DNA of 64,000 bases from Salinibacter sp. 10B. Its GTDB lineage: Bacteria; Bacteroidota; Rhodothermia; Rhodothermales; Salinibacteraceae. How positions within the stretch are numbered: the stretch's first letter is position 1; every line of letters begins with the position of its first letter. Positions 1 to 64,000 of this stretch are shown here, piece by piece. The DNA lies in contig NZ_MQWC01000004.1 in NCBI RefSeq assembly GCF_002954405.1, positions 4,138,790 to 4,202,789 on the forward strand. Direction: 5' to 3'. The position numbers and the translations under genes were made by a program. The notes under the pieces are model-generated. The model was not told where the DNA came from and did not search any database. It saw only the letters and a program-made list of their open reading frames with translations.

Positions 1-447
1 GTACCCTTCGTGGTCCGCTGGCCCGGACGGGTCCCGGCCGGCACCAGCAGCGATCAGCTTCTCACGTTTACGGATGTAGTACCTACGATTGCGGACCTGA
101 CAGGTCCGGCGCTGCCGGAGGATTCGGCCGATGGGGACAATCTGGCTGCGGTCTGGACTGCGGACCGCGACTCGGTAGCGCGGGGGCCTACAGTGCACAA
201 TGCCCTCTCGTATCTCGTGGTGCGGGACGGTTCGTGGAAGCTAATCCCCGGCCTAGGGAGTGGAGGGTTTACGGAGCCTCAGACGCGATCTCCAGCGGCG
301 GGCGACCCCGAGGGGCAGCTCTACCATCTCGGGAGGGATCCGGCCGAGTCGAACAACCTGTACGAGGCTCGCCCCGACGTGGTGGATCGGCTCGAAGAGC
401 AACTGGAGCACTATCGGAGCCAGCGCCCACAGACGGACACTGAGTAA
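1..447 (+). CDS. sulfatase, C-terminal part (5' end outside window)
   Basis: The reading frame is open from the first base and ends at TAA 445-447, so only the last 148 residues are visible. The fragment starts with VPFVVRWPGRVPAG, the conserved strand that follows the active site in arylsulfatases. It continues with the TDVVPTIADLTG helix typical of the alkaline-phosphatase-fold C-terminal half and closes with a QLYHLGRDPAESNNL block (canonical 'ELYDLEKDPGE..NL'). The catalytic formylglycine region would lie upstream of the window. A second complete sulfatase begins only 25 bp downstream, so the two are probably co-transcribed and act on a sulfated glycan or steroid-like substrate in the periplasm or outside the cell. 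The family call is firm; the substrate cannot be read. Confidence 0.85.
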   Translation, partial: VPFVVRWPGRVPAGTSSDQLLTFTDVVPTIADLTGPALPEDSADGDNLAAVWTADRDSVARGPTVHNALSYLVVRDGSWKLIPGLGSGGFTEPQTRSPAAGDPEGQLYHLGRDPAESNNLYEARPDVVDRLEEQLEHYRSQRPQTDTE

Positions 448-472
448 CCTGTTTGAACAACGAGACGCCGCT

Positions 473-2068
473 ATGACTCTGATTCGCTCGCTGGGCCTCG
501 TTCTCCTTGCTCTTTCGGGAGCCGTATTGGCATCGTCGTTCGGGACGGCGAGGGCACAGGCCCAGGACCGTCCGAACATCGTCTTCATCTTCAGTGACGA
601 TCACGCCGTGCAGGCCCTGGGGGCGTATGAGGGGCGCCTGGCTGCCCTCAACCCGACTCCGGAGATCGACCGGATCGCAGAGGAGGGCATGCTTTTCCGC
701 AACGCCTTCGTTGGGAATTCGATCTGTGCCCCGAGCCGCGCCACGATCCTTACTGGACAGCACAGTCACATGAACGGCGTGCGAACCAATGGGGACAGAT
801 TGAAGAGGGGCGTGCAGACCTTTCCGGAGTTGCTACAGCAGGCGGGGTACCAGACCGCCATGATTGGCAAGTGGCACCTGAAAAGGAAGCCGGAAGGGTT
901 TGATTACTGGGAGGTTCTTCCGGGACAGGGGCGGTATTATAATCCTCGCTTCCGTACCCCCGACGGCACGACCTCGTACACGGGGTATGTCTCGGACATC
1001 ATTACGGACCGGGCCCTCCGCTGGCTGCGAAACGGCCGGTCGGAGGACGAGCCATTTCTGCTGATGTATCAGCACAAGGCCCCGCATCGCAACTGGCAAC
1101 CGGGGCCCGATCACCTCACGACCTATGAGGATGTCAAGGTTCCGGCCCCGCGGACGCTCTTTTACGACTATGCCGGTCTGGCTGCACCGGCGACCATGCA
1201 GGAGATGGAGGTGCAGAATGACCTACGGTGGGGATGGGACCTAAAACTACCGCAGCCGCCCTCGGCCTCCAACGACAGTCTCGGGGGCTTCCAGCGGTTT
1301 TTCAGCCGATATACCCCCAGGCAGAAGAAGGCCTGGCGGGCGGCCTACGAAGATGAGAATGAAGACTTTTACGAGCAGTATCGGTCCGGAGCACTGCAGG
1401 GCCGAGATCTGACGCGGTGGAAGTACCAGCGCTACATCAAAGACTATCTCCGCTCGATTCGGTCGATGGACGACCAAATTGGACGGCTGCTCGATGCGCT
1501 GGACCGACAAGGCGTAGCCGACGAAACCATCGTCGTCTATGCGTCCGACCAGGGGTTCTTTCTCGGCGAAAAGGGGTGGTTTGACAAGCGATGGATGTAC
1601 GAGGAGTCCCTCCGAATGCCGCTGCTAGTGCGGTGGCCTGGGGTTGTGGAGGAAGGGGCGGAGAGCACGGCACTGGTCCAAAATCTCGATATTGCCCAAA
1701 CGTTTCTCGACGCGGCGGGCGTCAAGGCACCGGGATCCATGCAGGGCCGGAGCCTCGTGCCGTTACTGAAGGGCACAGTCCCCGAACAAGAGCGAGCGGC
1801 GATCTACTATCACTACTACGAATACCCGGCCGTCCACAGCGTCATGCGGCACGAGGGCATCCGCACGGACCGATACAAACTGATCCACCACTATTGGGTC
1901 GATCAGTGGTCCCTCTTCGATCTGAAGACGGATCCCCGTGAGCTACACAATGTGTATGGACACCCCGACTACGCGCAGGTTACCGAGCGCCTGAAGCAAC
2001 GTCTCCGTACGCTGAAAGATCGGTACGAGGTGCCGGAGGACGAGACGGAGGTGGAGCCCTATGAGTAG
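473..2068 (+). CDS. secreted sulfatase (arylsulfatase family)
   Basis: This 531-residue protein hydrolyses a sulfate ester. I chose ATG 473 because it begins a clear signal peptide (hydrophobic core to residue ~22, then a TARAQAQD cleavage region) and lies just after the upstream sulfatase stop; the frame is open further upstream but that part is non-protein-like. RPNIVFIFSDDHA is the first metal-binding motif. CAPSR with Cys85 is the sulfatase signature whose Cys is converted to formylglycine. GKWHL and the late ASDQGFFLGEKGWFDKRW complete the active site. The C-terminal WSLFDLKTDPRELHNV is the usual tail. No sulfatase-maturing enzyme is seen in the window. Sulfated polysaccharides are likely substrates in saline habitats, but that is inference. 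Confidence 0.9.
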   Translation: MTLIRSLGLVLLALSGAVLASSFGTARAQAQDRPNIVFIFSDDHAVQALGAYEGRLAALNPTPEIDRIAEEGMLFRNAFVGNSICAPSRATILTGQHSHMNGVRTNGDRLKRGVQTFPELLQQAGYQTAMIGKWHLKRKPEGFDYWEVLPGQGRYYNPRFRTPDGTTSYTGYVSDIITDRALRWLRNGRSEDEPFLLMYQHKAPHRNWQPGPDHLTTYEDVKVPAPRTLFYDYAGLAAPATMQEMEVQNDLRWGWDLKLPQPPSASNDSLGGFQRFFSRYTPRQKKAWRAAYEDENEDFYEQYRSGALQGRDLTRWKYQRYIKDYLRSIRSMDDQIGRLLDALDRQGVADETIVVYASDQGFFLGEKGWFDKRWMYEESLRMPLLVRWPGVVEEGAESTALVQNLDIAQTFLDAAGVKAPGSMQGRSLVPLLKGTVPEQERAAIYYHYYEYPAVHSVMRHEGIRTDRYKLIHHYWVDQWSLFDLKTDPRELHNVYGHPDYAQVTERLKQRLRTLKDRYEVPEDETEVEPYE

Positions 2069-2127
2069 CTGTATTGATTGCATTGGACAGTCCGGAGGAC
2101 CGTAGGGGAGGACTCCGAAATCCAAGT

Positions 2128-3819
2128 CTACATGTTCCGCGGCGCCGAGATGCCCAGAACCGTGAGGCCGTTCTTGAGCACGGTCTTGGCAGCGAGGGCC
2201 AGGTGCATCCGGGCGGTAGCGAGGTCCTCGTCTTCGCCAATGATCTGGCAGTTGTCGTAGAACTGCGAGAAGGCCGTTGCCACATCGCGCAGATAATTGG
2301 GCACGAAGTGCGGAGCACGGGCGTCAGCAGCGTTCTGAAGGGCGCGGGGGAAACGGAGCAATTCTTTGATGAGAGCAATCTCGTCCTCGTGCGTCAACAG
2401 GGACAGATTCGCGTCCTCGTCGTACGAGAACCCCACTTCCTCCGCCTTGTCGATGACGGAACAGATGCGAGCGTGAGCATACTGGAGATAGAACACCGGG
2501 TTTTTTTCACTTTCCTCCTGCGCCAGTTCGAGATCGAAGTTCAGGTGCGTGTCCGGGGAGCGCATGAGGAAGAAGAAACGGGTGACGTCCTCCCCCACCT
2601 CGTCGATCAGGTTGTCAAGCGTTACGTAGTTGGCTCGCCGCGTGCTCATCTTGACCGGCTCCTCGCCTCGCACGAGTGTCACGAACTGGTAGAGTACGAC
2701 CTCCACCTTCTCCTTGTCGTATCCCAAAACATCGATGGCGTTGAGAACGTCCGGATAGGCCGCGTGATGGTCGGCCCCGAAGACGTCGATCATGAGGTCG
2801 AAGCCGCGCTCGAACTTTGTTTTGTGGTAGGCGATGTCCGGTGTGCGGTACGTGGGCTCCCCGCTCTGCTTCACCAGGACGGTGTCTTTCTCCTTCCCGA
2901 ACGTCGTGGTTTTGAGCCAGAGCGCTCCCTCGTCCTCATACGTCAGGCCTGCCTCCGTGAGCCCGTCAATGACCTCCTGAACCGTTCCCTCGTCGTGCAG
3001 CGCCTGCTCGTTTGCGTAGCCGTCCATTTCGATGTTGAGGCGCTGTAGGGTGGCCTCAATTTCGGCAAAGATGGCCTCCTCGGCGGCCTCCTGAAAGGGG
3101 GCCAGCGACTCAGTGGTCAGAAGGGAGGCTCCGTGCTCCTCGTAGACCTGTTCGGCAATGTCGATGATGTACTCCCCCAGGTAGCCGTCCTCCGGAAAGC
3201 TGTCGGGGACCTCGACAGTCGTATCGTCGTCGAGTGTGAGCGCCTTGGTGGTCACATCCTCGCTGACGAGCGCCTCGTAGCGAGCGCGGACCGACTGGGC
3301 GAGCACGCGCATCTGCCGCCCGGCGTCGTTGAAATAGTATTCCCGCGTCACGTCGTACCCAGTCCACTCCAGAAGATTGGCAATCGTGTCGCCGAGGACG
3401 GCGTTGCGCCCGTGGCCTACGTTGAGCGGACCGGTGGGATTGGCGCTCACGTACTCCACGAGGGCCTGCTGGCCTGAGCCCACATCGGTGTGCCCAAAGT
3501 CGTCGCCTTCTGCCAGTAGATCGGCGAGACCCTCGAACAGATAGTCTTGGGCGAAGCGGAAATTGATGAAGCCCGGCCCGGCCACTTCCACGCTTTTGAC
3601 GCGACGTGGGTCGACGCGATCGCGAAGCTTCTCGGCCACCGTTTCAGCAATGGAGCGCGGGTTGTCCTCCAAGATGCTACCGAGACGAAGGGCCGTATTC
3701 GTGGCGAGGTCGCCGTGTTCTTCGCGGGCAGGGGCTTCGAGGGAAACCGCAAAATCATCGGGCACGTCCCCGAGGTCGTCGAGCACGTGGCGAATTTGGG
3801 TCTGTAGATAGTCCTTCAT
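2128..3819 (-). CDS. argS: arginyl-tRNA synthetase
   Basis: A class I aminoacyl-tRNA synthetase of 563 residues that charges tRNA-Arg. The start at 3819 gives MKDYLQTQIRHVL, the usual beginning of the Arg N-terminal (additional-domain) region. The longer open frame upstream is not protein-like. SANPTGPLNVGHGRNA (about residues 125-140) is the HIGH-type signature. VKMSTRRANYVTL (about 389-401) is the KMSK-type loop. The last ~120 residues, with YLQYAHARICSV, form the DALR anticodon-binding helix bundle. Length is normal for a bacterial ArgS. It is convergent with the sulfatase gene (59 bp apart) and is preceded by a 460-bp non-coding stretch, so it is probably transcribed alone. Confidence 0.96.
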   Translation of the reverse strand: MKDYLQTQIRHVLDDLGDVPDDFAVSLEAPAREEHGDLATNTALRLGSILEDNPRSIAETVAEKLRDRVDPRRVKSVEVAGPGFINFRFAQDYLFEGLADLLAEGDDFGHTDVGSGQQALVEYVSANPTGPLNVGHGRNAVLGDTIANLLEWTGYDVTREYYFNDAGRQMRVLAQSVRARYEALVSEDVTTKALTLDDDTTVEVPDSFPEDGYLGEYIIDIAEQVYEEHGASLLTTESLAPFQEAAEEAIFAEIEATLQRLNIEMDGYANEQALHDEGTVQEVIDGLTEAGLTYEDEGALWLKTTTFGKEKDTVLVKQSGEPTYRTPDIAYHKTKFERGFDLMIDVFGADHHAAYPDVLNAIDVLGYDKEKVEVVLYQFVTLVRGEEPVKMSTRRANYVTLDNLIDEVGEDVTRFFFLMRSPDTHLNFDLELAQEESEKNPVFYLQYAHARICSVIDKAEEVGFSYDEDANLSLLTHEDEIALIKELLRFPRALQNAADARAPHFVPNYLRDVATAFSQFYDNCQIIGEDEDLATARMHLALAAKTVLKNGLTVLGISAPRNM

Positions 3820-4281
3820 GGAGTGGCGCGGTGATGTGAGAAGCCCAGTAGTATAGAACTCAAAGCTACGGAAGCGGGAGAGAGGCTGAAAGCGCACATG
3901 GGGACGTTTTGCTAGGTTTTTGCGGAGAACGTCCTTGGCTCCCTGCAGATGAACGCGGTGCGTCCGCTCGTGACGGACCGGACGCGCGTCTTGGACTAGT
4001 TCTATAAAACGGCTGACTCTCCCGAAGCTCAGCAACACATGGAACGGGAGCTTTGCGGCAGGAGAACATCGAGGTTATTGAGCACGTGTATAGAGATTGG
4101 AGTCACGTGCCTCCGACCAGGGCCGGTTTTCCCTGAAAGTGGAAGAGGACATCGCTCATTTCAGGCGCCTTCAAAAAGGGGCATATCTCCCGGGGTCCTC
4201 GATAAAGAGAGGGCGCCAGAGCTCGCTACCCTGGCGCCTCCTGTGTTCCATGCTCGGCTTTGGATTTCACCGCTCGGGTTC
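3820..4281. other. non-coding gap between argS and the secreted repeat protein
   Basis: About 460 bases without a credible gene; open frames here lack family features. It must contain the argS promoter (minus strand, near 3820-3950) and the 3' end of the next minus-strand gene, including the inverted repeat at 4212-4238. Nothing else is recognisable. Confidence 0.5.
4211..4239 (-). terminator. possible terminator of the secreted repeat protein gene
   Basis: GGCGCCAG (4212-4219) pairs with CTGGCGCC (4231-4238) across an 11-base loop, about 45 bp beyond the stop of the minus-strand gene ending at 4282. In the minus direction the stem is followed by a pyrimidine-rich stretch with only short T runs, so it may be a weak intrinsic terminator. 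Confidence 0.35.
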
Positions 4282-5898
4282 CTATCGTATCACCGTCATC
4301 TTACGCGACAGGCTCTGCCCGTCGATCTCCAGGCGGACGAAGTACATTCCGCTGGTCAACCCATTCGCCTCGACAGTCACTTCACTACGCCCCGCTGGCT
4401 GATGCTGCGCCACCAGGTTGGCTACATGCTGCCCTAGTGCGTTAAACACGTCGATTCGCACGAAGCTCGGCTGGGGGAGTTCGTAGTGAAGCACGGTGCG
4501 ATCCCGGACGGGATTGGGGAAGGTCTGATGCAGTACCAGGCGGGTGGGAGCCGTCCGGCTGAACACGATCTCCGGCGAATATGTGGTGGTCCCGTCCAGA
4601 TCGAACTGCTGAAGCCGGTAGGTGATCGTTTCGGCGTTGAAGGGCAATGCCGAGTCTGTGAAGCGATAGATCTGGGGGGCAGTCGTCGTGCCGGCTCCCT
4701 CCACGAACCCGATGGACTCGAACGTGTGCTCCGCGTCGATACGCCGCTGCACCTCAAAGCCAGCATTGCTGGTCTCTGAGGCCGTTCCCCAAACGAGCCG
4801 TGCTGCGTCATCTGTTTCAGCAACAGTAAACGAAGTGAGCTCGACGGGCAGGATACTATCGTACGAGAAGGTGAGCCGGCTGTCGTTCTCCCAACCGGAC
4901 ACGCCGGCGTTCCACGCTTGATCAAGAACCTCCAGCAGGTTGTCGTTGCTATCGTACGCCAATTCAGATCGCGTGTCATTTACCCACGCTGTCCCCGTCC
5001 ATATTTCCGTCACGGTGACGGTCGGCAAGTGACCGCTTTTGCTGGTGAGGGCCAGGCTGTTGCCGCCGTACACGTACGAAATGAGCTCACTATTTTCCCA
5101 GCCATTGCTATTGGTGTCCCACGTCTCAAGGAGCTCCTGGATTAGGCTGCCGCCGCTGTAGGTATTCGTCGTGCGCTGGAAATTGATGAGCTGATTGAGC
5201 AGGAAATTCCGCGTCTTCAAGACTTCCTCGATCAGGTTGCCACTGCCGTCGTATGCAAATGTGACCTGCCGCTGTGGTATCCAGACTCCCCCACTGGGAA
5301 ATTCTTCTAATTCCTCAATCAACTGACCACTTGCGTTGTACGTGTATGTAATACGTACATTGTCCAACCAATCCATTCCTGCGGGACTCCAGCCTTCACG
5401 GATTTCAGTCACGAGTCGTCCACTGCCGTCGTAGGTGAACAGGACCTGTTCGAAGTTTACCCAACCGCTGGTGGTCCACAGCTCTTGGAGGCGCCGTGTA
5501 ATCCTGCCCGACCCATCGTGCTCGTAGGTGTAGCGGGTGGCATTCAACCATGCATCGTTTTCCCACGATTGCAGAGTGCACGTTTGCCGACGACTGCCGC
5601 TAAACGTCTGGAGCAGTCGCCCATTCGAGGCCCATGCGTTCCCAGATCGCAATTGGAAAACGAGCTCGACGAGGTTCCCGCCCTCATGCGTAAAGATATT
5701 CCGGGCCGTCGCCGACCAGTCGTTGCCGGTCCAGTCCGCAGACAGCGTGCTGCGAATGTCGTCGGGCTGATCGAACCCGAACGAGATACAAATATCGAAC
5801 CCCGCCGGTGTGGACTGTGCCTGTAGCCGAGGGGCCGTCAGGAGGACAATCGGTAGAAAAAGGGCAAGTACATAGAAGTATTGTTGATGTGTCTTCAT
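4282..5898 (-). CDS. secreted YD-like repeat protein with T9SS type A-like C-terminal domain
   Basis: A 538-residue exported protein. Residues 1-28 are a signal peptide ending in LQAQS. Residues ~60-350 carry repeats of roughly 35-50 residues built around the pattern [FY]xYDGSGxLxxE, e.g. FTYDGSGRLVTEI, YTYNASGQLIEEL and FAYDGSGNLIEEV, resembling the YD/RHS-type beta repeats of surface proteins. After a linker (ILPVELTSFTV) comes a beta-sandwich, then FPNPVRDRTVLHYELPQPSF and a final GMYFVRLEIDGQSLSRKMTVIR. That order is typical of the Por secretion/C-terminal sorting domain read by the type IX system. PorX and a PorV/PorQ-like protein elsewhere in the window agree with this. The molecular role is unknown; surface adhesion or scaffolding is a guess. 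Confidence 0.8.
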   Translation of the reverse strand: MKTHQQYFYVLALFLPIVLLTAPRLQAQSTPAGFDICISFGFDQPDDIRSTLSADWTGNDWSATARNIFTHEGGNLVELVFQLRSGNAWASNGRLLQTFSGSRRQTCTLQSWENDAWLNATRYTYEHDGSGRITRRLQELWTTSGWVNFEQVLFTYDGSGRLVTEIREGWSPAGMDWLDNVRITYTYNASGQLIEELEEFPSGGVWIPQRQVTFAYDGSGNLIEEVLKTRNFLLNQLINFQRTTNTYSGGSLIQELLETWDTNSNGWENSELISYVYGGNSLALTSKSGHLPTVTVTEIWTGTAWVNDTRSELAYDSNDNLLEVLDQAWNAGVSGWENDSRLTFSYDSILPVELTSFTVAETDDAARLVWGTASETSNAGFEVQRRIDAEHTFESIGFVEGAGTTTAPQIYRFTDSALPFNAETITYRLQQFDLDGTTTYSPEIVFSRTAPTRLVLHQTFPNPVRDRTVLHYELPQPSFVRIDVFNALGQHVANLVAQHQPAGRSEVTVEANGLTSGMYFVRLEIDGQSLSRKMTVIR

Positions 5899-6079
5899 GG
5901 GATCGTCCCGTTTTGAGGTGATCTGGGTGGAGTAAATCGGACAGTGCCACTACCCATTATGACTACGGTTGTATAAAGAACGGCATCGCCATCCGTTGAG
6001 GCGCAGGGGCTTTGGAGACTATCGATGTGCGCGATAGGTTGCAAAACGAGGTGCTGCACCGCACGCTCCCGGCTCGGGC

Positions 6080-6310
6080 TCAGTATGTTCCCTTCAGTGG
6101 CTCTTTCAGGATGTCCTTATCGAGGAAGGGGACAGCGATGAGTTTCTTCAGCCGAGCATTCTCGTTTTCGAGATCTTTCTGCCGCTTGAGTTGATCGCGA
6201 TCCATCGTGCCATAGTCCCGCTTCCATCAGTAGTAGGTCTGCTCGGCGACACCAACGCCGCGGACTGCGTCTACCACGGTGTACCCTTCCATGGTGACAA
6301 ATTCTATCAA
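6080..6310 (-). pseudogene. IS3-family transposase OrfA remnant
   Basis: Minus-strand translation gives a helix-turn-helix piece (VVDAVRGVGVAEQTYY), an in-frame TGA at 6227-6229, then WKRDYGTMDRDQLKRQKDLE and ENARLKKLIA, ending at a TGA at 6080-6082. This is the C-terminal half of an IS3-type OrfA: an HTH followed by a leucine-zipper helix. The TGA sits where the family has Arg in 'YYRW', consistent with a CGA-to-TGA nonsense change. Downstream on the same strand SPSRERAVQHLV resembles the first residues of OrfB, after which similarity stops. The N-terminus of OrfA is not recognisable and no terminal inverted repeats were found, so the copy is dead. Confidence 0.7.
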
Positions 6311-6437
6311 CCAACCGTACCAGTGACGTGACAATCCAGAGAGCCACGCCAGTGACAGCGCCACGTGAGGCGTGAGGGACTGTTAAGATGTGTGCTCATC
6401 CACAGACGGCTCTGTCACGGCTACTACGTGGGGATGA

Positions 6438-6530
6438 AGGGCACGGTTGATCCGGTCTTCCGGCCTTTACCTCCTCTGCCTCACCGCCGCCGGCCAGATC
6501 CGTACACGCAAGCTGACTGTGGTTCAGTAG
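6438..6530 (+). pseudogene. orphan T9SS C-terminal sorting-domain tail
   Basis: Plus-strand translation ends in SSGLYLLCLTAAGQIRTRK followed by LTVVQ and TAG 6528-6530. This is the last strand pair of a type A sorting domain (compare SGMYFVRLEIDGQSLSRKMT in the gene at 4282-5898). A TGA at 6435 and the absence of an upstream beta-sandwich show that the rest of the gene is gone. It lies between two transposase fragments, which suggests insertion-driven loss of a secreted-protein gene. Confidence 0.55.
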
Positions 6531-6734
6531 GGGGGCGGTAGGAGCTGACATTGACGGCTTTCACGCGGGATGGTCACACCTGCAGGTGGCCCGGCGCTCA
6601 GGGGCGTTTTTGCTCTATTCCCGAAGAGGCCCTCAATCCCACGCTCCTGTGAGGGAAATGGAATGGGGAGACCATTGGAAGCGGTGAATTTAAACACGTC
6701 CCGAAATTCAGGATCATTGGAGGACCGGCTCGAC

Positions 6735-6810
6735 GAGCGATTCTTCGTACTGTAGCTGATCCCCCGATCGGAGTGTAGTCGAAACGGAATTTCTCGTCGC
6801 TGTCTTTACC
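6735..6810 (-). pseudogene. possible IS3 OrfB (DDE integrase core) fragment
   Basis: Minus-strand translation reads FRLHSDRGISYSTKNRS, which resembles the HSDRGxQYxS block around the second catalytic Asp of IS3/rve transposases. The similarity covers only about 20 residues, is preceded by an in-frame stop, and fades afterwards. It is on the same strand as the OrfA remnant but upstream of it, so it would be a separate or rearranged fragment. Confidence 0.35.
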
Positions 6811-7131
6811 AGCCATCCGGCGGAGATATCCTGCCGCTCTCCAGGATGGGTTCGAGCTCCGAGGCATCGATCATGTAGAGCGCTTTTTTTGCAGTAGGTG
6901 GTGAATATTGACAGTTTCAAGAGGTACAAAGGTTGTGTTTCTCTCTGGTCGTGAGTTCTGAAACCCGGTCGGGCAACTCGCTTCTAACAGATCGGGCCGG
7001 GCGGTTCCTGCTGCTGAACATCAAACCGCTCCGGGTGTATTTTGGATGCTTTTGGACGCCAATTCCGGGGACGACGTCGATCTGCCGGATTGGACGCAAG
7101 CATTCTGCTCTGCTCAACGATTTTCTTCTGC

Positions 7132-8418
7132 ATGATCCCTCTCATTTCCCCCGACGACACGGATCGGCTCAATGCCATCCTCAGCCGCGATGCCACGTTC
7201 AGCGACGAGGTGGACGCGGCGGTCGACGACATTCTCGCCCAGGTGCGGCAGAGCGGCGATACGGCGCTCCTCGACCTCACCAAACGGTTCGACGGCGTGC
7301 GGCCCGATCCGGTCAAGATTCCCCCGTCGCTGCTCGACGAAGCGTCCGACGCGCTCGAGGGCGATTTGCGCGAGGCGATTGGGGAGGCGGCGTCTAACAT
7401 TCGCCAGTTTCATGAAAAGCAGGTTCCCGAGTCCTGGTTCACGGACGACGGCGACGGCGTGATTCTGGGGCAGCGCGTGGTCCCGATGGAGCGAGCCGGT
7501 CTCTACGTGCCGGGCGGCACAGCCTTTTATCCCTCTAGCCTGCTTATGAACGCCATTCCCGCGCAGGTTGCCGGGGTGGAAGAGATTCACCTGGTGTCGC
7601 CGCCACAGGACGACGGGCGGCCGCATCCGCTCGTGATGGCGACCGCTGCGTTTCTTGGGCTGGACAATGTATACGCCGTTGGCGGCGCGCAGGCGGTGGG
7701 GGCACTTGCGTTTGGAACCGACACGGTGCCGGCCGTCGATAAGATCGTGGGACCGGGCAACGCGTACGTGGCCGCCGCGAAGAAGAAGGTGTTCGGTCGG
7801 GTGGGAATTGATTCGGTCGCGGGCCCCAGCGAGATTGGCGTGCTGGCCGACGAGACCGCCGATCCAGCGTTCGTGGCGGCGGACCTTCTTTCGCAGGCAG
7901 AGCACGACGTACGCGCCTCCGCGATTCTGATTACGCCGCACCGCCCGCTGGCTGAGGCCGTGCAGGCGGAAGTGGAGGCACGGGTGCCCGAACTGCCGCG
8001 GGCCGACGTCATCGAGCAGGCCCTTGCCGACTACGGCGCCTGTATCGTGACGGAGACGATGGAGGAGGCCGTCGACCTCATGAATGAGCTTGCCGTGGAG
8101 CACCTGGAGATTCACGTGGACGACCCCTGGCAGGCCATGACGCGCATTCGTCACGCCGGGGCGATTTTTCTCGGCGAGTATTCCTCGGAGCCCGTCGGCG
8201 ATTATTTTGCCGGGCCGAACCACGTGCTGCCGACGGGCGGCACCGCCCGCCACGCCTCGGCCCTCGGGGTCGACGACTTTATCCGCACGCAGTCGATTTT
8301 GTCCTACTCCCGCGACCGGCTGGAAGAGACCGGCGAGCAGATTGTGACGCTGGCGGAGGCCGAGGAACTGCAGGCCCACGCCGAGGCCATCCGCACGCGT
8401 CTGAATCGGGAGGAGTGA
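7132..8418 (+). CDS. hisD: histidinol dehydrogenase
   Basis: A 428-residue enzyme that oxidises L-histidinol to L-histidine in two NAD-dependent steps, the last reactions of histidine synthesis. The start at 7132 gives MIPLISPDDTDRLN; the frame upstream is open but unlike the family. VGPGNAYVAAAKKKVFG and DSVAGPSEIGVLAD are signature blocks. Likely zinc ligands are Gln255, His258, Asp357 and His416, by alignment in memory with the E. coli enzyme. VEHLEIHV holds the catalytic Glu323-His324 pair. hisC follows after 116 bp on the same strand, so these probably form a small his operon. No His-rich leader peptide was seen upstream. Confidence 0.96.
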   Translation: MIPLISPDDTDRLNAILSRDATFSDEVDAAVDDILAQVRQSGDTALLDLTKRFDGVRPDPVKIPPSLLDEASDALEGDLREAIGEAASNIRQFHEKQVPESWFTDDGDGVILGQRVVPMERAGLYVPGGTAFYPSSLLMNAIPAQVAGVEEIHLVSPPQDDGRPHPLVMATAAFLGLDNVYAVGGAQAVGALAFGTDTVPAVDKIVGPGNAYVAAAKKKVFGRVGIDSVAGPSEIGVLADETADPAFVAADLLSQAEHDVRASAILITPHRPLAEAVQAEVEARVPELPRADVIEQALADYGACIVTETMEEAVDLMNELAVEHLEIHVDDPWQAMTRIRHAGAIFLGEYSSEPVGDYFAGPNHVLPTGGTARHASALGVDDFIRTQSILSYSRDRLEETGEQIVTLAEAEELQAHAEAIRTRLNREE

Positions 8419-8534
8419 TCGGTACGAAAAAGCCGTGACGGGGAAGACATTTCGCCCGTCCGGTGGTATGTTGGAGATGCATCGTCGTTGGACGAGACTC
8501 GTTCGTCCGTGCTTTTGCCAACCGTGTTGCTGTT

Positions 8535-9626
8535 ATGGCCGCTGAGACCTCCGCGACCGACGACGTGCTCGATCTTATTCGTCCCGCCGTGCGGAACGAG
8601 AGCGAGTACATTGTGGGCACGCCCCCGGATATTGAGGTCAAGCTCAACCAGAATGAGAGCCCCTACAATCTTCCGGACGAACTGAAAGACGAGTTGCTGG
8701 CATCCTTCTCGGAGGTGGAGTTTAATCGGTATCCCACCGAGCAGCCCGACCGGTTGCGCCGGGCTCTCGCCGAGCACAACGACGTGCCTGCCGAAAGCAT
8801 TATTGTGGGCAACGGCTCGAACGAAATTACCTACACGTTTGGGCTTGCCTTTCTCGAGGCGGGCGCCCCGATGGTGCTCCCCCGCCCTCTCTTTTCGCTC
8901 TACGAGAAGGTAGCGCGTCTTCAGGACGCCGATCTTACGCAGGTACCGCCCCGCGACGATCTCCGGTTTGATACCGATGCGCTCGTGCAGGCTGTGCAGG
9001 ACACCGGGGCCAAACTCACGGTTCTTGCCACCCCCAACAATCCCACCGGTCGGGCCATGCGCCTCGACGAGGTTGAGCGGATTGCCGCTGCCTCCCCGGG
9101 CATGGTGGTGGTCGATGAGGCCTACGTCGAGTTCAACTCGGAGACCAGCGCCGTCCAGTTGCTCGATGACCACCCGAACGTGATCGTCCTGCGCACCCTC
9201 TCGAAGGCGTTTGGGCTCGCGGGCATCCGCATTGGATACCTCATGGCCCATCCGTCGGTGGTGCGGGAACTCATGAAGGCGCGGCTCCCGTTCATGGTGG
9301 ACCGATTTGCGGAGCAGACGGCCCTGGCGGTTCTTCGTCGTCCCGATCTTGTCGAAGAGCGGGTCCGGCAGATGCAGGTCTCCATCACAGAGGTGAGTGA
9401 GGCCCTGAAGACCTTCGACGAGGTCGACGTCGTGCCGTCGGAGGCAAATTTCGTGATCTTCACGACCTCAATGCCTGCGGATAAGTTACAGGAACAGTTA
9501 GCTGATCAAGGGGTGCTCGTACGCAACATGAGCGGGTACTCCGAGCTGGAAGGGTATCTCCGGGTCAATGCGGGCACCCGCGCGGAGAACAAGGCTTTTC
9601 TGACTGCGTTGGAAGAGACGCTTTAG
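8535..9626 (+). CDS. hisC: histidinol-phosphate aminotransferase
   Basis: A 363-residue class I/II PLP aminotransferase that converts imidazole-acetol phosphate plus glutamate to histidinol phosphate. ATG 8535 gives MAAETSATDDVLDLIRP; the earlier in-frame start would add unrelated sequence. LNQNESPYNLP is the HisC-type N-terminal substrate loop. GNGSNEITY binds the cofactor phosphate, ATPNNPTG and VVVDEAY (Asp194) hold PLP, and TLSKAFGLAGIRIGY contains the Schiff-base Lys224. Placement directly behind hisD supports the histidine role over other aminotransferases of this fold. Confidence 0.94.
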   Translation: MAAETSATDDVLDLIRPAVRNESEYIVGTPPDIEVKLNQNESPYNLPDELKDELLASFSEVEFNRYPTEQPDRLRRALAEHNDVPAESIIVGNGSNEITYTFGLAFLEAGAPMVLPRPLFSLYEKVARLQDADLTQVPPRDDLRFDTDALVQAVQDTGAKLTVLATPNNPTGRAMRLDEVERIAAASPGMVVVDEAYVEFNSETSAVQLLDDHPNVIVLRTLSKAFGLAGIRIGYLMAHPSVVRELMKARLPFMVDRFAEQTALAVLRRPDLVEERVRQMQVSITEVSEALKTFDEVDVVPSEANFVIFTTSMPADKLQEQLADQGVLVRNMSGYSELEGYLRVNAGTRAENKAFLTALEETL

Positions 9627-9763
9627 GCTGGGGGGAGTGCTGCCGAACGACAAGCCACGCCCCCTCAATCGCTAACGTTTCGCGGCCGTGCAGGCCGCAG
9701 GGATCCACGGTCGCAGTCCCCCTGCTGGGGGATGAGGATTGAAATGAATACACTGACACCGCG

Positions 9764-10387
9764 ATGGATTTTACTCGAGTAGACATCATCGGTCTCTCTA
9801 CGAGTCCGTCCAGTGGAGGCGCCTACGCGCTCGTGCTGGGAGAGGTAGAGGGCAATCGCCGTCTGCCCATCATCATTGGTGCTTTTGAGGCGCAGGCGAT
9901 TGCGCTGGAGCTGGAGAAGATCCAGCCGCCTCGTCCGATGACGCACGACCTGCTACGCGATACTTTTGAGGAGCTGGAGGTGGAGGTCACGGAGGTCGTG
10001 ATCGATGAGCTTCGGGAAGGCACCTTCTTTGCCAAGATCCGGTATCGCCACAACGGCGATGAGCACCAGCTCGACTCGCGTCCGAGCGACGCGGTGGCAC
10101 TGGCCGTGCGGGTGGATGCGCCCATCTTCGTGGCGCCGATGGTGCTCGATGAGGCCGGCATTGTGGCCGAAGACGAGTCCGGCATTTCCTCAATCACGCA
10201 ACAGGCGGAGGAAGCGTCGGCGGGGGAAGAGGAGGAAGAGATGGGGGGCACCGAACTCGAGCGGAAACAAAAGCAACTCGAAAAGGCGGTCGAAAAGGAA
10301 GACTACGAGCGGGCCGCCGAGCTCCGCGATGAAATTCAGCGCTTAGAACAAGAGGAAGAGCAAGAGCAGGAGCAGAATAAAAATTAG
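9764..10387 (+). CDS. bifunctional-nuclease (BFN/DUF151) protein with C-terminal UVR motif
   Basis: 207 residues. Residues 1-135 form a DUF151/BFN domain: RRLPIIIGAFEAQAIALELE, then RPMTHDLLRDTFEEL, and the DSRPSDAVALAVRVDAPIFV block. An acidic linker (EEASAGEEEEEMGG) leads to a UvrB/UvrC-type helical hairpin, LEKAVEKEDYERAAELRDEI. This two-part layout is common in Bacteroidota, where the protein is annotated as a bifunctional DNase/RNase. The UVR motif suggests contact with UvrA/UvrB or Clp-type partners. It is followed by a strong intrinsic terminator. The nuclease activity rests on work in other organisms and is not shown here. Confidence 0.88.
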   Translation: MDFTRVDIIGLSTSPSSGGAYALVLGEVEGNRRLPIIIGAFEAQAIALELEKIQPPRPMTHDLLRDTFEELEVEVTEVVIDELREGTFFAKIRYRHNGDEHQLDSRPSDAVALAVRVDAPIFVAPMVLDEAGIVAEDESGISSITQQAEEASAGEEEEEMGGTELERKQKQLEKAVEKEDYERAAELRDEIQRLEQEEEQEQEQNKN

Positions 10388-10437
10388 CTGCGGCCGTCTT
10401 GCGTGACTGGCGCTTCTATGAGCTCGGCCGCTGAACT

Positions 10438-10479
10438 GGGCGAAGCCATGAGGGATTCCCCTCGGGCTTCGCCTTTTTT
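10438..10479 (+). terminator. intrinsic terminator after the BFN gene
   Basis: GGCGAAGCC (10439-10447) pairs perfectly with GGCTTCGCC (10465-10473), with a smaller internal hairpin in the loop, followed at once by six T (10474-10479). It lies about 50 bp past the BFN stop and about 55 bp before bshC, so it separates the two transcripts. Confidence 0.85.
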
Positions 10480-10532
10480 GTTGCCGGGCCCTCTGGTTTT
10501 TCGATTCATCCCCGCGATTTTTCCATCCCCGC

Positions 10533-12173
10533 ATGCCCACCACTGCCGCTGACGTTCGCCGCTGTTCTCCCGCCGATCTGAATGCCTTTCCTGATCTCTT
10601 CGTTGACTACTGCACGAATTACGATGCGGTGGCCGACTTCTATGCCGGCGACTGGCGGGAGGTCGGCGTGCGCCGGGACGTTGCGGAGCGGGCCGCTGCG
10701 CGTCCAGTGGATCGGGAGGCGATGGCCGACGCCCTCGCCGATCAGAATGCGGAGTGGAGGGGTGGGGGTGCTACCCAGCAAAATGTAGAAGCGCTCCGCG
10801 ATCCGGAGACGGTTGCCGTGGTGACAGGCCAACAGGTCGGTCTCTTGACCGGACCGCTATATACCATCTACAAGACGATCACTACGCTTCAACTGGCGGA
10901 CGAGTGGGCCGAGCAGACGGGCCGAACGGTCGTTCCTGTATTCTGGGTGGAAGGGGAAGATCATGATTTTGAAGAGATTGCGGCCGCCCACGTGCTGCGG
11001 CGGAATGAGGTCGTCTCGCTTCCATATGAGGCCGACGTTCAAGAGAATCCGGGAGCAGTTGGACGCCTGCCGTTGACGGATGAGATCGACGACGTCCTGG
11101 ATCGTCTCGACGAAACGCTGCCGGACTCCGACTTTAAGCCGGCGGTGATGGAGCACGTGCGGGCTGCGTATCGGCCTGGAACGCGAATCGAAGATGCGTT
11201 TGCTCAGCTTCTTCGGTCGCTGTTTGAGGGGGAGGGCCTCGTATTTATGAATCCGGACGACAAACGGTTGAAGGAGCTGACGCGTCCGCTTTTTCAGCGC
11301 GAGCTGGACGATCCGTCGACCCCCGCTGCCCGTGTCAACGCGACGAGCCAGGCGCTCCGCGATCGGGGGTATCACGCTCAGGTTCACGCCCGCCCAACCA
11401 ACCTCTTCTGGCTTGAGGAGGGCGGGCGGTATCCCATCGACCTCGCCGACGACGGACACTTTGTGCTTCGTACGACCGATCGGACGTTTTCGCGGTCGGA
11501 ATTGCAGGAACGCCTCGAGGCCGAGCCGGAGCGCTTCAGTCCGAATGTGATCCTGCGTCCGCTCATGCAGGATCACCTTCTCCCCACGGCGGCCTACGTG
11601 GCGGGGCCGGGGGAGGTCTCGTACTTTGCCCAGTACGGCGACGTGTACGAGTGGGCCGGTCTTGAGCGTCCCCTCATCCATCCTCGCGCGAGCGTCAGTC
11701 TCGTTGAGGGGAAAGTGCAAAAGGTGCTCGACAAGTACGACCGCTCGGTGTGCGACTTTCGCGCCCAGCTCGATGCGTTGTTCCAGGAGGTGGTGGTCGA
11801 GACGATGGACGTTGACGTCGACGCAATCTTTCAGGAGGCCACGACGGAGATGCACAAGGCCCTCAACGCTCTCAAACCCGAGGTAGAGGACGTTGACCGG
11901 ACGCTTGGATCCTCCACCGAAGCAGCGCGGGCCACGATTGTCGAGGAGATGGAGGATCTGAAGCAACGCACGGTTCGGGCCGAGAAGCGACACCACGATG
12001 AGGTTCGGGCCCAGCTCCAGAAAGCACAGGTGAATCTTCGCCCACAGGGAGCGCTGCAAGAGCGCGTCGTGAACGTACTGTACTATCTGAACAAGTATAG
12101 CCTTGACTTGATTGGGGATCTCCGTGCGACGCTCAGCACGGACACGTCCTCGCACCAGATTGTTGAACTGTAG
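10533..12173 (+). CDS. bshC: bacillithiol biosynthesis cysteine-adding enzyme BshC
   Basis: 546 residues, the usual length for BshC, which attaches cysteine to glucosaminyl-malate in the last step of bacillithiol synthesis. Recognisable blocks are VAVVTGQQVGLLTGPLYTIY near residue 95, the nucleotide-like VVPVFWVEGEDHDFEEI, LFWLEEGGRYPIDL, and a long C-terminal coiled coil (about residues 410-510) ending in QERVVNVLYYLNKYSLDLI. The N-terminus FPDLFVDYCTNYDAVADFY matches the family start, so ATG 10533 is secure. bshA and bshB are not in the window. The gene implies that bacillithiol is the low-molecular-weight thiol of this organism. Confidence 0.93.
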   Translation: MPTTAADVRRCSPADLNAFPDLFVDYCTNYDAVADFYAGDWREVGVRRDVAERAAARPVDREAMADALADQNAEWRGGGATQQNVEALRDPETVAVVTGQQVGLLTGPLYTIYKTITTLQLADEWAEQTGRTVVPVFWVEGEDHDFEEIAAAHVLRRNEVVSLPYEADVQENPGAVGRLPLTDEIDDVLDRLDETLPDSDFKPAVMEHVRAAYRPGTRIEDAFAQLLRSLFEGEGLVFMNPDDKRLKELTRPLFQRELDDPSTPAARVNATSQALRDRGYHAQVHARPTNLFWLEEGGRYPIDLADDGHFVLRTTDRTFSRSELQERLEAEPERFSPNVILRPLMQDHLLPTAAYVAGPGEVSYFAQYGDVYEWAGLERPLIHPRASVSLVEGKVQKVLDKYDRSVCDFRAQLDALFQEVVVETMDVDVDAIFQEATTEMHKALNALKPEVEDVDRTLGSSTEAARATIVEEMEDLKQRTVRAEKRHHDEVRAQLQKAQVNLRPQGALQERVVNVLYYLNKYSLDLIGDLRATLSTDTSSHQIVEL

Positions 12174-12203
12174 TCTTACCCTCGAATCCCGTCCCTCGAA
12201 TCG

Positions 12204-12857
12204 ATGACCGACGTACCCTCCCCCGACGCGTTGTTCAGTCCTCTCATTGAACACGCCATTGAGTTGTCGGCGCAGTGGCATGACGGCACCTACCGCAAGA
12301 GCGTGTGGCGCGATCCGGCTTTTGAAGTACCCGAAGGACAGGACATCCAGATTCCTGTGATGGCGCACCTCGCCGCCGTAGCCTCCATTGTGCACCGGGC
12401 GGGGTGGGACGAGGTGACAGTGGCTGCGGCCTACCTGCACGACACGATTGAGGACATGAACGAGCACGGGCAGCGCCTACGGCGTAAGCAGCTTCGCGAG
12501 GCGGTAGGGGCCGAAGTGGCGAAGCTCGTAGCACAGGTGTCGGAGCAGAAATTGGATGAGGAAGGAGAGATGCTTCCGTGGCGAGACCGGAAGGAAGATT
12601 ATCTTACAAGTCTTCGGGACGGAAGTCCTGAAGGGGCGGCCATCAGCCTGGCCGACAAAATCCACAATCTCTGGTCGATCAATCAGAGTCTAGAGTCGGG
12701 GGAGGACATTCTAACAGTACTCAGCGGAGATCGGGAGGCGCAGGACTGGTTCCACCGGGCGGTGTTGGAGGCCTCAAAGGCGCATGACGATTCCCGCCTT
12801 GTTCCGATGCGCGAGCGTCTGCAGCAAGAGATTGAACGGTTTGAGGCTCACGAGTAG
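12204..12857 (+). CDS. HD-domain protein, small alarmone (ppGpp) hydrolase-like
   Basis: 217 residues with the metal-binding pattern of SpoT/MESH1-type HD hydrolases: His55 (PVMAHLAAV), His79-Asp80 with Glu83-Asp84 in LHDTIED, and a late ISLADKIHNLWSI Asp. WRDRKEDYLTSL resembles the substrate-side helix of the family. There is no synthetase, TGS or ACT domain, so if active it should only degrade (p)ppGpp or a related 3'-pyrophosphate. The insert RDPAFEVPEGQDIQI is longer than usual. It starts 30 bp after bshC on the same strand and may be co-transcribed. The HD class is firm; the substrate is inferred. Confidence 0.72.
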   Translation: MTDVPSPDALFSPLIEHAIELSAQWHDGTYRKSVWRDPAFEVPEGQDIQIPVMAHLAAVASIVHRAGWDEVTVAAAYLHDTIEDMNEHGQRLRRKQLREAVGAEVAKLVAQVSEQKLDEEGEMLPWRDRKEDYLTSLRDGSPEGAAISLADKIHNLWSINQSLESGEDILTVLSGDREAQDWFHRAVLEASKAHDDSRLVPMRERLQQEIERFEAHE

Positions 12858-12926
12858 AGGACCTGTACGAAGGGCCAACACTGGGGACGCGTTTTCCGCT
12901 CTTTTCGCCAACGCTATCGTTCATAC

Positions 12927-13655
12927 ATGTCATCCGTAAGTGCTTCTCACGCTCTCGTGACCGGTGCCAATCGGGGCCTTGGCCTCGAATGGGTACGCCA
13001 ACTCGCTGATTCCGTCGAGTTCCTGCTTGCAACTTGTCGTCGTCCCGGAGCGGCCGAGGAGCTCAACCGACTTGCTACGAGCCATCCGGATACGATCGAG
13101 GTCCTCTCACTGGACGTGACTGAGCCATCGGCAATTGAGTCGGCTGTGGAGCGTGTACAGCACCAGACGGGAGCGCTGGATCTGCTTGTGAACAATGGGG
13201 GGATCAGCGGGGGCGGGACGGGCGACCGGTTCGGTACCGTCGAAGCAGAGACGATGACGCAGGTTCTGCGGACAAATGCGGTGGGTCCACACCTGATGAC
13301 GCAAGCCTTTGCGGATCTGCTGCGGGCAGGGGCCCAGGCTGATGGCGCAACCGTCGTGAACATCACGTCACAGCTTGGGTCGATTTCGCGAACGTCGGGG
13401 GGCGGCTGGCATAGCTACAAGGCGAGCAAGGCGGCACTCAACATGTGCACCCGCCTACAGGCGGCCGAGCTGAAGGACGACGACGTGAAGGTAGTGGCGA
13501 TGCACCCGGGATGGGTGCGCACCGATATGGGCGGTTCTAATGCGCGCTTATCGACTGAGGAATCCGTCTCAGGTATGATTGAGGTGGTGAAGAATCTGAC
13601 TCGTGAGGATGCCGGGTGCTTTCTCGCCTACGACGGGGAGGAACTTCCCTGGTAA
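12927..13655 (+). CDS. short-chain dehydrogenase/reductase (SDR)
   Basis: A 242-residue classical SDR. TGANRGLG (residues 12-19) is the dinucleotide-binding Gly motif, LVNNGG (87-92) the structural NNAG-type motif, and Ser in NITSQLGS with Tyr164-x3-Lys168 (YKASK) the catalytic set. The HPGWVRTDMGG end resembles carbonyl reductase/sniffer-type enzymes acting on small carbonyls, with no clear substrate. It follows the HD protein by about 70 bp. The family is certain; the specific reaction is unknown. Confidence 0.85.
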   Translation: MSSVSASHALVTGANRGLGLEWVRQLADSVEFLLATCRRPGAAEELNRLATSHPDTIEVLSLDVTEPSAIESAVERVQHQTGALDLLVNNGGISGGGTGDRFGTVEAETMTQVLRTNAVGPHLMTQAFADLLRAGAQADGATVVNITSQLGSISRTSGGGWHSYKASKAALNMCTRLQAAELKDDDVKVVAMHPGWVRTDMGGSNARLSTEESVSGMIEVVKNLTREDAGCFLAYDGEELPW

Positions 13656-13890
13656 GTCCCGTTCCCGCAGGCGTTTCCAGGGCAATTGCATTTTATGTTT
13701 GGCGACTTCCCGGTAAGGTGGGCAGAGTGGACGATCCTCTCCTCTTCTCTCGTTCGCCCGTTCGTTTTGGGCAGAACCGAAGAGCGCAAGGCACGTGAAC
13801 GTCCATCTCCCCATCGGCGCTCCACCATGTGACTGTCCTGCAGGCGTTTCGGGTCGTTTGGAGATTTTCAGTCCTACTTGGTATTATTTG

Positions 13891-13902
13891 AAGCACGTGC
13901 TT
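13891..13902. promoter_or_regulatory. 12-bp perfect palindrome upstream of bioY
   Basis: AAGCACGTGCTT is self-complementary over 12 bases and lies 32 bp before the bioY start. Just upstream is an AT-rich TATTATTTG stretch resembling a Bacteroidota -7 element (TAnnTTTG). The position suits an operator for a biotin-related repressor, but no such protein is identified here. Confidence 0.35.
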
Positions 13903-13934
13903 GTCCCTCAAACCCATAGATTTTGCGTCGGCTT

Positions 13935-14543
13935 ATGACCAACGTTTTTTCTCTTCGATCCTCTCACGCGGCATTCATTGACCGTCTCCGAGAGGAAAAT
14001 GCCTCACTCCTTCTACAGGTGGCAGGTGTGGTGGGCTTTGCCTTCCTGACCGTTTTGGCGGCAAAGATCCAGTTTCGGGTTTATCTCTGGGAGGTGCCGA
14101 TCACCCTGCAGACGGCAACGGTGTACGCAAGTGGGTTGTATTTAGGGACTCGTAACGGCTTCCTTGCCCAGCTTCTATATCTGGCCCTCGGTTTGTTTAT
14201 GCCCGTCTATGCGGGGGACGGATACGGAACGAGTTATCTTTTTGGAGCGGTATCGGCAGGATATCTATTCTCCTACCCACTGGCTGCAGCCGCCATCGGG
14301 GCGCTCTCAAAACGGTGGAAGTCCTTTTCAGGAAGCACGTTCGCCACTCTTCTTGGAGCCGCCATTATTTTCACCATCGGCGTCGTGTGGCTTCACTATG
14401 CCGCGGGGCACGCCACGTGGTATGAGTCGATTGACAAGGGCTTTCTCCGCTTCGTGTTGATCGATGCCGTGAAGGTCGTTGGCGTCGGCCTTCTCTATTC
14501 TGGAACACGATTCCTTGGGGGAGGCTTAAGTGAGGGGGCGTAG
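13935..14543 (+). CDS. bioY: biotin transporter BioY
   Basis: A 202-residue membrane protein, the substrate-binding S component for biotin uptake. It has about six hydrophobic helices. The family-typical block is VPITLQTATVYASGLYLGTRNG followed by AQLLYLALGLFMPVYA (quoted in parts) and GTSYLFGAVSAGYLFSYPLAA. ATG 13935 was preferred over a TTG 12 bp upstream. No ECF ATPase or transmembrane partner (BioM/BioN) is adjacent, so it may act alone or share a common ECF module. No biotin synthesis genes are in the window. The 12-bp palindrome upstream may control it. Confidence 0.9.
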   Translation: MTNVFSLRSSHAAFIDRLREENASLLLQVAGVVGFAFLTVLAAKIQFRVYLWEVPITLQTATVYASGLYLGTRNGFLAQLLYLALGLFMPVYAGDGYGTSYLFGAVSAGYLFSYPLAAAAIGALSKRWKSFSGSTFATLLGAAIIFTIGVVWLHYAAGHATWYESIDKGFLRFVLIDAVKVVGVGLLYSGTRFLGGGLSEGA

Positions 14544-14672
14544 GGACAATTGCCTCTAGGCAGAATTGCGGGCGGCCCTCCGTAGGGCGGCGGGTGGGCA
14601 CACATTTTGTTGTGATCCAGACGACTCCGGGGGCGATGTCTCTTCCTCCTCCGTGATGCGCCGTTTTGAAGC

Positions 14673-15455
14673 ATGATTCCTGAGGTGAGCGCAATGCGCC
14701 ATTCTTCCTTTCCTCCCGAGCTTCGTAAATTTGTTGAATCGGTGGAAGAAAACGCTCAGGCGGCTGGGCACGCCCCGGCTACGGCCCGAATTTTTGGGGC
14801 CTGGGCGGCCTGCTTTGTCCGGTTCTGTACGGTGCACGATCGGGGATGGCGCGAACCGGAGCATGTCTCGCCGTTTCTTGAGTACCTTCAGGGCCGGGAT
14901 GATGTCGACGACGCCTCCTGTGATCGGGCCGCAGACTCGATGGTTTTTCTCTTCGAGAATCTGCTCAAGACGGACGTGAGCGGGGCGGTGTGGCACCCGG
15001 ACCGCCAACAGGCAGAAGAAGAGGAAGAAACGAAGGAAGAGAGTGTAGACACCGAGGCCAAGAAGAAAGAGGGGGAGCAAAGCACACTTCTCACTCGGCT
15101 TCTCTTTCATACATCTCTTCCCATCAACGAAGCCCTTGAACTTTGTGCTGGAGACGTGGATCTGGACGCTGGGTTGATCTACGTGAGCGATCCGATGGGG
15201 ACCCCGAAGCGAATCATCGAACTCCCCGATACCTTGCATGACCCGCTTCGGGACCACCTCGATCGTCTGCGGAAGGAGCATGGACCGCGGTTTTTCGATG
15301 CCCCGCTCTTCCAGGCCCGGGCGATTCAGGGACGTGTCGATCGCGATGAGGCTGAGGAGCAGGAGGCCGATGAGCCGGTGCCTGCCGACCCGCCGGAGGA
15401 AGGAGAGGCCTCAGATCGCCCCGCCTCCCTCTGGGGATATGCCTCAGAAAACTGA
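14673..15455 (+). CDS. degenerate integron-integrase-like protein lacking the catalytic C-terminus
   Basis: 260 residues; ATG 14694 is an alternative start preceded by GGTGA. Residues ~12-100 resemble the SAM-like core-binding domain of integron/phage tyrosine recombinases (ATARIFGAWAACFVRFCTVH, EHVSPFLEYLQ, VFLFENLL). After an acidic linker comes LLFHTSLPINEALELCAGDV, then DLDAGLIYVSDPMGTPKRI and DPLRDHLDRLRKEH, which follow the first part of the catalytic domain ('LLYGTGLRISEALRLRVKDVD'). The catalytic Arg of 'GLRxSE' is Pro here. The later HxxR and the nucleophile Tyr are missing, replaced by an acidic tail. It should not recombine DNA; a DNA-binding or regulatory remnant role is possible. 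No cassette array is visible. Confidence 0.6.
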   Translation: MIPEVSAMRHSSFPPELRKFVESVEENAQAAGHAPATARIFGAWAACFVRFCTVHDRGWREPEHVSPFLEYLQGRDDVDDASCDRAADSMVFLFENLLKTDVSGAVWHPDRQQAEEEEETKEESVDTEAKKKEGEQSTLLTRLLFHTSLPINEALELCAGDVDLDAGLIYVSDPMGTPKRIIELPDTLHDPLRDHLDRLRKEHGPRFFDAPLFQARAIQGRVDRDEAEEQEADEPVPADPPEEGEASDRPASLWGYASEN

Positions 15456-15522
15456 GGGCTTCTGCTCTCGTCTCGTACGCCCCGGGGAGGATCCTTGAGG
15501 GAGCGTTCCCATCTATAATTCT

Positions 15523-15540
15523 TCGAACCGGGCGGTTCGA
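15523..15540. repeat. 18-bp perfect palindrome
   Basis: TCGAACCG (15523-15530), two bases GG, CGGTTCGA (15533-15540). It lies 68 bp past the integrase-like gene, without a T run, so it is not an obvious terminator. It could be a protein-binding or recombination-type site, or chance. Confidence 0.4.
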
Positions 15541-15559
15541 CGATAAGGCGCGGCGCAAT

Positions 15560-15598
15560 AAAAAAGGAGGAGATGACCCAGCAAGGGACACCTCCTCC
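15560..15598 (-). terminator. intrinsic terminator of the Phd antitoxin gene
   Basis: GGAGGAG (15566-15572) pairs with CTCCTCC (15592-15598). Read on the minus strand the stem is followed by six T (15560-15565). It sits about 60 bp past the stop of the minus-strand antitoxin gene. Confidence 0.7.
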
Positions 15599-15657
15599 AA
15601 TCTAATGGGTAGGATTTTTGGGTCCATCCGAAGTCCCCGTTCAACGGACCCGAGGTA

Positions 15658-15876
15658 CTAAAGACTGTCGAGGTCAACCTTTTCCTTAATTGCCTTATAG
15701 GTTTCCCACGAAATTAGGACTGCGTGGGGTTCATTGTTCTTTTGAATGAGAACGCCGTTGTTCGTGTCCCGAACATGATCGATGAGATCTGAGGTCTCCG
15801 ATCGGAGTTCAGTGATCGTTGCAACGGAGTCTACGCCTTCAGTGTTATACATCTGGTGGGGGTAAGGGTAGGTCAT
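15658..15876 (-). CDS. Phd/YefM-family antitoxin-like protein (solitary)
   Basis: 72 residues. ATITELRSETSDLIDHVRDT is the DNA-binding beginning of Phd/YefM proteins. NNGVLIQKNNEPHAVLISWE and TYKAIKEKV complete the fold. The first eight residues (MTYPYPHQ) precede a second Met, which may be the true start at 15852. The family normally represses its own operon and neutralises a RelE/Doc-type toxin encoded next to it. No toxin-like frame is visible within 200 bp on either side, and a terminator closes the gene, so it stands alone. Confidence 0.75.
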   Translation of the reverse strand: MTYPYPHQMYNTEGVDSVATITELRSETSDLIDHVRDTNNGVLIQKNNEPHAVLISWETYKAIKEKVDLDSL

Positions 15877-16088
15877 GAAAGGACGTAGTGAATCCCCTAG
15901 GTGCGGGGATATATGCCCTGCTGAACAGGAAGTAAATGTTCGCCTCTTCTGCCTAGAAAGGTCCCGCCCGATAGCATGTTAACGTAATATTTCTGAAAGT
16001 AGGTAAAAACATCGTCTGAGCAGGGGGGCATGACGTGGAAAATCCCTCAGAGAGTTAGCATGTATGTGTTAGTGATAAGTCTCCTCTC

Positions 16089-16487
16089 ATGTCCGTCTCC
16101 TTTCTTGTGACGTATGGGACCCTCATGCGCACCTACGGGAACCTAGATGCATTCGGCCTCGAAAAGTCCCTAACGTTTCTTTCCCGGTGCCAATTCAAGG
16201 GGAAGTTGTATGATCTTGGTTCGTTTCCGGGGGCCGTTCCCGGATCGGATGTTGTGCACGGAGAACTTTTTCGGTTGACGTCCCCGAGCGTTTGGGACGT
16301 TCTCGATGACTATGAGGGGTACGTCCCGAACCAGGAAGAGGCGTCGCTTTTTGTGCGTCGGAAGGTGTCGCTTCAGCACCCTGCCGACCGGTTGGCCTGG
16401 GTGTACTGGTACAACGGAGATCCGTCGGGGCATCCACGGGTGCCGTCGGGGGATTGGGCAGCGTACACGGATGGGAAGGGAACCTAA
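16089..16487 (+). CDS. gamma-glutamylcyclotransferase-like (AIG2/GGCT) protein
   Basis: 132 residues. LVTYGTLM (residues 6-13) is the substrate-binding loop of the family, YDLGSFPGAVPG the conserved central strand, and DDYEGY carries the likely catalytic Glu76. Family members release 5-oxoproline from gamma-glutamyl amines or peptides. The gene stands alone between the Phd gene (opposite strand) and aconitase. The fold call is good; the substrate is unknown. Confidence 0.82.
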   Translation: MSVSFLVTYGTLMRTYGNLDAFGLEKSLTFLSRCQFKGKLYDLGSFPGAVPGSDVVHGELFRLTSPSVWDVLDDYEGYVPNQEEASLFVRRKVSLQHPADRLAWVYWYNGDPSGHPRVPSGDWAAYTDGKGT

Positions 16488-16696
16488 CAAGGCTCGTTTG
16501 CTCCGATCTCGTGGGCCTTGGGGGTACAGGAGAGCGGAGGAGTCGCCCCGGCCGGCCGATTGACAGGAAGGAAAAAGGGCACCAAACACACAATTTTTAT
16601 CCGGATCGCTACCATCTCCCGTCTGTACACCTTACGTTCTACAGATGCGAAGGGCTGCTTACCCGATCCCGTATATCAACACTACGACAGTACACT

Positions 16697-18658
16697 ATGG
16701 GCAAAAACGTTGCAGAGAAACTAATTGAGAGTCACCTCGTCGAGGGCGAGATGGAGGTGGGGGAGGAGATTGGTCTTGAGATGGACCAGACCCTCACTCA
16801 GGATGCCACTGGGACGATGGTGATGCTTGAGTTTGAGGCCATGGGCATTCCGCGCGTGCAGACGGAACTGTCTGCGCAGTACGTGGACCACAACCTCATC
16901 CAGTCCGACTTTAAGAATCCGGATGACCACCTCTTCCTCCGCAGTGCCTGCAAGAAGTTTGGGGCATGGTACAGCCGGCCAGGCAATGGGGTGAGTCACC
17001 CCGTCCACCAGGAGCGATTCGGGGAGCCGGGCAAGACGCTCATCGGCTCGGATAGTCACTCGCCCGCCGCGGGGGCTATCGGCATGCTTGCCATCGGGGC
17101 CGGAGGGCTCGACGTGGCGATGGCGATGGCCGGCAAGCCGTATACGATCAACATGCCCGAGGTCTGGGGCGTGAAGCTGACAGGCGAGCTGCCGGACTGG
17201 GTGAGTGCGAAGGACGTGATTCTGACCATGCTGGAGCGCCACGATGTGGATGGTGGCGTGGGCCAGATCATTGAGTACTACGGACCGGGCCTCGACAGCC
17301 TGAGTTGCATGGACCGGCACGTGATCGCCAACATGGGCACGGAGCTGGGGGCCACCAGCACCGTCTTCCCGGCCGACGAAGAAGTGCGTCGCTTCCTGAA
17401 GCGGCAGGGTCGTGAGGATGCCTTCCGTGAGATTCAGGCAGACGCCGACGCAGAGTACGACGAGTACGAGGAAATCAATCTCTCCGAGCTGGAGCCGAAG
17501 ATCGCCAAGCCGAGTAGCCCGGGCAATGTGGTGCCGGTGCGTGAGGTCGAAGGCAAGGAGATCTATCAGAGCTACGTCGGCTCGTCCGCCAACCCTGGCT
17601 TCCGTGACTTTGCAAGCGCCGCCGAAATTGTGGACGGCCGCCAGGTGCACGACCGCGTTTCGTTCGACGTGAACCCGACGTCGCGTCAGATCCTGGAGAA
17701 CCTGATGAACACAGGTCACCTCCAGATGCTGACCCGTGCCGGCGCCCGCATCCACCAGGCCGGTTGCAATGGTTGCATCGGCATGGGGCAAGCTCCGGCC
17801 ACCGGTCAAATCTCGGTGCGTACGGTGCCGCGCAACTTCCCCGGTCGTTCCGGCACGAAGGAGGACGCGGTGTATCTCGTCAGTCCCGAGACGGCTGCTG
17901 CCTCGGCCCTCACCGGCGAGATTACCGACCCGCGCGACTTGGCGGATCTCTATGATATGGAGTATCCGAATGCCGAGGAGCCGGACGACATCAGCATCAA
18001 TACCGACCAGCTCGTCCCGCCGGTCTCCGAGGAGGAGGCGAAGGGCATGGAGCTGGAGAAGGGGCCGAATGTGGTGTCGCTTCCCGAATTCGAAGAGCTG
18101 CCGCAGGAGTTTGATCTCCCGGTGCTGTTGAAGGTGGGCGACGATATCTCGACCGATGAGATTATGCCGGCCGGCTCGCGCATTCTTCCGTACCGCTCCA
18201 ACATTCCGAAGATTTCGGAATTCGTCTTCGAGCAGGTCGATGAGAGCTTCTTCGATCGCGCGATGGAGCACCAGGACAATGGCTTTGCCGTCGTCGGGGG
18301 CACCAACTACGGACAGGGATCCAGTCGGGAGCACGCTGCCATTGCGCCGCGGTGGCTTGGCACGCGCGTCAAGATTGCCAAGAGCTACGCTCGGATTCAC
18401 CGGCAGAACCTGGCAAACTTTGGCATCCTGCCGCTCCTCTTCAAGGACGATGAGTCCTACGACAGCATTGAGCAAGGCGACACGCTTCAGTTCCGCAACC
18501 TGCGCGATCAGGTGAAGGCGGGCACGGACGTGGAGCTCACCAATGCGGATAAGGACGAAACCTACGTTGTGGAGCACGACCTCTCAGAGCGCGAGCTCCA
18601 GATGGTGCTTGAAGGCAGCCAGATTAGCGTCGTGAAGCAGGAGTTTGCTACGGCGTAG
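16697..18658 (+). CDS. aconitate hydratase (~650-residue type)
   Basis: 653 residues; interconverts citrate and isocitrate. ATG 16697 gives MGKNVAEKLIESHL; upstream in-frame sequence is not family-like. GSDSHSPAAGAIGMLAIGAG binds substrate. AGCNGCIGMGQAPATG holds two cluster cysteines, Cys357 and Cys360. The C-terminal swivel domain has GDDISTDEIMPAG and GTNYGQGSSREHAAIAPRW. Where most aconitases read GSCTN, giving the first cluster Cys, this one reads GSSANPGFRDF, so the third ligand is not in its usual place. The short acidic insert QADADAEYDEYEEIN fits a halophile. A strong terminator follows. Confidence 0.9.
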   Translation: MGKNVAEKLIESHLVEGEMEVGEEIGLEMDQTLTQDATGTMVMLEFEAMGIPRVQTELSAQYVDHNLIQSDFKNPDDHLFLRSACKKFGAWYSRPGNGVSHPVHQERFGEPGKTLIGSDSHSPAAGAIGMLAIGAGGLDVAMAMAGKPYTINMPEVWGVKLTGELPDWVSAKDVILTMLERHDVDGGVGQIIEYYGPGLDSLSCMDRHVIANMGTELGATSTVFPADEEVRRFLKRQGREDAFREIQADADAEYDEYEEINLSELEPKIAKPSSPGNVVPVREVEGKEIYQSYVGSSANPGFRDFASAAEIVDGRQVHDRVSFDVNPTSRQILENLMNTGHLQMLTRAGARIHQAGCNGCIGMGQAPATGQISVRTVPRNFPGRSGTKEDAVYLVSPETAAASALTGEITDPRDLADLYDMEYPNAEEPDDISINTDQLVPPVSEEEAKGMELEKGPNVVSLPEFEELPQEFDLPVLLKVGDDISTDEIMPAGSRILPYRSNIPKISEFVFEQVDESFFDRAMEHQDNGFAVVGGTNYGQGSSREHAAIAPRWLGTRVKIAKSYARIHRQNLANFGILPLLFKDDESYDSIEQGDTLQFRNLRDQVKAGTDVELTNADKDETYVVEHDLSERELQMVLEGSQISVVKQEFATA

Positions 18659-18684
18659 TCGGGGGATGAACATTCGTAAAGACG

Positions 18685-18717
18685 AACGGGGAAGCCGGCT
18701 TTTCGGCTTCCCCGTTT
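18685..18717 (+). terminator. intrinsic terminator after aconitase
   Basis: AACGGGGAAGCCG (18685-18697) pairs perfectly over 13 bases with CGGCTTCCCCGTT (18704-18716), loop GCTTTT, followed by T 18717. It lies 27 bp after the stop codon. Confidence 0.85.
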
Positions 18718-18775
18718 GCTATTTCTGGGCGGTACGTGGATTTGAGGGCATTTCGTCGGTTGTGTGCTGGCGTCT

Positions 18776-18935
18776 GAGACTGTTGTTGATTGTTGGCCGG
18801 ATGGAACATCGGAGGGGGGTTTGCCGACCGGGGGACCCTTAATCGTTCGGAAGCCCCCAACACAGACGGATCTCGACGATCTGCGGTCGTTACGCTCAGC
18901 CTAAAATGCGATCGTGTGAAATCAAAACAGGCTCT
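18776..18935. mobile_element. 160-bp MITE-like element, copy A
   Basis: This block is repeated at 23086-23245 with the same length and about 80 percent identity by eye; the right half is nearly identical (CTGCGGTCGTTACGCTCAGC). The ends are imperfect inverted repeats: GAGACTGTTGTTGAT on the left, and ATCAAAACAGGCTC on the right, whose complement is GAGCCTGTTTTGAT. It encodes no convincing protein. Short size, terminal inverted repeats and multiple copies define a miniature inverted-repeat transposable element. No clear target-site duplication remains. Confidence 0.72.
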
Positions 18936-19203
18936 AAGTTCGAGTGCCTACTGATGGTGAGAGCGGACTCCGCTAGAATGGGGATCCAAGCAACATTCTT
19001 TTTCCCGCTACGTAGCCACTCTGTGTGTTTGTAGCCAGTCACAGCCCCAAAAATCTGCTCGTTCTTGGCCTTCTTTCCGAGTAGGATTCCGCCGTGTCGT
19101 ATTGCGGAATGGATCGCCAATCGAGAGCCGCTCGGACTACGCAGGATTTCAGATGAGGGGGCGGCCCCTCGTCGTTCGTACGCACCCATTTTTATACTGA
19201 GTT
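18936..19203. other. non-coding gap before the squalene/phytoene-synthase-like gene
   Basis: About 270 bases between MITE copy A and the next gene. A minus-strand frame is open here, but it reads into the MITE and has no recognisable motif. The promoter of the downstream gene is expected here. Nothing else is seen. Confidence 0.4.
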
Positions 19204-20016
19204 GTGGACCTTCCTCGACCATTTTACAACCAGTGGTCCTCCCAGCGACGGCCCGCTGCCCACGCCCTTTGGGATTGGCACTCGGCCCTCACGCAACCGC
19301 AACCCATTGGAGAGAACGGGACCGAAGAACGTCAGCAGCACTTTTTTGAGGAAGAACGGGCCCGCGCCGAAGCAGGCGAACCGATGCGTCTGGTTCGTAA
19401 AGAGGTCTGGCAAGAGGCCTATTCAGTGTGTCACGAGCATGACCTGGATCGGTCGCTTCTGGCGGCGCAGGTCGCCGGGGCCCGTCATCTTCAGGGGACT
19501 GTCCAGTTTGAGACGAGCGCAGTGCTTAAGCAGTTTGTGGGCCTCTGGGCCGTGCCGCACGGACAGCTATTGGCCGGATTGGCGGGCGCAGGGCTTTCCA
19601 TCCATCGCCAGTACGCTGGGGAACTCGCTCGAGGGTTTTTCCATCTCAACCGGCTCATTTCCCTCCCGCAAGATGTAAAAAAAGGGAAGCTGTTTCTTCC
19701 CCTGGACAATCTAGAGCAGCGAGGAGTATCTGTCGAACAACTCCGCACCGGTGACATCGACGAGGGCATGCGGGGGCTTTTGTGGAAGGAAAGCGTTCGG
19801 ATTCGCGATGCCCTCGCGCAGGGGCGTCCCCTGATCGCAAACCTCTCGTTGCGGCAGCGCTTTGCGCTGAAGCGATTTTGGGTGGGGGCGCTCGAACTAT
19901 TAAAGGAACTGGAGCGTCGTGACTTCGATCTCTGGAGCCGTCCGCTGAACCTCCCGTTCTTTCGGCGCGTGCAGGTATACGTGCAAACTCTCCTCGGCCG
20001 CTCGGTGTCACAGTAG
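19204..20016 (+). CDS. squalene/phytoene synthase-family protein lacking most Asp motifs
   Basis: 270 residues with a GTG start. The overall pattern follows trans-isoprenyl diphosphate synthases of the CrtB/HpnC/HpnD group: a long helical N-half, then LARGFFHLNRLISLPQDVKK, GKLFLPLDNLEQRGVSVEQL and a helical C-terminus ending LNLPFFRRVQVYVQTLLGR. The metal-binding aspartates are mostly gone. The first 'DDxxD' region reads ALWDWHSALTQPQ. The 'GMxxDL' position reads GARHLQ. The second motif keeps only one Asp (PQDVKKGK). It is probably not a standard head-to-head condensing enzyme. An accessory or noncatalytic role in carotenoid or hopanoid metabolism is possible, but no partner genes are adjacent. 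Confidence 0.65.
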   Translation: MDLPRPFYNQWSSQRRPAAHALWDWHSALTQPQPIGENGTEERQQHFFEEERARAEAGEPMRLVRKEVWQEAYSVCHEHDLDRSLLAAQVAGARHLQGTVQFETSAVLKQFVGLWAVPHGQLLAGLAGAGLSIHRQYAGELARGFFHLNRLISLPQDVKKGKLFLPLDNLEQRGVSVEQLRTGDIDEGMRGLLWKESVRIRDALAQGRPLIANLSLRQRFALKRFWVGALELLKELERRDFDLWSRPLNLPFFRRVQVYVQTLLGRSVSQ

Positions 20017-20120
20017 CCGGCCAAATCGTATGGCAGGGCGCCTCGGGGGCCTTGAGGAGACGGAGTAAGGAGGCGCCGATATGCGAATTGTTCTCCATTA
20101 CCCACATCCCGATAGAAGCA

Positions 20121-21125
20121 ATGACTACCTACAAAGAGGCTGGGGTCGACGTCGACGCCGGTGACGACGCCGTCGATCGCATTCGCCCAATGGTCCGCGA
20201 GACGTTCACGCCCGGTGTGCTGGCCGACATTGGCGCATTTGGGTCGTTTTTTGAATTGGACCTAGACGGGGTGGAACAGCCGGTACTCGTTTCCTCCATC
20301 GATGGGGTCGGGACGAAGGTGAAAGTGGCGGCGCGGGCCGAGCGCTACGACACGGTGGGGCAGGATCTTGTGAATCACTGCGTCAACGATATCGCCGTGT
20401 GCGGGGCCAAACCCCTTTATTTTCTGGACTACGTGGGGACTGGCGAACTGGATCCTGGCGTGGCGGAAGAGGTGGTGCAGGGATTTGCAACAGCCTGCAA
20501 GGAAAATGAGTGTGCCCTCGTAGGCGGGGAGATCGCGGAAATGCCGGACGTTTACGGATCCGATGATTTTGACCTTGTAGGGACCATTGTCGGCGTGGTC
20601 GACAAGCCGAAGATTGTAAATGGGGAGACAGTGCAGCCGGGCGATGTGCTTCTGGGGCTGCCGTCGACGGGGATTCACACGAACGGATACACTCTTGCTC
20701 GGACCGTTCTCTTTGACCGCTATGACGTGGACGATACGCTCGACGAGCTGGGCGGCGAGACGATTGGGGAGGCACTGCTTCGGGTTCACCGCTCGTACCT
20801 CAGCGCCATTCAGTCCCTCGTAGACGCAGGCCTAGCGCAGGGGCTCGTGCACGTGACTGGAGGTGGGCTGCCGGGGAATCTGCGCCGCGTTATGCCGGAA
20901 GGCTGTCGCGCGTCCGTCGACTACGAGGCCTGGACCCGACCGCCCCTCTTTGATCGCATTCAGCGGGATGGGGAGGTGCCGGAGGCGGATATGCGACAGA
21001 CCTTCAATCTTGGCATTGGCCTCGTGGCCGTTGTGCGGGAGGCCGACGTCGAGGAGGCGCGGCGCGTACTGGAGCAGGACGGGGAGTCTCCGGTCCGTAT
21101 CGGCGAAGTGACGGCTACGGATTAG
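20121..21125 (+). CDS. purM: phosphoribosylformylglycinamidine cyclo-ligase
   Basis: A 334-residue enzyme that closes the imidazole ring to form AIR in purine synthesis using ATP. The start at 20121 gives MTTYKEAGVDVDAGDDAVDRI, the classic PurM N-terminus. VSSIDGVGTKVKVA is the nucleotide-binding signature, followed by NDIAVCGAKPLYFLDYVGTG, LVGGEIAEMPDVY, GLPSTGIHTNGYTLAR and HVTGGGLPGNLRRVMP. It lies 104 bp behind the phytoene-synthase-like gene and is followed by plsY after 146 bp. No other pur genes are present. Confidence 0.96.
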   Translation: MTTYKEAGVDVDAGDDAVDRIRPMVRETFTPGVLADIGAFGSFFELDLDGVEQPVLVSSIDGVGTKVKVAARAERYDTVGQDLVNHCVNDIAVCGAKPLYFLDYVGTGELDPGVAEEVVQGFATACKENECALVGGEIAEMPDVYGSDDFDLVGTIVGVVDKPKIVNGETVQPGDVLLGLPSTGIHTNGYTLARTVLFDRYDVDDTLDELGGETIGEALLRVHRSYLSAIQSLVDAGLAQGLVHVTGGGLPGNLRRVMPEGCRASVDYEAWTRPPLFDRIQRDGEVPEADMRQTFNLGIGLVAVVREADVEEARRVLEQDGESPVRIGEVTATD

Positions 21126-21271
21126 GGGGAGACGGGTTGAGGAACAGGGGGGAATAGGAACATTCGGCGGGAAAGGAAGGGTAGGATTCGTGCTTCGCGT
21201 CTCGATCCACGGGTCGTACCGAAGGGACCGAAGCCTTTTCACGGACGGTTGCTCATCCACGCGGGTCCACT

Positions 21272-21958
21272 ATGCTGAGTCTTTTTCTAATCGCACTGAT
21301 CAGTTACTTCCTGGGCTCCATTCCCGGTGCTCTATGGTCAAGCAAAGCCCTCCACGGTGTAGATATCCGCAACTACGGAAGCAAAAATGCGGGCGCTACG
21401 AATGCCTTTCGGGTTGTGGGATGGCAGGCCGGGGTGCTCGCGACGATTGTGGACATGGGCAAAGGGTACCTTGCGGCGGGGGTGGTGGCGAGTGTCATCC
21501 GAATCGATCCGCTGCCAGCCCTGAACATCTTTGGATGGGACACTGGTGTTGTTGTGGGACTGATGGCTGGACTCGTGGCCATTCTTGGTCATATGTTTCC
21601 CATCTTTGCGCGCTTCGAAGGAGGGAAAGGCGTTAATTCGGCAGCCGGCATCCTCATTGCCCTCACGCCGTGGACGATGCTCTACACGATGGCCGTGTTT
21701 GTGTTGGTGCTCTTTACGTCCCGATACGTCTCATTGGCCTCAATTACGGCCGCGGTGGCGTTTCCTACCATCGTTGCCATTCGAAAGTACGGATTTGGGG
21801 TGGATCTTGACCCCAGCCTCCTCGTCGTTGGGATTCTCATCGCGACCGCAATTGTGGTTGCCCACCAGTCCAATATCCGGCGCTTGCTGCGCGGAAATGA
21901 GAATCGCGTAAGCTCGTTTTCCCCTGCACAGGGCATGCTGGGACGGGGAGAGATTTAA
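21272..21958 (+). CDS. plsY: acyl-phosphate:glycerol-3-phosphate acyltransferase
   Basis: A 228-residue integral membrane enzyme that transfers an acyl group from acyl-phosphate to glycerol-3-phosphate, the first step of phospholipid synthesis. The three conserved loops are present: YFLGSIPGALWSSK, NYGSKNAGATNAFRVVG, and FARFEGGKGVNSAAG. HQSNIRRLLRGNENR is the usual C-terminal block. About five transmembrane helices are evident. gpsA, which makes its substrate, begins 50 bp downstream, so the two form a functional operon. Confidence 0.95.
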   Translation: MLSLFLIALISYFLGSIPGALWSSKALHGVDIRNYGSKNAGATNAFRVVGWQAGVLATIVDMGKGYLAAGVVASVIRIDPLPALNIFGWDTGVVVGLMAGLVAILGHMFPIFARFEGGKGVNSAAGILIALTPWTMLYTMAVFVLVLFTSRYVSLASITAAVAFPTIVAIRKYGFGVDLDPSLLVVGILIATAIVVAHQSNIRRLLRGNENRVSSFSPAQGMLGRGEI

Positions 21959-22008
21959 CCGGACTGGGTTTTCCGTATCACCCCTTGCTTGTCGCTTAGT
22001 CGAAGTTC

Positions 22009-23055
22009 ATGTCCTCTTCTATTACACTCCTCGGGGCTGGGAGCTGGGGGACAGCCTTGGCCGTGCATCTCGCTGAAGCCGGTCGAGACGTTACGCTCTG
22101 GGCCCACCGCCCGGCGGCCGTGGAGCGGATGCGCCGCACCCGGCAGAATGCGCCCTACCTTCCCGAGGTTCACATTCCGTCGTCCGTGCGCCTCACCGCC
22201 GACCTTGAGGCGGCCACGGCGGCCGCTGACCTCTGGGGCGTGGCGGTTCCCTCTCAGCACCTCCGGAGCGTAGCCGAACGCCTCCGCTTCGTTCTGCGTG
22301 ACGATGTGACCATCGTGTCCCTTGCGAAGGGCATCGAGAACGACACGCTTCTTACCATGTCGCAGGTGCTGGAGGAAGTGCTTGGGACAGAGGACCCGCA
22401 GGCCCACATTGGAGTGCTGTACGGACCGAGCCACGCTGAGGAGGTGGCCGACGGTCGGCCGACCACGGTAGTGGCCGCGGCGCCGGAAGAGACGGTGGCC
22501 GAGCAGATCCAGGCGGCCTTCATGACGGAGCGGCTTCGGGTCTACGTGAATACGGACGTGATTGGGGTGGAAATTGGCGGGTCGGCCAAGAACGTGCTGG
22601 CCATCGCTGCGGGCATCGGGGATGGCGTTGGGTATGGGGATAACGCAAAGGCGGCGCTGATTACACGGGGCATTGCCGAGATTCGCCGCCTGGGCCTTGC
22701 CATGGGAGCGAAGCCACAGACGTTTGCAGGGCTTGCTGGGATCGGCGACCTCATCGTGACGTGTATGAGTCAGCATAGCCGGAATCGGTACTTGGGAGAG
22801 CAGATCGGACGCGGAAAGACCCTCGAAGAGGTGCTGGACGGAATGGAAATGGTGGCCGAGGGCGTGCGAACGACACAATCCATCCACGATCTGGCAGAGA
22901 CGTACGGGGTCGAGATGCCGATTACAGAAGCCGTCTACGCCATCTTGTTCGACGGACGCCGTCCCCGCGAGATGGTGGAGCGACTCATGACCCGATCCGC
23001 CAAGCATGAGAACTGGCTTCCTGATGCGCTTCAGGAATCACGTCCCAAGTCGTAG
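22009..23055 (+). CDS. gpsA: glycerol-3-phosphate dehydrogenase [NAD(P)+]
   Basis: A 348-residue cytosolic enzyme that reduces dihydroxyacetone phosphate to sn-glycerol-3-phosphate for lipid synthesis. LLGAGSWGTALAVHLAEAG is the Rossmann motif. The catalytic Lys lies in VEIGGSAKNVLAIAAGIGDG. GLAGIGDLIVTCMSQHSRNR and MPITEAVYAILFDGR are family signatures. It is directly behind plsY. MITE copy B begins 30 bp after its stop. Confidence 0.96.
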   Translation: MSSSITLLGAGSWGTALAVHLAEAGRDVTLWAHRPAAVERMRRTRQNAPYLPEVHIPSSVRLTADLEAATAAADLWGVAVPSQHLRSVAERLRFVLRDDVTIVSLAKGIENDTLLTMSQVLEEVLGTEDPQAHIGVLYGPSHAEEVADGRPTTVVAAAPEETVAEQIQAAFMTERLRVYVNTDVIGVEIGGSAKNVLAIAAGIGDGVGYGDNAKAALITRGIAEIRRLGLAMGAKPQTFAGLAGIGDLIVTCMSQHSRNRYLGEQIGRGKTLEEVLDGMEMVAEGVRTTQSIHDLAETYGVEMPITEAVYAILFDGRRPREMVERLMTRSAKHENWLPDALQESRPKS

Positions 23056-23085
23056 GAATACGCCAGAACAGCGAGCACATCCTTA

Positions 23086-23245
23086 GAGACTGTTTTGATT
23101 GTTGACCGGATGGGAAATCGGAGAGGTGTTTCGCGACCTGGGGAACCGTTAATAGCTCGGAAGTCCCTAACATAGACGGATCTCGATCATCTGCGGTCGT
23201 TACGCTCAGCCTAAAATGTTATCGTGTGACATCAAAACAGCCTCT
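23086..23245. mobile_element. 160-bp MITE-like element, copy B
   Basis: Direct repeat of 18776-18935. Terminal inverted repeats: GAGACTGTTTTGAT at the left, and ATCAAAACAGCCTC at the right, whose complement is GAGGCTGTTTTGAT, differing at one position. This copy preserves the termini better than copy A. It lies between gpsA and the AlbA_2-type gene and has no coding capacity of its own. No transposase with matching ends is in the window. Confidence 0.75.
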
Positions 23246-23420
23246 TTGAGCAGAGGTATCGGGAAAAAGCGTTCGTCGGTCGTCGGAACGGGTAGTGTGC
23301 GCTAGAGCGGGACTCACGTTTCTACTTTCCTAAACGCCACTCCCGTAGCCACGCGTTGCCACCGCCAATGTGGGAGACGGCACGCGGCGATTCTGGCATG
23401 TTGCATTATAGACCTGAACC

Positions 23421-24068
23421 ATGACCCTTCGTGAATTAGAACAGTTGGTCGAACTCGGCGAAGGGATCAGTCTGGAGTTTAAACGCCGCGTGCCACGCCC
23501 GGAGCGGATCGCGAAAGAAATTGTCGCCCTCGCCAACACGAATGGGGGGCGGATCGTGCTCGGAGTCAGTGATGACGGCACGATCGAAGGATTTGAGAAC
23601 ATCTCTGAACAACAGTTCTTGCTTCGTCAGGCCACGGAAGCACACTGTGCACCTCCAGTCGACTACGAGACGGAGCGCATCATGGTGGCCGACCTGCGCG
23701 ACGTCATTGTCGTGACGGTACCGGAGAGCAATAACAAGCCCCACTTTGTTGTGTCGGATCCGTCCTCGAACGGGGAAGGGCCGGCGTACGTGCGGGTGGA
23801 GGAGCGCAGTGTGGAGGCCAGTAAGGAAACTGTTGAGCGCCTTCGTAATCAGGAGACGGACGGGGGGGTGACGTTCGAATTTGGGGAGACAGAGTCGCTT
23901 CTTATGCGCTACCTCGATGATTATGGGCGAATTACGGTTGCTCAGTTTGCCCAGTTGGCTGACATTTCTCCAGAGCGTGCATCGCAAACGCTGCTGCGTC
24001 TTACCCGGGCCGATCTTCTCTACCTGCACAATGCCGAAGAGGGAGACTACTTTACGCTGAACTACTGA
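23421..24068 (+). CDS. AlbA_2/Schlafen-type DNA-binding domain protein
   Basis: 215 residues. Residues 1-120 fit the AlbA_2 (formerly AAA_4, divergent) domain: GISLEFKRRV, then EIVALANTNGGRIVLGVSDD and GTIEGF, later VIVVTVPESNNKPHFV and GPAYVRVEERSVEAS. The C-terminal 60 residues (MRYLDDYGRITVAQFAQLAD, then RASQTLLRLTRADLL) look like a winged helix. This arrangement is typical of predicted transcriptional regulators with no defined ligand. It has its own upstream region after MITE copy B. The target genes are unknown. Confidence 0.78.
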   Translation: MTLRELEQLVELGEGISLEFKRRVPRPERIAKEIVALANTNGGRIVLGVSDDGTIEGFENISEQQFLLRQATEAHCAPPVDYETERIMVADLRDVIVVTVPESNNKPHFVVSDPSSNGEGPAYVRVEERSVEASKETVERLRNQETDGGVTFEFGETESLLMRYLDDYGRITVAQFAQLADISPERASQTLLRLTRADLLYLHNAEEGDYFTLNY

Positions 24069-24406
24069 GCCAGCGGACAGGACAGAGTCGGCCTCCACTG
24101 GGGTTACTTCTGTTATTGCATAGGAGGCAAAACCCAAGGAGTCTCAACTGTGGGCAAGGAGGAAAGAGCACAGGAAAGTCGTCCGTGAGCATCGATACCA
24201 AGAATGCAATACGGGACGTGGGCCGCTCTGGTCGGTCGAACTGCTGGTGTATCGGAGCGTTGACCTAGAGCATCCCTGGAAACCCCTTGTAGTCGGTCGG
24301 GGGTTGTATCTCCGATCGAGTGTATGTAAAATATGTGTGCGCGATCAACCTCCGTTATTGATCGTCTCCGGAATCCCGCGATCCTTTTCCATCCTGACTG
24401 CGTGTT
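24069..24406. other. non-coding gap upstream of parC
   Basis: About 340 bases with no credible gene. It should hold the promoter of the parC-parE unit. No repeats or RNA-like folds were noticed. Confidence 0.5.
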
Positions 24407-26755
24407 ATGCCTGTTACGGAAACGATCCCGCTTCACGAAACTGCGCGCAAGCGGTATCTGAACTACGCCCTCTCGGTCATTACCAGCCGGGCCCTGCCCG
24501 ACATCCGAGACGGTCTGAAGCCGGTACAGCGTCGCATCCTGTATGCGATGTTTAACAACCTGAACCTATATCCCAACAAGCGGCACCGGAAGAGCGCTAC
24601 TGTCGTCGGAGACACGATGGGGAAATACCATCCGCACGGCGACAAGGCGATCTACGACGCGATGGTGCGAATGGCGCAGCCGTTCTCGCTGCGGGCTCCC
24701 CTGGTGGATGGACACGGCAACTTTGGATCCATCGATGGGGACAATGCCGCTGCGATGCGGTACACGGAGGCGAAGCTCCGCCCCCTGGCAATGGAGATGC
24801 TGGAAGAGTTGCGGGATGAAACGGTCGACTATCGGGACAACTTCGACGGCACGATGGAGGAACCGGTCGTGTTGCCGTCGCGCGTACCGAATCTTCTGGT
24901 GAATGGCGCCAGCGGCATTGCGGTAGGCATGGCGACGAATATTCCCCCGCATAACCTGGGAGAAGTGGTGGATGCGGCGCTGCACATGGTAGACGAGCCC
25001 GATGTGTCGAGTGCTACGCTGGTGGAGGAGCACATTCAGGGACCGGACTTTCCCACGGGAGGACAACTCCTGAACACCCAGGAGGAGATGAAGGAGATCT
25101 ACGAGACGGGGAAGGGGACGATTGAGATGCGAGGGGGGTACCGGAAGAAGGGAAAGACGCGGGTCATCATTGAGTCGATCCCGTACGGCGTGGACAAGAG
25201 CAAGATCGTGGAGGAGATTGCCGATCATATTGCGGATGAAAACGTGCCGCAACTCTCCAATGTGCGGGACGAGTCGACGGACGACGTGCGGATTGTGTTG
25301 GAGTTGAAGCGCGGCTCCGACACGGAAGCGGCGATGGCGTACCTTTTCAAGCACACGAAGCTTCAGAAGCGATTCCACGTCAACCTCACGTGCCTCGTGC
25401 CCACCGACGACGCCGAAGTGGGAGCGCCCCGACAGGTGGACCTCCGCACAATTTTGCGGCACTTCCTGGACTTCCGGATGGAGGTGGTGGTCCGGCGCCT
25501 TGAAAATGAGCTGGAAGAGCTGGAAGACCGGATCCACATCCTGGAGGGATTCGAGATCATCTTCGATGCGCTCGACGAGGCCATCAAGATGATTCGGGCG
25601 TCGAAGGACAAGAACGATGCGGCCCAGCGGCTCATGCACCGATTTCAGCTGGACCGTGAACAGGCTGACGCAATTCTGGAGACCCGGCTCTTCAAATTGT
25701 CGCAAATGGAAATTGAGGCCGTTCGGGAAGAGTTGTCCGAGAAGCGGGAGCGGGCCGAGGAGATTCGCGGGCTGCTGGACGACGAGCAGGCCCGGTGGGA
25801 GCTCATTAAGGGGGAGCTCAGAAATGTCCGGGACGAGTACGCCGACGAGCGACGCAGCACACTGGTGGGGCCGGATGCGGAGATGGAGTATACGGAGCGC
25901 GACTACATCGTGGACGAGGACGTGTTCGTGATTGTGACGCGGGACGGGTGGATGAAGCGACAGGGCTCGTATTCAGATGTCGACTCGATTCGGGTACGGG
26001 ATGGAGATGAGGTGGGGTGGGTCTTACCGGGCTCGACCCGCGCCACGGTCGGCTTCTTTACGAACTACGGCACCTGCTACACGACTCGCATTGCGGATAT
26101 TCCCAGCACGACCGGCTACGGGGATCCCGTGCAGAAGCTGTTTAAATTCGACGACGGGGAGTACGTCGTTGGGGTCGTCTCCTTCGATGAACGCGTATTG
26201 CCCGATCCCTATCCCCCGGAGCCGAACGATCAGGCCGATCTCTTTGACGAAGAGGACTTCGATCCGGACGATCCGGACGCACCCGATCAGCCGTATGTCG
26301 TGGCATTATCGAAGGGAGGACAGGCCACGCGCTTCACGGTGAACGGATTCATGGAGCCGTCTACGCGGACCGGGCGCATGTTCATGAAGCTTGAGGACGG
26401 GGACGAGGTGGTCGGCGCGCGGCTGGCACGAGGACAGGAGAACGTCTGCCTCGCCTCGCACGATGGCCGCGCGCTCATCTTCCCCGTGCATCAGGTCTCC
26501 GTATACAAGGGACCGGCGAAGGGGGTGCGGGCGATTAAGTTGCAAGAGGACGACCGCGTGCTCGGCTTTACGTTGAGCACCAAGGCCCGCGAGGGGTTCA
26601 AAGTGGCGACGAACAACGGGCGGGAGGAGATCGTGCGCACCACGAAGTTTGACGTGACGAATCGGGGGGCGAAGGGCACGCTCGTAATCAAGCGCGGATA
26701 TTTCGCGGACGTGTTTCCGGAGCCCATCGTGCGGTCGGTGGACGGAGAAGAATAA
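24407..26755 (+). CDS. parC: DNA topoisomerase IV subunit A (type IIA, ParC/GyrA-like)
   Basis: 782 residues; the DNA-cleaving subunit of a type IIA topoisomerase. [40 protein letters not shown] and [15 protein letters not shown] carry the winged helix and the active-site Arg118-Tyr119. [20 protein letters not shown] is the tower-side signature. A coiled coil around residues 340-490 precedes a six-bladed C-terminal domain. That domain has no canonical 'QRRGGKG' GyrA box, only the weak VTNRGAKGT, which argues for decatenating topo IV rather than gyrase. It includes an acidic insert (about 595-625). parE follows 125 bp downstream. Type IIA is certain; topo IV is likely. Confidence 0.85.
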
Positions 26756-26880
26756 CGGACCGCGGACTGGATGCCTCAAGAGGGTCCGTCGTCGGTTGTT
26801 TCTGAGGACGATTTCTTCGCGCAGGGGCAACTCCTTCCCTTCACATGCCCAGACGCACACACTCACACACGCAGTAGCAC

Positions 26881-28812
26881 ATGCCCACGACGTATACCGG
26901 AAAAGACATCGACGTTCTTGAAGGCCTGGAGCCGGTGCGTAAGCGGCCCGGCATGTACATCGGCGGCACCGGCCGGCCCGGCCTGCACCACATCCTCTGG
27001 GAAGTAGTGGATAACGCGGTCGACGAGGCCACCAACGGCTACGCCTCGACCATCGAGGTAACGCTGCACGAGGATGGGACCAGCGTCACCGTGTCGGACA
27101 ACGGGCGGGGCATTCCGATCGACGAGCACCCGGAGAAGGGCGTTCCGACCCTGGAGCTGATCCTGACCACGCTCCACTCCGGCGGTAAATTCGACGCCAG
27201 CAACTACATCACGTCCGGCGGCCTGCACGGCGTGGGGGTCTCGGTCGTAAATGCCCTCTCCGAGGAAATGGTGGCCACCGTGAAGCGGGATGGGCAGGAG
27301 TACCAGCAGACCTTCCGACGTGGAACGCCCGTCACTGAGCTGGAAACCACGAAGAATGGGGCACGGGGAACGGGGACGTCGATTTTCTTTCGCCCTGATC
27401 CCGACATCTTCGAGTCGGTGGAGTTTGATCCGGCCTGGATCCGAGAGCAGCTGGAGGTGAAAACATACCTGAATCGGAATCTGCGGATTGTTTTTACGGA
27501 CGAGACGAGCGGCGAGCGGGTGGAGCTCCAGCACGAAGGGGGCATCGAGGAATACCTGGAGCACATGGTGGAGGATCTCCAGGTGAGCACCATCCACGAT
27601 GACATCTTCATGCTCGAAGATGACGATGTGGAGGGAGAAGGACGGCTCGAAATTGCTCTTCAGTGGACCGACGCGCCCAACCAGCAGCTCCATACGTTCG
27701 TGAACGGCATTCCCACGCAGGATGGGGGCACACACGAGCAGGGATTAAAGAGTGGCATTCGGAGCGTGGTGCGGTCCTACATGGATACCCATGATCTCGT
27801 CCCGCACCGCTTGGAAATCAAAGGGGAGGACACGCGAGAGGGGCTCGTGGGCATCGTGAATCTCTTCGTCGTCGACCCCCAGTTTCAGGGGCAGACGAAG
27901 GACAAACTCAACAATCCGTCCGTGCGATCGATGGTCACGGGGTCGCTTCGCACACACTTCGAGCAGTATCTTAACGATCACCCGTCGACGGGCGAGGCCA
28001 TCGCGTCGCGGGTGATCCAGGCGGCGAAGGCCCGGCGAGCGAGCCGATCGGCCTCCAGCGGGGGCGGGGGCAGTTCCGGCTCCAAGACCCGCCTCAATCT
28101 GCCGGGCAAGCTAGCGGACTGCTCCTCGAGTACACCGAGTGAGTGTGAGCTCTTCATTGTAGAGGGCGACTCGGCGGGCGGCTCCGCCAAGCAGGCCCGC
28201 GACCGGTCGACGCAGGCCGTCCTGCCGTTGCGGGGGAAGGTGCTGAATGCTGAGCAGGCCTCTCTTAGCCGGGTTCAAGGCAATAAGGAGCTTTCCAACA
28301 TCGTGCAGGCGCTGGGCTGTGGCATTGGGGACGATTTGGATCTGTCCGATCTCCGCTACCACAAAATCATTCTCCTAATGGATGCGGACTCGGATGGGCA
28401 CCACATCGCTACGCTTCTCCTTACATTCTTCTACCGCTACATGACACCCCTGCTGGAGGGCGGTTTCGTCTACATTGCCCAGCCACCGCTCTACCGCATC
28501 GACGCGGGGAAGGAGACGCACTGGGCGCTCGACGACCAGGACAAGGCGCGCATCCTTGAGGAGATTGAACAGGACGGACGCAACCTCTCAGTCGACATCC
28601 AGCGCTTCAAGGGCCTCGGCGAAATGATGCCGGACACGCTTGACGAAACGACGCTTGCGCCGGACACGCGGCGCCTTTTGGAGGTCGACATTCCGGACAC
28701 GGAGCGCATGGTGACGGAGCAGACCATCACTGAACTCATGGGGCGGGATAGCTCCGCCCGGTTCGACTTCATCATGCAGCATGCTGCCGATGCCGACGAG
28801 CTGGATGTGTAA
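26881..28812 (+). CDS. parE: DNA topoisomerase IV subunit B (ParE-like)
   Basis: 643 residues; the ATPase subunit that pairs with the A subunit upstream. DVLEGLEPVRKRPGMYIGGT is ParE-like. HHILWEVVDNAVDEA carries the catalytic Glu, VSDNGRGIP binds Mg-ATP, and GGLHGVGVSVVNALS is the ATP lid. The Toprim domain has LFIVEGDSAGGSAKQARD and ILLMDADSDGHHIATLLL. RFKGLGEMMPDTL is the C-terminal signature. The transducer and Toprim domains are joined by a serine/glycine-rich linker (SASSGGGGSSGSK, about residue 390). A preceding CA-rich stretch (26850-26875) is probably incidental. The A-then-B gene order is the reverse of the common parE-parC order. Confidence 0.88.
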   Translation: MPTTYTGKDIDVLEGLEPVRKRPGMYIGGTGRPGLHHILWEVVDNAVDEATNGYASTIEVTLHEDGTSVTVSDNGRGIPIDEHPEKGVPTLELILTTLHSGGKFDASNYITSGGLHGVGVSVVNALSEEMVATVKRDGQEYQQTFRRGTPVTELETTKNGARGTGTSIFFRPDPDIFESVEFDPAWIREQLEVKTYLNRNLRIVFTDETSGERVELQHEGGIEEYLEHMVEDLQVSTIHDDIFMLEDDDVEGEGRLEIALQWTDAPNQQLHTFVNGIPTQDGGTHEQGLKSGIRSVVRSYMDTHDLVPHRLEIKGEDTREGLVGIVNLFVVDPQFQGQTKDKLNNPSVRSMVTGSLRTHFEQYLNDHPSTGEAIASRVIQAAKARRASRSASSGGGGSSGSKTRLNLPGKLADCSSSTPSECELFIVEGDSAGGSAKQARDRSTQAVLPLRGKVLNAEQASLSRVQGNKELSNIVQALGCGIGDDLDLSDLRYHKIILLMDADSDGHHIATLLLTFFYRYMTPLLEGGFVYIAQPPLYRIDAGKETHWALDDQDKARILEEIEQDGRNLSVDIQRFKGLGEMMPDTLDETTLAPDTRRLLEVDIPDTERMVTEQTITELMGRDSSARFDFIMQHAADADELDV

Positions 28813-28824
28813 TGGGAGGAGGAA

Positions 28825-28854
28825 AGGGCCGTCCACGCCTTCAGGGGCGGCCCT
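28825..28854 (+). terminator. hairpin after parE
   Basis: AGGGCCG (28825-28831) pairs with CGGCCCT (28848-28854) 13 bp after the parE stop. There is no T run, so it may be only a weak or factor-dependent stop. Confidence 0.4.
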
Positions 28855-28952
28855 CAATCAATCGTGGGTTTGCGTTCATCCCACCTGTTGAATTCATTGT
28901 TGAAGCGTGTGTAAACACGTTTCTCGCTTTTTGGTCTCAATTCCGTACTCGT

Positions 28953-31532
28953 ATGTCACGTCGACCGTTGTATCGGGCGTTCCTTCTCATCGTCCTTTTT
29001 GCTTTTGGCTTTGTGCTTCCGGTTGCAGCACAGGAGGAGCCCGAGTCCGACGAGCCGACCCCTACGATTGCCGAGAAAACAGAGGGCATGGAGGCATTGG
29101 ACGGGTTTGTTCCGCTCTACTGGGATGCGGAAACGGGGACGCTTTGGATGGAGATCTCGCGTTTCGATACTCCTTTCTTGTATGTGTCCTCTTTGCCGGT
29201 AGGATTGGGATCGAATCCTGTCGGGCTCGACCGAGGACAGCTTGGCACCCAGCGCGTGGTGCGGTTTGAGCGAACAGGGCCGAAGGTGCTTCTCGTCGAG
29301 CCGAATCTCGACTATCGCGCGGTGACCGAGAATGAGGCCGAGCAGCGCGCTGTTCGACAGGCATTTGCTTCGGGCGTGGTGTGGGGGTTTGAGGTTGCAG
29401 CGGAGGAAAAAGGGGGCGAAGCTGTGCTCGTAGACGCGACGGAGTTTGTCGTACGGGATGCGCACGGGGTGGTCCGACGTCTCAAGGAGACCGATCAGGG
29501 CAGCTATGCCCTCGATCAGAGCCGGAGTGCGCCGTACCTGGACAACGTAAAGGCTTTTCCCGAAAACACGGAGATGGAAGCCCGGCTCACATTTACCACG
29601 GATGAGGATCCTGGAGAGTATGTGCAGCGGACCGCCGCGGACCCCTACGCCGTGACTCTTCGGGTGCGGCATTCCTTTATCCAGCTCCCCGACACGTCTG
29701 GGTACGCTCCCCGCTCATTTGACCCTCGGTCCGGTCTTTTCTATGAATCGTTTCAGGACTATGCAACCCCGATCGGAGCCTCGATGGATCGACGGTATAT
29801 CAATCGCCATCGGTTGTCGTGCGCCGAAGCACCGGGCCCCGATGGCCTTTGTCCGCCGGAAGACCCGATCGTGTACTACCTGGATCCCGGCACGCCCGAA
29901 CCGGTGCGTAGTGCCCTCCTTGATGGCGCCCGGTGGTGGGCGGAAGCCTTCGAGGCAGCAGGCTTTGAGGATGCGTACCGTGTGGAGGTCCTGCCGGACA
30001 GTGCCGATCCGATGGATGTTCGCTATAACGTGATTCAGTGGGTGCACCGGCGGACACGAGGCTGGAGTTACGGAGCTTCCGTAACGGATCCGCGGACCGG
30101 CGAGATTCTAAAGGGACACGTGACGCTCGGATCCCGACGCGTTCGACAAGACTACCTCCTGGCGGAGGGACTCTTAGCTCCGTATCAGGGGGCGCACGTC
30201 GATGGGTATGCTCCGGAAAACGATCCCATGCTCGACATGGCGCTGGCTCGGATCCGACAATTGTCGGCACACGAGGTGGGGCATACGCTAGGCCTTGCCC
30301 ATAATTTTGCCGCCTCGATCAACGACCGGGCATCTGTGATGGATTACCCGGCGCCTTTGGCGCGTGTGCAGGGAGATTCCATTTCGCTTCGGGAGGCCTA
30401 CGACACCGGTGTGGAGCGCTGGGACAAGGTGGCGACCCGCTATGCATACGCACAGCCCGACTCGGGCGAAACGGAAGCCGACATGCTGGATCGCATTCTT
30501 CGAAGTGCTCGGGAGCAGGGACTACTGTACGTCACCGATCGTGATGCTCGACCCGCCGGGGCGGCGCAGCCGGAGGGCAACCTGTGGGACAATGGGGAGA
30601 ACATGGTCGACGCTCTCGAGCGCGAGATGAACGTCCGATCCGTGGCGCTGGATCGCTTTGGACAATCCGTCGTGCGTAGCGGGGAGCCGCTGGCGCTCAT
30701 GGAGGAGGTTCTCGTGCCGCTCTATCTCCGCCATCGGTATCAGGTCGAAGCGACGGCCAAACTCGTCGGCGGCGTGGCCTACGACTACGCCCTTCGAAAT
30801 CGGGGCACGCCGCGACTCTCGGCCCGTGTGCCTGCCGATCGGCAGCAGGCGGCCCTGAATGGGCTTTTGGAGACAGTGACGCCTGGTCAGCTTGCGCTTC
30901 CGGACGCGGCCCGAGAGTACATCCCCCCACGTCCCCCCGGACATTCGTCCAATCGAGAGCTGTTCGATGGGCGGACGGATCCGACGCTCGATCCCTATGC
31001 TCCGGGGGAAGTGGCGGCGACCATGGTCTTGGAAGCTCTGGTTCAGCCTGAGCGTGCCATGCGCCTCGTGGTTCAGCACGATGCGAATGCAGATCTTCCG
31101 GGTCTACGGGCCGTTCTGACTCAGATTACCAACCACGTGTGGAAGAATGAACAGCCGAAGGACCCGTATCGGGCGGAACTCCAACGCACAGTGCAGCAGG
31201 TTTGGACGGACATCCTACTGAGCCGTGCCAGTGGTGCGCAGGCTGCTCCTGCAGTGCAAGCGCGCCTCGTTCAGCATCTCCGTGATCTTGAGGATTGGCT
31301 TGGCCGAAACCAGGGCACGGATGCTGAAACCCAGGCCCACCGTCGATCACTTCAGGCCTTGATCCAACGGTACCTCACCCGAGATTACAGCACCGAGTCG
31401 TCTGCTCCTGAGCTCGAAACGCCTCCGGGCTCTCCGATTGGAACTGCGTCGCCCTCGTACAATCAACGGCAATCGCGACGTCATAACTGGCTCGAAACCT
31501 GGTCTCCGGCACTCCCTGCGTGTTTTCGGTGA
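28953..31532 (+). CDS. secreted zinc-dependent metalloprotease (metzincin-type, DUF5117-like)
   Basis: 859 residues. ATG 28953 starts a signal peptide (LLIVLFAFGFVLPVAAQ). The N-terminal half resembles the DUF5118/DUF5117 region of large bacterial zinc proteases: FVPLYWDAETGTLWMEI, LGSNPVGLDRGQLGTQRVVR and AEQRAVRQAFASGVVWGFEV. The catalytic zinc site is HEVGHTLGLAHNF, with His440, Glu441, His444 and His450 in the HExxHxxGxxH pattern, followed by the Met-turn-like SVMDYPAPLA. The remaining ~350 residues are the helical DUF4953-type end. It acts outside the cytoplasm, probably as a nutritional or envelope protease. It follows parE by 140 bp, probably with a separate promoter. Confidence 0.86.
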   Translation: MSRRPLYRAFLLIVLFAFGFVLPVAAQEEPESDEPTPTIAEKTEGMEALDGFVPLYWDAETGTLWMEISRFDTPFLYVSSLPVGLGSNPVGLDRGQLGTQRVVRFERTGPKVLLVEPNLDYRAVTENEAEQRAVRQAFASGVVWGFEVAAEEKGGEAVLVDATEFVVRDAHGVVRRLKETDQGSYALDQSRSAPYLDNVKAFPENTEMEARLTFTTDEDPGEYVQRTAADPYAVTLRVRHSFIQLPDTSGYAPRSFDPRSGLFYESFQDYATPIGASMDRRYINRHRLSCAEAPGPDGLCPPEDPIVYYLDPGTPEPVRSALLDGARWWAEAFEAAGFEDAYRVEVLPDSADPMDVRYNVIQWVHRRTRGWSYGASVTDPRTGEILKGHVTLGSRRVRQDYLLAEGLLAPYQGAHVDGYAPENDPMLDMALARIRQLSAHEVGHTLGLAHNFAASINDRASVMDYPAPLARVQGDSISLREAYDTGVERWDKVATRYAYAQPDSGETEADMLDRILRSAREQGLLYVTDRDARPAGAAQPEGNLWDNGENMVDALEREMNVRSVALDRFGQSVVRSGEPLALMEEVLVPLYLRHRYQVEATAKLVGGVAYDYALRNRGTPRLSARVPADRQQAALNGLLETVTPGQLALPDAAREYIPPRPPGHSSNRELFDGRTDPTLDPYAPGEVAATMVLEALVQPERAMRLVVQHDANADLPGLRAVLTQITNHVWKNEQPKDPYRAELQRTVQQVWTDILLSRASGAQAAPAVQARLVQHLRDLEDWLGRNQGTDAETQAHRRSLQALIQRYLTRDYSTESSAPELETPPGSPIGTASPSYNQRQSRRHNWLETWSPALPACFR

Positions 31533-31765
31533 GAGTAAAAAACCGTTATTGCCGCAAAGGGGAGGTAGTGCAGATCTTATGAATCAACGTAAGAATGGGC
31601 CTGGTCGGGTGTTTTTTCCTGTGTTTGGTACGGAATTCGTGCATCCATAACCCGCAGGCCTCCAATACTCCAGCAGTTTCATTTTCTGGAGGTTTGTCGG
31701 AGGACTTCCTTCTGGCTTTTATAGGAGAGTATGAATAATATTTTCCCCTAGCGACCGCTCCGTTC

Positions 31766-32113
31766 ATGTCTGATGCACCGGTCGATAAGGAGGCTTTATT
31801 TGAGCTTGTTGATGAAGATCCGGAATTCTTGAAGCGCCTCATCAAGACCTTTCTGGACGACTGTTCGGTCTACATGGAGGGGATTCGAGAGGCAATAGAG
31901 ACTGAAGACGCCGATTCTTTGACGAGAGAGGCACATGGATTGAAAGGAGCTGTGTCAAATCTTCAGGCCGAGCCTGCTCAAGAGGCGGCCCGCCGCCTGG
32001 AAGAGATTGGACGGTCGGACACCCTTGAAAAGGCTCCAGGCGCTCTGCAGGACTTGGAGGAGGAAATTCAGCGGCTCCGATCTGTGCTGAAGGCGTATAC
32101 AGACGAACTGTGA
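31766..32113 (+). CDS. Hpt (histidine phosphotransfer) domain protein
   Basis: A 115-residue single-domain protein. REAHGLKGAVSNLQAEPAQE contains the phospho-accepting His57 in the standard HxLKGxxxxL context, inside a four-helix bundle (LFELVDEDPEFLKRLIKTFL, then the His helix, then ARRLEEIGR and a C-terminal coil). Such proteins relay phosphate between hybrid kinases and response regulators. No kinase or regulator is adjacent, so the partners are elsewhere. A short hairpin (CCCGATC/GATCGGG, 32127-32144) follows without a T run. Confidence 0.85.
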   Translation: MSDAPVDKEALFELVDEDPEFLKRLIKTFLDDCSVYMEGIREAIETEDADSLTREAHGLKGAVSNLQAEPAQEAARRLEEIGRSDTLEKAPGALQDLEEEIQRLRSVLKAYTDEL

Positions 32114-32422
32114 TACTGGAGGAATACCCGATCTCAGGATCGGGAAGGACAACCGCTCTGTGTTGGGTTGTTTTGTACACCTGGAGAGTTAAGTGGTAGT
32201 TCTGTTACTCTATGGAGATTGAGTGGGTGGTATTTTCCGGTTGGAAATCGAGGGCGGTGGGGCGAGAGATACGACAGGCGCATTGCTGCAAATCGTGAAG
32301 GTCTACCGACGAAAGGCCGCCCTGTCTCTCAAGTCCAAGAGCGCTCCACACCCGTTCGACATATCGGAAGGGGAACCCGTGCGTTTATTCTAGACCTCTG
32401 TCCGGTCATCTCATGATTTCTT

Positions 32423-32690
32423 AGAGCAACGTCAGGTGCTGACATCTGCCGGGGCGATATCGCATGAGTCCCGTGGGGTCAGGGAGCCTGCACCGAGAGG
32501 AACGGGACCGTAAACCCACGACAAGAGGGACGTGGCGAGGTGACACCTCCGACCGAGGCTTCTAACGACCGCGCTCAGATAGCCTAAGCAAATGTGAACG
32601 CCCTCGTCGGCATAATACCGCATCCGGCAACATTATTCAGTACGAGAAAGGCATCCGAAGCATCATTGGCCTCCAGCATCACTTCGGATT
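32423..32690 (+). other. structured non-coding block, possible group II intron domain I fragment
   Basis: No protein-like frame. The block is dense in short perfect inverted repeats: GTCAG/CTGAC (32431-32443), GTCCCGT (32468-32474) with ACGGGAC (32502-32508), GAGGTG-A-CACCTC (32537-32549), and TCCGAAG (32654-32660) with CTTCGGA (32682-32688). The segment GATAGCCTAAGC (from 32578) contains CCTAAG, the tetraloop-receptor half typical of group II intron domain I. No reverse transcriptase or domain V/VI hairpin is found, so an intact intron is excluded. A 5' fragment or another structured RNA is possible. The strand assignment is tentative. The flanks 32145-32420 and 32700-32818 show nothing recognisable. 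Confidence 0.35.
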
Positions 32691-32818
32691 GAGTTTCCAT
32701 CTCCGAACGATGCTGAAGGAGTTGGTATCCCCTGGTGGATCCTAATTGCAGACGGCAGGAATTGGGAGATCCCGTTGCGCCATTGGCGATATTTTTTCCG
32801 TCCAGTTGAGCAAGTTCA

Positions 32819-33895
32819 CTAGGACTGGGGGGGGGCTTCGTCGTCGAAGTGATCGAATCCGCCCGGCTGCAGGGGGACGTTTTCGCCGTCGGCTCGTTGA
32901 ATCAGAACAGGATGCTCCGGGTCGTCCGGCTCCACGATGTCGCCGATGACCGTGTACGACTGCGGATCGGCTGCGTCCAGCTCGTCCTCTGGAATCGTAA
33001 AGACCAGCTCGTAGTCCTCGCCGCCGAAGAGGGCGTAGATGCTCACGTCTTCGCCAAAGTCAGTGGCGGTGTTCCGGGTTTCCGGGTCAATGGGGAGAGC
33101 CGGTTCGTACAACTGTGCGCCGACCTCGCTGGCCTCGCAAACGTGATGCACCTCAGAGGCAAGGCCGTCGGAGATATCGATGAGCGCATGCGGCTTAATA
33201 CCGGCGTCGGCCCAGTCGCGCACAGTTTTGAGCTGGGCGGGAGGGGCGAGATGACGTCGAATCACGTACGAGAACGGATCCAGGTTGGGCTGGAAGTCCT
33301 CTCCCTGCTCCTCCATGCGTTGACGGTTACGCACCAGTGCCTTCAGGCCCGCGTAGGATGCGCCAATGTCGCCGGTTACGCATAGCTTATCGCCGACCTT
33401 GGCGCCGCTGCGATAAACGACATCGTCTTCCTGGGCCTCGCCCACTACGGTGACGGAGAGCGACAGCGCGTGTGCACTGACCGTGTCGCCCCCCACCACG
33501 GTGACATCGTAGGCATCGCAGGCTTCTTTTACGCCCTCGTAGATGGTTTCCACCATCTCGACCGACACCTGCTGGGAGAGGCCAAGCGTGACAGTAGCGT
33601 ATCGCGGCTCCGCGTTCATAGCGGCAATGTCGCTCACGTTCACCGACATCGCCTTAAAGCCGAGGTGCTCCATTGGCATGAAGGCACGGTCGAAGTGAAT
33701 GCCTTCCGTGAGCGCATCCGTAGTGAGCAGGTGTACCCGGTCGTCACCCACGCGGTAAACAGCAGTGTCGTCTCCAATACCGGAGACGAGACTGTCGTCG
33801 GACGCGTGGCCGAGCGTGTCGCGCATGAGGGCGATGAGACCGAACTCGCCAATGTTGGCAATGTCGGTTTGCTGCGGGGCGTTTGGGGCTTCCAT
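32819..33895 (-). CDS. thiL: thiamine-monophosphate kinase
   Basis: A 358-residue enzyme of the PurM/ThiL/SelD superfamily that makes thiamine pyrophosphate from thiamine monophosphate and ATP. GEFGLIALMRDTLG is the standard beginning. SGIGDDTAVYRVGDD binds ATP-Mg. LTTDALTEGIHFDRAFM, AMSVNVSDIAAMNAEPRYAT and VVGGDTVSAHALSLSVTVVG follow in order. ALIDISDGLASEVHHVCEAS and LFGGEDYELVFTIP complete the family set. It is downstream of anmK on the same strand (129 bp), probably in one transcription unit. Confidence 0.95.
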   Translation of the reverse strand: MEAPNAPQQTDIANIGEFGLIALMRDTLGHASDDSLVSGIGDDTAVYRVGDDRVHLLTTDALTEGIHFDRAFMPMEHLGFKAMSVNVSDIAAMNAEPRYATVTLGLSQQVSVEMVETIYEGVKEACDAYDVTVVGGDTVSAHALSLSVTVVGEAQEDDVVYRSGAKVGDKLCVTGDIGASYAGLKALVRNRQRMEEQGEDFQPNLDPFSYVIRRHLAPPAQLKTVRDWADAGIKPHALIDISDGLASEVHHVCEASEVGAQLYEPALPIDPETRNTATDFGEDVSIYALFGGEDYELVFTIPEDELDAADPQSYTVIGDIVEPDDPEHPVLIQRADGENVPLQPGGFDHFDDEAPPQS

Positions 33896-34024
33896 GAGGC
33901 AACGCGGAACTGGAAAGCGAAAACAGCTCGTAGGGAAGAGATCCGTACCCCAAGCAAAGGGGGGATGTTTGCTTGATTGCCGCTTCTTTGTCCACCTTCG
34001 TCAGCTTTTTGTGTCGCCCGGTCG

Positions 34025-35257
34025 TTAGGCTGTTGTATGCGGGACGCTGATGCTCCCAAGCAGTGTAGGGGCGGATGCCCCCGTTACGGACGGAAGGTTT
34101 GTTGGCTTCCCGTTCACGGTTTCGTGTGCCAGGACGGCGAAGCAGAGAGCCTCTTTCGCGTCGGCGTCGAGGCCATAGTCGGCGGCGGAGCGGACGGGGA
34201 TTGGGGAGAACGCATTCTCCAACATGCCCATGAGGGTGTCGTTATGCACGCCTCCCCCGCTCACGATGAGCGTGTCGATGGACTGTTCGGGATGGAACTC
34301 CGCAACGTCTTCGCCAGGGGCAGGCCGAATATACCGGGCGTAGGCCTGATACACCGAGGCAGCGGTGAGGAGGGTAGCCGTGGCGATTGTGTCTTCCGCA
34401 GAGAGGCTACGGGACTGAGCTGCTCCGATCAGTCGATCCACATAGTCTTCCCCAAACTCTTCCCGACCGGTCGATTTTGGCGGTTCGCGATGGAAGTAAT
34501 CGCCCTCCAGTAGATCGGCAAGCAAATCGTGGTCCGGCGTTCCCGCGGCGGCGTGTCGTCCGTCTGGATCATAGGGCGTGTCGAAGAGGCGGTTGGCCAG
34601 GGCGTCGATCACCATGTTGGCCGGTCCCGTGTCGAAGGCGCGCACCTCAGTCGGGAGGCCACCGGCAGGAAGGACGGTGAGGTTGGCAATGCCGCCCAGG
34701 TTGAGGAGGCCTCTATGCTCGTCCGGCGCCGTACACGTCACGTAGTCGAAGTAGGGAACGAGGGGAGCGCCCTGGCCGCCCAGGGCCATGTCGGCAGAGC
34801 GAAAATCGCCTACCACCGGCACGTTGAGCCGATTGGCGAGAAGAGAGGGATTGCCAATCTGGAGCGTCCCGCGAACGTCCTGTCCGGCACAGTCCGCCGG
34901 TTCAGGAAGGTGGTGCACCGTCTGCCCGTGCGAGCCGACGAGGTCGAGCTTGTCGCGTGCGGCACCAATCTCATCCAGCACCCGATCGACCGCATTCGCG
35001 TACACGTCCGCCAGACGAGCATTCAGGCGGGTTAGATCTTCGACCGAGGAGTGTTCAGGAGTGGAGTTGCGGCGGAGCAGGGACGAAAGGGCCTCCGGGT
35101 AGGGCTGGTGCACAAACGCGTCCTGGTGCACCGAGAGATCCGTTCCGCTGCCCTCGACCGTAGCGAGCACAGCATCCACGCCGTCTAGTGAGGTGCCGGA
35201 CATGAGGCCCGCAACCCGTCGAGAGGATTGGTCGTGGAGGCGGAGGAGGGCGTCCAT
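34025..35257 (-). CDS. anmK: anhydro-N-acetylmuramic acid kinase
   Basis: 410 residues; cleaves and phosphorylates 1,6-anhydro-MurNAc to MurNAc-6-P in cell-wall recycling. ATG 35257 gives MDALLRLHDQSSRRVAGLMS; the frame is open upstream but unlike the family. GLMSGTSLDGVDAVL is the ATPase phosphate-1 loop, LVGSHGQTVHHLPE and VVGDFRSADMALGGQGAPLV the central signatures, and LLNLGGIANLTVL and FDTGPANMVIDAL the later ones. IVSGGGVHNDTLM is the adenosine motif. It lies 86 bp after the TPR-like gene. Confidence 0.94.
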   Translation of the reverse strand: MDALLRLHDQSSRRVAGLMSGTSLDGVDAVLATVEGSGTDLSVHQDAFVHQPYPEALSSLLRRNSTPEHSSVEDLTRLNARLADVYANAVDRVLDEIGAARDKLDLVGSHGQTVHHLPEPADCAGQDVRGTLQIGNPSLLANRLNVPVVGDFRSADMALGGQGAPLVPYFDYVTCTAPDEHRGLLNLGGIANLTVLPAGGLPTEVRAFDTGPANMVIDALANRLFDTPYDPDGRHAAAGTPDHDLLADLLEGDYFHREPPKSTGREEFGEDYVDRLIGAAQSRSLSAEDTIATATLLTAASVYQAYARYIRPAPGEDVAEFHPEQSIDTLIVSGGGVHNDTLMGMLENAFSPIPVRSAADYGLDADAKEALCFAVLAHETVNGKPTNLPSVTGASAPTLLGSISVPHTTA

Positions 35258-35343
35258 AAGAGGAACTCGGAAGACGAAAAAGAAACAGGACGGGACGGCC
35301 CGGTGCAGGAAGAAGACGCCACAGCAGCGCGGCAGGGCAGCAG

Positions 35344-36243
35344 TCACTCAGAGTTTTCCTGTTCTGCCTTCTGCTCCGCCTTCTCGCGCATTTCGGCAGC
35401 CTTCTGGAGATGTGCACGAGCCTCGTCCGGTTCCTGCGAGGCCAGTTTGACGTAAATCTGTGCGGCTTTTCGGTACTGGTCCTGGGCCTCGTGGATGCGA
35501 GCCAGCGTTTCCGAGACGATATCATCCACGTCATTCTCCAGATCGGGAGGCGGGATGTCGTCCACGTCGGGGCGGGGCTCGATGCGGGCCGACTCCAGCT
35601 CGTCGATCAGGCGGTCGAGATCGTCCTCATCGTCCCCTTCCTCCTCCAGCTGGTCGGCCCGATCTTGGGGCGTATCGACCGACTCCTCGCTCGACGACGG
35701 GGTCTCGGGGTCGGCAGTGGCGGCAAGACCCGCTCGTGCCCCTCCTTGGCGAGCTTCGGCCTCGGCCTGGCGGCGCAGCTGTTCGAGCTCGGAAACTGCC
35801 TCCGTAGCAGTTGTGGGGGAATCATCCTCTGACTCTTCCTCCTCGGAGGACGCATCCGCAGCTTCGGGGGCTTCCGCTGACGACTCGTCAGTGGGGGGCG
35901 CGTCGGACGGGGCGTCCTGAGACGCCGTCTCTTCCGAAGAAAGGCGCTCAGAGGGAGTATCGTCCGCTGTGGAAGCCGGCTCGTCGAGTCCTTGCAGATG
36001 GCGGAGCACACGCTGCTTCCCTTCTCGCCCGACGGGGCTGTTCGGCATCAGGAAACGCACGTTCTCCCAGCACTTGAGGGCAAGATCCCACTCTCGCTTT
36101 GCCTCGTACGCACGAGCCAGTAGCACGTGGGCGGTAAGGTGGGCCGGAAGGTCGTCAATTTTGTGCTCCAGCGATTGGATGGCCGCGTCCAAGTCCTTTT
36201 GCTGGAGATGATTGATTGCGTCCTGGAGGTCAGGGACAGCCAT
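35344..36243 (-). CDS. TPR-like protein with long acidic disordered middle
   Basis: 299 residues. ATG 36243 gives MAVPDLQDAINHLQQKDLDA; the open frame further upstream is not protein-like. Residues 1-80 form about two tetratricopeptide-type helix pairs (AIQSLEHKIDDLPAHLTAHV, then LARAYEAKREWDLALKCWENV). Residues ~90-235 are low-complexity and strongly acidic (DDTPSERLSSEETASQDAPS; DASSEEEESEDDS). The end returns to helices with a third TPR-like unit (AQDQYRKAAQIYVKLASQEP) and a charged tail. No signal peptide. The role is unknown; a protein-interaction scaffold is likely. It is upstream of anmK-thiL and possibly co-transcribed. Confidence 0.75.
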   Translation of the reverse strand: MAVPDLQDAINHLQQKDLDAAIQSLEHKIDDLPAHLTAHVLLARAYEAKREWDLALKCWENVRFLMPNSPVGREGKQRVLRHLQGLDEPASTADDTPSERLSSEETASQDAPSDAPPTDESSAEAPEAADASSEEEESEDDSPTTATEAVSELEQLRRQAEAEARQGGARAGLAATADPETPSSSEESVDTPQDRADQLEEEGDDEDDLDRLIDELESARIEPRPDVDDIPPPDLENDVDDIVSETLARIHEAQDQYRKAAQIYVKLASQEPDEARAHLQKAAEMREKAEQKAEQENSE

Positions 36244-36600
36244 GAGTGCAGAGTGTCGGCAGAACCACGTGAGGGGAATGAGCGGGGCAGCGGAAAAGCG
36301 GCACACACGAAAGTACAGTGCAGCCGGAACGATTGAAAGATGACGATCCGCGTATGTTGGCAAGAACGAGAGAAGGAAGAGAGGGGGGCGGTCGTTTCAA
36401 AAAGCCTGGGAACTCATCGATATTGCGTATTTCCTATCGCCACGTAAATCGCGGAGCCGAGCAAAAAACGGGCACACGCCATACTGATCTCTTTCGAGAC
36501 GCCTCGGGTTGCACAGTGCAGGGGAAGGTCGGCTTCTGGAGTCCCTCGTGGCCGGTGCTGGCCGAAGAAGTCGGCGGTGCAAAGCGGGGGCACGGGCTGT
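36244..36600. other. non-coding gap
   Basis: About 357 bases between the glycosyltransferase stop and the TPR-like gene start (both minus strand). It contains the promoter of the TPR-anmK-thiL group. No repeat, RNA fold or gene recognised. Confidence 0.5.
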
Positions 36601-38112
36601 TCAGGCCTGTGCAGGGGTCGCCTGGCGCACGGTGAACACCTGACTGAGGCTAGAGGCCGTTACTAGTATAAACCCGACGGCAAAGAGGGCCTGGAAGGGG
36701 ATGGCGGCCCATTCCCCGAGAGCGATCACAATCCCGAGCCCCGCCGTGCAGTAGACGGCCAACAGGGCTTCCCACCACACGACCTGTGGAAGGTCGGCCA
36801 TGGCGTATCGACTTTGCCACCATCCATCCGAGCCGTCTCCTCCGTACTTCGGCGTTCGGATGAAGGCCGTATCGGTACCGCGCAGGGCTTGCCAGAAAGC
36901 ATTGGTATTGCTGAGGGAAAGGCCCATCGTGCCGGCCATGAAGGCCGGGAAGAGACGCAGACGGTGTCCCCAGTCGGGATACAGCCGGCGCTGGGCAAAG
37001 AGTTGGGCCAGGAAAAAGCCGAGAAAGCCGAAGAGTCCGAAGCCCATCACGGCGAAATACATCTCTCCGGGGCCGTGGCCGAGCCCTTTCAGCAACAGAA
37101 GGGGCGCGTGCGTGAGCGCAGCCAGGAGGATGAACGGAAAGGCAAAGTGGGCTGTGAGGTGGAAGGTGCCCTGGAGCTTGACGCGGACAGGCTCGTCGGA
37201 GTGCCAGAGTCGGCTGGTGAGTTTGAGGGCTGTTTCCACGCCGCCTTTCGCCCAGCGGAATTGTTGGGATCGCAGAGCATTCATGTCCGGAGGAAGCTCG
37301 GCAGGGACCTCCACGGAGGGGACATATTTGAAGTCCCAGTCCCGTAGCTGGGCGCGGTAGCTGAGATCGAGATCTTCGGTGAGAGTGTCGTGCTCCCAGC
37401 CGCCCGCATCCTCAATGCAGGTGCGACGCCAGAGGCCGGCCGTGCCGTTGAAATTCATGAAGCAATCGGCTTGCTCCCGGACGTGCTGCTCGATGGCAAA
37501 GTGAGCGTCGAGCCCGAAGGCCTGCACCTGCGTCAGCAGTGAATCGTCCTGATTGAGGTGGCCCCAGCGGGCCTGGACCATGCCCAGGGTTTCGTTCTCG
37601 AAAAAGTGGGGGACCATGCGACGCAGGAAGTCCGGATCGGGCACAAAGTCGGCGTCGAAAATGGCGACGTACTCGCCGCGGGCAAGGCGAAGCCCATTGG
37701 CAAGGGCCCCGGCTTTATACCCCGTTCGGTCGTCGCGGCGCACGTGGACAATGTCGATGCCCTGGGCCTGCCAGTAGTCGACGCGATTGGCGACGCGTTC
37801 GGTCGTCGCGTCGGTTGAGTCGTCGAGCACCTGGATTTCGAGCTTCTCGCGGGGGTAGTCCAGGTCGACGCAGGCATCGATCAAGCGATGGGCGACCTCG
37901 GCCTCGTTGTAGAGGGGCAACTGCACAGTGACGACCGGCCAGTCGTCCGGAGGAGCAGGGACCGACGTGTGGTCGGGCACGGGGCCGTCAATGAGCTGTT
38001 CGTTGCCGGCATGGAAGAGGGCCAGCCATAGCAGGTTGCCCCCGTAGGCTGTGAGCACCACGATGGCGATGGCGTACAGAACCGGGAGGGCAACTTCAAG
38101 CGTGGCGAGCAT
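36601..38112 (-). CDS. membrane GT2 glycosyltransferase (cellulose-synthase-like)
   Basis: 503 residues. One N-terminal helix (residues ~8-32) precedes a family 2 glycosyltransferase domain: VTVQLPLYNE, QVLDDSTDAT, Asp153-x-Asp155 in AIFDADFVP, Thr245-Glu-Asp in TLTEDLDLSYRA, and QQFRWAKG (283-290), the QxxRW motif of processive enzymes. Four or five C-terminal helices follow, forming a polymer channel as in CesA/CslA. It would extend a beta-linked polysaccharide from a nucleotide sugar at the inner membrane. There is no BcsB, PilZ or cellulase neighbour. Glucomannan- or cellulose-type products are possible, but the sequence does not decide. Confidence 0.88.
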   Translation of the reverse strand: MLATLEVALPVLYAIAIVVLTAYGGNLLWLALFHAGNEQLIDGPVPDHTSVPAPPDDWPVVTVQLPLYNEAEVAHRLIDACVDLDYPREKLEIQVLDDSTDATTERVANRVDYWQAQGIDIVHVRRDDRTGYKAGALANGLRLARGEYVAIFDADFVPDPDFLRRMVPHFFENETLGMVQARWGHLNQDDSLLTQVQAFGLDAHFAIEQHVREQADCFMNFNGTAGLWRRTCIEDAGGWEHDTLTEDLDLSYRAQLRDWDFKYVPSVEVPAELPPDMNALRSQQFRWAKGGVETALKLTSRLWHSDEPVRVKLQGTFHLTAHFAFPFILLAALTHAPLLLLKGLGHGPGEMYFAVMGFGLFGFLGFFLAQLFAQRRLYPDWGHRLRLFPAFMAGTMGLSLSNTNAFWQALRGTDTAFIRTPKYGGDGSDGWWQSRYAMADLPQVVWWEALLAVYCTAGLGIVIALGEWAAIPFQALFAVGFILVTASSLSQVFTVRQATPAQA

Positions 38113-38215
38113 GAACGTTGGACGTTATCGGATGAATCATGGAGGGGGCGGGGAGAGCGCCGGATGTTGCCCCCGATGATAGATATTGGTTCGCGCGTAC
38201 GTGTTTGCTCGAGGA

Positions 38216-39766
38216 TCACCGATTGCGCCCGTAGGTTTCGTGGCTCGACACCCAGTCAGAGGAGGAGATCGCGGCGCCCAGTGATAACTCGCCGGCCAGG
38301 GCGGCCCCTGCCACGACTTCCGCAAACTTCTTAACCTTGCCTTTGCCGTAGCAGTCCATCACCTCCAGGCACTCGCGCTGCGTGGCAAGACTGGTCCCCC
38401 CGCCATACGTCGCGACGATGAGCGACGGAATCGTGAGGGAAATGTAGAGGTCGCCGTCTTCCGTCAGGTCGGTGTACAGGACGCCTGCAGAAGATTCGGA
38501 CACGTTGGCCACGTCCTGGCCGGTGGCAATGAACATGGCCGTAATGGCGTTCGGAGAGTGCGCCCCGTTGTTGTTTGCCCCGGAAAGGAAGGCGCCGACG
38601 GTCGAGACATTCCAGTGGTAATGCAGGCTTTCCGGTTCTACTCGCATGTGCTGAATGAGCGCCTCCCGTTCGATGGTGGCCTCCGCCGTCACGCGCTTGC
38701 CTCGCGTATTCATCACGTTAACCTGCGAGGCCTTTTTGTCCGTGGCAAAATTGGACTCCAGGTAAAAGTGCTTCACGTCGTGCGGGTACTGGTCGATGAT
38801 CCAGCCGCAAGCCGTGAAGGTGGCACGGCCCACCATGTTCTGCCCGGCAGCGTCGCCAGTTTCGTAGTTGAAGCGCAGGTAGGCAAAATTATTGGACAGG
38901 TACTGGTCGATATTGAGCAGCGTGGCGACGCTGGAGGTGGACTCAGCCTCCTCTCGGATCTCGTCCATGTGGTCCTCTACCCAGTGCGTGAAGTCGCGCG
39001 CCTCCCGGGCGTCGTCGAAGACGAACACCGGTGCGCGTTGCATGGCATCCTCGACTACTGTGGATTTCACCCCGCCGCTCAGGTTACAAACCTTAATTCC
39101 ACGGTTGTACGAGGCGACCAGCGTTCCTTCCGACGTGGCCAGCGGGATGAGAAAGTCGTCCGTTGCGTGTTCACCATTCACCGTAAGCGGGCCCGCAAAG
39201 CCAAGGGGAATTTGAGCAACACCGGTGAAGTTTTCGACATTCCCCTCCGTCGTGTGGGGATCGAACGAGTAGTGCGTTACGTGGTCGAGCGACGTGTCGC
39301 TGTAGTCGGCAACAAACTGCTGCCGCTTGTCGATGATGGCCTGGCTGTAATTGTCGTCGGGGTCGCGCGGAATGCGCTGGATGGTGTCGTTTTGCTCTGA
39401 GATGGAGTCCTCAACCGCAAAGCTGAGCTTGCCGAATGGCTTCGCTCGGAAGGAGAGCTCGATTTTGTGTTTGCCACTTTCGAGGGTGGGATGATCGACC
39501 CGCAGGTGAAGCGTACGGCGGAGGGGGAAATCGATGCTGTTGTCACTGGAAATTTCCTGAGCCGTGTACGTGTCCCCGTCCCCCATAAAAAGGTGCACGT
39601 CGTCGTGAGGCACCGACGTACCGTCGATCGTTACGTCGATCAATTCGGTGAGCGTCGCGTCCTTGAGGCGATTCTTGAGGGCAAATTCGACGCCTTGGTC
39701 GGTGTTTTCGAGACTGCCGAAGGTGTAGAGTTGCTTCAGCAAGGCGCTGGGTACGAACATAGGCAC
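38216..39766 (-). CDS. hydroxymethylglutaryl-CoA reductase (class I) with an extra N-terminal domain
   Basis: 516 residues. Residues ~130-516 are a class I HMG-CoA reductase of the mevalonate pathway: ENFTGVAQIPLGFAGPLTVN, ATSEGTLVASYNRG with the catalytic Glu, GDAAGQNMVGRATF, the Lys region FATDKKASQVN, VATYGGGTSLATQRECLEV, and a C-terminal SSHETYGR supplying the catalytic His. Residues 1-~120 are unusual: a beta-rich domain without membrane helices (LTELIDVTIDGTSVPHDDVH; LESGKHKIELSFRAK). It reminds me of the small DUF6379/C-deglycosidase beta-subunit fold, but that is a weak resemblance. The gene is 103 bp upstream of the glycosyltransferase on the same strand. Confidence 0.9.
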   Translation of the reverse strand: MPMFVPSALLKQLYTFGSLENTDQGVEFALKNRLKDATLTELIDVTIDGTSVPHDDVHLFMGDGDTYTAQEISSDNSIDFPLRRTLHLRVDHPTLESGKHKIELSFRAKPFGKLSFAVEDSISEQNDTIQRIPRDPDDNYSQAIIDKRQQFVADYSDTSLDHVTHYSFDPHTTEGNVENFTGVAQIPLGFAGPLTVNGEHATDDFLIPLATSEGTLVASYNRGIKVCNLSGGVKSTVVEDAMQRAPVFVFDDAREARDFTHWVEDHMDEIREEAESTSSVATLLNIDQYLSNNFAYLRFNYETGDAAGQNMVGRATFTACGWIIDQYPHDVKHFYLESNFATDKKASQVNVMNTRGKRVTAEATIEREALIQHMRVEPESLHYHWNVSTVGAFLSGANNNGAHSPNAITAMFIATGQDVANVSESSAGVLYTDLTEDGDLYISLTIPSLIVATYGGGTSLATQRECLEVMDCYGKGKVKKFAEVVAGAALAGELSLGAAISSSDWVSSHETYGRNR

Positions 39767-39849
39767 GGAAGCGGTCGGCCAAGAAAGGAGTCAGTTTGCA
39801 GTAGATGGCGCATCAACGGGAAGAATGCGAGCGGGTTCGCAACCGGAGG

Positions 39850-41070
39850 TTACGCTTCTTCCGAGGCAAAGTGGACCCGGAGCCATCCTTCCTCCAACGT
39901 GTGCTCGGTGAGGGAGAAATAACTCAGGAAATTAGGCAGGATGTAGTTGCGGCGTTGGTTGGCGACCTGCACGACGAGCTGGTCGCCACGATGACGGACG
40001 TCAACCGACTCGTCTTCCACAAACGGCAGCCGAATCTCCAGCATGTACCCGTCATCGCCTTTCTCGCGCACCTGGAAGGTGGGCTCGTCGTGGAGAACAG
40101 CGGTCGGGTCGGTATTGTCGTACATTGCTTCGGCGATGCGTTCCAGTCGCTCCGCCCCGAAGACCTCTTCTCCCAGGTGGGGGACCTCTAGGATCGGGAG
40201 GGGACTGAAGCTCTGGCGGATTTGCTCCAGATACTTTCGCTGGGAGGTGACGTAGCCTTCAAAAAACGAATTCTCCGGGACCTGCTCTTCCGGCAGCACG
40301 CGGTTCACGATCACGCTATCCACGGCGTAGCCGTACAGCTGGAGGTACGTGTAGGCACGCCGTGCTTCCTCGATCACCATCTTCTCCGGATTCATGACGA
40401 GACGGATGGAGGTGGTTGCGGGAGTCGCCAGAACATCCTGGATCCGTTCCAGCTTTTCGAAAATCACCTCCAGTTCTTCGTAGCCTTTGTCCAACGGAAT
40501 CCCGGTTGTTTTTCGGACCCCAAACCCAAGCGACTTAAACGCGAATTTCTGAAATGGGAAGGCCTTTGCGAGCCACCACTGCGTCACCTGCGGCAGGGTG
40601 AGGAGCGTGAGCGTTTCGCCTGTAGGCGCACTGTCCACCACAATGAGGTCATAGTCGTCTTCGCGGAGGGCCTGCTCCAGCCACAAGAGTACCGACCCTT
40701 CGTTCATGCCGGGCAGGGCCGCCATCTCCTCTGCCGCAATCTGGTCGACGCCCTGCCAGCGGAAGACGGTAAGCATCAGCTCGCGCATGTTGCCCCAGTA
40801 CTTCTTCATCGAGTAGTAGAGGTCGACCTCTTGGGCAAAGAGGCGCTCCTCGATGGCTTGGGCCTCGGGGCCGAGCTCCTGGTCGAGGGCGTCGGCAAGG
40901 CTATGGGCAGGATCAGACGATAGGATGAGCGTTTTTTTCCCGTTTCGGGCTGCACGCTGGGCCGTGGCGGCCGCACAGGTGGTCTTTCCTACGCCGCCCT
41001 TGCCGGTGAAGAGAAGAATGCGCGTACCGATGTCGGAGGGCGATCCATTCTCCCCGGTCGGAAAAAGCAT
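39850..41070 (-). CDS. ArsA/GET3-family ATPase with HSP20-like C-terminal domain
   Basis: 406 residues. ATG 41070 precedes TRILLFTGKGGVGKTTCAAA, a deviant Walker A (residues 23-30) of the ArsA/Get3 group. LILSSDPAHSLADALDQELG is switch I, LIVVDSAPTGETLTLLTLPQ switch II. The last ~80 residues (GYMLEIRLPFVEDESVDVRH, RRNYILPNFL) match the small alpha-crystallin-like domain often fused to these bacterial ATPases. There is no arsenite pump or regulator nearby, so arsenic export is unlikely. A role in membrane-protein or lipid handling, as seen for Get3-like proteins, is inferred. It sits just after (84 bp upstream of) the HMG-CoA reductase gene on the same strand. Confidence 0.88.
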   Translation of the reverse strand: MLFPTGENGSPSDIGTRILLFTGKGGVGKTTCAAATAQRAARNGKKTLILSSDPAHSLADALDQELGPEAQAIEERLFAQEVDLYYSMKKYWGNMRELMLTVFRWQGVDQIAAEEMAALPGMNEGSVLLWLEQALREDDYDLIVVDSAPTGETLTLLTLPQVTQWWLAKAFPFQKFAFKSLGFGVRKTTGIPLDKGYEELEVIFEKLERIQDVLATPATTSIRLVMNPEKMVIEEARRAYTYLQLYGYAVDSVIVNRVLPEEQVPENSFFEGYVTSQRKYLEQIRQSFSPLPILEVPHLGEEVFGAERLERIAEAMYDNTDPTAVLHDEPTFQVREKGDDGYMLEIRLPFVEDESVDVRHRGDQLVVQVANQRRNYILPNFLSYFSLTEHTLEEGWLRVHFASEEA

Positions 41071-41480
41071 AGACGGCAGCGGGCGTGGGTTAATGGAAGA
41101 AGAGACAGGGAGAGGCAATACTCGGGACGCTGATCCCAGTTCACTAATGCCCTTGGCTCTTAAAAGTGCCAGTCCCATCCATGTGCATAAGGAAGGGGCA
41201 TCAGTCGCAGGAGCGGATCTTAATCAAGGGGACGCATCCGCATCGACGGTTCGGAGATCTTCAGGCCATTCCCAACGTGCCCGGGCCAGAAACGTGCTCT
41301 ACGGTGCCATTACATGATCTCCCGTGTCCTTCCGGACGGGAAAATTCAAAATCCCAATTCCTGATCCTATCCGTGGCACGTTGATTTTTCTAAAATCTCC
41401 GCCAGGGTCTTCCCGAACCGATCCCGCTCCATATTACCTTTATGTTACTAAAATCGGATCCTGAATTGTAAAGCTGGATC
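41071..41480. other. divergent promoter region
   Basis: About 410 bases between the ArsA-type gene (minus) and the porin-like gene (plus). An AT-rich stretch before the porin start (ATTACCTTTATGTTACTAAA, 41434-41453) is a candidate promoter. No gene or repeat recognised. Confidence 0.4.
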
Positions 41481-42455
41481 ATGATGTCTTGCCTTCGGTG
41501 GTTGTTCGCACTTTTTCTTCTCCTGGGGATCGCTTCTGAGCGCGCAGCAGCGCAGAGCGTCGATCTGGGAGGACGGATCTATATGGATTACCTCTACAAC
41601 ATTGCTGATCCGTCTCCCGAGAGAGAAGGACAACATGGATTTCAGTACCGACGCTTGTACTTGACGGCGGACTTTGACCTTTCGGAAGAGTTCGCGGGGC
41701 GGGCTCGGCTGGAGGCTCCGGAGGGCGCGACGGGCGTAAGTGGGGTAGAGGTCAAAGACTTGTGGTTGACGTGGGACTACAGCGAGGAGCATAGTGCAAC
41801 GATTGGAGTGACCCCCCCGCCGGCATTTGGCCTAGCGGAAGACGTCTGGGGATACCGAAGTCTCGAGAAGACCATCATGGATCTCCAAGGCGTGGTGGAT
41901 TCGCGTGATTTTGGAGTGCGAGTCGATGGGCCTCTTCTCGCCGACGGCACGGTGCGCTACGCCGCTATGGTTGCCAATAACACAAATACGGGATTTACGG
42001 AGACGGACAAGTACAAACGGGCCTACCTACAGCTTCAGGCCCGCCCCACCGGACGCCTTCTCTTTGTGGCCGGGGGCGACTACACCGCCTTTCCGGACGA
42101 GCGGAAGAGTGGCACGCGGCTGTCTGCCCTCGTCGGCTACACGGCGGAGACGGTTCGCGTTGGCCTGGAGACGTTCTGGTACCGTTTGGCTCGGACGGCA
42201 GCAGAGGCCCGGACGGACGTAGGGGGAAGTCTGTACGGGCGCGTGCAGGTGGCCTCGGCCTGGGAGGTGGTCGGGCGCCTCGACCGGATAAGGACCTCCG
42301 GTGTGGGGCCCAATCAATACGAGACACTCATCGTAGGTGGGGTTGCCTACTATCCGCATCCGAATGTGGCCTTCATTCCCAATCTTCGGCTGCAGGACCG
42401 GGACAGCGACACGGCAGCCGTCACAGGGCGGTTCACCCTTGAGGTGAATTTTTAG
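41481..42455 (+). CDS. outer-membrane porin-like beta-barrel
   Basis: 324 residues with a signal peptide (FALFLLLGIASERAAAQS). The rest is alternating amphipathic strands: VDLGGRIYMDYLYNIA, FQYRRLYLTADFDLSEEFAG, VSGVEVKDLWLTWDYSE, and a terminal strand GRFTLEVNF ending in Phe, as in outer-membrane barrels. The N-terminal order (GGRIYMDY..., YRRLYLTADF, KDLWLTW) resembles phosphate-selective porin O/P-type proteins. It is convergent with doxX (42-bp gap). The substrate is unknown. Confidence 0.75.
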   Translation: MMSCLRWLFALFLLLGIASERAAAQSVDLGGRIYMDYLYNIADPSPEREGQHGFQYRRLYLTADFDLSEEFAGRARLEAPEGATGVSGVEVKDLWLTWDYSEEHSATIGVTPPPAFGLAEDVWGYRSLEKTIMDLQGVVDSRDFGVRVDGPLLADGTVRYAAMVANNTNTGFTETDKYKRAYLQLQARPTGRLLFVAGGDYTAFPDERKSGTRLSALVGYTAETVRVGLETFWYRLARTAAEARTDVGGSLYGRVQVASAWEVVGRLDRIRTSGVGPNQYETLIVGGVAYYPHPNVAFIPNLRLQDRDSDTAAVTGRFTLEVNF

Positions 42456-42497
42456 GTGGGGGACTGTCCGCGTGATTGAAGAGAGCCATGTTCGGGG

Positions 42498-42971
42498 CTA
42501 CACCATCGGTCCGCTGCGGTATGCATCGAGGGAGCGCGGGCCTGCCCCGGCAATCGACAGCACTAGTGAGCCCAGCAGCATTGCCCAGTCCGTACGGGCG
42601 GCGTGCATCATGGCCCAAAAGCCGTACGTCTCCAGCTCTCGTACGCCGAAAGGACCGAACCCGTGTCCCAGGAGGATGGGCAGTTTTGTGATGAGAAGAG
42701 CGCCCGTCATCAGAAGTACGAGCGGCATGGCGGCCCAGCGGGTGTACAGGCCCACGAGCAGTAGGACCCCGCAGATGACCTCCACGGTGCCCACGCCGAA
42801 TCCAAAAAACTCGGGGGCAGGAAAGCCGATCTCCGCAAATCGGCCCGGGCCCCGCAGGGCCGGGAATAGAAACTTTTGAAGCCCTTCGGACACGAACACG
42901 ACGCCCACCATCAGACGAATAAGCGGAAGTGTCCTCAGGGCCCGGCGGGCATCGGCGGAGGAAAACGGCAT
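42498..42971 (-). CDS. DoxX-family membrane protein
   Basis: 157 residues, four transmembrane helices. RLMVGVVFVSEGLQKFLFPA with the following GPGRFAEIGFPAP is the DoxX signature. GTVEVICGVLLLVGLYTRWA and WAMLLGSLVLSIAGAGP are later helices. Family members are linked to redox or sulfur metabolism in some bacteria, but the activity is undefined. folC lies 40 bp upstream on the same strand, and the two may be co-transcribed. Confidence 0.85.
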   Translation of the reverse strand: MPFSSADARRALRTLPLIRLMVGVVFVSEGLQKFLFPALRGPGRFAEIGFPAPEFFGFGVGTVEVICGVLLLVGLYTRWAAMPLVLLMTGALLITKLPILLGHGFGPFGVRELETYGFWAMMHAARTDWAMLLGSLVLSIAGAGPRSLDAYRSGPMV

Positions 42972-43011
42972 GGGAAGGAGCGGTTAGCAAAGATAGATCG
43001 GGAGTGCGCAG

Positions 43012-44334
43012 TTACTCGCGCAGTGAAAAGGCGTCAGGGAGGAGCTCGACCATCTTGTGCGAGCCTGTAACGAAAAGGGCGTCGCCCGGTTGAGCAAAAT
43101 GCTGGTAGTCCGTGAGGGCCTCCGCAAGAGGGCGAGTGGGGAGGACCTTGACGCCGTGCATCCGCAAGGTGTCGGCAATGTCTTTCGGAGAGAGGGCGCG
43201 TGCAGTGTCGACTGGAATCGGTATGACGTGGGCGTCGCGTTCAGCGAGGAGACGCGCGATCTCCGGCAGATTTTTACCCTGGACGGCGTTCATACAAACG
43301 TACAGTTGTCCGCCCCGCTGTGTAAGAGCGGCATCGATCGTCTGGAGGCCGGCGGCGATGCCCGGGGGGTTGTGGGCCACGTCGACCACGATGAGAGGCT
43401 GTTCTTGAAGGACGTCCAGGCGCCCGCGGAAGCCGGTAAGGTTCCGCACGTTGCGCAGCCCCTCGTGTACCGGATCCGGACGGGCCTGTACGGCCGGAAC
43501 GACGAGCTCCGCCGCCCGAAGCGCCAGCGCCGCGTTGGCCTGCTGGTGCTCACCGGCCAGGGCCAGATGAATGCGATCATAGTCCCGCAAGGGGGTCTCC
43601 ACATCCATAATGCTGCCAAAGAGGTCGGCTTTCGGCGCCCACCATGCCACCTCGTCCCGAAGATTGTACAGGGGCACATCCTGTGCCCGCGCCACCTCGG
43701 CAATAGTCGCTTTGGCGTCGCGTTGGGTGACCCCAGAGAGTACGGGCGTCTGGGGTTTAATGATGCCCGCTTTTTCTCGAGCAATTTCCGGGAGCGTGTC
43801 CCCCAGCAGGTCCGTGTGGTCGAGGTCAATGTTGGTTATGACCGACAGTGCGGGATGGAGCACATTCGTGCCGTCGAGGCGCCCCCCGAGGCCTACCTCA
43901 ATCACAGCGAGATCGACCCCCCGGTCGGCAAAGTACCGAAAGGTAAGGGCGACCATGACCTCGAAAAAGCTGGGGGATACGCGGTCGAAGAGGTCGCGGT
44001 ATTGATCGATGGCATCCACGAGCCACTCCGTAGGGGCAGGGACGCCGTCCACCCGCATCCGCTGCTCAACGTGGGTGAGGTGAGGCGAGGTGTGAAGGCC
44101 CGTGTTCAGTCCCGCCGCGGTGGCAATGGCGGCAATCATCGACGATACCGATCCTTTGCCGTTGGTGCCAGCGACGTGCACTGCGCGCAGGGCTTCGTGG
44201 GGGCGGCCCATCGCGTCCATCATGGTGTCCATGCGCTCCAGGCCCGGTTTTCGTGCGTCGTCACCGACGCTTCCGTACTGCGGAAGCCCGAAAAGATAGT
44301 CGAGGGCGTCGGGGCGAGGCATCGAGGCGGCCAT
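43012..44334 (-). CDS. folC: folylpolyglutamate synthase / dihydrofolate synthase
   Basis: 440 residues; Mur-ligase-type enzyme that adds glutamate to (dihydro)folates. FGLPQYGSVGDDARKPGLER is the FolC N-terminal block. AVHVAGTNGKGSVSSMIAAI is the P-loop (56-63). SPHLTHVEQRMRVDG, EVGLGGRLDGTNV, VITNIDLDHTDLLGDTLPEI and EKAGIIKP follow, and VVDVAHNPPGI opens the C-terminal domain. Whether it performs both reactions cannot be told from sequence alone. tsaE is 56 bp upstream on the same strand. Confidence 0.95.
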   Translation of the reverse strand: MAASMPRPDALDYLFGLPQYGSVGDDARKPGLERMDTMMDAMGRPHEALRAVHVAGTNGKGSVSSMIAAIATAAGLNTGLHTSPHLTHVEQRMRVDGVPAPTEWLVDAIDQYRDLFDRVSPSFFEVMVALTFRYFADRGVDLAVIEVGLGGRLDGTNVLHPALSVITNIDLDHTDLLGDTLPEIAREKAGIIKPQTPVLSGVTQRDAKATIAEVARAQDVPLYNLRDEVAWWAPKADLFGSIMDVETPLRDYDRIHLALAGEHQQANAALALRAAELVVPAVQARPDPVHEGLRNVRNLTGFRGRLDVLQEQPLIVVDVAHNPPGIAAGLQTIDAALTQRGGQLYVCMNAVQGKNLPEIARLLAERDAHVIPIPVDTARALSPKDIADTLRMHGVKVLPTRPLAEALTDYQHFAQPGDALFVTGSHKMVELLPDAFSLRE

Positions 44335-44390
44335 GGTTTAGACAGGAAAGAAACCCATGGGAAGAAGCGATCCAATGGATCACCGTTCCG

Positions 44391-44873
44391 TTACCTTTTC
44401 GTGTGTTTACGGAGCGTAAGGCGGCGTTGATGGGCAGCCACGTGGGTGAGGGCCAGGTGCAAGGTGTGCGCCGGAAGGAGGGACTCTACGCGGTCGGCCC
44501 ACTCGATACAGGTAATGCCGCTGCCGTGTACGTACTCTTCAAATCCCAGCTCGGTGAATTCGTCCGGCGACTGTACTCGGTAGGCATCAAAGTGGTAGAG
44601 AGGACAGCGGCCGTTTTCGTAGGTGTGCAAGATGGTAAAGGTGGGACTTCGAACCGCGGCGGCCGAGAGGCCCAGTCCTTCGGCAATGCCTTTCACGAGC
44701 TGAGTCTTTCCCGTTCCGAGATCGCCGTAGAGGGCTACGACGGCACCCGAAGAAAGCGTTTCAGCAAGCCGCGTGCCCAAGTTTTGGGTCTCCGATGCCG
44801 ATTGGGTCGTCGCGGGAAGAAGAGACTGGATGCCGGCAAGGGGGCAGTCGGAAGGAGAGGGAGGATCGGACAT
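44391..44873 (-). CDS. tsaE: tRNA threonylcarbamoyladenosine biosynthesis ATPase TsaE
   Basis: 160 residues. ATG 44873 gives MSDPPSPSDCPLAGIQSLLP. GAVVALYGDLGTGKTQLVKG holds the Walker A (50-57), AAVRSPTFTILHTYENGRCP the TsaE-typical SPTF motif, LYHFDAYRVQSP the Walker B-like strand, and CIEWADRVESLLP the conserved EW motif. It works with TsaB-TsaD to put t6A on tRNAs reading ANN codons. The N-terminal ~25 residues are longer than usual. It lies 84 bp downstream of porX. Confidence 0.94.
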   Translation of the reverse strand: MSDPPSPSDCPLAGIQSLLPATTQSASETQNLGTRLAETLSSGAVVALYGDLGTGKTQLVKGIAEGLGLSAAAVRSPTFTILHTYENGRCPLYHFDAYRVQSPDEFTELGFEEYVHGSGITCIEWADRVESLLPAHTLHLALTHVAAHQRRLTLRKHTKR

Positions 44874-44956
44874 AGGATCTTCTGTACAAGGCACTCCGGC
44901 AGTCGGGGCGGTCACTGATGGGACGGCTCTCGTATGCAAGGCACGGGGCATACGGG

Positions 44957-46516
44957 CTAACGGGGCGTCAGGGTGGCGATGGGCAGAATCATCTCTTGCA
45001 TGGAGGCTCCTCCGTGCTGGAGTGTATCGCGGTAGAGGTTTTCGTAGTGGTGAAAGTTCGTTGGGTAAACGAAATAGAAATCCTCTTTTGCAAAGATGTA
45101 ATTGGTGTTCATGCCGTATCGGGGCAGACCGAACTCCTTCGGGTTACGCACGAAAATAGCGTCCTCTTCGTCGCATTTGAGGTTGCGGCCGTATTTGTAC
45201 CGGAGAGCAGTGGAGGTTTCACGGTCCCCAATTACCTTTGAGGATCGGAGGCTTCGGATGGCGCCGTGGTCGGTGGTAAGGACGACGGTACAGTCGGTGT
45301 CGGCAAGGGTGCGGAGGCTGTCCAGGAGCCACGAGTGCTCAAACCACGTGCGGGTCAGGGCTCGGTAGGCTTCTTCGTCCGGCGCCAGTTCTTTTAGGAC
45401 ATCGGAGTCGGAACGGCTGTGTGCCAAGATGTCAACGAAGTTGACGACGACCGCGCTTAGATCGTGCTGCGTGAGATTAGTGGCCTGCTGGGCAAATTCT
45501 TGTCCTTCCTTGCCGGTAATGAGCTTGTCGTAGCGGATGCTGAGGTCGCCGTAGTGGTGGCGGTCCAACTGGTCGTGGAGGAAGGGCTCCTCGTGTTGGT
45601 TGCGGCTATGCTCATCCTCCTCGTCCGTTTCCCAGGCCCCCGGAAATCGGTCCACCAACTCCACCGGAAGAAGACCGCTGAAGATGGCGTTACGCGAGTA
45701 CGGAGTAGCGGTGGGGAGGAGGCTGTAGTAGAAGTCGGTCTCGATCGAAAAGTGAGGATGCAGAAGCTCCTCAAAGGTGCGCCATTGATCGTAGCGCAGG
45801 CAGTCGATCACGAAGAATACTACTGGATCGTCTCCCAACTCGGGAAGAACGAACTCGGAAATGACCTCGTGAGAAAGAGGCGGCCGGTTCGGGTCGGGAG
45901 GCGCATCCGTCGCGTCAATCCAGTCAGCGTAGTTGCTCTCGATAAAGTTTCCAAACTCTCGGTTCGCCTCTTTGAACTGGTCCTGAAAGATCTGACGCGC
46001 GCCCTCGTCCTCCGTCAGCTCCAGATCGTAGTGCACGAGCTTGCGGTAGAGGGCGGTCCAATCGGCGTGTGTGAGCGGCTCGCGGAGAGCCTGCGAGATT
46101 TCATTGAACGATTCGAGGTAGTCCTGGGAGAGGGTTTCCTGCCGCAACTGCGTGCGCTCGAGCAGACGCTTACAGGTGAGGAGAATCTGACTTGGATTGA
46201 CAGGCTTCGTGAGGTAATCGCTGATCTGGTTGCCCAGGGCCCGCTCCATGAGGTCCTCTTCCTCGCTCTTTGTAACCAGGACCACCGGCAGTTCCGGGCG
46301 CACCTCCTTGATCGCTTCTAGCGTTTCGAGCCCGTCCATTCCGGGCATTTGCTCGTCAAGGAGTACGACGTCAAACAGGTCTTCCCGGACATAGTCCACC
46401 GCGTCGGCCCCGTTCGAGGTGGTCTGCACCTCATAATCCTTGTTTTCCAGAAACATGACGTGGGAGCGGAGCAGATCGATCTCATCGTCCACCCAGAGAA
46501 TCCGGGGTGCGCTCAT
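44957..46516 (-). CDS. porX: PorX-type response regulator with PglZ phosphatase-like domain
   Basis: 519 residues. Residues 1-120 are a receiver domain: ILWVDDEID, phospho-acceptor Asp54 in VVLLDEQMPGMDGLE, Thr82-Lys83 and YLTKPVNP. A helical linker leads to a PglZ/alkaline-phosphatase-superfamily domain: VVFFVIDCLRYDQWRTFEEL, LLPTATPYSRNAIFSGLLP, VVVNFVDILAHSRSD and VVLTTDHGAIRS. This is the architecture of PorX, which in Porphyromonas and related bacteria controls T9SS and cleaves signalling oligonucleotides. The partner kinase PorY is not in the window. ATG 46516 gives MSAPRILWVDDEID; the upstream open frame is not family-like. Confidence 0.92.
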   Translation of the reverse strand: MSAPRILWVDDEIDLLRSHVMFLENKDYEVQTTSNGADAVDYVREDLFDVVLLDEQMPGMDGLETLEAIKEVRPELPVVLVTKSEEEDLMERALGNQISDYLTKPVNPSQILLTCKRLLERTQLRQETLSQDYLESFNEISQALREPLTHADWTALYRKLVHYDLELTEDEGARQIFQDQFKEANREFGNFIESNYADWIDATDAPPDPNRPPLSHEVISEFVLPELGDDPVVFFVIDCLRYDQWRTFEELLHPHFSIETDFYYSLLPTATPYSRNAIFSGLLPVELVDRFPGAWETDEEDEHSRNQHEEPFLHDQLDRHHYGDLSIRYDKLITGKEGQEFAQQATNLTQHDLSAVVVNFVDILAHSRSDSDVLKELAPDEEAYRALTRTWFEHSWLLDSLRTLADTDCTVVLTTDHGAIRSLRSSKVIGDRETSTALRYKYGRNLKCDEEDAIFVRNPKEFGLPRYGMNTNYIFAKEDFYFVYPTNFHHYENLYRDTLQHGGASMQEMILPIATLTPR

Positions 46517-46624
46517 GGTCGGGTGTGGAGTTCGGAGTATGAACGGGGGAGGGAGAAATGGAGTGAGGGAGGGGCCCCTCTGGAATTCCGAATCGTTTCG
46601 CCTCACCCACGGGGGCCTTTCGGC

Positions 46625-47116
46625 TTACCATTCGGAGGGAGCGCGTACGGGGGTGCCGTTGAGGGTGATGTAGCCCATTTCTCCATTTTGCAGTGTCACG
46701 CGGGCTAATCCGTCCCGGAAAGTCCCGGCCGTTGCAAACTGGGGCGGAATAACGACATCTCCGTCTCGGTCAATGAAGCCCCAGAGGCTGTCGGGACGTA
46801 CAGGGGCCAGGCCCTCGGAGAATGGACCTGCGGCCGCGTACGACGGCGGAATGACAGCCGTGCCGTTCGTATTGATGAAGCCGTACTGCCCATTTTGACG
46901 AACGAGCGCTCGGTTGTCAACAAACCGATAGGCCCGGTCAAACTGAGGCGGAATGGCCGGTGTGCCCTCGCGCGTCATATAGCCCCATTCGCCCTCTTGT
47001 TCGATCGGAAACAGAGGGCCGGACGCGTCGAGGGCCGGCTGAGAGACCTCGCGACAGCCGGTGAGGCCGAGTAGGAGGACGACGATCCCCAAAAGGGTAG
47101 GGTGACGAAGAACCAT
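46625..47116 (-). CDS. WG-repeat lipoprotein
   Basis: 163 residues. IVVLLLGLTGC ends in a lipobox with Cys21, so the protein is anchored as a lipoprotein. Three to four WG repeats follow: EWGYMTREGTPAIPPQFDRA, YGFINTNGTAVIPPSYAAAG, LWGFIDRDGDVVIPPQFATA and MGYITLNGTPV. WG repeats form small beta units of unknown function, possibly peptide- or glycan-binding at the envelope. It lies 108 bp upstream of porX on the same strand, with no clear functional link. Confidence 0.82.
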   Translation of the reverse strand: MVLRHPTLLGIVVLLLGLTGCREVSQPALDASGPLFPIEQEGEWGYMTREGTPAIPPQFDRAYRFVDNRALVRQNGQYGFINTNGTAVIPPSYAAAGPFSEGLAPVRPDSLWGFIDRDGDVVIPPQFATAGTFRDGLARVTLQNGEMGYITLNGTPVRAPSEW

Positions 47117-47182
47117 GATTGGAATTGGGGCGTCTGGACAATTTCACGCCGACCTCCATGTACCCGCCGGTACGGAAAACGT

Positions 47183-48145
47183 TCACTCCGATTCCTCATC
47201 CCATAGGCTCTCCTGCGTATACGGACTGCCGGGCATGGACCAGATCTTGCCGGGGACGTAGCGGCGATGACGGTCGAGCTCTTCGATGGCGTTCATGTCC
47301 TCCTGGGTCAGAGAGAGCTCGGCGGCGGCCAGGTTTTCTCGAATGTGTTGGGGCGTAGTGGACTTCGGAATAGTGGCTGTCCCCCGTTGAAGCGCCCAAC
47401 TAATGAGGACCTGTGCGGGCGTGGCGTCGTGCTGGGTGGCAATGTCGGCGATGGTGGAGTCCTCCAACAGAAGAGGTTCATTTTCTGCCTTCATCCCTTC
47501 GGGCCGGTCCTTTGAGCCGAGCGGGGAATACGCAGTGGCATGGATTCCCTGATCGTTCATGAAGTCGAGCAGGTCCGGCTGCTGGAGGTACGGGTGCAGC
47601 TCTACCTGATTCATCTCGGGCAGGTGGTCGGCCGCGTCGATGAGCTGATCCAGCTTCTGGGCGCTGAAGTTGGAGACGCCAATGTGCCGGGTAAGACCAT
47701 CCTCTACGAGCGGCTCCATTGCGGCCCACGTTGTGGCTGGAGGCAATTCCTCGGGCGAGAAAATGTGGTCGGGGGCGTCGGGCATGTCGAGGCCCGATTG
47801 AATCGCCACCGGCCAGTGCATGAGGTACAGGTCGAGATAGTCGAGCTGAAGGTCGGCGAGTGTGGACTTGAGTGCCGGACGGACATCCTCCGGGGCGTGG
47901 GCGTCGTTCCAAAGCTTCGAGGTAATCCAAAGCTCGTCTCGGGAGACGAGGCCTTGATCAAAGGCGTCGGACAGCGCCTCTCCGACCTCTGCCTCGTTTC
48001 CGTAAATGGGGGCGCAGTCGATGTGTCGGTAGCCGGCCTTCAGGGCTTCCAGTACGGCGTCGTAGACCTTTCCCGGCTCTGATTTCCAGGTGCCGAGCCC
48101 AAGCATGGGCATCTCGTCGCCGTTGTCGAAGGAAAGTGTTTGCAT
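47183..48145 (-). CDS. aldo/keto reductase
   Basis: 320 residues, AKR superfamily TIM barrel using NADPH. ATG 48145 gives MQTLSFDNGDEMPMLGLGTW; the frame is open upstream but not family-like. The catalytic tetrad is Asp43, Tyr48, Lys77 and the His in LYLMHWP. HIDCAPIYGNEAEVGEALSD, HIGVSNFSAQKLDQLI, and the C-terminal IPKSTTPQHIRENLAAAELS for NADPH binding are all typical. It is close to the aldehyde/aldose reductase group. It stands alone in the divergent pair with the lactonase. Confidence 0.92.
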   Translation of the reverse strand: MQTLSFDNGDEMPMLGLGTWKSEPGKVYDAVLEALKAGYRHIDCAPIYGNEAEVGEALSDAFDQGLVSRDELWITSKLWNDAHAPEDVRPALKSTLADLQLDYLDLYLMHWPVAIQSGLDMPDAPDHIFSPEELPPATTWAAMEPLVEDGLTRHIGVSNFSAQKLDQLIDAADHLPEMNQVELHPYLQQPDLLDFMNDQGIHATAYSPLGSKDRPEGMKAENEPLLLEDSTIADIATQHDATPAQVLISWALQRGTATIPKSTTPQHIRENLAAAELSLTQEDMNAIEELDRHRRYVPGKIWSMPGSPYTQESLWDEESE

Positions 48146-48533
48146 GATGTAGAGGTCCGATTCGAATGTGCGGTGGAGGATAGGGAAAAGGGTACTTTCC
48201 CCGTCCGTCGTCGTTCGGGGAAGACTCTGTAAGGACAAATCCAAGGGGAAATTGTTGCCCTTTCGGGCGAGGGAGTCTCCTTTCGTGGGCGACAAACCGG
48301 AGGAGAAGGGAGAAGAACCGTATCTTGGAGGAAAGCCATTCGGGCTGTCTTATGACCTCCTGGAACTATTCCGTGTGTTGCCACGCAGTCTTCTTTCGGC
48401 CAAACGGAAGACATACGGCAGACCAGCCGGGTTCTCTTGACCCGAGTGTTGAATACTGCGGGCCGGGCAATCTGCAATCATCGCCGCCGATTTGTATTCT
48501 GGAGCTAGATCATTTCCCAATCTACACTCCGCT
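48146..48533. other. divergent intergenic region
   Basis: About 390 bases between the aldo/keto reductase (minus) and the lactonase (plus). It must contain promoters for both. No gene, repeat or stable hairpin recognised. Confidence 0.45.
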
Positions 48534-49721
48534 ATGTATCCTTGCTTCCGCTCTGCGCCCGTCATTGGGGGCATGCTTGTTGTCCTGTTGGTCGGCGCAA
48601 TGGGAGGCTGTGCGTCCGATTCGTCCTCCTCGTCCGACGCAGCGTCCACTTCTGGTCCTCGGATTTACGTAGGGACGGGAAATGACAACCCGGACAGTGG
48701 GATCTACACCTACCGTCTCGATTCGTCCAGCGGGGCCCTTACTCGGACCCAGGACGTCACGCCGATTCTGAACCCGACATTCCTTGCCTTGTCGCAGAAG
48801 GAAGAACACCTCTACAGTGTTCGGGAGACGGTCGACTCCGCGGCGGTAGCGGCCTTTGACGTCGAGGCATCAACGGGACGCTTGCAACAAATAAACACGG
48901 TTTCGGCGGAGGGAGGGGCGCCCTGCTTCATCAGTCTGGACCAGACCGGCCAGTGGGCGCTCATTGCCAATTACGTCGGCGGGAATGTGGCTCTCTTTCC
49001 GGTGCGGGCAAATGGAGGGCTTGGGCCTGCGTCGCAGGTTGTGCAGCATACCGGGGCCGGAGCCGATCCGGACCGGCAGGCAGCGCCCCATGCGCACTCA
49101 TTCCAGGTGGACCCACAAAATCAATACGCTCTGGCTGCGGATCTTGGCATCGATGAAGTGCGAATTTACCCGTTTGATGCCGACACCGGCCGGCTCGATA
49201 CCACCAGCGTGCGGGTCGTATCCACTCCCCCGGGCACGGGACCGCGTCACCTCGACTTTCATCCGAATGGCGAGTACGTATATCTCATTGGTGAGCTCAG
49301 TGGTACGGTCATCGTGTATGAGTATGACGCCGAGGAGGGACGGATGACTGCTGTACAGACGGTGTCTACTGTGCCCGACGACTTTGAGGGCAACGCCGCC
49401 AGCGCCGATATTCACGTGCATCCGTCCGGGAATTTTCTCTACGCTTCCAATCGAGGCGATGCGAATGACATTGTTCATTACACGATTGACGAGACGACGG
49501 GCCGTCTCAGCAAAGCGGGGCGGCAGCAACAGGCCGTTCGCTGGCCTCGAAACTTCGCCATTGGCCCAAGAGGCGAGTTTCTCGTTGTTGCCAACCGCCG
49601 CGCCGATGCCGTTACCGTCTACCGTATTGACGCAGATACCGGAGTCCTCACGTATACCGGCCAGTCCGCTGAGGTCCCCGAGCCGACTAAGATTGAGTTT
49701 GCTACGGATCCGGGATCATAG
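48534..49721 (+). CDS. lactonase-family (6-phosphogluconolactonase-like) beta-propeller lipoprotein
   Basis: 395 residues. MLVVLLVGAMGGC is a lipoprotein signal with Cys26, followed by a Ser-rich spacer (SDSSSSSDAASTS). The rest is a seven-bladed propeller of the lactonase (YbhE/Pgl) family: IYVGTGNDNPDSGIYTYRLD, NPTFLALSQKEEHLYSVRE, ADPDRQAAPHAHSFQVDPQN, GTGPRHLDFHPNGEYVYLI and RWPRNFAIGPRGEFLVVANR. YbhE itself is cytosolic; this one is exported, so a role on extracellular or periplasmic lactones is likely. The substrate is undetermined. Confidence 0.88.
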   Translation: MYPCFRSAPVIGGMLVVLLVGAMGGCASDSSSSSDAASTSGPRIYVGTGNDNPDSGIYTYRLDSSSGALTRTQDVTPILNPTFLALSQKEEHLYSVRETVDSAAVAAFDVEASTGRLQQINTVSAEGGAPCFISLDQTGQWALIANYVGGNVALFPVRANGGLGPASQVVQHTGAGADPDRQAAPHAHSFQVDPQNQYALAADLGIDEVRIYPFDADTGRLDTTSVRVVSTPPGTGPRHLDFHPNGEYVYLIGELSGTVIVYEYDAEEGRMTAVQTVSTVPDDFEGNAASADIHVHPSGNFLYASNRGDANDIVHYTIDETTGRLSKAGRQQQAVRWPRNFAIGPRGEFLVVANRRADAVTVYRIDADTGVLTYTGQSAEVPEPTKIEFATDPGS

Positions 49722-49824
49722 CACGCTCTGGGGCCGAGGGAGAGGCTCAGTCGCGGGAAAGGAAACCAGTCTAGATGTTGTCGGAAAGACGTTCTGTGGC
49801 CGTCGACTTCGTGGATTTTGTGTT

Positions 49825-50275
49825 TCACATTGACCCTCCAGGCAGCTTCATATTCTCCTTTTCGGGGGAGACGTACAGGCAGAGCGCTCCGTCCCGCTCT
49901 TCGGACAACCGGGTGAGTTGGTGGTACGCGAAGTCCGTGTGGGGCTGAGCCGGAATGAACCACATCTGCTAGTGGGTCTCCGGCCGGTCGGTCGGGTTTG
50001 TCTCGCTGTGAATCATGCCGTCGCGCCCGGCACTGATGAGCTGCATTTCGCCCACTGAAATGTCCGCCGATCCTCCCCGATTGTTGGGGTGGCGGAAGAC
50101 CCCAGAGGTGATGTAGCTCACGATGTCTACATTCCGATGTGGGTGGGCATCGATGTGGGTGGGCATCGAATCCGGAGTGCGGCTCGATCTCGCTTTCAAT
50201 CAAGACGCGCAAGGGGCCAAAATGCATCCAGTCGGGATCGTAGTACTCCGCAAAGGAAAAGCTCATTCGGTTCAC
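49825..50275 (-). pseudogene. pirin-family pseudogene
   Basis: Minus-strand pieces match a pirin (cupin) protein in two frames. SFSFAEYYDPDWMHFGPLRV leads to SEIEPHSGFDAHPH. The frame then shifts at a perfect 16-bp tandem duplication (50136-50167), continuing as HIDAHPHRNVDIVSYITSGV and SVGEMQLISAGRDGMIHSET with NPTDRPETH, then a TAG stop. After the stop QMWFIPAQPHTDFAYHQLT continues the family sequence to a premature TGA at 49825-49827. The first ~20 residues and the C-terminal domain are also missing. At least three lesions make it nonfunctional. It lies downstream of the wrbA pseudogene and shares its upstream operator. Confidence 0.82.
50136..50167. repeat. 16-bp tandem duplication inside the pirin pseudogene
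   Basis: GATGTGGGTGGGCATC occurs twice in a row (50136-50151 and 50152-50167). Since 16 is not a multiple of three, it causes the pirin frameshift and repeats the HPH metal-site codons (AHPH then AHPHRN). Confidence 0.95.
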
Positions 50276-50430
50276 GGCCCCCCCGAGATCCTGATGGCCT
50301 CGCTCTTGACTTCGACGGATTCAGGGGGAAGAGAGGATGGATGTGGGGGACGGAGAAGGCATAGAAGGGGCAATTGGTGAATGATCGAAAAGGGGCGAGG
50401 GCCGTCACGGGAGACGGACGGAGACACGTT

Positions 50431-50899
50431 CTAGGCGGAAGGAACGGGTTGATCTGCATCCGCCTCGATTTGAAGCCGGGCGGCCACCTGTGTGACGCGC
50501 CGGCCCAGCGAACGAGCGGTTTCTTGTTCGGCCGGAACGGGGGCCTCCACATCGTCGCGCTCCTCTCGGGGCATGGTCGAGGCGCCGTACGGCGACCCCC
50601 CAACGCCATCGGGGGGTCATCATCTGGTCGTTGGCGCTGTACCGCACCCCGACGAAGACCATTCCCAGATGGAGGAGAGGCACGAGGCTCGTGAGGATGT
50701 CGGTCATGTTGGCCTGTGCGGCTTCGTACGCGTCCTGACCGGACATGGCGTCTTTCGCCGAGGATAACTCTGGAATGCGACGAAGCCGAACGGTCGAGCC
50801 CGGCAGGTCGGAGGCTCCGTTCCGAACCGCCTGGGCCAGCCGGTGCGTGGTGCCGTAGGAGGAATAAAAGGGGATGACGATGTTTGCAGAGGGATCCAT
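50431..50899 (-). pseudogene. wrbA-like NAD(P)H:quinone oxidoreductase pseudogene
   Basis: From ATG 50899 the minus strand reads SANIVIPFYSSYGTTHRLAQ, a flavodoxin-like FMN loop, then VRLRRIPELSSAKDAMSGQD. It next jumps to ILTSLVPLLHLGMVFVGVRY. The ~70-residue segment that normally lies between (flavin-binding PTRFGNM and TSTGTQHGGQE region) is absent in frame. At a six-C run (in ATGACCCCCCGATG) the frame shifts by one. In the next frame GGSPYGAST, RSLGRRVTQVAARLQ and a TAG at 50431-50433 complete the WrbA C-terminus. So there is one internal deletion and one homopolymer frameshift. Confidence 0.82.
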
Positions 50900-50963
50900 G
50901 GTATCGGGTTGGAATGATAGATTCGGAAAAGGCGAATAGACCCCCACGGTTCTAAGTTTAACC

Positions 50964-50977
50964 GTTCAACATTGAAC
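50964..50977. promoter_or_regulatory. MarR-type operator, site 1 (wrbA side)
   Basis: GTTCAACATTGAAC is a 14-bp palindrome followed by TAT, 65 bp upstream of the wrbA start. The same pattern recurs at 51576-51589 upstream of the MarR gene. Inverted half sites of this kind are the normal binding sites of MarR/MhqR-type repressors. Confidence 0.65.
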
Positions 50978-51009
50978 TATATATCCAAAAAAGTTAGGGT
51001 ATACGCGCA

Positions 51010-51462
51010 TTAGTCTACGTTGGCGAGTCCCAGTTTCTTGCAAAGACGACCGAGCTCCTCGATTTCCTCATCGTCCAGGGCACTGAAGGTCTGTCTGATG
51101 GTTTGTACGTGTTCGGGAAAGAGGTCTTCGATTAAACTTTTCCCTTCCGCAGTGAGGTGGATCTTGACGTAACGCCGATCCGCCTCATCTCGTCTGCGTT
51201 CGACGAGGCCGCGGTCCGCAAGATTGGTAACGATGGTGCTGATGTTGCCCTTACTCTGGAGAAGTTTCTCTCCGAGCTGACCCTGATACATCGGGCCGAG
51301 GTGGTACACCGACTCCAGAACGCCAAACTGACCGGAAGTGAGGTCGCGTGCCTGGAACGTTTCACTGATTGTTTGATCAATAGTATTGAAAGCCCGAGTA
51401 AAACGAATATACGCATTGAGAATGCGTTCTTCGTCGTCGGTGCCCTGGTAGTGTGTCGGCAT
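51010..51462 (-). CDS. MarR-family transcriptional regulator
   Basis: 150 residues, dimeric winged helix. LTSGQFGVLESVYHLGPMYQ leads to GQLGEKLLQSKGNISTIVTN, the recognition helix, then ADRGLVERRRDEADRRYVKI, the wing. The flanking helices (RFTRAFNTIDQTISETF; EHVQTIRQTFSALDDEEIEE) form the dimer. The frame is intact. It is close in type to MhqR/HypR-like repressors, which control quinone reductases and pirin-like dioxygenases. Its neighbours are exactly a wrbA and a pirin gene, both broken. Palindromes upstream of wrbA and of marR itself suggest control of the target operon and of its own synthesis. Confidence 0.9.
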   Translation of the reverse strand: MPTHYQGTDDEERILNAYIRFTRAFNTIDQTISETFQARDLTSGQFGVLESVYHLGPMYQGQLGEKLLQSKGNISTIVTNLADRGLVERRRDEADRRYVKIHLTAEGKSLIEDLFPEHVQTIRQTFSALDDEEIEELGRLCKKLGLANVD

Positions 51463-51575
51463 CGGAAAGGGAGGTCAGCTATACGAGGCAGTAGGGCGGG
51501 GCGGGCCCACTCTGGGCAGGCCGTTCCGCCTCCTTCTCTATCTACGCTGGCTTAGATGGGGTTTTCTGCTGAACT

Positions 51576-51589
51576 GTTCAATATAGAAC
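51576..51589. promoter_or_regulatory. MarR-type operator, site 2 (marR side)
   Basis: GTTCAATATAGAAC followed by TAT lies 114 bp upstream of the MarR start on the minus strand. It matches site 1 (GTTCAACATTGAAC-TAT) at 12 of 14 positions plus the TAT. It probably mediates autoregulation. Confidence 0.62.
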
Positions 51590-51592
51590 TAT

Positions 51593-52096
51593 CAATTGGT
51601 TTTTTCTTTACATTGTGGCAGTGGCATGGAGGTGGTCTTCCGGTAGACAGAAAAAAGCACGCGGTTGTGTCCCGAATTTTGGACCGGTTGGACGGCCTAT
51701 TTTGGGCAACTCGCAGCGGAGGCTCTCCGTTTGAGTTCCATTGTTCAGATGCTGTATGAGGGCGAAACCACATTCTGAGCGGCGGTCATCCGTTTTGGGA
51801 CAGAACAGCCGGCAGGCCGCCCCGTGGTGCTTGAGGGACAGGGCAGGGACATGCCTCGTCCGGATTTGCTCGAGATCGAATTAATCGTTGATCCAGTTCG
51901 AGGATGAATCTTGCGAATCTACAGCGTAATTTTAACAGGACCTAGCCGAACAAAGGGATTGCCGCTGATTGCATTTTGCCTAGGCGCCTCCTATTTTCGG
52001 CGATAGATTTGTCCCGGTGTCGTGCCGGACATTCAATGAGGGGCCACGAACGCCCTCTTGATCACGCGTTACCGTTCTCACCAAAGGATTCCTCAC
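51593..52096. other. non-coding gap
   Basis: About 500 bases after operator site 2. Open frames on both strands here lack family features. The promoter for the membrane-anchored protein at 52097 is expected near the end. No repeat or RNA fold recognised. Confidence 0.45.
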
Positions 52097-52558
52097 ATGG
52101 CATCGCGTAGCAAGCAGATTCGAATTGGCATTCAGGCACTGCTATTCGTCGCGATCATCGGGTTGGCGTATTTTCTGTATTACTCGATCACCGCGCCCTA
52201 CGATCGAATTGAGCGTCAGCAGGAAATCACCGAGCGGACACGCACCCGCATGTCTCACATCCGAACGGCACTGATCGATTATGAGCGGGATAGCACCGCC
52301 TATCCGGACTCGCTGGACGTTCTGCTCCGGCATATTCAAAACGATTCGATCCTTTCGAATGCCCGAGACAGTGTCTTCGGCGGCCCCATCAATCTTGATT
52401 CCCTCTTTTACTCTCCCCGTACCGGCAAGCGGTTCCAGTATGCCGTAAGCGACACGGGACGAGTGGAGACGTACCTGCTTCAGGATCCGGATACCGACGA
52501 TGAGATCGGAACCCTGAGCGGCGATCCCACCCAAACCAACGCTGCAAGTTGGGAGTAA
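52097..52558 (+). CDS. membrane-anchored protein, pseudopilin-like architecture
   Basis: 153 residues. After a short basic stretch (MASRSKQIR) there is one transmembrane helix (IGIQALLFVAIIGLAYFLYY), then a periplasmic part. That part begins with an amphipathic helix, RMSHIRTALIDYERDSTAYP, followed by DSLDVLLRHIQNDS, FYSPRTGKRFQYAVS and an acidic end. The pattern 'I+xAL..Y..D...YP.SL..L' followed by a compact beta part is that of GspG/pseudopilin-like proteins. There is no prepilin cleavage site of the G-F-T-L-x-E type, so it is not a normal pilin. It precedes a PilM-like gene. The function is unknown. Confidence 0.55.
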   Translation: MASRSKQIRIGIQALLFVAIIGLAYFLYYSITAPYDRIERQQEITERTRTRMSHIRTALIDYERDSTAYPDSLDVLLRHIQNDSILSNARDSVFGGPINLDSLFYSPRTGKRFQYAVSDTGRVETYLLQDPDTDDEIGTLSGDPTQTNAASWE

Positions 52559-52712
52559 GGGGACGGTTCTTTCGGGCGTCGGGGCGTCGTTCGGCTTCGG
52601 AGGAACCGGTCCGGGAGACGAAGAGCACCAGTGACGGGAGCTGTTTCTTGGGGGAGAAGAGAGATAGGGCCGGGCGAGCACGGGCTGTTTACGAACGGGC
52701 TCAGCAATTGGT

Positions 52713-53651
52713 ATGAGCGAGTCGGTCTCGGCCGCAATCTCCATTCAAGGACAGACGCTTCGGTGTGCCGAACTCGAGCGTCGGGACGAAAGCTACGTTC
52801 TGCGTCGACTCGGGGAAGAGACGTTTTCCTTTGAGCTTTCGCAGGCTCTGCTTCGTCCCGAGGGCGATGCCCAGAAGGCGAGGACGGTGGGCCAGGCAGT
52901 GGCGGAGGAGTTGGCGGGCACGGAGGCACGCATTCTCCGGGTGGCCATCCATCCGCCCGACGGCTACAGCTTCTTCACGCCCATCTCATCGGATGTCCCG
53001 GTGCGGGATCGAAAGCGCCAGCTTCTGCAGCAAGCGGCCCTCGTTACGGGGGTGCGCTCGACTAAGGAGCTTCACATGACGTCCGATACGGTGCGGACCA
53101 CGCAGGATAGCGAGGGGGAGCCGTTCATGTGGGTTCACGTGCTGGCCGTGCCCGATGCAGTCGACCAGCGGATGGCGGAGCTCGTGGATCCGCTTCCTGT
53201 GCGCGAGCATCAGTGGATTGTCAGCTCCGAGGCAGCGGCTCGTGTGACCAGCCGGACCGAACGGACGGGAGGGTCGGCCACGGAGGCTCTCCGTCCCTAC
53301 ACGCTGGCGGTCGGGCAGTATCCATCGCATACCGAGTATGCCCTTTCGCGGAATCGAGAGTGGTACCACGCCCATTATGCGGAAGAGGCGGAAAGTCCCG
53401 AGAATCGAGCGTACTTTGCCGTCGGGTTCATGAATCGGGTGGACGTTCCCCTCAACGCTGTCGGCCGGGTGTACGTATACGGGATGGATGTCGACCTGGA
53501 CGAATATGTCTCCTTCGAAGGGGTCTTTGGACGAGAGCCGCAGGCTCTTAATCCATTCCGAGTTGTGCGTACGCCTTCCGAGGAGTCTTCGGACCAGGCG
53601 TGCGCCTATGCCCCCTGCATTGGGGCCGGCATTGATCCGTACATGGGGTAG
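52713..53651 (+). CDS. PilM/EpsL-like hypothetical protein
   Basis: 312 residues, no signal peptide or membrane helix. VSAAISIQGQTLRCAELERR resembles the first beta hairpin of actin-like PilM/GspL proteins. RILRVAIHPPDGYSFFTPIS and VRDRKRQLLQQAALVTG fit the strand-helix region before the inserted subdomain. The end (FRVVRTPSEESSDQACAYAP, CIGAGID) resembles the final helix of PilM. ATP-binding motifs are not clear, so similarity may be structural only. Its position 154 bp behind the pseudopilin-like gene supports a shared secretion or pilus-type role. It is acidic, as expected in this genome. Confidence 0.5.
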   Translation: MSESVSAAISIQGQTLRCAELERRDESYVLRRLGEETFSFELSQALLRPEGDAQKARTVGQAVAEELAGTEARILRVAIHPPDGYSFFTPISSDVPVRDRKRQLLQQAALVTGVRSTKELHMTSDTVRTTQDSEGEPFMWVHVLAVPDAVDQRMAELVDPLPVREHQWIVSSEAAARVTSRTERTGGSATEALRPYTLAVGQYPSHTEYALSRNREWYHAHYAEEAESPENRAYFAVGFMNRVDVPLNAVGRVYVYGMDVDLDEYVSFEGVFGREPQALNPFRVVRTPSEESSDQACAYAPCIGAGIDPYMG

Positions 53652-53733
53652 TATTGCGGGACCGGTTGATCGGATCTCTTTCCGGATCGGTCGTTACTAT
53701 GGACGGACGTGAGGCATAAGTTCGACCGACCCC

Positions 53734-53753
53734 CCCCGCTTGAAAGAGCGGGG
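53734..53753 (+). terminator. hairpin after the PilM-like gene
   Basis: CCCCGCT (53734-53740), loop TGAAAG, AGCGGGG (53747-53753). A perfect 7-bp GC-rich stem without a T run, in the 180-bp gap before rsmD. It may be a weak terminator. Confidence 0.4.
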
Positions 53754-53830
53754 ACGGTGCCCGTTATTTGCCGGATCGGCGAGGCCCACGTGCGTGGTTC
53801 GCTTCTGTTGGATAGCATTGCATGCTCACG

Positions 53831-54439
53831 ATGAGAATTATTGCCGGCCATTACGGCGGTCACGGACTCAAGTCGCCCCAAGGCCACGAGACCCGCCCGT
53901 CTACGGAGCGCGTCCGTGAGTCGCTCTTTAGTCTCGTAGACGCCCGCATCTACCTGGAAGGGGCCGAGGTCCTTGATCTCTTTGCCGGGACCGGGGCACT
54001 GGGGCTGGAAGCCATCAGCCGAGGCGCCTCGCTCGTTACCTTCGTGGAGCAGAAGGGACACGTGCTCGATTACGCCCGTGAGAATGCCGAAAAGCTTGGC
54101 GTAGAGGACAAGTGCATCTTCATTCAGGCGGATGCGGTTGAGTATCTTCGGCAATACCAGGGGCCGGAGCTTGACCTCATCATGGCGGATCCTCCCTACA
54201 AGCTTGAGGCAATGCAGGAGCTTCCGGATCTGGCCATCCCGTGTCTCGACGTGGATGGGGTCTTCACGCTGGAGCATAGCTCGCACGACTGGTTTGACGA
54301 CCATCCGCATCTGATGACCAGTCGTCCGTACGGGCGGACCATCGTGAGTTTGTTTCGCCCCCCCTTGCCGCCGGCGGAGGGAGACGAAACTGCGGAGGCC
54401 GATGCGTCCAACAACGAGTCCGTCGCCTCGTCTTCCTGA
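53831..54439 (+). CDS. rsmD: 16S rRNA (guanine966-N2)-methyltransferase RsmD
   Basis: 202 residues from ATG 53831 (MRIIAGHYGGHGLKSPQG); an ATG three codons earlier is possible. RPSTERVRESLFSLV is the RsmD signature. VLDLFAGTGALGLEAISRGA binds S-adenosylmethionine, FVEQKGHVLDYARENAEKLG follows, and MADPPYKLEAM carries the catalytic DPPY. It methylates G966 of 16S rRNA in the small subunit. The acidic low-complexity end (about 25 residues) is extra. coaD begins 15 bp after its stop, the common rsmD-coaD pair. Confidence 0.94.
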   Translation: MRIIAGHYGGHGLKSPQGHETRPSTERVRESLFSLVDARIYLEGAEVLDLFAGTGALGLEAISRGASLVTFVEQKGHVLDYARENAEKLGVEDKCIFIQADAVEYLRQYQGPELDLIMADPPYKLEAMQELPDLAIPCLDVDGVFTLEHSSHDWFDDHPHLMTSRPYGRTIVSLFRPPLPPAEGDETAEADASNNESVASSS

Positions 54440-54454
54440 GTCTTTCCTCTGGTC

Positions 54455-54949
54455 ATGGACAAGGATTTTGCCCTGTATCCCGGTACATTTGATCCGTTTA
54501 CGTATGGCCATCGTGACGTTCTAGAACGAGCCCTTCGCGTGTTTGACCGTGTGGAGGTCACGGTGGGAGTGAACGTGGAAAAAGATACGCTTTTTACCAC
54601 AGAGGAGCGCACAGCTCTCGCCCAGCGATGTACCGACGACCTCGACGGCGTTTGCGTCGTGGCCCACGAAGGACTCATTGTGGATCGGGCACAGTCGGTT
54701 GGCGCCGCGGCACTTGTTCGTGGGCTTCGGCAGGTGAGCGACTTCGACGCGGAGTTTCGAATGGCCTTTGCAAACCGAAAACTGGCCCCCGAGTTGGAAA
54801 CGGTCTTCTTCATGACGTCGGAAGAGTACGCCCTCATCAGCTCCTCCATGGTCCGCGACGCTCATCGGTGGGACGGCGATGTCTCAAAGTTTGTGCCGCC
54901 CCCGGTTGTGGAGGCTCTGGAACGAAAGAAGGCCGAATTGGCAGAATGA
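54455..54949 (+). CDS. coaD: phosphopantetheine adenylyltransferase
   Basis: 164 residues; transfers AMP to 4'-phosphopantetheine in coenzyme A synthesis. ALYPGTFDPFTYGHRDVLER has the nucleotidyltransferase T/HxGH motif (TYGH, residues 16-19). ALVRGLRQVSDFDAEFRMAF with NRKLAPELETVFFM binds substrate. ISSSMVRDAHRWDGDVSKFV is the second signature. It overlaps nothing and follows rsmD by 15 bp, so it is translationally linked to it. Confidence 0.96.
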   Translation: MDKDFALYPGTFDPFTYGHRDVLERALRVFDRVEVTVGVNVEKDTLFTTEERTALAQRCTDDLDGVCVVAHEGLIVDRAQSVGAAALVRGLRQVSDFDAEFRMAFANRKLAPELETVFFMTSEEYALISSSMVRDAHRWDGDVSKFVPPPVVEALERKKAELAE

Positions 54950-55070
54950 GGTGCCGGGGCCGCCTCGCAGGAGCCCATGCCTGCCTGTTCCGCCGGCGTT
55001 CATCGCCGCCGGTTCTGTCCTGCTCAATAGGATTGTCGTATCCCCCTTACGTTTTGTCTCGCAATTGCCT

Positions 55071-56285
55071 ATGCCTTCCTCCTCCCAGTCCATTCGCCTG
55101 AACAGTCGTGTCGCCGACATGCAGCCGTCGGCTACGCTTGCCATGAGTGCTAGAGCCGAAGAGTTACGTCGAGAGGGGCGTCCCGTCGTGGCCCTCAGCG
55201 CCGGCGAGCCGGATTTCGACACGCCTGATCCCATTGCCCGTGCGGGAATGGAGGCGATCGAAAATGGCTTCACGCATTACACCGAAAACACGGGGATGAT
55301 GGAGCTTCGGGAGGCCATCTGCGAGAAGTTTGAGCGCGACAATGGACTTGACTACTCCCCGGAGCAGGTGGTCTGCTCAAATGGGGCCAAGCAGTCGCTC
55401 GCTCTTGCGATTCACGTCCTCGCCGATGAGGGGGACGAGGTGCTCGTGCCTGCTCCCCATTGGGTGAGTTATCCTGAGATGACGCGTTTCGCTGGGGCCG
55501 AGCCTGCCATTGTGTCCACAGGGGTGGAGGAGCAGTATCGAATGTCGGCGGAGGCACTGGATGCGGCATTGACGGAGCGTACTCGTGTCGTGGTTCTTTG
55601 CTCGCCGTCGAACCCGACGGGCTCTGTCTACCCGCCGGATGAGCTGGCGGCCCTCGCCGAAGTGATTAGCGACTACGACGATGTCTTCGTGATCTCCGAC
55701 GAGATTTACGAGCACGTCCGCTTTGATGCCGAGCATCGATCGTTCGCGTCTTTTCCTGGCATGATGGAGCGGACGGTCACCATCAACGGCTTCTCGAAGG
55801 CCTATGCCATGACGGGATGGCGTCTCGGCTATATGGCGGCGCCCCAGCCCGTTGCCGACGCAGCGGCTAAGATCCAGAGCCAGTTTACATCGGCGCCCAG
55901 CAGTATTTCTCAAAAGGCGGGCGTGGCTGCACTCAACATGGATCCGGCTCCAGTGGAGGAAATGGTGGCAGCATTTCGTCGTCGTCGGGATCACGTGCTG
56001 GAGCATCTGCGCTCGATCGACGGGGTGCGCTGCCCGACGCCGGAAGGGGCATTCTACCTGTATCCCGATCTGTCGGATTTTTTCGGAATGACGACTCCGG
56101 AGGGAGAGACCATTGAGAATAGCACTGACCTTTGCTTCTACCTTCTGGAAGAGCACGACGTGGCCCTCGTGCCGGGCGATGCCTTCAATGGACCCAACGG
56201 CCTTCGCCTTTCCTACGCGTCCTCGATGGAGGATTTGGAAACAGCCCTGAAGCGGATTGAGCAGGGCCTCCTGGCGCTGCAGTAG
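55071..56285 (+). CDS. class I aminotransferase (aspartate aminotransferase-type)
   Basis: 404 residues. ATG 55071 gives MPSSSQSIRLNSRVADMQPS; the open frame upstream overlaps coaD and is not protein-like. VVALSAGEPDFDTPDPIARA and HYTENTGMMELREAI are typical of group I-gamma aspartate aminotransferases (Thermus type). CSPSNPTGSVYP and VISDEIYEHVRFD bind PLP, and INGFSKAYAMTGWRLGY contains Lys243. NGLRLSYASSMEDLETALKR is the end. Likely aspartate/oxaloacetate exchange; prephenate or tyrosine activity cannot be excluded. Confidence 0.88.
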   Translation: MPSSSQSIRLNSRVADMQPSATLAMSARAEELRREGRPVVALSAGEPDFDTPDPIARAGMEAIENGFTHYTENTGMMELREAICEKFERDNGLDYSPEQVVCSNGAKQSLALAIHVLADEGDEVLVPAPHWVSYPEMTRFAGAEPAIVSTGVEEQYRMSAEALDAALTERTRVVVLCSPSNPTGSVYPPDELAALAEVISDYDDVFVISDEIYEHVRFDAEHRSFASFPGMMERTVTINGFSKAYAMTGWRLGYMAAPQPVADAAAKIQSQFTSAPSSISQKAGVAALNMDPAPVEEMVAAFRRRRDHVLEHLRSIDGVRCPTPEGAFYLYPDLSDFFGMTTPEGETIENSTDLCFYLLEEHDVALVPGDAFNGPNGLRLSYASSMEDLETALKRIEQGLLALQ

Positions 56286-56345
56286 TCCCGCTGGCATGCC
56301 GGCGGCGTTGTTGTATCTCGTCCTCACCGACCAACGATCATCCCT

Positions 56346-57629
56346 GTGGAACCGAGCCACTCGTCCCGTTCTGCGTCGTCCGAGGCCAGTGAGGCATCTG
56401 CGTTCGAGCCCGACGCCGATCCGCCTCAGAACGGACAGCCCGCCGAGCCGCGCCGAGAGGCGACCGATCGGCCCTGGCTGCACGCCTTTCTGTTTGTGCT
56501 CACGCTGGCGTCGACCGTGTACGCGGGAGGGCAGTGGGTCAATCGGGTGTTGTTTTATGAGGCACAGGGCGAGACCGTGTCGCTTCTCTTCATGACGGTT
56601 CCCATGGGCTGGCTCGTCGATGGACTCCGCTACGCGATCCCCTTACTTGGATTTCTCACAGTCCACGAGTTTGGGCACTACTTTGCGGCTCGGTACCACC
56701 GGGTCAATACATCGCTTCCATATTACATCCCGTTTTTTCCACAAATCAATCTGATTGGGACGTTCGGGGCTGTCATTAGCATCCGGGAGGCCATTCCCAG
56801 CAAACGCAAGCTATTCGATATTGGGGCGGCCGGGCCGCTGGCAGGCTTCGTCGTGGCGATGGGGGCGCTCCTCTACGGCTTTGCGACGCTTCCCCCGCCG
56901 GAGTACTTGCTGGATTTGACGGGGCATGAGGCTCTGAAGGAGCACATCCGCCAGTACGGCACCTTTCCGGCGACACCGCCCGAGCCGGCCTCCGGTGCCC
57001 TCGTCATTGTTGTGGGGCAAACGCCGCTCTTTTGGCTCCTCTCACAGTTTTTTGCGAATGTCCCGCCGATGTACGAAATCTACCACTATCCGGTGCTCTT
57101 TGCCGGATGGCTGGGACTCTTCTTTACGGCACTGAACTTGCTGCCGGTGGGGCAACTGGACGGCGGGCACATTCTCTATGCATTGCTAGGGCCCACGTGG
57201 CATCGGCGGTTGGCACAGGCCTTCGTCCTTTTGCTTCTGGTCCTGGGGGGAATGGGGTTTGTGAGGGAAGCGCAAACGGTCGTGGAAGGGGGCGGTCTGC
57301 TTTGGCGGGGGGGCGCCTGGCTTCTTCTGGCAACCATCTTCTATGGCTATCTCACGCGCATCTTTCGTACGTCGTACCCGGCGCGCTTCCTGGCGCTTGC
57401 GGGGCTCATGGCGGGCGTAGGGACGGCGGCGCTCATCGGGCCGTCACTGCTCCAGTACGGCTATTCGGGATGGTTGATTTGGACCCTTCTGATCGTCTTT
57501 CTCGTTCGTGTGGAGCATCCGCCGGTCATGCGAGCGGAGGAACTGACCCCGACTCGTCGCGTGCTGGGGTACGTGGCAATGGCCATTTTCCTTCTTTGCT
57601 TTAGCATTCAGCCCCTCTCGGTGCTTTGA
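56346..57629 (+). CDS. site-2 protease family (M50) metalloprotease
   Basis: 427 residues with a GTG start, 60 bp after the aminotransferase gene. A ~40-residue acidic N-terminus precedes about eight membrane helices. FLTVHEFGHYFAARYHRV gives the zinc site His107-Glu108-His111. IGAAGPLAGFVVAMGALLYG is the conserved loop, and LNLLPVGQLDGGHILYALLG supplies the third ligand Asp in LDGG. There is no PDZ domain. It resembles the plant EGY/bacterial HEFGH-type proteases that cleave within membranes, perhaps releasing an anti-sigma factor. No such target is nearby. Confidence 0.9.
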   Translation: MEPSHSSRSASSEASEASAFEPDADPPQNGQPAEPRREATDRPWLHAFLFVLTLASTVYAGGQWVNRVLFYEAQGETVSLLFMTVPMGWLVDGLRYAIPLLGFLTVHEFGHYFAARYHRVNTSLPYYIPFFPQINLIGTFGAVISIREAIPSKRKLFDIGAAGPLAGFVVAMGALLYGFATLPPPEYLLDLTGHEALKEHIRQYGTFPATPPEPASGALVIVVGQTPLFWLLSQFFANVPPMYEIYHYPVLFAGWLGLFFTALNLLPVGQLDGGHILYALLGPTWHRRLAQAFVLLLLVLGGMGFVREAQTVVEGGGLLWRGGAWLLLATIFYGYLTRIFRTSYPARFLALAGLMAGVGTAALIGPSLLQYGYSGWLIWTLLIVFLVRVEHPPVMRAEELTPTRRVLGYVAMAIFLLCFSIQPLSVL

Positions 57630-57784
57630 GGGAGGGGAGGTGCGTCGAGAGGTGTGAATTGAGGGGGGCACAAGATGTGGAATCCCGGGCGCGTTGTCCT
57701 GAGTCCCCCGTCCTGTATCGCACGACGCGAGTCGACATCAACGGGGACTCCCCGAGCCTGATTTCAAATCCGTCCTTTTCTTTC

Positions 57785-58249
57785 GTGACTGCATTCCGTA
57801 TCCGCATTGTTTGCCTGGTCGTTGCTGTGTGGATCGGAGGAGGGATCGTGGCGGGGTGTGACCAGGTTGCGCCGGTCGAAGGCACGGGGCAACGCCCATT
57901 GGTGTCCGACGTCCTGGTTCGGCCTGACAGCGTGAATGCTGCCGACCTCTCCCCTGATCAGGTGGAGGACTCTCTTGCACGGATCCCGCTGACGATTGCG
58001 GCAAGCATTGCCGATCCGGACGGGCAGATCGAGCGCGTCGTTTTTACGATTGAGCCGTCTGCGAATCCACGAGGGACTGCCTCCGGGTCCCTCGTAGGGC
58101 AAGGGGAGAACGTGTATGCCCGCCAGGTGGGGCTCCAAGTACCGGTGGGCTTGAATGAAGTCTATACCGTTCGAGTCTTTGCCGTCGACGATGATAGCCT
58201 GGAAAGTAATCAAGGCGTCGGGCGTTTTCGTTTCGTTCCTGAACAATAG
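57785..58249 (+). CDS. hypothetical lipoprotein upstream of the T9SS cluster
   Basis: 154 residues from GTG 57785, chosen because it directly precedes the signal RIVCLVVAVWIGGGIVAGC, a lipobox with Cys. An open frame begins earlier but has no signal-like start. The mature part (LTIAASIADPDGQIERVVFT; YTVRVFAVDDDSLESNQGVG) looks like one immunoglobulin-like or Y_Y_Y-type beta-sandwich, close to FN3-like domains of envelope proteins. It is 46 bp ahead of the sorting-domain protein and probably co-transcribed. No known function. Confidence 0.62.
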   Translation: MTAFRIRIVCLVVAVWIGGGIVAGCDQVAPVEGTGQRPLVSDVLVRPDSVNAADLSPDQVEDSLARIPLTIAASIADPDGQIERVVFTIEPSANPRGTASGSLVGQGENVYARQVGLQVPVGLNEVYTVRVFAVDDDSLESNQGVGRFRFVPEQ

Positions 58250-58295
58250 ACGGTCGCTCGTCCTCGTGCTCTTTCGGTCGTTTTCGGTCCCGATC

Positions 58296-59888
58296 ATGAA
58301 GCGTTTGGGCCTCTTTGCCGTACTGGTTGGGCTTCTCGTCCCGACCATCCACGCACAATCGCAGGATTGGAAGCAGCAGGCGAAGCAGCTTTCCCCAATC
58401 GGGGCGCCCGTCAGCAATCAGATCCAGGTCATGGCCGCTGCGGGCGATTCGCTGTGGCATGGGCCACTGTTGTCGGTGTACGTAGAGGAGGCGGAGCGAT
58501 TCGAAACCGCTGAGGTGGACGTGTTAGAACGAGACAATGTCGTGTTTTCCCTTGCGGCTCAGAATGACGCACGGAATGCGCAGATATGGGCCGGGCTGGC
58601 CTTCGACACCGGGAGCGGAGCGGGGACAAATGGGTTCCTCGTATCCACGGATGGGGGCAGATCGTTTGTCCGCCGATCGCCGCAACTCGATGATCCGGCA
58701 GATACGACCGTTGCGTACGGGGCCTCCATGCTGTCGGCGGACGCCGTGACGCGGCAGGCCGGAAGCTCGCCACAAGATTTGGCGCTCAGCCCGGAGGGGG
58801 ATACGACGTGGGTGGCGGGCGGACGGAGCGGCCTGCGGTGGACCGTCGACCAGGGACAAACGTGGGTCCGGGCCGTCCTGCCGCCGGATACGAGCCGAGC
58901 CATCGAGCCGGGCACGCGCTACGATTTTCGCGTCGGTCCACGCCTTGAGGATGGGAGCGGCCATCTGAATCACATCGTCTACAGTGTCCTGGTGGACGAG
59001 ACAGGAACAGTGTGGGCCGGCACGGTGGCGGGATTGAATCGGTCGCGTTCTGGCACAAAGACGGCGGCGGGCGATCGGGGCTGGCGGCGATACACGGCGC
59101 GGGATTCGCAGCGCAGCGTGACGGGCAACTTCGTCGTGGCCCTTACCGAACAGCCACGCCCGCGGGGGCGAAACCCGGTTTGGATGGCTACGTGGGCTGC
59201 TCAGCAGGGAGGAGGCCGGCTTCAACGATTCGGGGTGTCCGTCACGACCGATGGAGGGACCACCTTCCGGCAGGCTCTTGTTGGGGAACGCATTTTTGAC
59301 ATTGCCGCGCGTCAGGATCGGGTGTACGCCGCAGGATCGTCTGGGCTTTTCGTTTCCGATGATCAGGGCAAGACGTGGCGCTCGGTGGCGTCGTTTCCCC
59401 TCCAGAGCGACGAAAAAACCCTTCCGGCGTCCGTAACGCCTCGGACAGTGGCGACCACGGATGCGGCCCTCTGGGTGGGCACCAACGAGGGCCTTCTCCG
59501 ACTTGACCGGGACGCGGAGCCTGCACTTGTGACCGGCCGACCCGCATGGCAGCTCTTCCGGGCGGAGGTTCCGGTCAACCCCGAGGAGCCGACGGAGCAG
59601 GTGCCGGACGTATCTACGTATGCGTATCCGAATCCGTTCGTCCCGTCGCGGGACCAGCTCGTGCGAATTGCCTACGAGCTTTCTGAGCCGCAGACCGTGG
59701 AGGTGAACATCTACGATTTCAGCATGAATCGGGTGCGCACCCTTACGGCACAAAAGCCCGCCGGGCAGCAGGAGACAGTGTGGGACGGCACTGATGCTCA
59801 GGGCCTGCGGGTTCCAACCGGGACCTATTTCTACACGGTTCAGCTTGACAACCGCACCGTGGATGGCAAAATTCTCGTCGCCAATTAG
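58296..59888 (+). CDS. secreted BNR/propeller protein with FlgD-like/T9SS-type C-terminal domain
   Basis: 530 residues. ATG 58296 starts a signal peptide (LGLFAVLVGLLVPTIHAQS). Residues ~80-430 contain BNR/sialidase-type Asp-box repeats (STDGGRSFVRR, TVDQGQTWVR, TTDGGTTFRQ, SDDQGKTWRS), indicating a beta-propeller. The last ~90 residues (YAYPNPFVPSRDQLVRIAYE, VEVNIYDFSMNRVRTL, VPTGTYFYTVQLDNRTVDGK) are a FlgD-Ig-like/type A sorting domain. It is between a lipoprotein and a PorV/PorQ-like gene, so it may be a secreted partner of the T9SS. The ligand is unknown. Confidence 0.8.
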   Translation: MKRLGLFAVLVGLLVPTIHAQSQDWKQQAKQLSPIGAPVSNQIQVMAAAGDSLWHGPLLSVYVEEAERFETAEVDVLERDNVVFSLAAQNDARNAQIWAGLAFDTGSGAGTNGFLVSTDGGRSFVRRSPQLDDPADTTVAYGASMLSADAVTRQAGSSPQDLALSPEGDTTWVAGGRSGLRWTVDQGQTWVRAVLPPDTSRAIEPGTRYDFRVGPRLEDGSGHLNHIVYSVLVDETGTVWAGTVAGLNRSRSGTKTAAGDRGWRRYTARDSQRSVTGNFVVALTEQPRPRGRNPVWMATWAAQQGGGRLQRFGVSVTTDGGTTFRQALVGERIFDIAARQDRVYAAGSSGLFVSDDQGKTWRSVASFPLQSDEKTLPASVTPRTVATTDAALWVGTNEGLLRLDRDAEPALVTGRPAWQLFRAEVPVNPEEPTEQVPDVSTYAYPNPFVPSRDQLVRIAYELSEPQTVEVNIYDFSMNRVRTLTAQKPAGQQETVWDGTDAQGLRVPTGTYFYTVQLDNRTVDGKILVAN

Positions 59889-59924
59889 GCGTTATTTCCT
59901 TTTGCAGCGAACCGACTCGATTTG

Positions 59925-60986
59925 ATGCGTTCGACCCGGAGCGGCCGATTTCCGATGATTGCCCGTACGCTCTGTGCCCTCGCGATACTGATGGGGGCGA
60001 GCGGAGGGGGCGTGCTCTACGCACAGGAAGGAAACGGCGTGGGGGCATTCTCACGAATTGGGTTTAACGCACGGGGGTTGGCATTGGGGAATGCGCTCGT
60101 GGCCGATTCTTCGGCGGACGTGAGCCCGTACTATAATCCGGCCCTTCTGCCATCGGCGTCGCAGCAGCGCGTATCGGCGACCGCCGCGCTGCTTGCGTAT
60201 GATCGTCAACTACAGTCGCTCGAATTTACGACCCCCTTAGGGCCCACCGCGGGGGTAGGCGTGGGACTGCTTCATGCAGGAGTTACAGGCATCGATGGAC
60301 GCAACTCGGACGGCGTCCATACCGAAACGCTCTCGACGGACGAGTTTGCGCTTTCTCTTTCGTTTGGCAACCGCATTCTTGAGCGTCTTTCGGCGGGCGT
60401 TAGCCTCACGCTTTATCAGTCCGATGTGGTGCCAGACGCCAGCCCCGTTCGGGGATTTGGCGTTGATCTCGGTGTCGTATACCAACTGTCGTCGCGCCTC
60501 CGGTTAGCGGGACGGGTATCGGATCTTCTCGCGAAGTACGAGTGGGAAACCGGGAGTGTGAACGGGCAATCGCGTGTCGATCACTTTCCGGTACGCGTAC
60601 ACGTGGGGGGGAGCTACGTTCTGCAGAACGGACGGCTGCGCCTGCTTGCGGAGTTTGAGTCTCGTACCGTGCAGCGCTACCGACAGGTCGTCGACCGGAT
60701 TATTACCACCTCCGCTGGACCGCGCCGCGAGTTGCGCACGGAGACGTTTCGACTGCATAGCTTGCAGGGACGGGTGGGGGCCGCGTACCGTCCGATGGAC
60801 ATTCTCACCCTACGGACGGGACTCGACCACATTGGGTGGGGCGGGACCAGTGGGCTTCAGCCCAGTGCCGGGTTTGGGCTTCGGCAAACGGTGGGCGAAC
60901 TCGACGTGCGCATCAGCTACGCGGCGGTGCTGGAGCCGTACGTGCGGACCCTCATGAACGTGGGGACAATCGAGATCTACCTGTAG
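59925..60986 (+). CDS. PorV/PorQ-family outer-membrane protein
   Basis: 353 residues from ATG 59925; Met at 59955 is an alternative that starts nearer the signal peptide (TLCALAILMGASGGGVLYAQ). FSRIGFNARGLALGNALVAD followed by SSADVSPYYNPALLPS is the signature of PorV/PorQ/UPF0164 barrels. The remainder alternates amphipathic strands, ending in VGTIEIYL. PorV shuttles cargo from the T9SS translocon to the attachment complex, so this gene beside a sorting-domain protein makes a functional group. Which paralogue it represents is not clear. It is convergent with the CPBP gene (11-bp gap). Confidence 0.85.
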   Translation: MRSTRSGRFPMIARTLCALAILMGASGGGVLYAQEGNGVGAFSRIGFNARGLALGNALVADSSADVSPYYNPALLPSASQQRVSATAALLAYDRQLQSLEFTTPLGPTAGVGVGLLHAGVTGIDGRNSDGVHTETLSTDEFALSLSFGNRILERLSAGVSLTLYQSDVVPDASPVRGFGVDLGVVYQLSSRLRLAGRVSDLLAKYEWETGSVNGQSRVDHFPVRVHVGGSYVLQNGRLRLLAEFESRTVQRYRQVVDRIITTSAGPRRELRTETFRLHSLQGRVGAAYRPMDILTLRTGLDHIGWGGTSGLQPSAGFGLRQTVGELDVRISYAAVLEPYVRTLMNVGTIEIYL

Positions 60987-60997
60987 GCACTGCGCGC

Positions 60998-61786
60998 TCA
61001 CCGTCCGAGGTGAGACACGAGCTGGGCGAAGGCCTCCAGGCCCACGCCGGAGACGCCGGTACGGACGCGGAGGGTGCACCAGAAGTCGAGTAGCATCATC
61101 TGTGCGGCGTGGATGGGCACCGCGATCCAGAAGGACCGACAGCGCCACACTAGCGCCCCCAAGGCAATGCCCCCCACAATGGAGAGTAGTGCCTCGGGCC
61201 AAGGCTTGGAGACGTGCAGGGCAGCAAACGGAATCGCCTGCACGAAAATCGCGTAGAGGCCCAGGGTGGGGGCGCTTCCAAAGAGGACAAAGCCCCGCCA
61301 TAGGTACTCCCACCCAAGCCAGTAGAAGAGGAAGAGGGCCTCGTAGATCAAGAAGAGGGTCCAGTTCTGGGAGGCGGGAGAGTAGTGCGGGTACTGTTGC
61401 TGGAAGGCACTTCCGTCTGAGAGCACCCAGGTACCCACAGCCACGAGGGGAAGGTATAAGGCCGCGATCCCGGTGGCCAGTCGCCAATTCCCAAGCCCCA
61501 GACCTGCATCTTCCAGGTCATTGGAGAAGAAGAGCAGGAGTCCAGCGGCCGGGAGTACAAATCCGAGGAGGCCTTGCATGCCGAACCACCATCCCCAACT
61601 GGCAAGTTCTCGCCAGTCCGCCGGGAGGGAAGCGGCAACATGCTCATAGAAAAGCCCCCGATCCCCGAGAATGAACTGGAGGACGACCGCGACGGCGGCG
61701 AACACGAGAACAAAAGTCGTCTGCCGGTCCAGCGAGGAGATTGCCGTCCGGAGCCGACTCCACTCGTTTTGGAAGAGGTCGAGCAT
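60998..61786 (-). CDS. CPBP-family intramembrane protease-like protein
   Basis: 262 residues, about eight membrane helices. The motif region is FLFYWLGWEYLWRGFVLF, where the usual EExxxR reads WEYLWR (Trp159, Glu160, Arg164). Later FAALHVSKPWPEALLSIVGG and IPIHAAQMMLLDF-type helices carry the two His positions (ALHV, VPIHA). The Rce1/CPBP family cleaves prenylated or small membrane peptides. In many bacterial members the first Glu of the motif is replaced, as here, so activity is uncertain. It lies 65 bp downstream of the S9 peptidase gene on the same strand. Confidence 0.82.
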   Translation of the reverse strand: MLDLFQNEWSRLRTAISSLDRQTTFVLVFAAVAVVLQFILGDRGLFYEHVAASLPADWRELASWGWWFGMQGLLGFVLPAAGLLLFFSNDLEDAGLGLGNWRLATGIAALYLPLVAVGTWVLSDGSAFQQQYPHYSPASQNWTLFLIYEALFLFYWLGWEYLWRGFVLFGSAPTLGLYAIFVQAIPFAALHVSKPWPEALLSIVGGIALGALVWRCRSFWIAVPIHAAQMMLLDFWCTLRVRTGVSGVGLEAFAQLVSHLGR

Positions 61787-61851
61787 AAAGGCGAAACAGG
61801 AAATACAGAAAAGTGCGAGCCGTCCCCCGCGACGTGAGAGGCATGGAATCT

Positions 61852-64000
61852 CTACGGACGACGGCCCCCAGGAGCCGTAAATCGGGCGATGAACTCGTAG
61901 AGTCGAGCGAGCCGGTCCATCCGTTGTTTCGGGGTGGCCGTTTGAGAAAACGCGTGCCCTACTCCCGGATAGCGGACGTACTCGGTGGGAATCCCGTTCA
62001 TCTTGAGCCGACGATACAGCATCTCGGGTTGAGTCGGGCCAGTCACGTGGTTGCGGGCTCCGTGAAGTAGGAGGAGCGGGGTGGTAATCTCATGGGCATT
62101 CGTGAGTGGCGAGTTGCGGCGAAGGGCCGGGCCGGGGGCCACGGTCGAGTCGGGGGGAGGCAGAAGGCCCGCCGTGAGGCGGGGAGAGGGCGACGGATCG
62201 GATGTACGGGCGGGAGCCGGGGGGGCATTCGAGGCCCACGGATATCCACCGAACTGTTCGACGACGGTAGGTCCCGCTTCGCCCGCGTCAAAGAACACCG
62301 TGAGGTCGTACACGCCACTCTGCGCCACGGCGGTTTCAAAACGGTCGGTCCGGCCGAGCAGCCACGCGGTCAGGTAGCCGCCGTACCCGCGTCCAGCCAA
62401 GGCCTGTTGCGTTGAGTCGACCCAGGCCCGCGACGCGATCGAGTCGGTCAGGGCCAGCACATCTTCTCCAGGGCCTGGCCCCCAGTCCTGAAAGTTGCGA
62501 CGCCGAAAGGTGGATCCGTAGCCGGGCGTGCCGCGCGGCCAGACCTCCACGACGCCGTATCCGCGACCCGCGAGAAATTGACGGTCGATCCACGCGGCAA
62601 TCGGCGCCGACGGATGCAATGCCGAGGGCCCCCCACGGGGGCGCACGACGATCGGATATTGAAGCGAATCCGTGAAGGAGAGGGGCCGGGTTACCCGGCC
62701 GGGGACCGGGACGTTCTCGTTCCAGGCTGTCACGGACGTAGACGAGGCGAGCCGTCGACGAGCGATCCAGGAGGCATTATGCGACGACAGTCGCTGTTCG
62801 TTGTTGAAGTTGATCGTGTTGCGATAAAGTTCAGAGGGATTCGAGGGGTCGAATACGGCGTACACGGCGTTGGATGCCGTCACGTCGAAGGCCTGCACCG
62901 CTCGGTCGGCGTCGAGCACCTGCTCGACCGTGGCCGTTCGCACCATTGTTGAATCAATCGAGAAGGTGTCTCGGGACGTGGTGTAGTCATCCCGAAGCGA
63001 GGTGCGGCGGGGCTGTTGAGTGGTATCGTTTCGAGCAAATGGCGCGAACCGGAAGAGAGGACGCCCCCCTCGTGCCTGTGCTGCGGCGTACAAATACCAT
63101 CCGTCTGGCGACCATCGGAGACGCTTGACGTTATGGTCGAACGTCGAGGTGATAAATTGAGGATTGGACCGACCGTCGAGTTCAAAGAGTCCAATCTCGA
63201 CGGGATCGTAACTACCAGTTTCAAGCCGCTCAGCCCGAAATGCTAAGGTGGTGCCGTCGGAGGTGACGCGCGGGGTGGTGAGGCGGTAGCCGTCGATCTG
63301 CAGCAGTTGCTGGATGCGGTAAGGGGCGAGGTCGACGACGTAAAGATTCCGGTTCCGAAGCCGATCCGGGTGGGCCTTCACGCGAGGAGGCGCACTCACA
63401 ACAATTTGGGATCCTCCCGGGAGCCAGGAGGCGCCGTGGTACGATCGATACCCCTGGGTAACGGGACGGGGGCGTGGACGCTCGGGCGCCCCGGTCGTCA
63501 CGTTGGGGGGTACGTCGACAACGAAGTAGTGCTGGTAGGTGGGCGTGGGTTGATACCGCCCGTTTTCTCGTAGGTCGGGCCGGGAGAAGACCTGCTGTTT
63601 GGTGGACGAACGACGGTCCAGCCAGCGGCGCATCTGGAGCAGGTCTCCGTTCGGGGTTGCGGCTGTATCTTGGGCGACGGGCACCGTGGTCGTGTCCGGG
63701 ATGAGCCGCAGATGGTCGAATACGGCCCGCAGGCTGTCGGCAGAGAGAAGCCGGAGACTGTCCGTCGGAAAAGAGCGGAGCGAGGGCGGCACGGACGGCC
63801 CTCCGGGAGAGCGGAGGGCCCGGCTGGTGTCCGACGGAAGGCGAGGCGTGCCGTTCGGGCCGAGCGCCAGGGTGTCAAGGGCCTCGAGGGTGCGCTGATG
63901 GCGAAGTACCAAAAGCGTATCCGGCGGAATCCGCCGAAGGGTATCCTGGGGCAGTCGGCTCGGCCGTTCGGAGGGAGGCCGGCGGCCCGTTTGAGGACGA
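61852..64000 (-). CDS. S9 prolyl-oligopeptidase-family protein lacking the catalytic Ser (5' end outside window)
   Basis: The frame is open to the last base of the window (716 residues visible), so the start is beyond it. The N-terminal part is a propeller with WD40-like/PD40 strands (QGYRSYHGASWLPGGSQIVV; NPQFITSTFDHNVKRLRWSP). The C-terminal 250 residues fit an S9 hydrolase: PIVVRPRGGPSALH, WPRGTPGYGSTFRRRNFQDW, AWVDSTQQALAGRGYGGYLT and TEYVRYPGVGHAF. The nucleophile motif GxSxGG reads GRGYGG (Gly codon at 62386-62388). The Asp motif reads HGARNHVTGP, with Asn/His where Asp is expected. Only the His remains. It probably does not hydrolyse peptides by the usual triad. Confidence 0.85.
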   Translation of the reverse strand, partial: RPQTGRRPPSERPSRLPQDTLRRIPPDTLLVLRHQRTLEALDTLALGPNGTPRLPSDTSRALRSPGGPSVPPSLRSFPTDSLRLLSADSLRAVFDHLRLIPDTTTVPVAQDTAATPNGDLLQMRRWLDRRSSTKQQVFSRPDLRENGRYQPTPTYQHYFVVDVPPNVTTGAPERPRPRPVTQGYRSYHGASWLPGGSQIVVSAPPRVKAHPDRLRNRNLYVVDLAPYRIQQLLQIDGYRLTTPRVTSDGTTLAFRAERLETGSYDPVEIGLFELDGRSNPQFITSTFDHNVKRLRWSPDGWYLYAAAQARGGRPLFRFAPFARNDTTQQPRRTSLRDDYTTSRDTFSIDSTMVRTATVEQVLDADRAVQAFDVTASNAVYAVFDPSNPSELYRNTINFNNEQRLSSHNASWIARRRLASSTSVTAWNENVPVPGRVTRPLSFTDSLQYPIVVRPRGGPSALHPSAPIAAWIDRQFLAGRGYGVVEVWPRGTPGYGSTFRRRNFQDWGPGPGEDVLALTDSIASRAWVDSTQQALAGRGYGGYLTAWLLGRTDRFETAVAQSGVYDLTVFFDAGEAGPTVVEQFGGYPWASNAPPAPARTSDPSPSPRLTAGLLPPPDSTVAPGPALRRNSPLTNAHEITTPLLLLHGARNHVTGPTQPEMLYRRLKMNGIPTEYVRYPGVGHAFSQTATPKQRMDRLARLYEFIARFTAPGGRRP

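Follow-up and report, generated by a model that had tools for sequence, protein, structure and literature searches.

The HPt-thiL intergenic gap

The window analyzed here, a 64-kb stretch of DNA, corresponds to positions 4138790-4202789 of contig C4 in the 4.75-Mb genome of a halophilic bacterium. Near its middle, a gap of 705 nt lies between two convergent genes, so that the gene-free region of about 700 bp described in the first-pass annotation is real. The features of the locus, in window coordinates, are as follows.

31766-32113, + strand: left neighbor, gene for an HPt-domain phosphotransfer protein (PF01627, E 1.6e-16)
32114-32818, unstranded: genome-specific gap of 705 nt, from the HPt gene to thiL (convergent pair)
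32468-32520, unstranded: two overlapping inverted repeats attributed to chance (the next two entries)
32468 and 32502 (arm positions), unstranded: inverted repeat GTCCCGT/ACGGGAC, within a chance-level count
32472 and 32515 (arm positions), unstranded: inverted repeat CGTGGG/CCCACG, overlapping the GTCCCGT repeat, within a chance-level count
32537-32549 (arms at 32537 and 32544), unstranded: inverted repeat GAGGTG-A-CACCTC, within a chance-level count
32583-32588, + strand: isolated word CCTAAG, with no TATGG partner
32615-32731, + strand: Repeat A, a decayed palindromic repeat of about 117 nt (sister copy 75% identical; matched by model R2)
32653-32689 (arms at 32653 and 32682), unstranded: inverted repeat ATCCGAAG/CTTCGGAT, the worn core of Repeat A
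32657-32685, unstranded: degenerate core palindrome of Repeat A, forming the 32653-32689 hairpin
32738-32822, + strand: decayed right half of a miniature inverted-repeat transposable element (MITE), ending in CACTAG (matched by model R3 and by blastn to the G008 MITE)
32819-33895, - strand: right neighbor, thiL, thiamine-phosphate kinase (TIGR01379, E 8.1e-91)

The spacing between the two genes was compared within a genus group of 13 genomes, leaving aside G008, where HPt and thiL are found in different contexts, and G006, which has no HPt match. Nine of the ten congener loci have gaps of 101, 23, 23, 4, 24, 164, 8, 46, and 4 nt; at the tenth (L027) the spacing was computed as an overlap (-173). 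With 705 nt here against 4-164 nt at those nine loci, the length of the gap is lineage-specific, which makes a conserved RNA of old standing here less likely.

Six-frame translation of the gap matched no Pfam family, and comparison of the gap with plasmids and phages yielded no match. Its left part (32114-32614) folds ordinarily, matched no protein family, and has no relative above background in either the source genome or other genomes. Across 32050-32900, no terminator-like site was found and no promoter-like site was found on the + strand.

Inverted repeats, folding, and searches for an intron or RNA

Perfect inverted repeats with arms of at least 6 nt and loops of 0-60 nt were counted in region 32423-32690. 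Four were present, together with CCTAAG, as the first-pass annotation had noted, but its view that they exceed chance expectation did not survive comparison with background: at least four inverted repeats were reached in 120 of 500 dinucleotide-preserving shuffles and in 221 of 476 half-overlapping 268-nt tiles from the same window. When loops were limited to 3-60 nt, the region contained three, where the tiles averaged 3.3. The GTCCCGT, CGTGGG, and GAGGTG repeats and CCTAAG all lie outside Repeat A and are at chance level. The copy of CCTAAG at 32583 is the only one on the + strand in the 64 kb; composition predicts 0.07 occurrences in the region, for a six-letter word that was chosen post hoc.

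Folding energies were expressed as z-scores. Segment 32400-32740 gave z 0.00 on the + strand and -1.25 on the - strand, so the proposed folding check returned an ordinary energy; the exact region 32423-32690 gave -1.41 (+) and -0.43 (-). One stretch stood out (z -3.15), the - strand of 32594-32713, most of which falls within Repeat A; in a background of 96 pieces, the minimum z was -3.67 and 6.25% of pieces had z ≤ -2.

In a group II intron, the CCTAAG of the 11-nt receptor pairs with TATGG. The proposal that CCTAAG at 32583 marks such a receptor in domain I, and that the region is thus an intron remnant, draws on the uniqueness of this word on the + strand of the window, but TATGG is absent from 32423-32818 and the inverted repeats occur at chance density. 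Rfam searches reported no family at gathering score in the whole window and, with E values up to 10 admitted, no group II intron family in 32050-32900, where the only hits were a sub-threshold CRISPR repeat and a chance miRNA match. Pfam found no intron-encoded reverse transcriptase in the six frames of the gap, and the neighboring HPt and thiL genes, when tested, belonged to other families; the earlier statement that domain V and an intron-encoded protein are missing agrees with these Rfam and Pfam results. The probability of an intron remnant is accordingly close to nil. An undescribed structured RNA gene in 32423-32614, the other identity suggested earlier, would suit a gap that is long and particular to the source genome, and the z of -1.41 on the + strand of the exact region leans in its direction. 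We nonetheless consider it highly improbable, as the larger segment folds at z 0.00, the + strand lacks a promoter-like site, covariation between the two closest repeat copies (described below) does not rise above control, and the sequence (32468-32520 included) has no relative in the source genome and none above background among 99 other genomes.

Further identities were tried and rejected. The CRISPR repeat match (RF01357) scored 24.2 bits where 35 are required, and the 29-nt stretch occurs at only two places in the genome (≤ 3 mismatches) with no regular array. Frame 32632-32694 resembles the C-terminus of an M20 peptidase, but at E 1.3, and an intact gene, 92% identical, is located elsewhere in the genome. 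An origin from a mobile plasmid or phage was set aside given that the gap is unmatched in plasmids and phages and the Repeat A core has no exact match in viral contigs.

Repeat A and the dispersed palindromic family

The only good relative of the gap in the source genome is a sister copy at C4:1283988-1284105 (- strand), which is 75% identical to 32615-32731 (E 7.7e-14). By alignment, 32615-32731 is clearly homologous to this copy, which carries the core of a dispersed family. The sister core (C4:1284034-1284062) is within three mismatches of the family core, for which the consensus is GTAGCGyCGTTGGAnTCCAACGrCGCTAC. The window core has eight mismatches to the fixed consensus letters, exceeding the limit of three used for counting, and so is not among the 47 core places of the source genome. 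It keeps 8 of 13 pairs; of the five that are broken, four now read C-A or A-C. The strongest hairpin of the region (32653-32689) is this worn core.

A covariance model (R1) was built from the window and sister copies, and a second model (R2) from 12 other copies without the window copy. R2 scored the sister copy at 63 bits and matched one place in the 64-kb window, at 32610-32728 on the + strand (E 2e-6) and 32615-32731 on the - strand (E 3.4e-6), values that are flattered because 11 of the 12 copies came from matches to R1, which holds the window copy. Direct blastn of the window copy against family members except the sister was weak (best E 4e-4, and 0.03 in another search). Each of the two copies folds into a long, irregular hairpin: on the same sense, z was -1.38 for the window and -3.67 for the sister, and the opposite strands gave z -2.73 and -2.93, respectively; for the - strand of Repeat A in the window, none of 200 shuffles folded as well. 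The covariation count between the two copies was reached by 112 of 500 and 342 of 500 control simulations, and a conserved RNA structure in Repeat A was rejected as a candidate on these numbers.

Searching the 13 genus genomes with the core pattern (≤ 3 mismatches) returned 47 places in the source genome, 58 in G008, 7 in G009, 6 in G011, 1 in G012, and none in the other eight; a reversed control pattern returned none in all 13. R1 had matches in five of the 13 genomes (42 in the source genome, 68 in G008, then 9, 3, and 1), counts in which palindromes may be included on both strands. G008 appears to be the Salinivenus metagenome-assembled genome (MAG) JAHENZ; Salinivenus belongs to the Salinibacteraceae, within the Rhodothermota. 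In the genome collection, 32 stretches contain the exact core, of which 28 are from the Salinivenus MAG, one from Salinivenus iranica, two from Bacteroidetes bacterium SW_9_63_38, and one from a Bacteroidia MAG. This last core (L169, 2685-2713) lies outside the genus between short G-rich arms, and could be convergent or transferred.

Of 12 loci tested, 10 have the core outside any ORF of at least 150 aa. Part of the copies share an outer end, CGGAGTTGGTAT, at about 43 nt from the core: across 60 distinct places (≤ 2 mismatches), both outer ends were present in one, a single end in 14, and neither in 45. An integron attC site had been suggested by the palindrome, but the outer ends do not seem to fit the core-site consensus. 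The 47 cores of the source genome were observed in several arm contexts, for example with arms starting acagaggatattgacc, acaagggcatccatcac, and tggtgccctccttgacgg, a pattern that would fit an exchange of halves at this point. Among 12 family copies, one of the 13 pairs shows two-sided change (C-G to T-A, in 5 of 12 copies); over 60 distinct cores this pair was C-G in 42, T-A in 16, and T-G in 2. Subfamily descent accounts for the change as well as selection does.

The MITE relic and the origin of the gap

Alignment to copies elsewhere clearly shows segment 32738-32822 to be a homolog of the right half of a MITE, an element bounded by terminal inverted repeats. A sequence model built without the window copy (R3) had a single match in the 64-kb window, at 32738-32822 (E 1.3e-10), and blastn of this segment to the G008 MITE gave E 1.7e-5. 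The full element is about 160-176 nt with inverted ends (174-176 nt in G008) and is abundant in G008 (L051, L054, L057, L058, and L061, among others), which has 46 matches genome-wide, many of them to the ends only. Both ends, CTAGTG..CTTGCACAACT and CACTAG, were present in five of seven long G008 copies tested, and these five carry CTAG on either side, in keeping with a TA duplication. Another copy in the source genome is located at C4:473294-473372. The right end alone was found in the window, with no left end, and no parent transposase was recognized by eye in the flanks examined. At G008 locus L048, end matches at 2529-2562 and 2677-2701 suggest a MITE between anmK and thiL, near the position of the window relic. 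The stop codon of thiL (CTA, 32819-32821) is within the terminal CACTAG of the relic (32817-32822), so the protein may owe its current C-terminus to the insertion.

Very probably, the gap owes its length in this lineage to the insertion of small mobile repeats, non-coding and by now decayed. Repeat A and the MITE would have entered the space separating HPt from thiL by transposition in trans and, having lost their pairing through point mutation, would now be inert; the other 500 nt may be debris of earlier insertions or spacer that has expanded. Of the hairpins, one would then be a worn repeat core and the others chance palindromes. What is seen is ordinary, decayed repeat DNA with chance hairpins next to it, and no transcript or function is implied. 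Of the new element proposed for region 32423-32690, what stands is that its right edge overlaps a decayed dispersed repeat; the remaining hairpins are at chance level.

The sister copy adjoins a DPH6-like/radical-SAM gene pair, and 12 congener loci for this site had no significant match to either Repeat A copy (best E 0.046). At the G008 site, which is without the sister copy, alignable flank restarts just past one edge of the repeat, and on the other side the alignment is too poor for a precise empty site. A target-site duplication was established for neither Repeat A nor the MITE relic.

Alternatively, Repeat A could act as a hairpin between convergent genes, as a bidirectional transcription stop or a stabilizer of mRNA 3' ends, in which case it would be kept rather than decaying. 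Its position between two such genes, its - strand fold that no shuffle equaled, and the good fold of the sister copy speak for such a role. However, its core is down by 5 of 13 pairs, covariation is at control level, terminator-like sites are lacking over 32050-32900, and the sister copy is upstream of a gene instead of between convergent ends, and we regard this role as improbable. Against insertion and decay, in turn, stand the - strand folds of 32594-32713 and of Repeat A alone, the flattered R2 values and weak direct blastn, the missing left end of the MITE, the lack of an established target-site duplication, and a left part (32114-32614) with no recognized origin. With insertion and decay as the preferred reading, the result disposes of a false candidate for an intron or RNA and accounts for part of an unusually long gap. 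The palindromic family, with a shared core, exchangeable arms, and no detectable RAYT, is a modest by-product and the only item of some interest; it could help to trace the activity that mobilizes REP-like palindromes in the Rhodothermota.

Comparison with known mobile repeats

The family of 32738-32822 resembles MITEs in its terminal inverted repeats, flanking CTAG, and many end matches in G008, and the window copy differs in keeping the right half only. Repeat A invites comparison with repetitive extragenic palindromes (REP/REPIN; PMC3116915, PMC3686654). Its symmetric core (GTAG...CTAC) sits between variable arms of considerable length, whereas a REPIN is two REPs around a spacer. Matches to PF01797 (Y1_Tnp, RAYT) are present in 6 of the 13 genus genomes, but the source genome has none despite its 47 cores, and a RAYT-driven REPIN is therefore not shown. 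Loss of a RAYT is described in PMC3686654, and it is possible that a former RAYT was lost from the source genome.

It is also conceivable, though we hold it only tentatively, that the Repeat A family represents an undescribed kind of long palindromic element in the Salinivenus lineage, with one conserved hairpin core, several alternative arms, and some 50 copies in the genome of each of two species; since one of these species is without a Y1 transposase, the mover would be an unidentified activity. Among the titles listed for Salinibacter, Salinivenus, and Rhodothermales, none points to this family. Like REPs, which according to PMC3686654 have a conserved GTAG or GTGG tetranucleotide and a palindrome, the Repeat A family is dispersed, palindromic, and present in many copies, and its core opens with GTAG followed by the palindrome; the description of a dispersed extragenic palindrome with a GTAG-type tetranucleotide applies to it.
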